In this document: piece by piece, positions 1 to 22,494 of the stretch
Numbering within the stretch: position 1 is the stretch's first letter
How the letters are laid out: each line of letters starts with the position of its first letter
Source of the DNA: Phycisphaerae bacterium
GTDB lineage: Bacteria > Planctomycetota > Phycisphaerae > SM23-33
NCBI GenBank assembly: GCA_030754715.1
Contig: JASLZV010000001.1
Span: 1-22,494 of the forward strand
Direction of reading: 5' to 3'
Length of the DNA stretch: 22,494 nucleotides
Notes under the pieces: generated by a model
The model's database searches: none
What the model was told of the DNA's origin: nothing
What the model saw: the letters and a program-made list of their open reading frames with translations, nothing else
Translations under genes and position numbers: made by a program

Positions 1-1689
1 TTTGAGATCCATTCCCTTTTCACTCCATGTCCCCTTCGTCCCCCTCATCGCCTTAAACCCCTGTATCATCCCCATCATCATAAAAGCGGAACCGAATCCC
101 CCGGAACCACCAGAACCTGGGAAGGGTCCCTTTCCACCCACCGCGTTCACGGTATTGCCTACTGCCTTGACAACACCGCCAATCCCCTTCGTTACGCTGG
201 TAAACAAATCAACCAACTGGGTTACACCATCGATAAGTTTGTTGATAAACGGCATGGCATCTTGGAACATTTCCGTCCATGCCGTTTTAAAACCAAGCAA
301 TGCTGTGAGAAGATCCCCGATCGCAGTGCCATGCGCCAAGAAATCCTTCTTCGAATCGATCAAGAAGATTCTCAGGCTCTCAAATGAACTGCTGAGATAA
401 TCACCCACCGGGCGAAGAATGTTCATGAACATGTCTTCAAGAGTCTTGGCAGCAAAAAGCAACGGAGCAAGCGAAGACGTGACCTTCTTCCACCCATCTG
501 TGAATCGATCCCACCAATCTGCTATCCGCCCGAACATGCCCTCTGCCATAGGCAGCCACTTGTCGACAAGTTTGACCATGTTTTTTTCGATTTTCTCCAT
601 GGCCCCCACCATGCCGCTAAGAAGTCCACCCTTCCCAAACTTGATGACATCGCCGCGAATCCTGAACATCAGGCGTCGGAAAATAATCGTCATCTCCTCA
701 AGAGACCCTTTTACGTCCCCGAGAAAAGCATCACCAATGTCGGCAAAGTCGGTACGAATAATGGTGAAGGCAGCCTTGAAGCGGCTGACTAGTGTTCCAG
801 AAACCGCATCCCATTGACCCTCAACGCCAGCAATCTCAGATACAAGGCCAGTTCGGATTGCGTTCTTTACCTGTTCGACCGATTTAATACCCCGCTTCCG
901 CATTTCCGTATAGGTGTCCTCCCCGATTTTCCCCAGACCCTTGAAGGATTTTGAAATATCCGAGAGGTTCACATCGGGGTCGGTCAGAATGCCGACAATT
1001 TCACCGATCCATTTCGCAGCCGATTCGAGCGGCTGACCCGCAGAAGCAATGTCCAACAAGCCCTTGGTCAGTTGCTTATTGAAGGTGCCTCGCTGGCTAG
1101 CGCCGGCAAAGATGGTGTTCATATTTTCAATACCCAGGGCAGCCATCGTGACATCCGTGGCCATACCACGCATCTCAGAACGAACAGCAGAGATCCCGTT
1201 CTTAAGGTCTTTGTAGTTCTTCTGTACGCCCTTGTAGGAGAACATGGCGGCCTGCTGTTCGCGAATAGCCGCAGAAAGAACTGCCAAGGCAGCCGCAGCG
1301 CCTGTTGCAGCAGCGGCAACCATTTTGATGGCGCCGTGATACCCCTTCATTAACCATCGGCCGATTTTGAACAGGGCGTGAACGGCAATCATTGAAGCCG
1401 CTACCGCAGCGAACTCAACGACCATGAACTTGGTTGCCATGCCAAGCGTTTTAACGATTAGCGTGCCGAACCCTTTGACCAACTTGTCCCAGTCAGTCAT
1501 GATCCGTTCAAACCGTTCAGTGGTTTGATTCATGATCCGGCTAAACTTCTTAGAAGAAGCGCCGAGACTGGCCATGTTGTTGTCGGCCGTTTTTGCCGCA
1601 ACAGCAATTCTTAGTAGTTTACGTTCAGCCTTATTTAGTTCTCGCTCACCGCGCAGATGGGCTCTTACTACAAGATTTACATCGGCCAT
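1..1689 (-). CDS. Tape measure protein, N-terminal part (cut by window edge)
   Basis: The minus-strand frame runs without a stop from ATG at 1689 to the first base, 563 codons, so the C-terminus lies outside the window. The start has GGAG five bases upstream. The protein is helix-rich, with hydrophobic segments near residues 83-108 and 120-141. Repeated small/hydrophobic patches and a Gly/Ser-rich stretch near residues 525-545 follow. This composition, together with its place directly after a frameshifting tail chaperone, is the hallmark of tape measure proteins, which set tail length and are ejected during infection. Hydrophobic segments in this family often act in membrane penetration. No lysozyme or peptidase motif is visible in the part present. 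The role is secure from composition and synteny; details are inference. Confidence 0.88.
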   Translation of the reverse strand, partial: MADVNLVVRAHLRGERELNKAERKLLRIAVAAKTADNNMASLGASSKKFSRIMNQTTERFERIMTDWDKLVKGFGTLIVKTLGMATKFMVVEFAAVAASMIAVHALFKIGRWLMKGYHGAIKMVAAAATGAAAALAVLSAAIREQQAAMFSYKGVQKNYKDLKNGISAVRSEMRGMATDVTMAALGIENMNTIFAGASQRGTFNKQLTKGLLDIASAGQPLESAAKWIGEIVGILTDPDVNLSDISKSFKGLGKIGEDTYTEMRKRGIKSVEQVKNAIRTGLVSEIAGVEGQWDAVSGTLVSRFKAAFTIIRTDFADIGDAFLGDVKGSLEEMTIIFRRLMFRIRGDVIKFGKGGLLSGMVGAMEKIEKNMVKLVDKWLPMAEGMFGRIADWWDRFTDGWKKVTSSLAPLLFAAKTLEDMFMNILRPVGDYLSSSFESLRIFLIDSKKDFLAHGTAIGDLLTALLGFKTAWTEMFQDAMPFINKLIDGVTQLVDLFTSVTKGIGGVVKAVGNTVNAVGGKGPFPGSGGSGGFGSAFMMMGMIQGFKAMRGTKGTWSEKGMDLK

Positions 1690-1724
1690 ATGCGCTCCAG
1701 CGAGGACTCAGAGCCGGTTATACG

Positions 1725-1931
1725 CTAGGAGTTACGCTCCCTTTCGCGCTCTTGTTTTTCCCGGTCATCTTGTATAACTTTAGCACAGGCCAACAGAATA
1801 GCCCATTCAAAGTCATCGCATTTTAGGAGTTCTACGGGACTCGTAGAGAACGCTTCCGACAGTCGTGCTGCCGACCTTACATACGAATCTTCCTCTAAGA
1901 GAGCGAAGATTCGTTCATAGGGTCCACCGTG
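1725..1931 (-). CDS. Tail assembly chaperone -1 frameshift extension (gpG-T-like)
   Basis: In the -1 frame relative to the short form, an open frame runs from just after TGA at 1932-1934 to TAG at 1725-1727. It contains no ATG or GTG, so it is unlikely to be translated independently. Its predicted sequence includes VELLKCDDFEWAILLACAKV and then an acidic/basic tail ending in ERERNS. A -1 slip anywhere in the 37-base overlap (1895-1931) would give a 239-residue fusion, the classic long form of tail chaperones. The codons GAC CCT at 1926-1921 can re-read as GGA CCC after a -1 slip, so Pro re-pairing is possible. No canonical X XXY YYZ heptamer is evident, so the slip site is not assigned. Confidence 0.72.
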   Translation of the reverse strand, partial: HGGPYERIFALLEEDSYVRSAARLSEAFSTSPVELLKCDDFEWAILLACAKVIQDDREKQERERERNS

Positions 1932-2443
1932 TCAACAACGTCAGAGAACCCTGCAGCCTCCAGCACAGCCAGAGCCGCCGATTCCACATGAGGGTCGTTC
2001 CCGAAGAAGTTACGAACAGCGTCAGGCACGGGACGGCCAGCACTTGTCATCTTGAGAACCGCATCAGAAGCGAAGTTCATGGGGTAGCCATTCTCGTCCA
2101 TGACCTCTTCGCCCTGCATTTCAATGCCAACGGTCGTATGTCCAACGACGTAACAAGCAAACTTCGTAGGATCCAGCCCGTTCTTGGTTTCCTCGCCAGC
2201 CTGCTTGCGCCAATTGCGCATCTTCGACTGGTTAATGTTGGGGCTGATACGAAGCATCACTTCTTCACGCTCAGGGACCTCAAGCAATACGATGGGTCGT
2301 TCAACTTCCTTGGAGATGGTTTCTTTGAGACGTTCAAGGATGTTGGGCTCCGCAACGTCTTCCACCTTGGGGGCGGAGGTGGCAGCCTTCTTCGTCGAAG
2401 GCTTTTCCTCAGGAGATTCGTCGGTGTATAGTTCTGTGCTCAT
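1895..2443 (-). CDS. Tail assembly chaperone, short form (gpG-like)
   Basis: An 182-residue protein encoded between the tail tube and tape measure genes, the standard position of gpG-type tail assembly chaperones, which bind the tape measure protein while the tube polymerises. The N-terminal 35 or so residues are Lys/Glu/Pro/Ser-rich and probably disordered; the rest is a mixed alpha/beta domain. The stop TAG at 1895-1897 falls inside a second frame that continues to 1725, which indicates a programmed frameshift product (see the extension entry). The ATG at 2443 lacks a strong Shine-Dalgarno sequence. The assignment rests on synteny and on the frameshift arrangement; I do not see a diagnostic motif in this part itself. 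Confidence 0.78.
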   Translation of the reverse strand: MSTELYTDESPEEKPSTKKAATSAPKVEDVAEPNILERLKETISKEVERPIVLLEVPEREEVMLRISPNINQSKMRNWRKQAGEETKNGLDPTKFACYVVGHTTVGIEMQGEEVMDENGYPMNFASDAVLKMTSAGRPVPDAVRNFFGNDPHVESAALAVLEAAGFSDVVDTVDPMNESSLS

Positions 2444-2483
2444 GGGCCAGAAACTAGCACACCGGCAACCTGATCACTGCAAC

Positions 2484-2498
2484 TCCCGATGATCGGGA
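2484..2498. repeat. Perfect 15-base inverted repeat between tail tube and chaperone genes
   Basis: TCCCGAT, one base, then ATCGGGA: a perfect dyad. As RNA it would fold as a 6-bp stem with a 3-base loop. It sits in the 59-base gap after the tail tube stop codon (2503) and before the chaperone start (2443). No U-run follows on the transcribed strand, so it is not a typical intrinsic terminator. It may be an attenuator, an RNA processing site or a stability hairpin; the function is unknown. Confidence 0.45.
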
Positions 2499-2502
2499 AG
2501 AT

Positions 2503-3003
2503 CTAGGCTACACCCAACTCAGAAATAACATTCTGACAGGCGAAGGTTAGCGAGAAGGTTGCTGGCGCTCCGGAAGAAGCATCACCTTCTGGCTCAGTAA
2601 TGCCCACCAGTAGGGCATTAGTGTAGACTCGGTCAGTTCCGGTAACTTGGATGTCGCAGTCTGTTAGGAACACGGTGAGGGTGTAGTAGACCCGTCCAAC
2701 CTTGCCCCTGAGGTTTGCCAACTTCACGGCAACACCGGCGCCACCAGCCTCTGAACTCTGCTCGTTGTAGTCGTCCATGTGGGCTGTGACGGTAATGTCA
2801 CCGATTTCGTAGGGAGCGCATAGTACCTCCGGGAACGCTGCCCCACCAGCGTAGACCTTCTCTACGGCTGCAGTGATTTCGCCACCAGACACCTGAGCGA
2901 ACTTGAACTCACCCCATGAAGGGGATACTGTATCCTCGGGCGTGATCGTGGCAACGATCTGGCGCTGTGAGAGTTTATGTGGTTTGCCAGGATCATGTGG
3001 CAT
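2503..3003 (-). CDS. Tail tube (major tail) protein
   Basis: A 166-residue protein immediately downstream of the tail sheath gene, 14 bases after its stop, as in most contractile-tail phages. The start ATG at 3003 has a strong GGAGG seven bases upstream. The sequence is rich in beta-branched residues, with alternating hydrophobic strands and an Ala/Gly-rich middle, fitting the beta-barrel of tube proteins that stack as hexameric rings inside the sheath. I rely mostly on position and size; no single diagnostic motif is available for this family. Confidence 0.8.
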   Translation of the reverse strand: MPHDPGKPHKLSQRQIVATITPEDTVSPSWGEFKFAQVSGGEITAAVEKVYAGGAAFPEVLCAPYEIGDITVTAHMDDYNEQSSEAGGAGVAVKLANLRGKVGRVYYTLTVFLTDCDIQVTGTDRVYTNALLVGITEPEGDASSGAPATFSLTFACQNVISELGVA

Positions 3004-3017
3004 TTAAGTACCTCCGT

Positions 3018-4478
3018 CTACACCACTGAAGTGGTGAGGTTGCTCTTGACGATGTCGACATTGATTTGATCGCCGACACTAGACACTCGAATGCCGATCT
3101 TTGCTTTGATAAGCCCATCTGCCAACTGGGTGGCAGGGTTCAGACCCTTGTCGCATTTGACGGTATAGCCCAGGTCGATTTGCTTGCCGACTGCATCGAA
3201 GGCCTCGTACAACGCTCCCGAGATGCGCCGTGGCTCGAGAATGGCAATCAGTCGCGCTTTCACGGAGGCGAAGATGTTGCCGCGACCATCGATGACGCTG
3301 AAGATCAACTCTTCCAGAGACTTGTTGGCCTCGTACACGACCCCGTTGATTGTGTCCTGGGCCGTGATGTAGCGGAAGTTGCTCGCGTCGTTTGACAGGG
3401 AGCGCGCTCCGTAGACCCGAATGGATCCGTTGATGACCCGCAGGGCGTTGACGTTGTCATAGTCCAGCGCGTTACCGACCGCTGAGTTGGCTTCACTTTC
3501 GAGTGAAGCAACCCATCGGGCAACAGAAATGGTGCCCGCACCTGGCTGATGGGAGCCTTTGCCGTTGTGGGCGCGTGCCCGAGCGGCGGCGACATACCCA
3601 TCCGGTGGGATCTTACGAGTCACACCGGTAAGAGAAGTCGGAACGTTGATCCAAGGCCAGTAGAGCGCACCGTGTTCGGTGTTGGATTCGTTGGTTCGGA
3701 TCGTGGTTCCCAGCGTTTCAGCCTGAGCAGCAGTCTGTGCCGCTGCCGTGTGGAGGATGGCGATCCGGTTGTGAGAGTTAGCGTGATCGAGCAGACCCTG
3801 GTATACGGCCTGAACCTCTGATTCCGGACAAGCCACCGCACCGACCCCGTAGGCGTCGTTGAAGTTTACTAGGCCGGTGACATAGTGCGCGGAGGTTATG
3901 TTGGAGCGATCGTCGTCGCCTGCAGCAAGGCTCTGGGGATTGGAGTAGGTGTCCACCAATCCGCCACCCTCATCCGTCACGGTGACGTAGTAGGAGGCAG
4001 CAGTGCTGCTGGAGAACTTGCTGACGATCTGATCGCTAGCCGTAGTGTCCGTGGCCACGAAGACCGTTACGCCGCTGAGAGTGAGAGTGACGGTCTTGCT
4101 GTTGGCAACACTGCCTACGGCAGTGGTAACTGCCAGACCGGAACTCCATGCACCGGGACCGTTGGCAGTGAATGTGACCGTGTCGTTGCTTCCGTCGGTC
4201 AGGGTTACAAACCCAGTAGTGGCCGACGGGCCGGCAACGCGACTAATCCAGCACTGCGTGCCACCCTCTTCAAAGAAGGTTTCCACAGTCGGGTGGAGAT
4301 ACGAATAGGACTGGTACTGACCGAAGACAGACTCAAAGTCCACAAGGCTGCCACAAAGAACGGCCTTGTCTGTCGGACCTCGGTCGGCGAGTCCACAAAA
4401 GAAAGCCTGTGAAGAGGGCCGAATAGTGTTCCCGATCGGACCACTTCGAACCGCAGTTGAAATCGTTACACCAGGCAT
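3018..4478 (-). CDS. Tail sheath protein
   Basis: A 486-residue protein with the pattern of the phage tail sheath family. The N-terminal PGVTI segment is followed by an F-CG-ADRGP region. A variable Thr/Val-rich insertion covers roughly residues 90-190. The conserved middle contains ALYWPWINVP and PPDGYVAAARARAHN-GKG, and the C-terminal domain contains LEPRRISGALYEAF and a final VDIV strand. Sheath subunits form the contractile helix around the tube, so the phage is a myovirus. It precedes the tube gene. The start is ATG at 4478; the Shine-Dalgarno is weak (GGGACGG). The upstream gap is the largest in the window and may carry its promoter. Confidence 0.95.
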   Translation of the reverse strand: MPGVTISTAVRSGPIGNTIRPSSQAFFCGLADRGPTDKAVLCGSLVDFESVFGQYQSYSYLHPTVETFFEEGGTQCWISRVAGPSATTGFVTLTDGSNDTVTFTANGPGAWSSGLAVTTAVGSVANSKTVTLTLSGVTVFVATDTTASDQIVSKFSSSTAASYYVTVTDEGGGLVDTYSNPQSLAAGDDDRSNITSAHYVTGLVNFNDAYGVGAVACPESEVQAVYQGLLDHANSHNRIAILHTAAAQTAAQAETLGTTIRTNESNTEHGALYWPWINVPTSLTGVTRKIPPDGYVAAARARAHNGKGSHQPGAGTISVARWVASLESEANSAVGNALDYDNVNALRVINGSIRVYGARSLSNDASNFRYITAQDTINGVVYEANKSLEELIFSVIDGRGNIFASVKARLIAILEPRRISGALYEAFDAVGKQIDLGYTVKCDKGLNPATQLADGLIKAKIGIRVSSVGDQINVDIVKSNLTTSVV

Positions 4479-4601
4479 ATGAACCGTCCCGTTGGTATTC
4501 GTCTATTATTGTACGACGACCCTATGGGGTCTCCGTGCAACTACTACCCATAAGATTACCACTATGAAGCCACCGAAGAGTCGTACTTCGAAAGTCCATG
4601 C
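4479..4601 (-). promoter_or_regulatory. Intergenic region upstream of tail sheath; candidate promoter and hairpins
   Basis: This 123-base gap is the longest non-coding stretch in an otherwise overlapping leftward gene block. On the minus strand it holds a TACAAT hexamer (4508-4513), 5 of 6 to a sigma70-type -10 box, about 30 bases before the sheath ATG. No convincing -35 is present at 17 bases (TTGCAC lies 21 bases upstream). Two short hairpins are present: GACCC-4 bases-GGGTC at 4518-4531, and CGAAG-7 bases-CTTCG at 4574-4590, the latter just after the upstream gene's stop. Neither is followed by a U-run. A separate promoter for the highly expressed sheath and tube would make sense, but this is a suggestion. 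Confidence 0.3.
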
Positions 4602-4907
4602 TTAATCTGACTTCTCTTCTGGGATATCACCGACGCCGCTTTTCGTGTCGGGCTTTTTTGCCTCTTTCTCACGAGGCTTTTTTCTATCAGGGGCAGGGGC
4701 TGAACAGAGAGCAACAGTTCCATTGTCAATAAGGGCCTGAGTGGTTTTATCTACTGATGACATCCCACCGCAGGTCTTGCTAGGCAGAACATGACCTTCG
4801 TCAGTGATCGTCAAATTGGTCATAGAGTTGTTGCGCACCCATGCCATTCCACCAGGATCACTGAGGTGGGACGCATGGTCTGAATGCTTGAAAGTTTTAT
4901 CTGCCAT
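4602..4907 (-). CDS. Small hypothetical protein
   Basis: A 101-residue protein of unknown function between the probable tail terminator region and the sheath. The N-terminal half is polar with a Gly-Gly-Met-Ala-Trp-Val patch; the C-terminal third is strongly charged (Lys/Glu/Asp/Pro-rich, including PDRKKPREKEAKKP) and probably disordered. It has one CGG motif and no membrane segment. The ATG at 4907 is 17 bases past the preceding stop; its Shine-Dalgarno is poor (AAGG 13 bases upstream). Its location suggests a virion or assembly accessory protein. Confidence 0.6.
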   Translation of the reverse strand: MADKTFKHSDHASHLSDPGGMAWVRNNSMTNLTITDEGHVLPSKTCGGMSSVDKTTQALIDNGTVALCSAPAPDRKKPREKEAKKPDTKSGVGDIPEEKSD

Positions 4908-4924
4908 GATGAGATTGTACCTTA

Positions 4925-5194
4925 TCAGTCGCTTACAGGATGCCCGAGAGCATCATACTTCCTCTTGACTACCACATGATTACGTTCGATCACTTCCGCA
5001 ACTCTCGGATAGTCGGGAGAACATAACGTCAGCGACAAGATGGGAGCCCTGTGTCCATATTCGCAAGTCGTTAATATGTATCCACTGTTGTTGTGGATCA
5101 CCACCGCATTGGCACGGTCATAGTTGAAAGCATCGGGATCGAGAACGCTGTTCAATTCCTTGCATACGCAGTCGGTTTCGACAATGGGCATCAT
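4925..5194 (-). CDS. Small hypothetical protein
   Basis: An 89-residue protein whose ATG (5194) overlaps the previous stop as ATGA, implying translational coupling with the probable tail terminator gene. It contains four cysteines (DCVCKEL near the N-terminus, then TTCEYGH and LTLCSPD). That could suggest a small metal-binding fold, although the spacing is not a standard zinc ribbon. No recognised family. Confidence 0.62.
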   Translation of the reverse strand: MMPIVETDCVCKELNSVLDPDAFNYDRANAVVIHNNSGYILTTCEYGHRAPILSLTLCSPDYPRVAEVIERNHVVVKRKYDALGHPVSD

Positions 5195-5886
5195 TCGGAA
5201 GCACCACCTTGAGCCAGGATAGTTGCGAGTGCGATGTCCTCGCCGACACCAACATTCTTAACCCCGAAGGAAACCCCGTCATCATCAACCTGTCCGTAGG
5301 CCTTGCGCATCACGATTTCATCGAGGGAAAGTTCATAACCCAAGTAAGCACCAGCCAAGAATCGTTCACCCTTGAGAGGGGTGAGATCAGAGAACTCTTC
5401 CCTCATGCTTGACTCGTCGATCTCAGCCCGAAAAGTTCTAGTTTGCTCGCTGGAGAGGTTCCCGGCCTGAGCCTTCAGGCTCGGATAATCCAGCAGGGCG
5501 GAACGTACAACAGTGGTAAGCCGGTCACGTTGGAGCGTCGCGGCTTCCGAATTGCTGGCCCGACACCAAATGTAGGTTCTCATATTGTAGGACACCCGAT
5601 ATTCGGGGTCCGCAGCATAGTGCAGGGCATTGTGTCCACCTGCGTAACCAATGCGCTCTAAGTTGTTTGTCGTAAGAACAACCGTGATGACGGTGGGCCA
5701 TTTGTCCAACGCAACAGGTTCATGGCTGAGGTACTTGACGGGAATAGGAAGTTCTGCGTCCGTGAGCCCTCCCCATGCGTTCCTGTAGTCGATTATGCGT
5801 GTGGACAAATCTCCCTCCAGATAGGTGGTGGCATATTGCTTTGCAGAATGCGCACCTTGCATTACCTCATGTTTGGGGAGTGCCAT
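5191..5886 (-). CDS. Probable tail terminator / tail completion protein
   Basis: A 231-residue protein. I chose ATG at 5886 (MALPKHEVMQ) because it overlaps the upstream stop as TAATG. A 19-residue extension upstream in the same frame is arginine-rich and reads through the previous gene. The alpha/beta composition, size and place after the connector and gpS-like genes and before the sheath match tail terminator proteins, which cap the tail tube and join it to the head. An SRTIIDY-like start and a ThrTyrIleTrp core strand are visible but not diagnostic, so the role is inferred from synteny. Confidence 0.6.
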   Translation of the reverse strand: MALPKHEVMQGAHSAKQYATTYLEGDLSTRIIDYRNAWGGLTDAELPIPVKYLSHEPVALDKWPTVITVVLTTNNLERIGYAGGHNALHYAADPEYRVSYNMRTYIWCRASNSEAATLQRDRLTTVVRSALLDYPSLKAQAGNLSSEQTRTFRAEIDESSMREEFSDLTPLKGERFLAGAYLGYELSLDEIVMRKAYGQVDDDGVSFGVKNVGVGEDIALATILAQGGASE

Positions 5887-6356
5887 TAGAACGCATCTCC
5901 GTCGTCGTCGCCTTTGAGGTATTCCCTCATCATCTTGCCCCAACGCTTATTCGCACCCGCCGGCTCGAAGATGATTTCACGTTTGGCCATATTCTCTGTT
6001 CCGTACTGATGAAACTTCGCTACTCGAATGTTCTTTAGACTGAACTCAGCCTTGTGACGGTCAATGTCGACTTCTACCCCACGCAGGGTGGAGATGGCTT
6101 TGAACAGTTCTCCGGTCTGTATGAGTGGTGGTGCTCCCGGGTAATGGGCAGCCTTCCAAGATGCATATTCCGCATCCAGCGGCTTCCATCCCCCTACCGC
6201 AAGACCATTGGACCTGAAATTGCCAGTCCAGGCCTTCTGCAACTCGTCGCGAATTTCCTCGAGAGGAGGTTTGAAGTTCTTACCCCGTCGCTGTATGTCG
6301 TCGAGTCTGTTTTGAGCCTCGTCATCGTCGTAATGGACATCAATATCGATTCGCAT
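5886..6356 (-). CDS. Virion morphogenesis protein (P2 gpS / Mu gpG-like tail completion)
   Basis: A 156-residue protein. It has the family pattern: an N-terminal helical region, a PLIQTGELFKAIS segment (LxxTGxLxxSI), then AKFHQYGTE (HQ-GT), and a C-terminal basic region with KREIIFEP in place of the usual IPARPF motif. Such proteins act at head-tail joining or tail completion in myoviruses. The ATG at 6356 overlaps the connector stop by one base (TAATG). The N-terminus is Asp-rich and the C-terminus ends KGDDDGDAF. Confidence 0.75.
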   Translation of the reverse strand: MRIDIDVHYDDDEAQNRLDDIQRRGKNFKPPLEEIRDELQKAWTGNFRSNGLAVGGWKPLDAEYASWKAAHYPGAPPLIQTGELFKAISTLRGVEVDIDRHKAEFSLKNIRVAKFHQYGTENMAKREIIFEPAGANKRWGKMMREYLKGDDDGDAF

Positions 6357-7006
6357 TACGAGACCCTTACGCGTCGATACCTCTTGATGGCGAGCAGTTC
6401 CTTTTCCATAAAGCCGATTTCCGCCAAAGTGGTTTCTCTTGGATCGAGGTCTTTGATGCCGACAACGTCGTCGTGCATGTTCTGCATCTCCCGAGCCGCC
6501 GCACGCAAAATCATCAACTTGAACATTGGGATATTCGCACCGGTCAAACCTGCCGTGTAGGTAACCGTGACCTTGTCGTTAGCGACACTCCCATAGACAT
6601 CGATTCCATACCGACGCACGATGTAATTCGTGTATTCCGTCAAAGTATCCGTGGTGGCGGAAGCCGACGCACCCCTGCGCGTCACACTCGTTACGGTAAC
6701 AACTGGACTGTTCCTGAGGTACACCGTCTCGGGCGGATCAGTGAAGGTCTGGATAGTGGGCCAGGCGCCAGAGGAAGTATCCGAAGAGTCGTGATTGTAA
6801 AAGAAGGAGCCCATAGGCACCCCTACATGGTCGGATCCCATCACATGCACCTCATCGGTATATGTGTTGACCTCTACAGGACGCCCCAAATAGGTTTCCA
6901 TCTCGGACTGGAGGCCCGCCAAAATTGTGTCAGCCGAGTCCTCTTGTAGAGGAGTCAGGGTGATGTCCATGTATTTGACGATGTCGGCTTTGGTTACTAA
7001 TGCCAT
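6356..7006 (-). CDS. Head-tail connector (adaptor) protein
   Basis: A 216-residue protein with the features of gp6/gp15-type adaptors: an N-terminal helical VTKADIVKYMDI segment, a helix ending SEMETYLGRPVE, and a beta-rich middle with Tyr-rich strands (ITLRNSPV-like VYLRNSPVVTVTSV). A final helix includes KLMILRAAAREMQ. Adaptors bind under the portal and recruit the tail. The neighbouring order adaptor, gpS-like protein, terminator, sheath is consistent. The start at 7006 sits just after a GNRA-type hairpin. Confidence 0.75.
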   Translation of the reverse strand: MALVTKADIVKYMDITLTPLQEDSADTILAGLQSEMETYLGRPVEVNTYTDEVHVMGSDHVGVPMGSFFYNHDSSDTSSGAWPTIQTFTDPPETVYLRNSPVVTVTSVTRRGASASATTDTLTEYTNYIVRRYGIDVYGSVANDKVTVTYTAGLTGANIPMFKLMILRAAAREMQNMHDDVVGIKDLDPRETTLAEIGFMEKELLAIKRYRRVRVS

Positions 7007-7016
7007 GCGCTCTTAC

Positions 7017-7030
7017 CGCCTTTACAGGCG
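7017..7030 (-). promoter_or_regulatory. GNRA-tetraloop hairpin at the connector ribosome binding region
   Basis: On the minus strand the RNA reads CGCCU-GUAA-AGGCG: a perfect 5-bp GC-rich stem closed by a GUAA (GNRA) tetraloop. It lies 11 bases upstream of the connector ATG at 7006 and just after the preceding stop at 7036. It could modulate translation or mark an RNA processing site. There is no U-run, so a terminator is unlikely. Confidence 0.4.
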
Positions 7031-7035
7031 AGCCA

Positions 7036-7275
7036 CTACGGCCGGGTCGCCCGGGTTCGACCAGTCCTTGCGTTCTGCCACATCTCGCGCGTGATATCCC
7101 TCACGCTCTCAGATCTACGTCCTGACGTTCGCCGCCTCAGGGCCGCACTTCCCAGACGACGAACTTTGCCCGTCCGCAATTTAAACCTGTCGGCCCAGCC
7201 GACCTGGATCCAGTGACTCTGCAACGGCAGCCACAGAGAAAGCAGTCTGAAACCAAAGAATATGCCGAACTTCAT
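7036..7275 (-). CDS. Small protein with hydrophobic N-terminus and basic tail
   Basis: A 79-residue protein. I chose ATG at 7275 because AGGAG lies five bases upstream; an in-frame GTG at 7320 would add 15 residues and overlap the ParB-like stop but has a poor ribosome site. The first 25 residues (MKFGIFFGFRLLSLWLPLQS) are hydrophobic and aromatic, and the remainder is highly basic with RRTSGRRSE and RTGRTRATR. It might associate with membrane or nucleic acid. No family recognised; it sits between the DNA-modification-like cassette and the virion genes. Confidence 0.55.
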   Translation of the reverse strand: MKFGIFFGFRLLSLWLPLQSHWIQVGWADRFKLRTGKVRRLGSAALRRRTSGRRSESVRDITREMWQNARTGRTRATRP

Positions 7276-7319
7276 GAAGACTCCTACAGGATTCGAATCT
7301 ATGTAGAGTCTACCATTCA

Positions 7320-7886
7320 CTACCTGTCGGGATTGGGCGGCTTCTCTATAGCAACCTTCTGGCGTATCGCACTGTCGCTATCAGTTGTCCCCGGTGGAGC
7401 CTCTATTGGAACCCACGCCCGGGAATAATTGTGGCTAGCAACCTTTCGATGTTTGATGATTGAGCCATCCAACATCAATTCGAGTTCGTCGAATTTCATA
7501 CTGAACAAATCGTTGTATTCAGTATCGGTCATACGCATGACGCGCTTGAGCGTCTTGACTAACTTGGACAACTTGTGAGCAACCATCGCTCCACGTCCTC
7601 GATTGATTTGGATGTGCAGGATCATCGCCTCCGTATCATCGCAATCAATCCACGTCACCGGGACCTTTCCCTCGCACGCTTCATTGATGGATGCGTTGTC
7701 CAGCACGATACGCAGACGCTGTCCGCCGTCGATGATGTTGGCCCCCTCCCGTTGCACCACTAGGGGCGCCAGAATCCCATGCTCGGCAATGGATCGAGCC
7801 AGAACTAGCAGGTCGGGCCTCAGAATGTAGGTGGCACCCCAATCGGGGATGTTGAGAGATTCGCCCTCAACCAGTTCAATCTCCAT
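7320..7886 (-). CDS. ParB-like (ParB/Srx fold) protein, IbrB-like
   Basis: A 188-residue protein with a ParB N-terminal-type domain: an SIAEHGILAPLVV segment (residues 32-44), then NIIDGGQRLRIV with the DGxxR motif at residues 53-57. A following segment (HIQINRGRG, then a helix) resembles the N-R/helix element after ParB catalytic domains. The ATG at 7886 overlaps the PAPS-reductase-like stop by 11 bases and has AGGAG eight bases upstream. Beside a PAPS-reductase-like gene this matches the IbrB partner of IbrA; phage ParB-like proteins may act as nucleases, ATP/CTP-binding switches or regulators. Specific activity unknown. Confidence 0.8.
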   Translation of the reverse strand: MEIELVEGESLNIPDWGATYILRPDLLVLARSIAEHGILAPLVVQREGANIIDGGQRLRIVLDNASINEACEGKVPVTWIDCDDTEAMILHIQINRGRGAMVAHKLSKLVKTLKRVMRMTDTEYNDLFSMKFDELELMLDGSIIKHRKVASHNYSRAWVPIEAPPGTTDSDSAIRQKVAIEKPPNPDR

Positions 7887-9006
7887 CCGTCATCTCCTTC
7901 ATTCGGAGCGTGTGCGCTCGAGTCTTTGGCCCAACTGGCGACACCGATCTGGCGCTGCCGATTTCCTTCAGCAGCAAATGACGCAATAGGTTTTCGAATG
8001 GATACGAATACGGATCGCGAGCATGCTTGCGACGAAACTCTGCGGTCAGCGCCATAGCCCGTTTGGTGTTACCGGATCCCATCATGTAAGTGTCGATGAA
8101 CTCAGAGACGCCATCCCAGCCGCCCTCCGAATAGATGGCGATGAATTTCTCAACGTCGACATCTTTCCACCATCGTCGCTGGGCGTCTATCTGAGGGAAG
8201 CATTCACAGAGGCGGTCAAAGAACTCTGGTTCTGTTGCTACCAAATCGCCGATTCGTCGGATGGCGACTGCATGCAGTGGAACTCCGACCCTCGTATTGG
8301 AGCCAGTCGCTACCGCTCGGTCGTAGTACTCACAGTAGGGAGCGTTGTGTTCTTCTGAAATGAACCTGAACACGTCGTTGACATTCCAGTCGTAAATGAT
8401 TTTGGCCAACTTGAGGGGAACGCTCTTACTCAACTTGTACGGATTGTTGATGTAGTTCTCGTGCAACTTCTGGACAACCGACCGGTAGCGGATCATGGAC
8501 TCGGAAGCCCTGACTCCAGTAATGAACGCAACCTGACCGGCCTTGCCCTGCATCGTGTATTCGTCCATGGATTTGGTTAAGGGTTCGGAGTGATCCAACC
8601 CGAAATGAAATGCGGTGATAGCCCACTCGGGTATGGGGCGTACAAGTTTTCCTTCTTTTGCTCGCTCCTCATCCCAGATGATCAAAGATTGCCGTCTGCC
8701 CAGTACCCAAATCTCTGCACCAACAGGCAGGCAGTACCACTCCATGTCCACCCAGTCGAATTGGCGAACCGTGTTGACGTACTCCTCAACAAGCGGGCTG
8801 ACCATCTCTTCGTCACGAAAAATGACTTTTACCGGGCCTAGACCACGTTCCTCATGGATTTCCTTGGCCAGGTATAAGGCCGCCGTGCTGTCCTTGCCCC
8901 CGGAGAACTGAACACAGACAGTGTCAAACGTGTCGTAAACGTGCCGGATTCTTTGTCGGGCCGCCTCGACACACGAGATGTCGAGGAACATTCTCTGACG
9001 GCTCAT
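7876..9006 (-). CDS. PAPS reductase-like P-loop pyrophosphatase protein (IbrA/DndC-like)
   Basis: A 376-residue protein with the PP-loop motif SGGKDS at residues 35-40, which binds the ATP or PAPS pyrophosphate. RDEE (DxE region), a WYCLP segment and GVRASES (GxRxxES) follow, and YDWNVNDVFRFI matches the tryptophan/DVW helix of IbrA/DndC relatives. The ECGIH C-terminal motif of true PAPS reductases is absent, so sulfate reduction is unlikely. Homologues pair with ParB-like IbrB or act in DNA phosphorothioation (DndC). Here it is flanked by ParB-like genes on both sides, with an ATGA overlap to the upstream one. Role inferred as DNA modification or regulation. Confidence 0.85.
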   Translation of the reverse strand: MSRQRMFLDISCVEAARQRIRHVYDTFDTVCVQFSGGKDSTAALYLAKEIHEERGLGPVKVIFRDEEMVSPLVEEYVNTVRQFDWVDMEWYCLPVGAEIWVLGRRQSLIIWDEERAKEGKLVRPIPEWAITAFHFGLDHSEPLTKSMDEYTMQGKAGQVAFITGVRASESMIRYRSVVQKLHENYINNPYKLSKSVPLKLAKIIYDWNVNDVFRFISEEHNAPYCEYYDRAVATGSNTRVGVPLHAVAIRRIGDLVATEPEFFDRLCECFPQIDAQRRWWKDVDVEKFIAIYSEGGWDGVSEFIDTYMMGSGNTKRAMALTAEFRRKHARDPYSYPFENLLRHLLLKEIGSARSVSPVGPKTRAHTLRMKEMTDGD

Positions 9007-9788
9007 GGTTCTGAATGAGAATCAATAAACGAAAGAATCTTTTGTCCCGTGGTGGCTCCGTCGTAACCTGGATTGTTTCGGAGCCACCGAACAAAGTCGT
9101 ACCATCGCTTCTGTTGATCGGGGTCGTCAAAGACGATCGTGTATTGGACTACAGCGCGAGGGGCAGCGCCCGGAACCAATGCCGTGCTGCCTTGAACTGC
9201 GACATCACCATGGTCCATTGAATCGTCAGCGACGATCTGTCGTTCTCCGTCCTCGCCCTCCCGAACCATTCCCGCCAACATCTCGGCTGCAGCCCCAACC
9301 ACTTCTGTGAGTGCCGGAGTAATGAAACCGACCTCATCGCCATTGTCGGACTTGCCTTTCTTGGACTGCTCTTCGTAGTAGGCGATCTCAAAGTCGTCCC
9401 ACTTGAGGCTTTCCATCAGATCGCTATATTCATCGACGATCTCAATGATCATGTCGGACGCCTGAACCGGGTCCGTGTATCCCAACTCCACAGTCCGGTT
9501 GTCTGCGAGGGCAAATGCAACCGCCCGCTTGTCGTCCGCGCTAATCGGCACAGCAGCGATGTGCGTCCATCCGAGACGCTTAACTGCCTCAACCTGGTGA
9601 TTGCCGGCGACGACGGTCGACGTGCCATCGTCATTCGGTCTCACCACAATCGGTTTGACTTGACCAAACTCCTCATAAGAGGCCATGATCGCTGGGACAT
9701 TGCCAACTCGTGGGTTGTATTCCAGCGGAGCAAGAGAATCCAGAGGAACCAGCAGGTCGTTCAGTGCTTCGTTTACGTTGTGTTTCAT
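9003..9788 (-). CDS. ParB-like protein with C-terminal phage-type domain
   Basis: A 261-residue protein. The ParB/Srx domain at the N-terminus shows VPLDSLAPLEYNPR, FGQVKPIVVR, VVAGNHQVEAVKRLG (GNHxxxA at residues 62-68) and ADNRTVELGY. The C-terminal 45 residues (VQYTIVFDDPDQQKRWYDF followed by a GATTGQKILSF stretch) look like a separate small domain common to phage ParB-like proteins. I prefer ATG at 9788, with AGG six bases upstream and a TGATG overlap; an adjacent GTG at 9791 is possible. The stop overlaps the next gene as ATGA, so it is translationally coupled to the PAPS-reductase-like gene. It may bind or nick DNA. Confidence 0.82.
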   Translation of the reverse strand: MKHNVNEALNDLLVPLDSLAPLEYNPRVGNVPAIMASYEEFGQVKPIVVRPNDDGTSTVVAGNHQVEAVKRLGWTHIAAVPISADDKRAVAFALADNRTVELGYTDPVQASDMIIEIVDEYSDLMESLKWDDFEIAYYEEQSKKGKSDNGDEVGFITPALTEVVGAAAEMLAGMVREGEDGERQIVADDSMDHGDVAVQGSTALVPGAAPRAVVQYTIVFDDPDQQKRWYDFVRWLRNNPGYDGATTGQKILSFIDSHSEP

Positions 9789-10132
9789 CACGGGCCTACT
9801 TGAAATCTTACGTTGGCGTTGAGTGTTCGCATGGCGTCAATCGAGGTTCGCAACGACAGCAACTTCTCACGCTTCGCCTTGACGAGAGCCTCGGCACACT
9901 TGAAATCAAACTGCGTGTCTGCCAACTTGTAATCGGCCCAAGACTCCCGCTCTTTGATCGACCCCTTGGCAGACAGGTACTCCTTAGCCCAACTCCCCTT
10001 GTATCGCGACTCTTTCTTCGCGGCGTCTTCCGCCAACTGCTCGAAGGCTTCGGTCTCGCTCTCTAACGATTCGATCAGGTACATGAGTTGATGCTCAATG
10101 TCGACCTGACTAATCGGTTGTGATCGGTTCAC
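9788..10132 (-). CDS. Small coiled-coil hypothetical protein
   Basis: A 114-residue, almost wholly helical protein with heptad-like spacing over residues 15-100 (SETEAFEQLAEDAAKKESR, then an ADYKLADTQFDFKCAEALVK stretch) and a short polar tail. The start is GTG at 10132, with GGAG four bases upstream, overlapping the RuvC-like gene by 23 bases. Similar helical proteins occur in recombination regions of phages, but I cannot assign a function. Confidence 0.65.
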   Translation of the reverse strand: MNRSQPISQVDIEHQLMYLIESLESETEAFEQLAEDAAKKESRYKGSWAKEYLSAKGSIKERESWADYKLADTQFDFKCAEALVKAKREKLLSLRTSIDAMRTLNANVRFQVGP

Positions 10133-10661
10133 CGTTCTCCGCTCCCGCCATCATCAGCAATGGCTCCCAATCGATATTGTCAAGAGCCTTGAGATTCTCA
10201 GCGGGCCACTCATACTCACTCTGCCCCAATCGCTGCAGGCCCATCTCGCGAAGCACCCACGCGTCAATGCGATCCTCAATACCCTTGCCCGACCAGGATC
10301 TCTGAGTTCTGAACGACACCGCTGAAATAACCTCAGCCTTGCCGGAGTTCCCACGCCCGGTAGCAAACTTGGCCCGTGAGGTGGGGGGCACGATTACGAA
10401 GGGAATCCATGCTTCGTCAAACGCCACCTTCAACACCCCACCCAGTTCCCCAAGGGAATGCGCTCGGGTGCGCGAACCATAAGAGTAGCCTTCCATGATG
10501 ACACATTTGATATTTTCTTCCAAACATGCTCCCAAGACATAATTACGAATATCTGTTAGTCGTGCCGTTTCTTCCTCATATGAGTGGAATGCAACACAGG
10601 AATTATCTCCGGTGCATACCCCTGTCGAAGTAAGTGATGGGTCGAGACCAAGAATGTTCAT
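10110..10661 (-). CDS. RuvC-like Holliday junction resolvase
   Basis: A 183-residue RNase H-fold nuclease. Strand 1 is ILGLDPSLTSTGV with the catalytic Asp7. VIMEGYS gives Glu57, RAHSLGELGGVLK is the helix following it, and IEDRIDAWVLREMG gives Asp130 and Asp133. Resolvases cut branched DNA before or during packaging. I chose ATG at 10661, which overlaps the HNH stop as ATGA; a TTG at 10670 would add only three residues. It fits with the neighbouring HNH, PD-(D/E)XK and Rad52-like genes as a recombination/repair module. Confidence 0.88.
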   Translation of the reverse strand: MNILGLDPSLTSTGVCTGDNSCVAFHSYEEETARLTDIRNYVLGACLEENIKCVIMEGYSYGSRTRAHSLGELGGVLKVAFDEAWIPFVIVPPTSRAKFATGRGNSGKAEVISAVSFRTQRSWSGKGIEDRIDAWVLREMGLQRLGQSEYEWPAENLKALDNIDWEPLLMMAGAENGEPITTD

Positions 10662-10960
10662 TTCATCCAACCCTGTTTAGCGAGGCCCAGGTGGAAGGCG
10701 AGTTGCGGGTGTTCCCCAATACGCCGATGACACTGACGACACACCGCCATGCAGTTTGACTCATCTGTAATAGATCCCCCCTGAGAGCGACGCTTCAACT
10801 CATGGATGTCGACGCTGCCGTTGCGGATGTAGGAGCCAACACCATCATGTTCTGCGAAAATCGGACAGGCTTCACAATAAGGGCGCTCTTTCAGCATCCG
10901 CTTGACCAGTTTGCGACGCTCAACATATTGACGCTGCTTCTTCTTACTACGATTACGCAC
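10658..10960 (-). CDS. HNH endonuclease
   Basis: A 100-residue protein with a treble-clef HNH fold. CEAC (residues 29-32) and CRQC (residues 74-77) form the zinc pair. DIHELKRRSQGG carries the first catalytic His53, followed by Asn69 and His78 in CHRRIGEHP. The N-terminus is strongly basic. The start is GTG at 10960 and the stop overlaps RuvC as ATGA. In phages, free-standing HNH proteins of this size often assist terminase, but here it is next to RuvC rather than terminase. It may be a nickase or a homing-type enzyme; there is no intron or intein signature around it. Confidence 0.88.
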   Translation of the reverse strand: MRNRSKKKQRQYVERRKLVKRMLKERPYCEACPIFAEHDGVGSYIRNGSVDIHELKRRSQGGSITDESNCMAVCRQCHRRIGEHPQLAFHLGLAKQGWMK

Positions 10961-10978
10961 GCTTGAAGCCTACTCTCA

Positions 10979-11482
10979 TCAAAGAGACAGCGGGTCCACC
11001 CTGTCAAAGTCCCAACGGTTGTCAAGAGTGGCCCATAGGGCTCGATCGATTGCGGTATCTTCCAGGTCATAGTCGTTGAGCATGTTCCTGTGCATGATGA
11101 TTGCCCGGCGATAGAACTCAACCGTTTCCCACGGATTCTCATCAATTGGCTGACCCGTTTTAAGCATGCTTTCCACTTGACTCAAGCGGCGCTCAACATG
11201 CAGGCGAAACCGTTGGACTTTGGTTTCGCGCATGTCGTAGGCTCGTGCGGCTTCGTCCGCTAAACGCTTACCGGCCCGCCCCATGCCCTCGTACCTGACC
11301 GCATCGGCCTGAGCATCTATTTGGATGTTCTCGATTTGATCTTCGAGATTGTCCAGAAGGGACAAGAGCCCCCTCTTCCAACGATCCCAATTCTCTTCGA
11401 GCATCAACTCTTTTCTTTGCTGCGCGGTAACGCGATTCTTCACGTCGTCCGCAACTAATCGGGCAAAGAATTCGTCGGGCAT
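10979..11482 (-). CDS. Helical hypothetical protein
   Basis: I take ATG at 11482, with AGGA six bases upstream, giving 167 residues; ATG at 11515 is a possible longer start overlapping the nuclease gene by 13 bases. The protein is predominantly helical and charged, with a central coiled-coil-like region (LLSLLDNLEDQIENIQIDAQ) and a C-terminal region with WETVEFYRRAI and DFDRVDPLSL. No catalytic motif is visible. The position between two nuclease genes suggests a DNA-metabolism accessory role; unknown. Confidence 0.65.
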   Translation of the reverse strand: MPDEFFARLVADDVKNRVTAQQRKELMLEENWDRWKRGLLSLLDNLEDQIENIQIDAQADAVRYEGMGRAGKRLADEAARAYDMRETKVQRFRLHVERRLSQVESMLKTGQPIDENPWETVEFYRRAIIMHRNMLNDYDLEDTAIDRALWATLDNRWDFDRVDPLSL

Positions 11483-11502
11483 CATGGTTCCTGTTTCTCC
11501 GG

Positions 11503-12270
11503 CTAGTTGACCCATAGTGGACAAATTCCTTTGTAACTGCACCAGCCACACAAAACAGACTTTTGTGCAGGAAAATCTCCTGTAGCACATGCTTTATCTA
11601 TGTCGTCTTTTACGTCTCTCACATACACACTTGTGTTAATAAGAACTTCTTCACTAAAGGGAACTTCGAACTTAACTCCGTCTTTCAGGTAAAGCAGTTC
11701 TAGACTGGTGGTGCGTCCGATGCTCAAAGTGTCTACTAGCGTTCCATAGATGCGTAGTTGTAGAAATCGATCATCGACGTATTCTTTTCGTGGAACCTTG
11801 CCGGTCTTGTAGTCGGAAATGACAACTCCACCGTCTTCACTCATGGTGAAACGATCGATGAACCCTTTAAGTCTTACTCCAGACACTTCCCCATTGAGTT
11901 CGAACTCCAGGCCGTCAGGTTCTATGTCTTCTGGATTCTCGATCTTCCACAGGTTCTCGATACACCACCAAGCCTTCCAGCGGAACATCCGATACTCCTC
12001 AGCATCGGGAACGAGGGGCTTGACCCTCCGCTCCCAATTGCCCCTGTCCCATACTTCCCGGGCCAAGGACTGAGCCTGAGCCTGAGAGCGTTCTTCGGGA
12101 GGCAGGCCGTAGAGTTCTTCAAGGACATCGTGAACGAAATTTCCCATCAACGCCTCCTTGCCGGAGGGGTCGGGAATCTTGTCGATCTTGTTGTATTTCC
12201 ATTTGAGGGGGCACTGGCGGAAGGTCCCCATTGACGAGGGCGACAGGTGCGGGGGCGGCGTGGCTGTCAT
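11503..12270 (-). CDS. PD-(D/E)XK nuclease, RecB/Cas4-like with Fe-S cysteines
   Basis: A 255-residue RecB-family exonuclease-like protein. LSPSSMGTFRQCPLKW opens the fold with Cys20, GNFVHDVLEEL provides His47, LKGFIDRF gives Asp139, and VISDYKTGK gives Asp153 and Lys155. QLRIYG gives Gln171 (QxxxY), and the C-terminal CGWCSYKGICP supplies Cys241, 244 and 250. Four cysteines in this arrangement match the iron-sulfur cluster of Cas4/AddB-type nucleases. The ATG at 12270 has GGAAG seven bases upstream; an upstream ATG at 12309 has no good ribosome site. Beside a Rad52-like annealing protein, a two-component exonuclease/annealase recombination system is plausible. Confidence 0.88.
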   Translation of the reverse strand: MTATPPPHLSPSSMGTFRQCPLKWKYNKIDKIPDPSGKEALMGNFVHDVLEELYGLPPEERSQAQAQSLAREVWDRGNWERRVKPLVPDAEEYRMFRWKAWWCIENLWKIENPEDIEPDGLEFELNGEVSGVRLKGFIDRFTMSEDGGVVISDYKTGKVPRKEYVDDRFLQLRIYGTLVDTLSIGRTTSLELLYLKDGVKFEVPFSEEVLINTSVYVRDVKDDIDKACATGDFPAQKSVLCGWCSYKGICPLWVN

Positions 12271-12311
12271 GTCAGATCTTCCATACTTAAGGCATCCATT
12301 TGTATTCATCC

Positions 12312-12428
12312 CTATTTAGATTTGGCTTCTTCCTTTTCTTTCCTGTATCGCTCGGCCTCTTCTTCTCTGTGTTGAAGAAGTTCCTTGCGAGTAAACGTGT
12401 CGTACTGTTGCTTCATGATGCTGCCCAT
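12312..12428 (-). CDS. 38-residue charged microprotein
   Basis: A short frame of 38 codons. Its ATG at 12428 overlaps the stop of the zinc-ribbon gene by one base (TAATG), a strong sign of coupled translation. The sequence is highly charged and helical (KELLQHREEEAERYRKEKEE). It fills the gap between two genes in a densely packed operon. It is too short for a functional guess, and a spurious ORF cannot be ruled out. Confidence 0.45.
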   Translation of the reverse strand: MGSIMKQQYDTFTRKELLQHREEEAERYRKEKEEAKSK

Positions 12429-12583
12429 TATTTAACGCGATCCACTTTCGGGTCGATGGCGGTGCCGCAGACATTACAGGACGCGTCGTACCGTTCCGCG
12501 GATCTACCGTCCATGTAGTGGCGGACGCACGACGGACATCGGTACATGGAATTCTTCGGCCACTTCACGGCCGGCTCACTCAT
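12428..12583 (-). CDS. 51-residue zinc-ribbon protein
   Basis: A 51-codon frame starting at ATG 12583 and overlapping the end of the Rad52-like gene by eight bases. It contains YRCPSC, and about 20 residues later SCNVCG, giving CxxC-x20-CxxC, a clear zinc-ribbon pattern. Both cysteine pairs are followed by polar, basic sequence, typical of nucleic-acid-binding or protein-docking ribbons. Its placement suggests an accessory to the annealing protein and nuclease. Confidence 0.65.
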   Translation of the reverse strand: MSEPAVKWPKNSMYRCPSCVRHYMDGRSAERYDASCNVCGTAIDPKVDRVK

Positions 12584-13229
12584 TTACGGATTCGGCACCA
12601 AAGGAGATGGCGACGCACTTCTCGACTAGGGCCGTCAGGTCCTCGACACTACCCATGGCTTCGGGCTTTGGCTTGGGGCGTTCTCCTGCATGCTCTTTCC
12701 AGAACACCGCCACCTCTTCCTTCTGCGTCTTGTCGAACTTCTCGATCAGGCTGGTGAAGTTGTCATACAACTGCTTCACTTCCGGATACTGCGCCTCATG
12801 GGCCTCATGGGCGAGGGCTTCCTCAGAGCGGTAGAGGTACAAACCCACGCCGATCATGGAAGCAGCCTTCTTCAAGGCGTCGGAAACCGCGATCTTGTGA
12901 TCATTGCCCAAATCGAGCAGGTCCCCGTCCCTCTTTGTCTTGACCTCTGAACCGCCGTATGCGTCCCTTTGAAGCGGCTTGTCATTGATGTACGCCGACA
13001 GGCGGACATGGGCGATGATGTTGTCGCCCCCCTCAAGGCTGCGTTCGCAGGAGATGACCTCGAAGGTCCAGTTCTCGACTCCAAGAACGTCATTGAGGCG
13101 TGCAATAACCTCGTTGACCGATACAAATCTGAATGCCACTCCCCCCTTGTTCAGGGTGCCCTCCAGTTCTGCGGGGAACGGTGTGGATAGTTGCTTTAGC
13201 AGATTCTTGCTGCCGATGTGATCAGTCAT
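12576..13229 (-). CDS. Rad52-like single-strand annealing protein
   Basis: A 217-residue protein with the Rad52/Rad22/Rad59-type core. FRFVSVNEVIARLNDVLG is followed by ENWTFEVI, beta strands with HVRLSAYI, then RDAYGGSEV and the characteristic LGNDHKIAVSDALKKAASM-IGVGLYLY helix-strand. This fold forms DNA-annealing rings used for phage recombination. The C-terminal 70 residues are helical and Lys/Glu-rich, perhaps a partner-binding tail. The ATG at 13229 overlaps the previous stop as ATGA. It probably cooperates with the PD-(D/E)XK nuclease, which would make the 3' single strands it anneals. Confidence 0.87.
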   Translation of the reverse strand: MTDHIGSKNLLKQLSTPFPAELEGTLNKGGVAFRFVSVNEVIARLNDVLGVENWTFEVISCERSLEGGDNIIAHVRLSAYINDKPLQRDAYGGSEVKTKRDGDLLDLGNDHKIAVSDALKKAASMIGVGLYLYRSEEALAHEAHEAQYPEVKQLYDNFTSLIEKFDKTQKEEVAVFWKEHAGERPKPKPEAMGSVEDLTALVEKCVAISFGAESVNE

Positions 13230-13723
13230 TTAGCGTCGCCTCTTCTCACGATTATGCTTATCTTGCTTTCGGACCCTGCACAGTAATTGTCTGGGTTCAA
13301 TCCGATCTTGTTCAGTTCCCCCACCCGCCAGTAGGACGGCTGAACGTAGTCCAAGATCCTCAACGCCATTTCGGCGGGGGTCATCACAACCTCACCCGTG
13401 TCCATGTCTACGGATGACTGTTCGATGCGGTCGATCACGTCTCGGGTAAGATCCTTGTGCTGCCATCCCGAACGGCTGGAGGACATCTTGCGCTCGACCG
13501 TGGCCATGTCTCGCAGACTCAGAATCTGGTTCCCGTCCATTTGGCTACCGAGCCAGGTGGACAAGCCATCATAGAGAAAGCCCATGTCCCGTTTAGCCAA
13601 GTTCAGTTCGAGCAGCAGGTCGGCTGACTCCTCGACCGAATGATCGTCTTTCGTATACTCGGCCAACTTGGCATCCAGATCCGCAATCTCTTGCCGTAGG
13701 GCTCGAACATCCTCAGGTGTCAT
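13226..13723 (-). CDS. Hypothetical protein, upstream of Rad52-like gene
   Basis: A 165-residue protein counted from ATG 13723, which has GGAG four bases upstream; GTG at 13738, directly after the terminase stop, would add five residues but has no ribosome site. The N-terminal half is helical with a coiled-coil-like stretch. The C-terminal part has VVMTPAEMALRILDYVQPS followed by YWRVGELNKIGLNP and a final ISIIVRRG strand. I do not recognise a family; it is coupled to the Rad52-like gene by an ATGA overlap. Confidence 0.68.
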   Translation of the reverse strand: MTPEDVRALRQEIADLDAKLAEYTKDDHSVEESADLLLELNLAKRDMGFLYDGLSTWLGSQMDGNQILSLRDMATVERKMSSSRSGWQHKDLTRDVIDRIEQSSVDMDTGEVVMTPAEMALRILDYVQPSYWRVGELNKIGLNPDNYCAGSESKISIIVRRGDAK

Positions 13724-13738
13724 CTGGCTCCGTTGCAC

Positions 13739-15043
13739 TCAAGCGAGAATAGCCGCTCGTTTACGCTGGGGCAAGCCTAAGCCTGTAAGGAATGAAAAAG
13801 CCCCCGTCGCCGAGTCAACCTGATCGTCGTGGGGGCAGGCTTCTGGGAATGCCGAGAACTCATCGAGCCAGTCGGTAAGCCACGTTCCTCGCACCACTCG
13901 CACATTGCCATTAGCAATGGCCGCTGCGAACGGACGGGCACGAGTCACCTTGTCACCGGTAGATCGGATGCCCATGATGTCGAACCCCGGCACAACGAAT
14001 CTGGCGTACTGGTTAATAAGGGCCTTTCCGGCAGACCCCGGCTCCTGCTCCATCCGGATGGGAACTGACGCTCCGTCCTCATACGCCGTCTGGGCGATGA
14101 ACTGTTCGACCTTCTCTCCCCTGTGGCGAATCTTTTTAACATCCAGGACGTAAGCAATGCCTTGGTCGAAAAGCATCAGAGTCCCTACCGTCCAGTCAGG
14201 GTCCGGGTAGGCGGGAGATGGTTCCGATGCTGCAAGGTCCCAGAACCGAACTGCCTTCGCTTTGGGGGTCAATGTCGGCAACTCTTCATTCTCCAAGAGA
14301 ACAACAGACTCTCTGTCAAACATGGTTCCCAGGGTGGTTGACCACCAGTCGCCTTCCTCAAGGCGTTTGCGTTCTACAGGGTCCAGCGCCTGAAGGGACT
14401 GCCGATAGGACTCAGCGTCGATGCCCGGATTGTCGGTCAGTAGCGACGGGACAAAAACTCGACCAGTCGTTTCGGCCTCCACAATGAAGCGTTGCCTGAC
14501 CCAGTTGGGCGCGGGGTTGGAAGCACACCTCATCCTCAGAGGAACCTGAGATACGGGACCCGTTGCCGGTCGCCGCAGTCGAGAGAAGAGGTAGCGGTAA
14601 TCATGTTCTCTGATCTCGGTGACCTCGTCCATTCCGATGAACTGGAACTCCGCACCCTTGTAACGCAAATAGTCCTGGCTGTTGTTTAGATAACCGAATG
14701 AGATTCGTGCCCCAGATGGGAATGTGGCTACATACAGGGACCCATTCCATGACACGTCGTCAGCGTTGGCAATCCACGTCGTGAAGCGGTCCATGATGGC
14801 GCCGGGCAAAGCGAGGTCGGCGTAGGTGCGACGGAAGATGATGGCGGAGTAGTTCGGTACATCCACATATTGCAACGCCGACATAAGCAATGCTGAAGAT
14901 TTACCCCCGCCGGCTGCACCGCCGAACAGACCTTCCATGGCGTAGGTGCGCAGAAAGACCTTCTGCGTTAACGAAGGAGTCTCCGGGCAATACGGAGAGT
15001 CCTTCGGTTGTAAGAATGCTAAAATACTTTCCCAGTCAGCCAC
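13739..15043 (-). CDS. Terminase large subunit
   Basis: A 434-residue packaging ATPase/nuclease. The Walker A motif is GGAAGGGKSS (residues 41-50), the R-R-T-Y-A-DL segment follows, and the Walker B region is FQFIGMDEVTE with Asp139/Glu140. A coupling-motif-like SNPAP follows. The RNase H-like nuclease domain has RFWDLAA (Asp269), IRMEQEPGSAGKAL and HDDQVDSATGAF (Asp406/407/410). The start is GTG at 15043 with AGGAG eight bases upstream. It powers DNA translocation through the portal and cuts concatemers. No small terminase is recognised in the window. Confidence 0.96.
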   Translation of the reverse strand: MADWESILAFLQPKDSPYCPETPSLTQKVFLRTYAMEGLFGGAAGGGKSSALLMSALQYVDVPNYSAIIFRRTYADLALPGAIMDRFTTWIANADDVSWNGSLYVATFPSGARISFGYLNNSQDYLRYKGAEFQFIGMDEVTEIREHDYRYLFSRLRRPATGPVSQVPLRMRCASNPAPNWVRQRFIVEAETTGRVFVPSLLTDNPGIDAESYRQSLQALDPVERKRLEEGDWWSTTLGTMFDRESVVLLENEELPTLTPKAKAVRFWDLAASEPSPAYPDPDWTVGTLMLFDQGIAYVLDVKKIRHRGEKVEQFIAQTAYEDGASVPIRMEQEPGSAGKALINQYARFVVPGFDIMGIRSTGDKVTRARPFAAAIANGNVRVVRGTWLTDWLDEFSAFPEACPHDDQVDSATGAFSFLTGLGLPQRKRAAILA

Positions 15044-15105
15044 AAGTACAACTCCTGTCCTTATACATTCTAGAGCAGCCCGATAGGTGCGATAGGGTAA
15101 CGCGC
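15044..15105. promoter_or_regulatory. Divergent intergenic region, strand-switch point
   Basis: The 62-base gap separates the leftward terminase block from the rightward portal block, so promoters for both directions could lie here or inside the adjacent coding ends. On the minus strand a TATAAG hexamer lies 14 bases upstream of the terminase GTG, but without a recognisable -35. On the plus strand nothing close to a consensus promoter is seen. Each side has a good ribosome site (AGGAG for terminase, AGGG for the membrane protein). Confidence 0.3.
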
Positions 15106-15282
15106 ATGACCTTCCTGAATTGGATGCGCGCCCTGTTTAGTCGGGCAAATGCTGCAAATGCTCTGATGGTATCCTTTATTATATTCACAAGCATCGGTGC
15201 GTGGATGATTCGGCCCTCGTGGGGGTTCATAGTCGCTGGCGCAACATGTGGGATCCTCGGTTTCCTATTAGGTCTTGAGTAA
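15106..15282 (+). CDS. Small two-helix membrane protein
   Basis: A 58-residue protein with a short basic, aromatic N-terminus (MTFLNWMRALFSRANAANAL). Two hydrophobic segments follow, about residues 21-36 (MVSFIIFTSIGAWM) and 41-56 (WGFIVAGATCGILGFLLG), joined by an Arg-Pro-Ser turn. AGGG lies eight bases upstream of the ATG. It precedes the portal by two bases, so the two are co-translated. Such hairpin proteins just upstream of portals are common in phages, but their role is unknown; holin-like action is possible but unsupported. Confidence 0.72.
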   Translation: MTFLNWMRALFSRANAANALMVSFIIFTSIGAWMIRPSWGFIVAGATCGILGFLLGLE

Positions 15283-15284
15283 AT

Positions 15285-17273
15285 ATGGCTTGGAACTCTC
15301 CAGAAACAAAATCCCACCAGATGGCAGCGGGCAGGGCAATCGTTGGGCCGGGGGCACCAGTAGCCCAGAACGTTAGCCTCGCCGGCCAGCCCTACCGTGA
15401 TCCGTGGGACATAGAGCGAGCCCATAGCGAAGGCATGCAGAAGGTCACATGGGTGGCCCGCTGCATCGACGCCATCGCAGGGAACCAAGCACGCCTTCCG
15501 GTCATTCTTCGAAAAGACAATTCGCCAAATGGTGAAATCATCACCAGCAAGAGAATCAAGAAGGATTCCATATTAGACCTTCTTAATACTAAATCTAATA
15601 TCGGAGAGAACTCCTTCATCTTCCGGTACCGACTCTCAGCCCAACTCCTCATGGGGACACGCGGCGCATTCGTTGAGAAGATACGCGGACGAGATGGCCG
15701 GGTGATTGGTCTCAACCTGCTCCCACCTCAGACCACGGCTCCCATCCCTCATCCTAAGCGATTTGTTTCCGGGTATGAGGTCGCCATGCCGGATGGCAAG
15801 AAGATCATCATGCCGCCTGAGAGCGTCGTGTGGATTCGTCGACCGCATCCACTCGACCCGTACCTCTCCATGACCCCGATGGAAGCCGCTGGCGTGGCTA
15901 TCGAAATCGAAAACCTCGCCAAGTTGTACAACCGAAACTACCTCCTCAACGATGGTCGTCCCGGAGGACTGCTGGTAGTCAAGGGAGAGATCGATGATGA
16001 CGACCGGAACGAACTGAGAAACAGGTTCCGAGGAAACCTGGGCCGAGCAGGCGCAACCACCGTTATTGCTGCTGATGATGGTGTCGATTATGTCGACACT
16101 TCCGCAAGCCCCCGTGATTCTGCCTACGTCCAGATGCGACAGATCACAAAAGAAGAGATTTTGGCCTCGTTCGGTGTGCCCGAGTCGGTCATCGGCAATG
16201 CCTCTGGACGAACTTTCAGTAACGCTGCCGAGGAAATTCGTGTGTTCTGGAGCGAGACCATGGCACCCCACCTCCAGCACATTGCTCGCGCCCTAGACGA
16301 GTTGGACGACAAGCACTACGTCGACTTTGACCTAGACGAAGTTCCAACTCTGACGATGTACCGACAAGAACGATCACGCTATGTGTTGCAGGAGTTTCAG
16401 ACTGGTCTGATCAGTGCCAACGAATACCGAGAAGCAACTGGACGTAAGATAGTCCACTCAGACCTCGGAGACTCCCTCCTGCAAAACCCGAACCTCACCC
16501 CCATAGCGAATACCCACAAAGAAACAGAACCAGAACCCAACGTAATGATGGGTCCGGGTGGGCCAGGTGGACCCGGAATGCCAGGAGCGCCCCCAGGAGC
16601 GCCTCCAGGGGCTCCTGGGGAAGGAACGCCACCCGGAGCGGAAATGCTTGATCCAAACACCATGCAGGGCGCTATGGCGGCTCAGGCGGCAGGAGCGCCA
16701 CAGCAGTTGTCCGAAGAGCCCGCCGGAGGTATGGAGTTCAAGGACACGCTTTCAGCCTTCACAGATTTTGATTCCGACTTGGACAGATGGTCGGGGATTT
16801 TAGACCGAAGCATTGAGCGTCTATTCGAGCGTCAGCAGAGAGTGGTTTTAGAGAAGGCCGGTGGGGCCAAGGCCAGAAAAGCGCTATCTAAGGGAAATCT
16901 TGTAGTTGACTTACTCATGCCTCAAGATATTTGGGATAAACAAATGGAAGAGGATATTCGCCCAGTTCTAAATGCGATTATTAAAGATGCTACCGAATCG
17001 CATTCAGAAAAGTCGGCAGAGTATTCCCCACCCATTGCTGAGGACATTGTTACTCATGTCAATTCTCAGATGGATAGGATCAAGGCAATCAACATTGATA
17101 GCAGGGAAGCGATCGCCAAAGAAATCGCCTACTCTTTACGCATAGAGGAAGATGAGCATCGGCTGGCGGCATTCAAGTCTGCCCTTGTGGGTCATTTCAC
17201 CAACCTCTTGGCCAAAGTGCGTCCACAAACTGCTATCGATGAAACGCGTAGGGCTTGGAATCTAGCGGGCTAA
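15285..17273 (+). CDS. Portal protein (HK97-type) with collagen-like linker and C-terminal extension
   Basis: A 662-residue protein. Residues 1-415 show the HK97-family portal pattern: WVARCIDAIAGNQARLPV, PPESVVWIRR, YLSMTPMEAA, YNRNYLLNDGRPGGLL, ITKEEILASFGVPESVIGN and FWSETMAPHLQHI. Residues 423-454 form a Gly/Pro-rich collagen-like stretch. Residues about 475-662 form a mostly helical, charged extension with no recognised fold, giving a protein longer than typical portals (about 400-500). The portal is the dodecameric DNA channel. The extension might project into the capsid or act as a scaffold/internal domain. The DNA encoding the extension is visibly more AT-rich. Confidence 0.93.
   Translation: MAWNSPETKSHQMAAGRAIVGPGAPVAQNVSLAGQPYRDPWDIERAHSEGMQKVTWVARCIDAIAGNQARLPVILRKDNSPNGEIITSKRIKKDSILDLLNTKSNIGENSFIFRYRLSAQLLMGTRGAFVEKIRGRDGRVIGLNLLPPQTTAPIPHPKRFVSGYEVAMPDGKKIIMPPESVVWIRRPHPLDPYLSMTPMEAAGVAIEIENLAKLYNRNYLLNDGRPGGLLVVKGEIDDDDRNELRNRFRGNLGRAGATTVIAADDGVDYVDTSASPRDSAYVQMRQITKEEILASFGVPESVIGNASGRTFSNAAEEIRVFWSETMAPHLQHIARALDELDDKHYVDFDLDEVPTLTMYRQERSRYVLQEFQTGLISANEYREATGRKIVHSDLGDSLLQNPNLTPIANTHKETEPEPNVMMGPGGPGGPGMPGAPPGAPPGAPGEGTPPGAEMLDPNTMQGAMAAQAAGAPQQLSEEPAGGMEFKDTLSAFTDFDSDLDRWSGILDRSIERLFERQQRVVLEKAGGAKARKALSKGNLVVDLLMPQDIWDKQMEEDIRPVLNAIIKDATESHSEKSAEYSPPIAEDIVTHVNSQMDRIKAINIDSREAIAKEIAYSLRIEEDEHRLAAFKSALVGHFTNLLAKVRPQTAIDETRRAWNLAG
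16551..16646 (+). repeat. Collagen-like Gly-X-Y/Pro-rich linker inside portal
   Basis: About 32 residues of Gly-Pro-Gly, Gly-Met-Pro and Gly-Ala-Pro-Pro repeats, encoded by GGTCCGGGTGGGCCAGGTGG-type and CCAGGAGCGCC-type repeated DNA. It separates the portal core from the C-terminal extension. It may act as a flexible or polyproline/collagen-like spacer. Such G/C-rich short repeats are prone to slippage and length variation. Confidence 0.75.
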
Positions 17274-17282
17274 AAGCCCTTT
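17267..17282 (+). terminator. Weak stem-loop over portal stop codon
   Basis: GGGCT-AAA-AGCCC followed by only TTT: a 5-bp stem with the TAA stop codon in the stem and loop. It is too short and its U-run too weak for a confident terminator. It could partly separate portal transcription from the giant downstream gene or stabilise the portal mRNA. The 97-base gap to the next ATG holds no clear promoter (a TTTACA and a TATCAT occur but are about 22 bases apart). Confidence 0.25.
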
Positions 17283-17370
17283 ACAGAAACTAAGACATTT
17301 TTCACATTATTTTACAGTAGCCCACCATCAGTGTGCTCTATCATGACTACAGAGCGACAGGGAGTTATCT

Positions 17371-20300
17371 ATGCCTGTAGGGATGGAAACAGATATCCAG
17401 ATCAAAGCCAGTAATGGCCAGGTTAGTGTTGACGAGGCCCAAGGTATCGTTGAGTGCTTCGTGGCCGCCATTGGCAACAAGGACTCCGTTGGCGACATCA
17501 TTCAGCCGGGAGCCTTCGCTGGAAGTCTCCAGCGGCGAAAGCCACGCGTCGTCTGGGGTCATAACTGGAACGACCCTATCGGCAAAGTTCTAGACATTCA
17601 GGAAGTCGGACCCAGCGACCCACGTCTCCCGGAGAAAATGAAATCGGGAGGCGTTGGGGGCTTGTATGCGCGAGTCCAGTTCAACCTTGGATCTGAAAAG
17701 GGTCGAGAAGCCTTCGCCAACATCGCCTTCTACGGAGAAGAGCAGGAATGGTCAATTGGCTACAAAACGATCAATGCCACATTTGACCCAGTCCGACAGG
17801 CAAATATTTTGCACGAAGTGGAACTGTATGAATGTTCCCCCGTCCTACATGGCGCGAATCAACTGACAGGAACCATTTCCGTCAAGGGTGCAGAAGCGGC
17901 CGTTCTGGAACGCACAGACACGTCAGGCGACGATCTCGAATTCGCCTTTGACGACCTTTACGAAAAGGGCGGAATGCTCGCAATGATGCCCGTAGAAACT
18001 CCACGGGCTGAGAACATGTCTGATCAACATGATCGCAAGTTGGAACTGGAATTGCAGTCCCGTTCGCCACAGCCGATCAAACTGATCAGTTCAGCCGAAG
18101 GCTCGGCTATTTTCCAGGTTCAACGTTCCGATAATGGAACAGCGATGTACCGAGTCCACTTCCATTACCACCCAGAGCGTGGATTCATGCTGGGCCAGCC
18201 CGAACGAGTCGTCCCACAGATGATGTATGCCCCCTTCAAACCGCCCGGCGTCCAAGCGAAACCGCAGGTGAACCCTGCCAATCGCTACGAGCAGAGTCCA
18301 GCAGACGCGGTCATGCCCAGGATCATGCGTATTGTTCAGAAACTGGACACCGATAACAGCGAAAAAGGCGGAGATCAACTGGTGATCTCGTGCAAACTTG
18401 AAGATGCTTTTGCCACCAAGTCACTGCTCGATCCCATTATCGATTATCACGGCGCAATCGCTGAAGTAACCGAAGAAGGAATCATCATAAAGTCGGGGGC
18501 GACGCCCGATTTCATCGAAGCCGTCGAGACGGCTACAAAGGCCTTAGGCCGGAGGCTGGGTCGTGGTCTTCTCCGAGGCGGTGGTGGAGGGTCGGGAAAA
18601 GTTCGTAGGGCCGGAGCGGCCCTTCGAGGTTTCAACCCAGACGCCAGAGACGCCGACTTGGACATGCTTGTCCAGGAAGGCACGCCATGGGAACGACCGG
18701 CCCTTCCTCGCAAACCGAAACCATTTGATGGCGCTTTTCGTTCCGGTAGACGCTTACTGCAAGGGCGCAATTGGGACGAACGGGGCGATGACGAAGCCGG
18801 TCCCGACACCCCAACTCCGGACGCCCGAGCAGAGGGCGTTGCCATGGACGAGCGCCCCCCGACCAAAGCACGCATGGGGGAATTCACGCGCGACGAATAC
18901 CACGCATTCCTCAACGAGCAGGCCCAGAAAATTATCAAGGCCTACGGAATCCAGGACGTAAGCGACCCGCTCTACCCTCATCCTGCACTGACCGAGTTCG
19001 ACAACTTCGACCACACCGAACTTGTGCCCATCGATTTCTTTAACGACATGCCGGGCAACATCGGACCCGCAGCCAGCAACGGTTGGGACGAGGACGCCGC
19101 CACTCGTGCTGGAGAGATGCGGAGTTACGAACTGGACGCCCCCATCATCATGGGGAAATTGGACGAGTTGACCGAAGACATCCGCGCCAACGGCATCAAA
19201 CATCCACTGGTAGTTCAATACGATCCAGAAACCGGCACCCTTGCTCTCGATGAGGGAAACCACAGACTGGCTGCCGCACAACGACTAGGCATGAAAGTTT
19301 TGCCGGTAAGGATGCTCAGACAGCCTTCGGCCAAACGGAGGAGCATCCGTGGTCCCAGAAAAGAAATCCCCACCCAAACAAACGGTAGGGGTGATTTGGT
19401 TACTGTCGGGGGAGAACTTCTTGGACCCAGTTTTAAGCCTTCAGACATTGGTGTTAACACGCAAAGTGTGACCCCTGAAATGAGGCGGCTGCAGATGCTG
19501 GTGGCTGCTCGCGGTGGGAGCAGCCAGCAAGCGGCAAGGAGGAGGCGGCGTGGGGCTTTGGAGTCCACCAGAAACAGGTCCGACTTTCGGGCAGCCAGAG
19601 TGGCCCCAGACAGGGAAGGCGGCCAACGGATACAGCGAGGGGCTTCTCGCACTCCCGAACTTGCGGCCAACGAGAGTGCTGTTTGGAACAGGGCGATGGA
19701 GGCCAGCCAGGCCAGTCGTCGGGCCGCCGAACTGCGCGGCCGAGGCTTCAACGAATTAGAGGTCACCTCCCTCATGAATCCCCCCTCGATGAGGCCAGCA
19801 GGGTTGGCGTCTAGAAGGAACTTCCATGGCCAAGACTCACATCAGAATCTGCGAGATCTCATAGATGCTCGTGAAGCAATGCTTGATTTCTTAACAGAGA
19901 ATCCGCATTTTGATGAAACCGTAGATTTCACCTACGATCCCGAGACCCGCACATACCCCGGCCTAGATGACTTTCCTGGTGGCATCAAGGCTTGGGATTC
20001 GCTCATGGACGACTGGGAGGAACTCAGGACCGAATACGGCAACATCCTCGACGGGTTCAGAGAGGAGAATCAGAACCTCCAAGAAGCGAGAGAAAAGGTC
20101 GACAAGATACTCGGAGAACTAGCCGACTTAGATAAAGATTTGGATAGAAACCTCGAGTTTATCGAGGAATTGGCGCCCAGCCGAGCGGCGAACGGCGAAT
20201 ATCTCACAACAGAGGTCATCAAAGAGTTCTTGCTAAAAGACGACTATGACGGACTCCGGGCATTGTTCACTCCAGAATATGTTTTGGAACGGCACGAGAA

Positions 20301-22494
20301 TCGCAGGGGCGATCCGGCGGGCGATTTCGAGGATCTGGAGATTGACGAATCTGAAGGCGTACCTTACTGGGAAGCATCCCTCAAGTACGGATGGCAAGCA
20401 GCAAAGAACACCAGAGGAGACATTGAAGAAAAGGAGCAGGAGCACTACAGCGCCGAGGAAAGTGTCAGCCAGCATGCACGAAATGGGCAGGACGTAGTCC
20501 TAGAGGCTGCTGAGAAGATTGACAAATTTGACCGCAACATGAATATCGAAAAGCGGGACGACGATTCATTTGTGGCGAGCCCTGAGGACGCAGAGCGCAT
20601 GGCCGAAAGGCTCGTATACGGACAGGACCTGGAATCGTCACGGATGGACGCGACAACCGGGAGTCTTGAGGGCTTCTCACCTAAGGGAACAGGTTTCCGG
20701 TCACAGCGTGGCGCTGGACTGGGAGAAGACTTCGAACTGGACTCATCTTTCAGCAGCGCCATCAGCCACGCGCACTACAACGCTGGCGATGAAGAACTCG
20801 CCGTCACCTTCAAGGGGGGACGAACGTACATCTACGGAGGCGTCGCTCCCGACATCGCTGCTGTCGTGAATGCAGAGAGCAGCCTGGGCGAAGCCGTCAA
20901 CGAATGGATTAAGGGTAGAGAGTCATACCTGATCAAGCCCGATGGCACGGTTGTGGATCGCACGGGTTTCGCCACCGAACTGCCGACATTGGGCGAGAAA
21001 CTGAAGCGACATGCCAACAGGCTGAGAGACCACAGGGGACTGGACAGGGCGGAATCTGCGACCTTCAAGAAAGCCCGAAATATTCTCGATGGGACCGACA
21101 CTTCCCCGGCCAAGCCTGTCGATCGGTCGCTGCTCGTTAATGAACTCAATCATCTGGCCGACAATCTCTGGCGCGATGAAGAACCGCATGTCGCAGGACT
21201 CTTGCGCGATGCCGCCGCCGTCATTAGGTCCGATCCTGGACGGCGAGTCAACGCCCATCACAGTGGCCGAATGGAAGTTTCTCTTTCTGAAGAAGAGATT
21301 GGTGAAATCAGTGATGGCCTGAAGTCCGTGCGAGCCAAATACGATGGTCATCCCAACATCGAACGTGGTTTGTCTGCATACGATGAAAAACTCCGAGATG
21401 CTAAAGGCGGTAAAGTTAGTTTGGATTCCGCTGAGTACAATCAGATTCTCGAATCGTATGCCCGCCTTGATGCAATGGATCCGGATGGCTATTTCAAACC
21501 CGGTCGAGACGTTCTCGAAATGGCAGCCTTTTCCAAGAAGGGCAAATGGGTTTCTCCTAACGTCGCCAAAGACTCACAGTTCCCTGACCGACCACATGGA
21601 TTTGCTTCACGGCGTCCCAATAACGGCGCACCTGCCGACATCACGCCACGCCTTCAGGGAGATTTAGTCAATTGGGCACGCCAGCAGAGCGGCTTCCGTG
21701 TGGTTCAGGACTTGGTGCGGCGTTATGACCGTGGCGGAGAACAGTTGTCGCCGCGAGATTGGATTCGACTCCACGACTACTACGCGAACTACAGCCCGGC
21801 CGGCAGGGGGATGCCGCAGTACGGAGAACGTCGTGGCCTTCGATCATCTAGAAAGAAGCCCGACCCTAAGTGGGCTGGTGGGCAGCAACCTCACGAGGGC
21901 CTGGGGCCTGGACAATCGCGATTCTTCGGCCGGAAATGGGAGGAACTCAAACCGGGGAACTGGGATGAACTGAGCCTTCAAGAGCAGGCGGAAGAATTGA
22001 TGGTCAATTTCAATCCCCGCTCCAATCCGAATAAACCACAACTCTTCGACTGGCCGCCTCCCGAGGAACGTCTCAGGAGCGTTGACTACGACCGCATTCT
22101 TGGCGAGATATCTGAACAGATCGAGACTCAGGAGGAGCGAGCAAATCCAGGTCTGGCTATAGCGCGACGACGCAGGGAGCGACGACAACGGATAGCCGAT
22201 GCCGCTAAACCTGTTTCTACGATGCAGCGCCGCCAAGCGCGAACTCAGGAAGATGCACCCTACACCAGGACTCGCCCAGGTTTTCAGGTAGGACTTGACA
22301 ACCTTGACCCGGGTCCCGGTGGCCGACGGCGACGGATACTGGATCCCGAAGGCGGACGAGACATCGGAGACGATGTTGGCAAACCGATCCAGTCCCCAGA
22401 CGAACAGGCGGCCATGGATCGTCGTCTCAGAATAATGGACTCCCTCGATGTGAACATCGGCACCAAGCGCAATGCACTCGCGACCGCATCTATG
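17371..22494 (+). CDS. Giant prohead protease-headed fusion protein (open at right edge)
   Basis: A single frame from ATG 17371 (AGGGAG six bases upstream) to the last base, 1,708 codons with no stop; I checked every codon. Residues 1-170 are a prohead (S78-type) protease: DIIQPGAF, VVWGHNWNDPIGKV with candidate His64, EWSIGYK with candidate Ser128, and EVELYECSPVLHGANQLT. Beyond that lie a small alpha/beta region (about 225-395), Gly/Arg-rich linkers, a ParB-like domain (about 586-650), Arg-rich stretches, a coiled coil (about 882-934), a KTSC-like domain (about 1128-1187) and further unrecognised charged regions. No cysteine occurs after residue 341. Typical proteases of this family have about 150-250 residues. 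I infer a self-processing polyprotein or packaged/injected polyvalent protein; a capsid domain could follow beyond the window. Confidence 0.92.
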   Translation, partial: MPVGMETDIQIKASNGQVSVDEAQGIVECFVAAIGNKDSVGDIIQPGAFAGSLQRRKPRVVWGHNWNDPIGKVLDIQEVGPSDPRLPEKMKSGGVGGLYARVQFNLGSEKGREAFANIAFYGEEQEWSIGYKTINATFDPVRQANILHEVELYECSPVLHGANQLTGTISVKGAEAAVLERTDTSGDDLEFAFDDLYEKGGMLAMMPVETPRAENMSDQHDRKLELELQSRSPQPIKLISSAEGSAIFQVQRSDNGTAMYRVHFHYHPERGFMLGQPERVVPQMMYAPFKPPGVQAKPQVNPANRYEQSPADAVMPRIMRIVQKLDTDNSEKGGDQLVISCKLEDAFATKSLLDPIIDYHGAIAEVTEEGIIIKSGATPDFIEAVETATKALGRRLGRGLLRGGGGGSGKVRRAGAALRGFNPDARDADLDMLVQEGTPWERPALPRKPKPFDGAFRSGRRLLQGRNWDERGDDEAGPDTPTPDARAEGVAMDERPPTKARMGEFTRDEYHAFLNEQAQKIIKAYGIQDVSDPLYPHPALTEFDNFDHTELVPIDFFNDMPGNIGPAASNGWDEDAATRAGEMRSYELDAPIIMGKLDELTEDIRANGIKHPLVVQYDPETGTLALDEGNHRLAAAQRLGMKVLPVRMLRQPSAKRRSIRGPRKEIPTQTNGRGDLVTVGGELLGPSFKPSDIGVNTQSVTPEMRRLQMLVAARGGSSQQAARRRRRGALESTRNRSDFRAARVAPDREGGQRIQRGASRTPELAANESAVWNRAMEASQASRRAAELRGRGFNELEVTSLMNPPSMRPAGLASRRNFHGQDSHQNLRDLIDAREAMLDFLTENPHFDETVDFTYDPETRTYPGLDDFPGGIKAWDSLMDDWEELRTEYGNILDGFREENQNLQEAREKVDKILGELADLDKDLDRNLEFIEELAPSRAANGEYLTTEVIKEFLLKDDYDGLRALFTPEYVLERHENRRGDPAGDFEDLEIDESEGVPYWEASLKYGWQAAKNTRGDIEEKEQEHYSAEESVSQHARNGQDVVLEAAEKIDKFDRNMNIEKRDDDSFVASPEDAERMAERLVYGQDLESSRMDATTGSLEGFSPKGTGFRSQRGAGLGEDFELDSSFSSAISHAHYNAGDEELAVTFKGGRTYIYGGVAPDIAAVVNAESSLGEAVNEWIKGRESYLIKPDGTVVDRTGFATELPTLGEKLKRHANRLRDHRGLDRAESATFKKARNILDGTDTSPAKPVDRSLLVNELNHLADNLWRDEEPHVAGLLRDAAAVIRSDPGRRVNAHHSGRMEVSLSEEEIGEISDGLKSVRAKYDGHPNIERGLSAYDEKLRDAKGGKVSLDSAEYNQILESYARLDAMDPDGYFKPGRDVLEMAAFSKKGKWVSPNVAKDSQFPDRPHGFASRRPNNGAPADITPRLQGDLVNWARQQSGFRVVQDLVRRYDRGGEQLSPRDWIRLHDYYANYSPAGRGMPQYGERRGLRSSRKKPDPKWAGGQQPHEGLGPGQSRFFGRKWEELKPGNWDELSLQEQAEELMVNFNPRSNPNKPQLFDWPPPEERLRSVDYDRILGEISEQIETQEERANPGLAIARRRRERRQRIADAAKPVSTMQRRQARTQEDAPYTRTRPGFQVGLDNLDPGPGGRRRRILDPEGGRDIGDDVGKPIQSPDEQAAMDRRLRIMDSLDVNIGTKRNALATASM
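19126..19320 (+). other. ParB-like domain within the giant fusion protein
   Basis: Residues 586-650 of the fusion read YELDAPIIMGKLDELTEDIR, then ANGIKHPLVVQYDPETG and LALDEGNHRLAAAQRLGMKV with PVRML. The order (helix; G-I-x-x-P-L-V-V strand; D-E-G-N-H-R helix) matches the N-terminal catalytic/nucleotide-binding part of ParB/Srx-fold proteins. It resembles the stand-alone ParB at 9003-9788 (GNHQVEAVKRLG). In polyvalent proteins ParB-like units are thought to act on host or phage DNA after injection. Confidence 0.75.
20014..20172 (+). other. Predicted coiled coil within the giant fusion protein
   Basis: Residues about 882-934 show heptad-spaced Leu/Ile/Val with Glu/Lys/Asp between them (WEELRTEYGNILDGFREEN, then LQEAREKVDKILGELADLD), a probable coiled coil. 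It could mediate self-association or scaffold-like packing. Confidence 0.6.
20752..20931 (+). other. KTSC-like domain within the giant fusion protein
   Basis: Residues about 1128-1187 read SSAISHAHYNAGDEELAVTF, then KGGRTYIYGGVAPDIAAVV and SSLGEAVNEWIKG with a final Tyr. The pattern SS-I--a-Y------L-V-F--G--Y-Y-gV------------S-G----- is that of the KTSC domain, a small domain found in phage and bacterial proteins. Its biochemical function is not established; nucleic-acid or ligand binding has been suggested. Confidence 0.72.

Follow-up and report, generated by a model that had tools for sequence, protein, structure and literature searches.

The window, the whole 22,494-nucleotide stretch of DNA that was analysed (bases 1–22494 of the 28,559-base contig G000:C111), carries a giant open reading frame that begins with a prohead protease. 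Behind the protease, a short motif, G-[L/M/F]-x-S, recurs through the cargo, often with Arg before it and [S/R/T] after it. Judged from the sequence, G-[LMF]-x-S is probably the cleavage site of the head protease, and the gene would therefore encode a self-processing, capsid-delivered polyprotein.

From the ATG at 17371, the frame runs without a stop through 22494, giving 1,708 codons within the window. The first-pass annotation had described an unbroken frame of more than 5.1 kb, and this was borne out on extension along the contig, where the same frame reaches 2,690 codons (a run of N lies inside and is read as X). The near-identical relatives P0003–P0006, with 98% identity over query residues 1–700, are 2,967–2,970 aa long. 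The window and five orthologues (L010, L011, L012, L014, and L015) contain 0 stops when translated over the 17371–22494 stretch, and the differences among orthologues collect at third codon positions (in L015, for example, 274, 193, and 634 at positions 1, 2, and 3). The frame is therefore a selected coding frame, and the long relatives, stop-free orthologues, and third-position bias together rule out a sequencing error or a lost stop codon. Portal and terminase genes accompany the giant frame, as in polyvalent-protein loci. The capsid gene stands separate, which rules out the reading of the frame as a capsid fusion. A scan of genome contigs gave 3 loci. The features of the region are as follows.

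13739–15043, minus strand: terminase large subunit gene, divergent, upstream of the giant frame (PHROG 979, 3.9e-103)
15285–17273, plus strand: portal protein gene, directly upstream of the giant frame (Pfam PF04860, 3.2e-53)
17371–22494, plus strand: giant frame, residues 1–1708 of a protein of ~2,690–2,970 aa, running past the window edge
17434–17877, plus strand: prohead serine protease domain, residues 22–169 (Pfam PF04586, PHROG 80; His64 and Ser128 invariant)
18019–18213, plus strand: conserved beta-rich domain 2, residues ~217–281 (AlphaFold2 blocks 221–280 at pLDDT 75–84), common to the giant proteases
18376–18555, plus strand: conserved alpha/beta domain 3, residues ~336–395; some cargo-free homologs end similarly
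18532–18717, plus strand: shared boundary element A, residues 388–449, a basic Gly-rich stretch and a D-x-D-x-D-like loop, ending ..LVQEGTPWERPALP
18733–18750, plus strand: motif AFRSGR (GFRSGR or GFRSSR in orthologues), the first after element A
19153–19320, plus strand: weak ParB-like cargo segment, residues 595–650 (ParB_N and PHROGs)
19555–19572, plus strand: motif ALESTR (GLESTR in several orthologues)
19798–20676, plus strand: coiled-coil cassette, residues 810–1102, with a second copy downstream in the same protein
19801–19818, plus strand: motif GLASRR, at the left edge of the coiled-coil cassette
20692–20709, plus strand: motif GFRSQR
20752–20919, plus strand: KTSC domain, residues 1128–1183 (Pfam, 34 bits against a cut-off of 25)
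21316–21333, plus strand: motif-like GLKSVR in a predicted helix, possibly no true site
21598–21615, plus strand: motif GFASRR
21835–21852, plus strand: motif GLRSSR

Elsewhere in the window, the minus strand of 7320–13229 holds a cluster in which a PHROGs search found ParB-like genes and one PAPS-reductase-like gene, and in which RuvC-, HNH-, RecB/Cas4-, and Rad52/Erf-like genes were recognized by eye. Several of these genes have same-order counterparts in seven listed loci.

The Peptidase_S78 (PF04586) match at the N-terminus has an E value of 3.7e-9 and 37.4 bits against a cut-off of 21. His64 and Ser128, which we take to be the catalytic residues, are invariant columns in a 38-sequence alignment, and the His and Ser patterns are each present in 118 of the 120 listed homologs. 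The description of the gene product as a multidomain chain headed by a prohead protease thus stands, as both PF04586 and KTSC score over their Pfam cut-offs. Of the further units proposed at first pass, the KTSC domain and the coiled coil are present, and the Arg/Gly/Pro-rich linkers can be seen in the translation; the ParB-like unit is less firm, as ParB_N reaches 19.2 bits, under the Pfam cut-off of 26.3, although several PHROGs ParB families support the segment (best 1.2e-6). KTSC and the weak ParB are the only named cargo domains that profiles find in the window protein. The second copy of the coiled-coil cassette lies near the C-terminus (contig 24028–24882) and is 39% identical to the first, and both copies stand directly behind a GLASR motif.

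An AlphaFold2 model of the N-terminal part, built on 38 sequences, has fair confidence only at the protease (~17–160), the beta-rich domain (217–281), and the alpha/beta domain (336–395); residues 392–505 have pLDDT <50. Two models of the window protein have a low mean pLDDT (46.6 and 48.5) and show separate folded segments, including helical segments after KTSC. Foldseek with these low-confidence models gave no match at E ≤ 0.001, and a comparison of model 1 (the one at 46.6) with the PDB, with a herpes-assemblin-like fold in question, returned nothing usable.

The protease belongs to a large uncultured family in which one protease core comes in two forms, cargo-free (~430–740 aa) and cargo-bearing (~1,000–3,000 aa). 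A search with residues 1–700 among candidates of 0.55–1.75 times the query length found 346 proteins, the best 120 of which span 997–2,989 aa, and a search with a short member as query found 577, the best 120 of which span 280–743 aa. In a gammaproteobacterial bin, two phages with a window-like gene order carry cargo-free proteases of 438 and 444 aa, the former sharing 76% identity with the window protease across 171 residues. The same gene order and a cargo-free protease are seen at L194:3258–15507 and L195:3757–15327, yet these loci hold ORFs of 1,670–2,101 aa almost without the motif. Public databases list a 700-aa family member under the name ‘Prohead protease [uncultured Caudovirales phage]’. 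When the first 460 residues were compared with 50,697 GenBank phage records, 198 matched, none over 80% of the query stretch, and four of the best matches are actinobacterial phages with proteases of 417–641 aa. In a subset of the giant proteases, DUF6321 (PF19846) lies behind the protease domain, as at residues 205–276 of P0016.

The motif emerged from the cargo regions of this family. Beyond residue 460 of the 120 listed homologs, G-F-x-S, G-M-x-S, and G-L-x-S rank 1, 2, and 4 among over-represented spaced triplets; the screen counts each match twice, observed and shuffled alike, and only its pooled ratio of ~7 is usable. A profile from 947 copies in 765 distinct contexts reads R-rich, G, [LMF], preferably [AR], S, [SRT], [RST], and then G-rich. 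Among the 240 homologs listed for the two forms (one, of 280 aa, falls outside the length bins), the 119 proteins of 300–800 aa hold a mean of 0.06–0.11 copies against 0.13–0.18 after shuffling, which is chance level, whereas the 120 proteins of at least 900 aa hold 1.6–10.2 against 0.46–0.88. The number of copies follows homolog length (r = 0.93), with ~10 in the longest. The same holds for 370 non-redundant ORFs taken from giant-protein and capsid loci: the 167 of at least 900 aa have 756 motifs against 96.6 expected, and the 203 of 400–900 aa from the same loci have 54 against 39.4. Other giant proteins of the same phages carry the motif as well, and some giant proteins of the lineage are without it. 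All 8 near orthologues have the seven window copies at matching alignment columns, one of them being one column off.

The motifs are concentrated behind element A. Over the proteins that carry it, motif density per 1,000 residues is 0.6 before the element (21 copies) and 5.1 after it (579 copies). Its core, ..FDPNA.DGD.DG[LI]VQEGT.[WF]ERPA.., is present in single copy in 84 of the 370 ORFs, of which 79 are among the 167 large and 5 among the 203 smaller ones, as defined by a regular expression that misses diverged elements. The D-x-D-x-D pattern presumably resembles EF-hand or dockerin loops. Searching with the boundary element retrieved 17 proteins, and other giant proteins of the same bin also have it. 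Furthermore, the N-terminus of a 1,095-aa giant in this bin aligns with a 136-aa protein that stands alone in relatives (31%, 2e-13, in a single comparison), and cargo has therefore apparently been hung on other small proteins besides the protease.

Several observations concern these further giants and their contigs. Contigs C110, C101, C487, and C90 of bin G000 (loci L007, L008, L196, and L193) are of the same phage type, and on the first two are further giant ORFs bearing the motif and element A. The capsid proteins of C487 and C90 are 71% and 69% identical to a relative's; with two capsid proteins in the bin, at least two such phages therefore seem to be binned together. Second giants at L006:12306–13559, L025:19592–27055, and L048:17012–22225 carry, instead of element A, a conserved Cys motif, C-P-x-G-T-...-F-T-D-...-S-x-C, which few motifs follow. 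The proteins at L008:6–3869, L099:6005–8386, and L100:6650–9898 start with a GCxGAH...GxWMPC-like sequence, and two of the three lie just before the capsid gene. In the L008 protein, DUF3721 (PF12518), a possible metal-binding module, is over the cut-off, and on the same contig, C101, a zeta-toxin-like domain falls below it (20.9 against 22.3). On C487, the ORF fragment that directly precedes the capsid gene (L196:1–831) contains a stretch that by eye is ADP-ribosyltransferase-like (LYHGG).

We found that the motifs lie between domains. None of 50 motifs in six proteins falls inside a Pfam interval, where 5.7 would be expected by coverage; the intervals were entered by hand, omitting a few weak HTH, sigma, and BLOC1_2 hits. 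In the models of the window protein, mean confidence at the seven motifs is 31.6 against 47.1 at random places (p 0.007), and 6 of the 7 copies are in blocks of pLDDT <36, the exception being GLKSVR, which is modelled in a helix. The motifs also coincide with the edges of exchangeable segments. In an all-against-all BLAST of 119 giant proteins with the motifs masked, a motif lies at most 20 residues before the alignment start in 52.9% of 4,751 starts and after it in 1.1%, and just after the alignment end in 40.7% of 2,557 ends; equal random masks, which control for a masking artefact at cassette edges, give 11.1% and 11.3%. Counting distinct start spots only, 32.7% are preceded by a motif against 13.0% with random masks. 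The alignments are mutually dependent and the effect is smaller without masking, where a motif stands no more than 12 residues from 32.1% of 5,109 starts and from 13.4% of random places. The cassettes therefore tend to fill the interval from one motif to the following one.

Selection on the motif is at the protein level, as judged from its coding sequences. The 345 copies of 21 motif peptides are coded by 266 different 12-mers, using all four glycine codons and, for serine, 294 TCN and 51 AGY codons, and this diversity rules out a DNA recombination site. Phages differ at the variable motif positions (GLASTS, GFSSST, GLRSxG, or G[LF][AR]SRR), and this dialect agrees among different giant proteins of one contig. 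Over 20 contigs the agreement statistic is 0.303, a value not reached in 5,000 and 2,000 permutations (null ~0.00, sd 0.073–0.075); the test omits L007 and L008 and ten peptides, such as GLLSNT and GLESPD, that are fixed in other conserved proteins. Composition bias was controlled with random positions in the same proteins (mean z 0.25, maximum 2.3, 30 repeats), and repeated counting of near relatives with clustering of contigs at 80, 65, and 55% identity (14, 10, and 6 clusters), which gave 0 of 5,000, 0 of 5,000, and p 0.014. The dialect common to the giants of one contig suggests that each phage has some reader of the motif. Part of the agreement could come from cassette exchange between the giants of one phage.

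The capsid proteins of the lineage have a similar sequence near their presumed maturation site. Capsid genes are present in 6 of 14 records tested and in at least 80 loci, some sharing contigs; 82 of 88 capsid loci were parsed (L105, L130, L131, L144, L167, and L185 were dropped, and the protein of the L105 contig was read separately). In HK97, the N-terminal part removed from the capsid protein is 102–104 residues long (PMC12749128, PMC9024508). Profile alignment to HK97 sets capsid profile position 155 at HK97 residue 113, and ten residues before it, near the HK97 cut, the profile reads y-s-a-l-p-s-g; the step of ten residues is an extrapolation, as the alignment itself starts at 155. Of 56 distinct sequences, 50 have the pattern [GA][LMIF]x[STG] at one place, with two variants of spacing (9 for the next commonest place), and the other six have Q, T, D, or S instead of G/A. 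All of the 54 distinct segments compared have L/M/I at the hydrophobic position; at the fourth position, 47 have S/T and 7 have G. This capsid site, x-[L/M/I]-P-[S/T/G], is similar but not identical to the cargo motif, having mostly A rather than G at P4, Pro at P2, and no basic flank. It does not vary with the phage dialect and is equally present in two phages whose giants nearly lack the cargo motif. Among four cultured actinophage relatives, the site fits GMA6 and Gray, and not Cantare and Gilgamesh. A cut after its fourth residue would follow the ‘P3-x-P1’ grammar of other head proteases. The head proteases of T4 and of herpesviruses (assemblin) have this site grammar. AXE is likewise a head-protease site of the ‘P3-x-P1’ type, as described for phage SPN3US (PMC10052503).

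We favour the reading of the motif as a cleavage site because the number of copies depends on cargo, because the motif is confined to large ORFs and placed between domains, and because it marks cassette edges. The protein-level selection, the shared dialect, the likeness to the capsid site, and the presence of a protease with conserved His and Ser in the same polypeptide argue in the same direction. Self-processing of the chain is indirectly supported by the repetition of the motif between cargo modules.

Much of this could also be expected of a docking peptide, whose copies would bind a repeated surface of the procapsid (capsid, scaffold, or core protein) so that the long chain is packaged uncut. 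The motif is short, has basic flanks, and scales in number with the cargo, and a within-phage dialect would equally arise by co-evolution with a binding partner. We nevertheless consider docking unlikely, given the similar sequence near the capsid maturation site, the position of motifs at cassette edges on both sides, as cuts would give, and the protease in the same chain. That the motif is a mere flexible inter-domain linker, kept by cassette exchange and lacking any partner, would account for its place in low-confidence linkers and at cassette edges. This is improbable, however, as the many 12-mers exclude a recombination sequence, strong constraint falls on a few positions of linkers that are otherwise free, and the dialect with its composition control argues for a reader acting in trans. 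The slightest chance goes to cutting at the motif after injection, by a host protease or a metallopeptidase in the cargo. Polyvalent proteins often carry MPTase domains that are thought to be self-processing, according to the account of Iyer et al. (PMC5512222), and P0088 has one; P0088 is, however, the only one with MPTase among 14 large proteins scanned with Pfam and the sole carrier of PF18818 among the 120 listed homologs, while it is a head protease that heads the family and the capsid-protein resemblance points to that enzyme.

If G-[LMF]-x-S is the cleavage site, the following pathway may be proposed, in which we infer packaging, procapsid entry, cutting, the exact cut after Ser, injection, and cargo function. 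The N-terminal ~450 residues (protease, the two small conserved domains, and element A) would be the carrier that enters the procapsid. Behind it would come interchangeable cassettes, here ParB-like, KTSC, and coiled-coil, and in relatives anti-restriction, metallopeptidase, sigma/HTH, pentapeptide, and perhaps ADP-ribosyltransferase modules. G-[LMF]-x-S| would be both recognition and cutting site of the head protease. During head maturation, the protease would cut the N-terminal region of the capsid protein at a related sequence, as well as its own tail and, in trans, the other giants of the same phage, and the separated cargo proteins would be left in the head with the DNA, ready for injection. 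More tentatively, this widespread uncultured lineage may use the motif as part of a ‘punctuation code’ for capsid cargo. Head proteins including the protease would carry a D-x-D-x-D-like element followed by freely exchangeable cassettes that each finish in G-[LMF]-x-S, and a single protease, itself the front of a giant chain, would act on the whole set in cis and in trans during capsid maturation, the dialect of each phage being matched to its own protease.

The cargo of relatives bears on the earlier suggestion that the frame encodes a polyvalent protein. Pfam finds ArdC-N (ArdcN) and MPTase-PolyVal over the cut-off in P0088, pentapeptide repeats in P0112, and sigma-70 region 4 with HTH_3 in P0072, all over the cut-off. 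ART-PolyVal remains below its cut-off of 31.2 bits in a 965-aa ORF on C110 (27.6) and in the second giant of L017 (18.0). ArdC-N, MPTase, and ART domains belong to the repertoire described for polyvalent proteins (PMC5512222). The suggestion is supported in part: a protease-headed multidomain chain does stand beside the portal gene and is widespread, and in P0088 it has ArdC-N and MPTase-PolyVal; the window protein itself has only KTSC and a weak ParB as named cargo domains.

Multidomain packaged proteins and processing by head proteases are both already known. Like the polyvalent proteins, which are described as phage proteins of great length with many domains, encoded alongside portal and terminase genes, and which their authors compared to the polyproteins of eukaryotic viruses (PMC5512222), the present proteins are giant chains at such loci, one of them with ArdC-N and MPTase-PolyVal. 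In that description, peptidases of the assemblin type occur rarely and only at the C-terminus (Iyer et al. 2017, PMC5512222), and the N-terminal head protease differs from the described arrangements for that reason, as do the repeated candidate site and its sharing by several giants of one phage. The words ‘Linker’ and ‘KTSC’ are absent from the main text of PMC5512222. In SPN3US, as far as PMC10052503 describes it, the head protease gp245 processes several head proteins at AXE, a short motif with several copies in propeptides, and its self-cutting is known; there, eight separate substrates lose an N-terminal propeptide, whereas here protease and cargo form one chain, with the cargo behind and the motif between modules. 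P1 DarA, DarB, and DdrB and the T4 internal proteins are packaged anti-host proteins with N-terminal capsid targeting and, for some, believed processing (PMC9024508), a likeness that would extend to packaging here. As PMC9024508 presents P1 and T4, however, protease and cargo are separate genes and no repeated inter-domain site is mentioned. HK97 and D3 have the same kinds of portal, protease, and capsid protein, and their protease removes the N-terminal domain of the capsid protein, but the 32 kDa protease of HK97 has no cargo tail according to the same source (PMC12749128). In searches of the open-access PMC literature, we found no description of an N-terminal head protease combined with repeated inter-cassette sites across several giants.

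If the cleavage-site reading is correct, tailed phages would have a polyprotein strategy in which the release of many injected proteins is coupled to capsid maturation in one chain. It would also give a sequence rule for recognizing packaged cargo in uncultured phages, namely whatever is flanked by two G[LMF]xS sites downstream of the boundary element, and thereby a ready set of counter-defence candidates. Furthermore, the specificity of head proteases would become approachable by comparing dialects.
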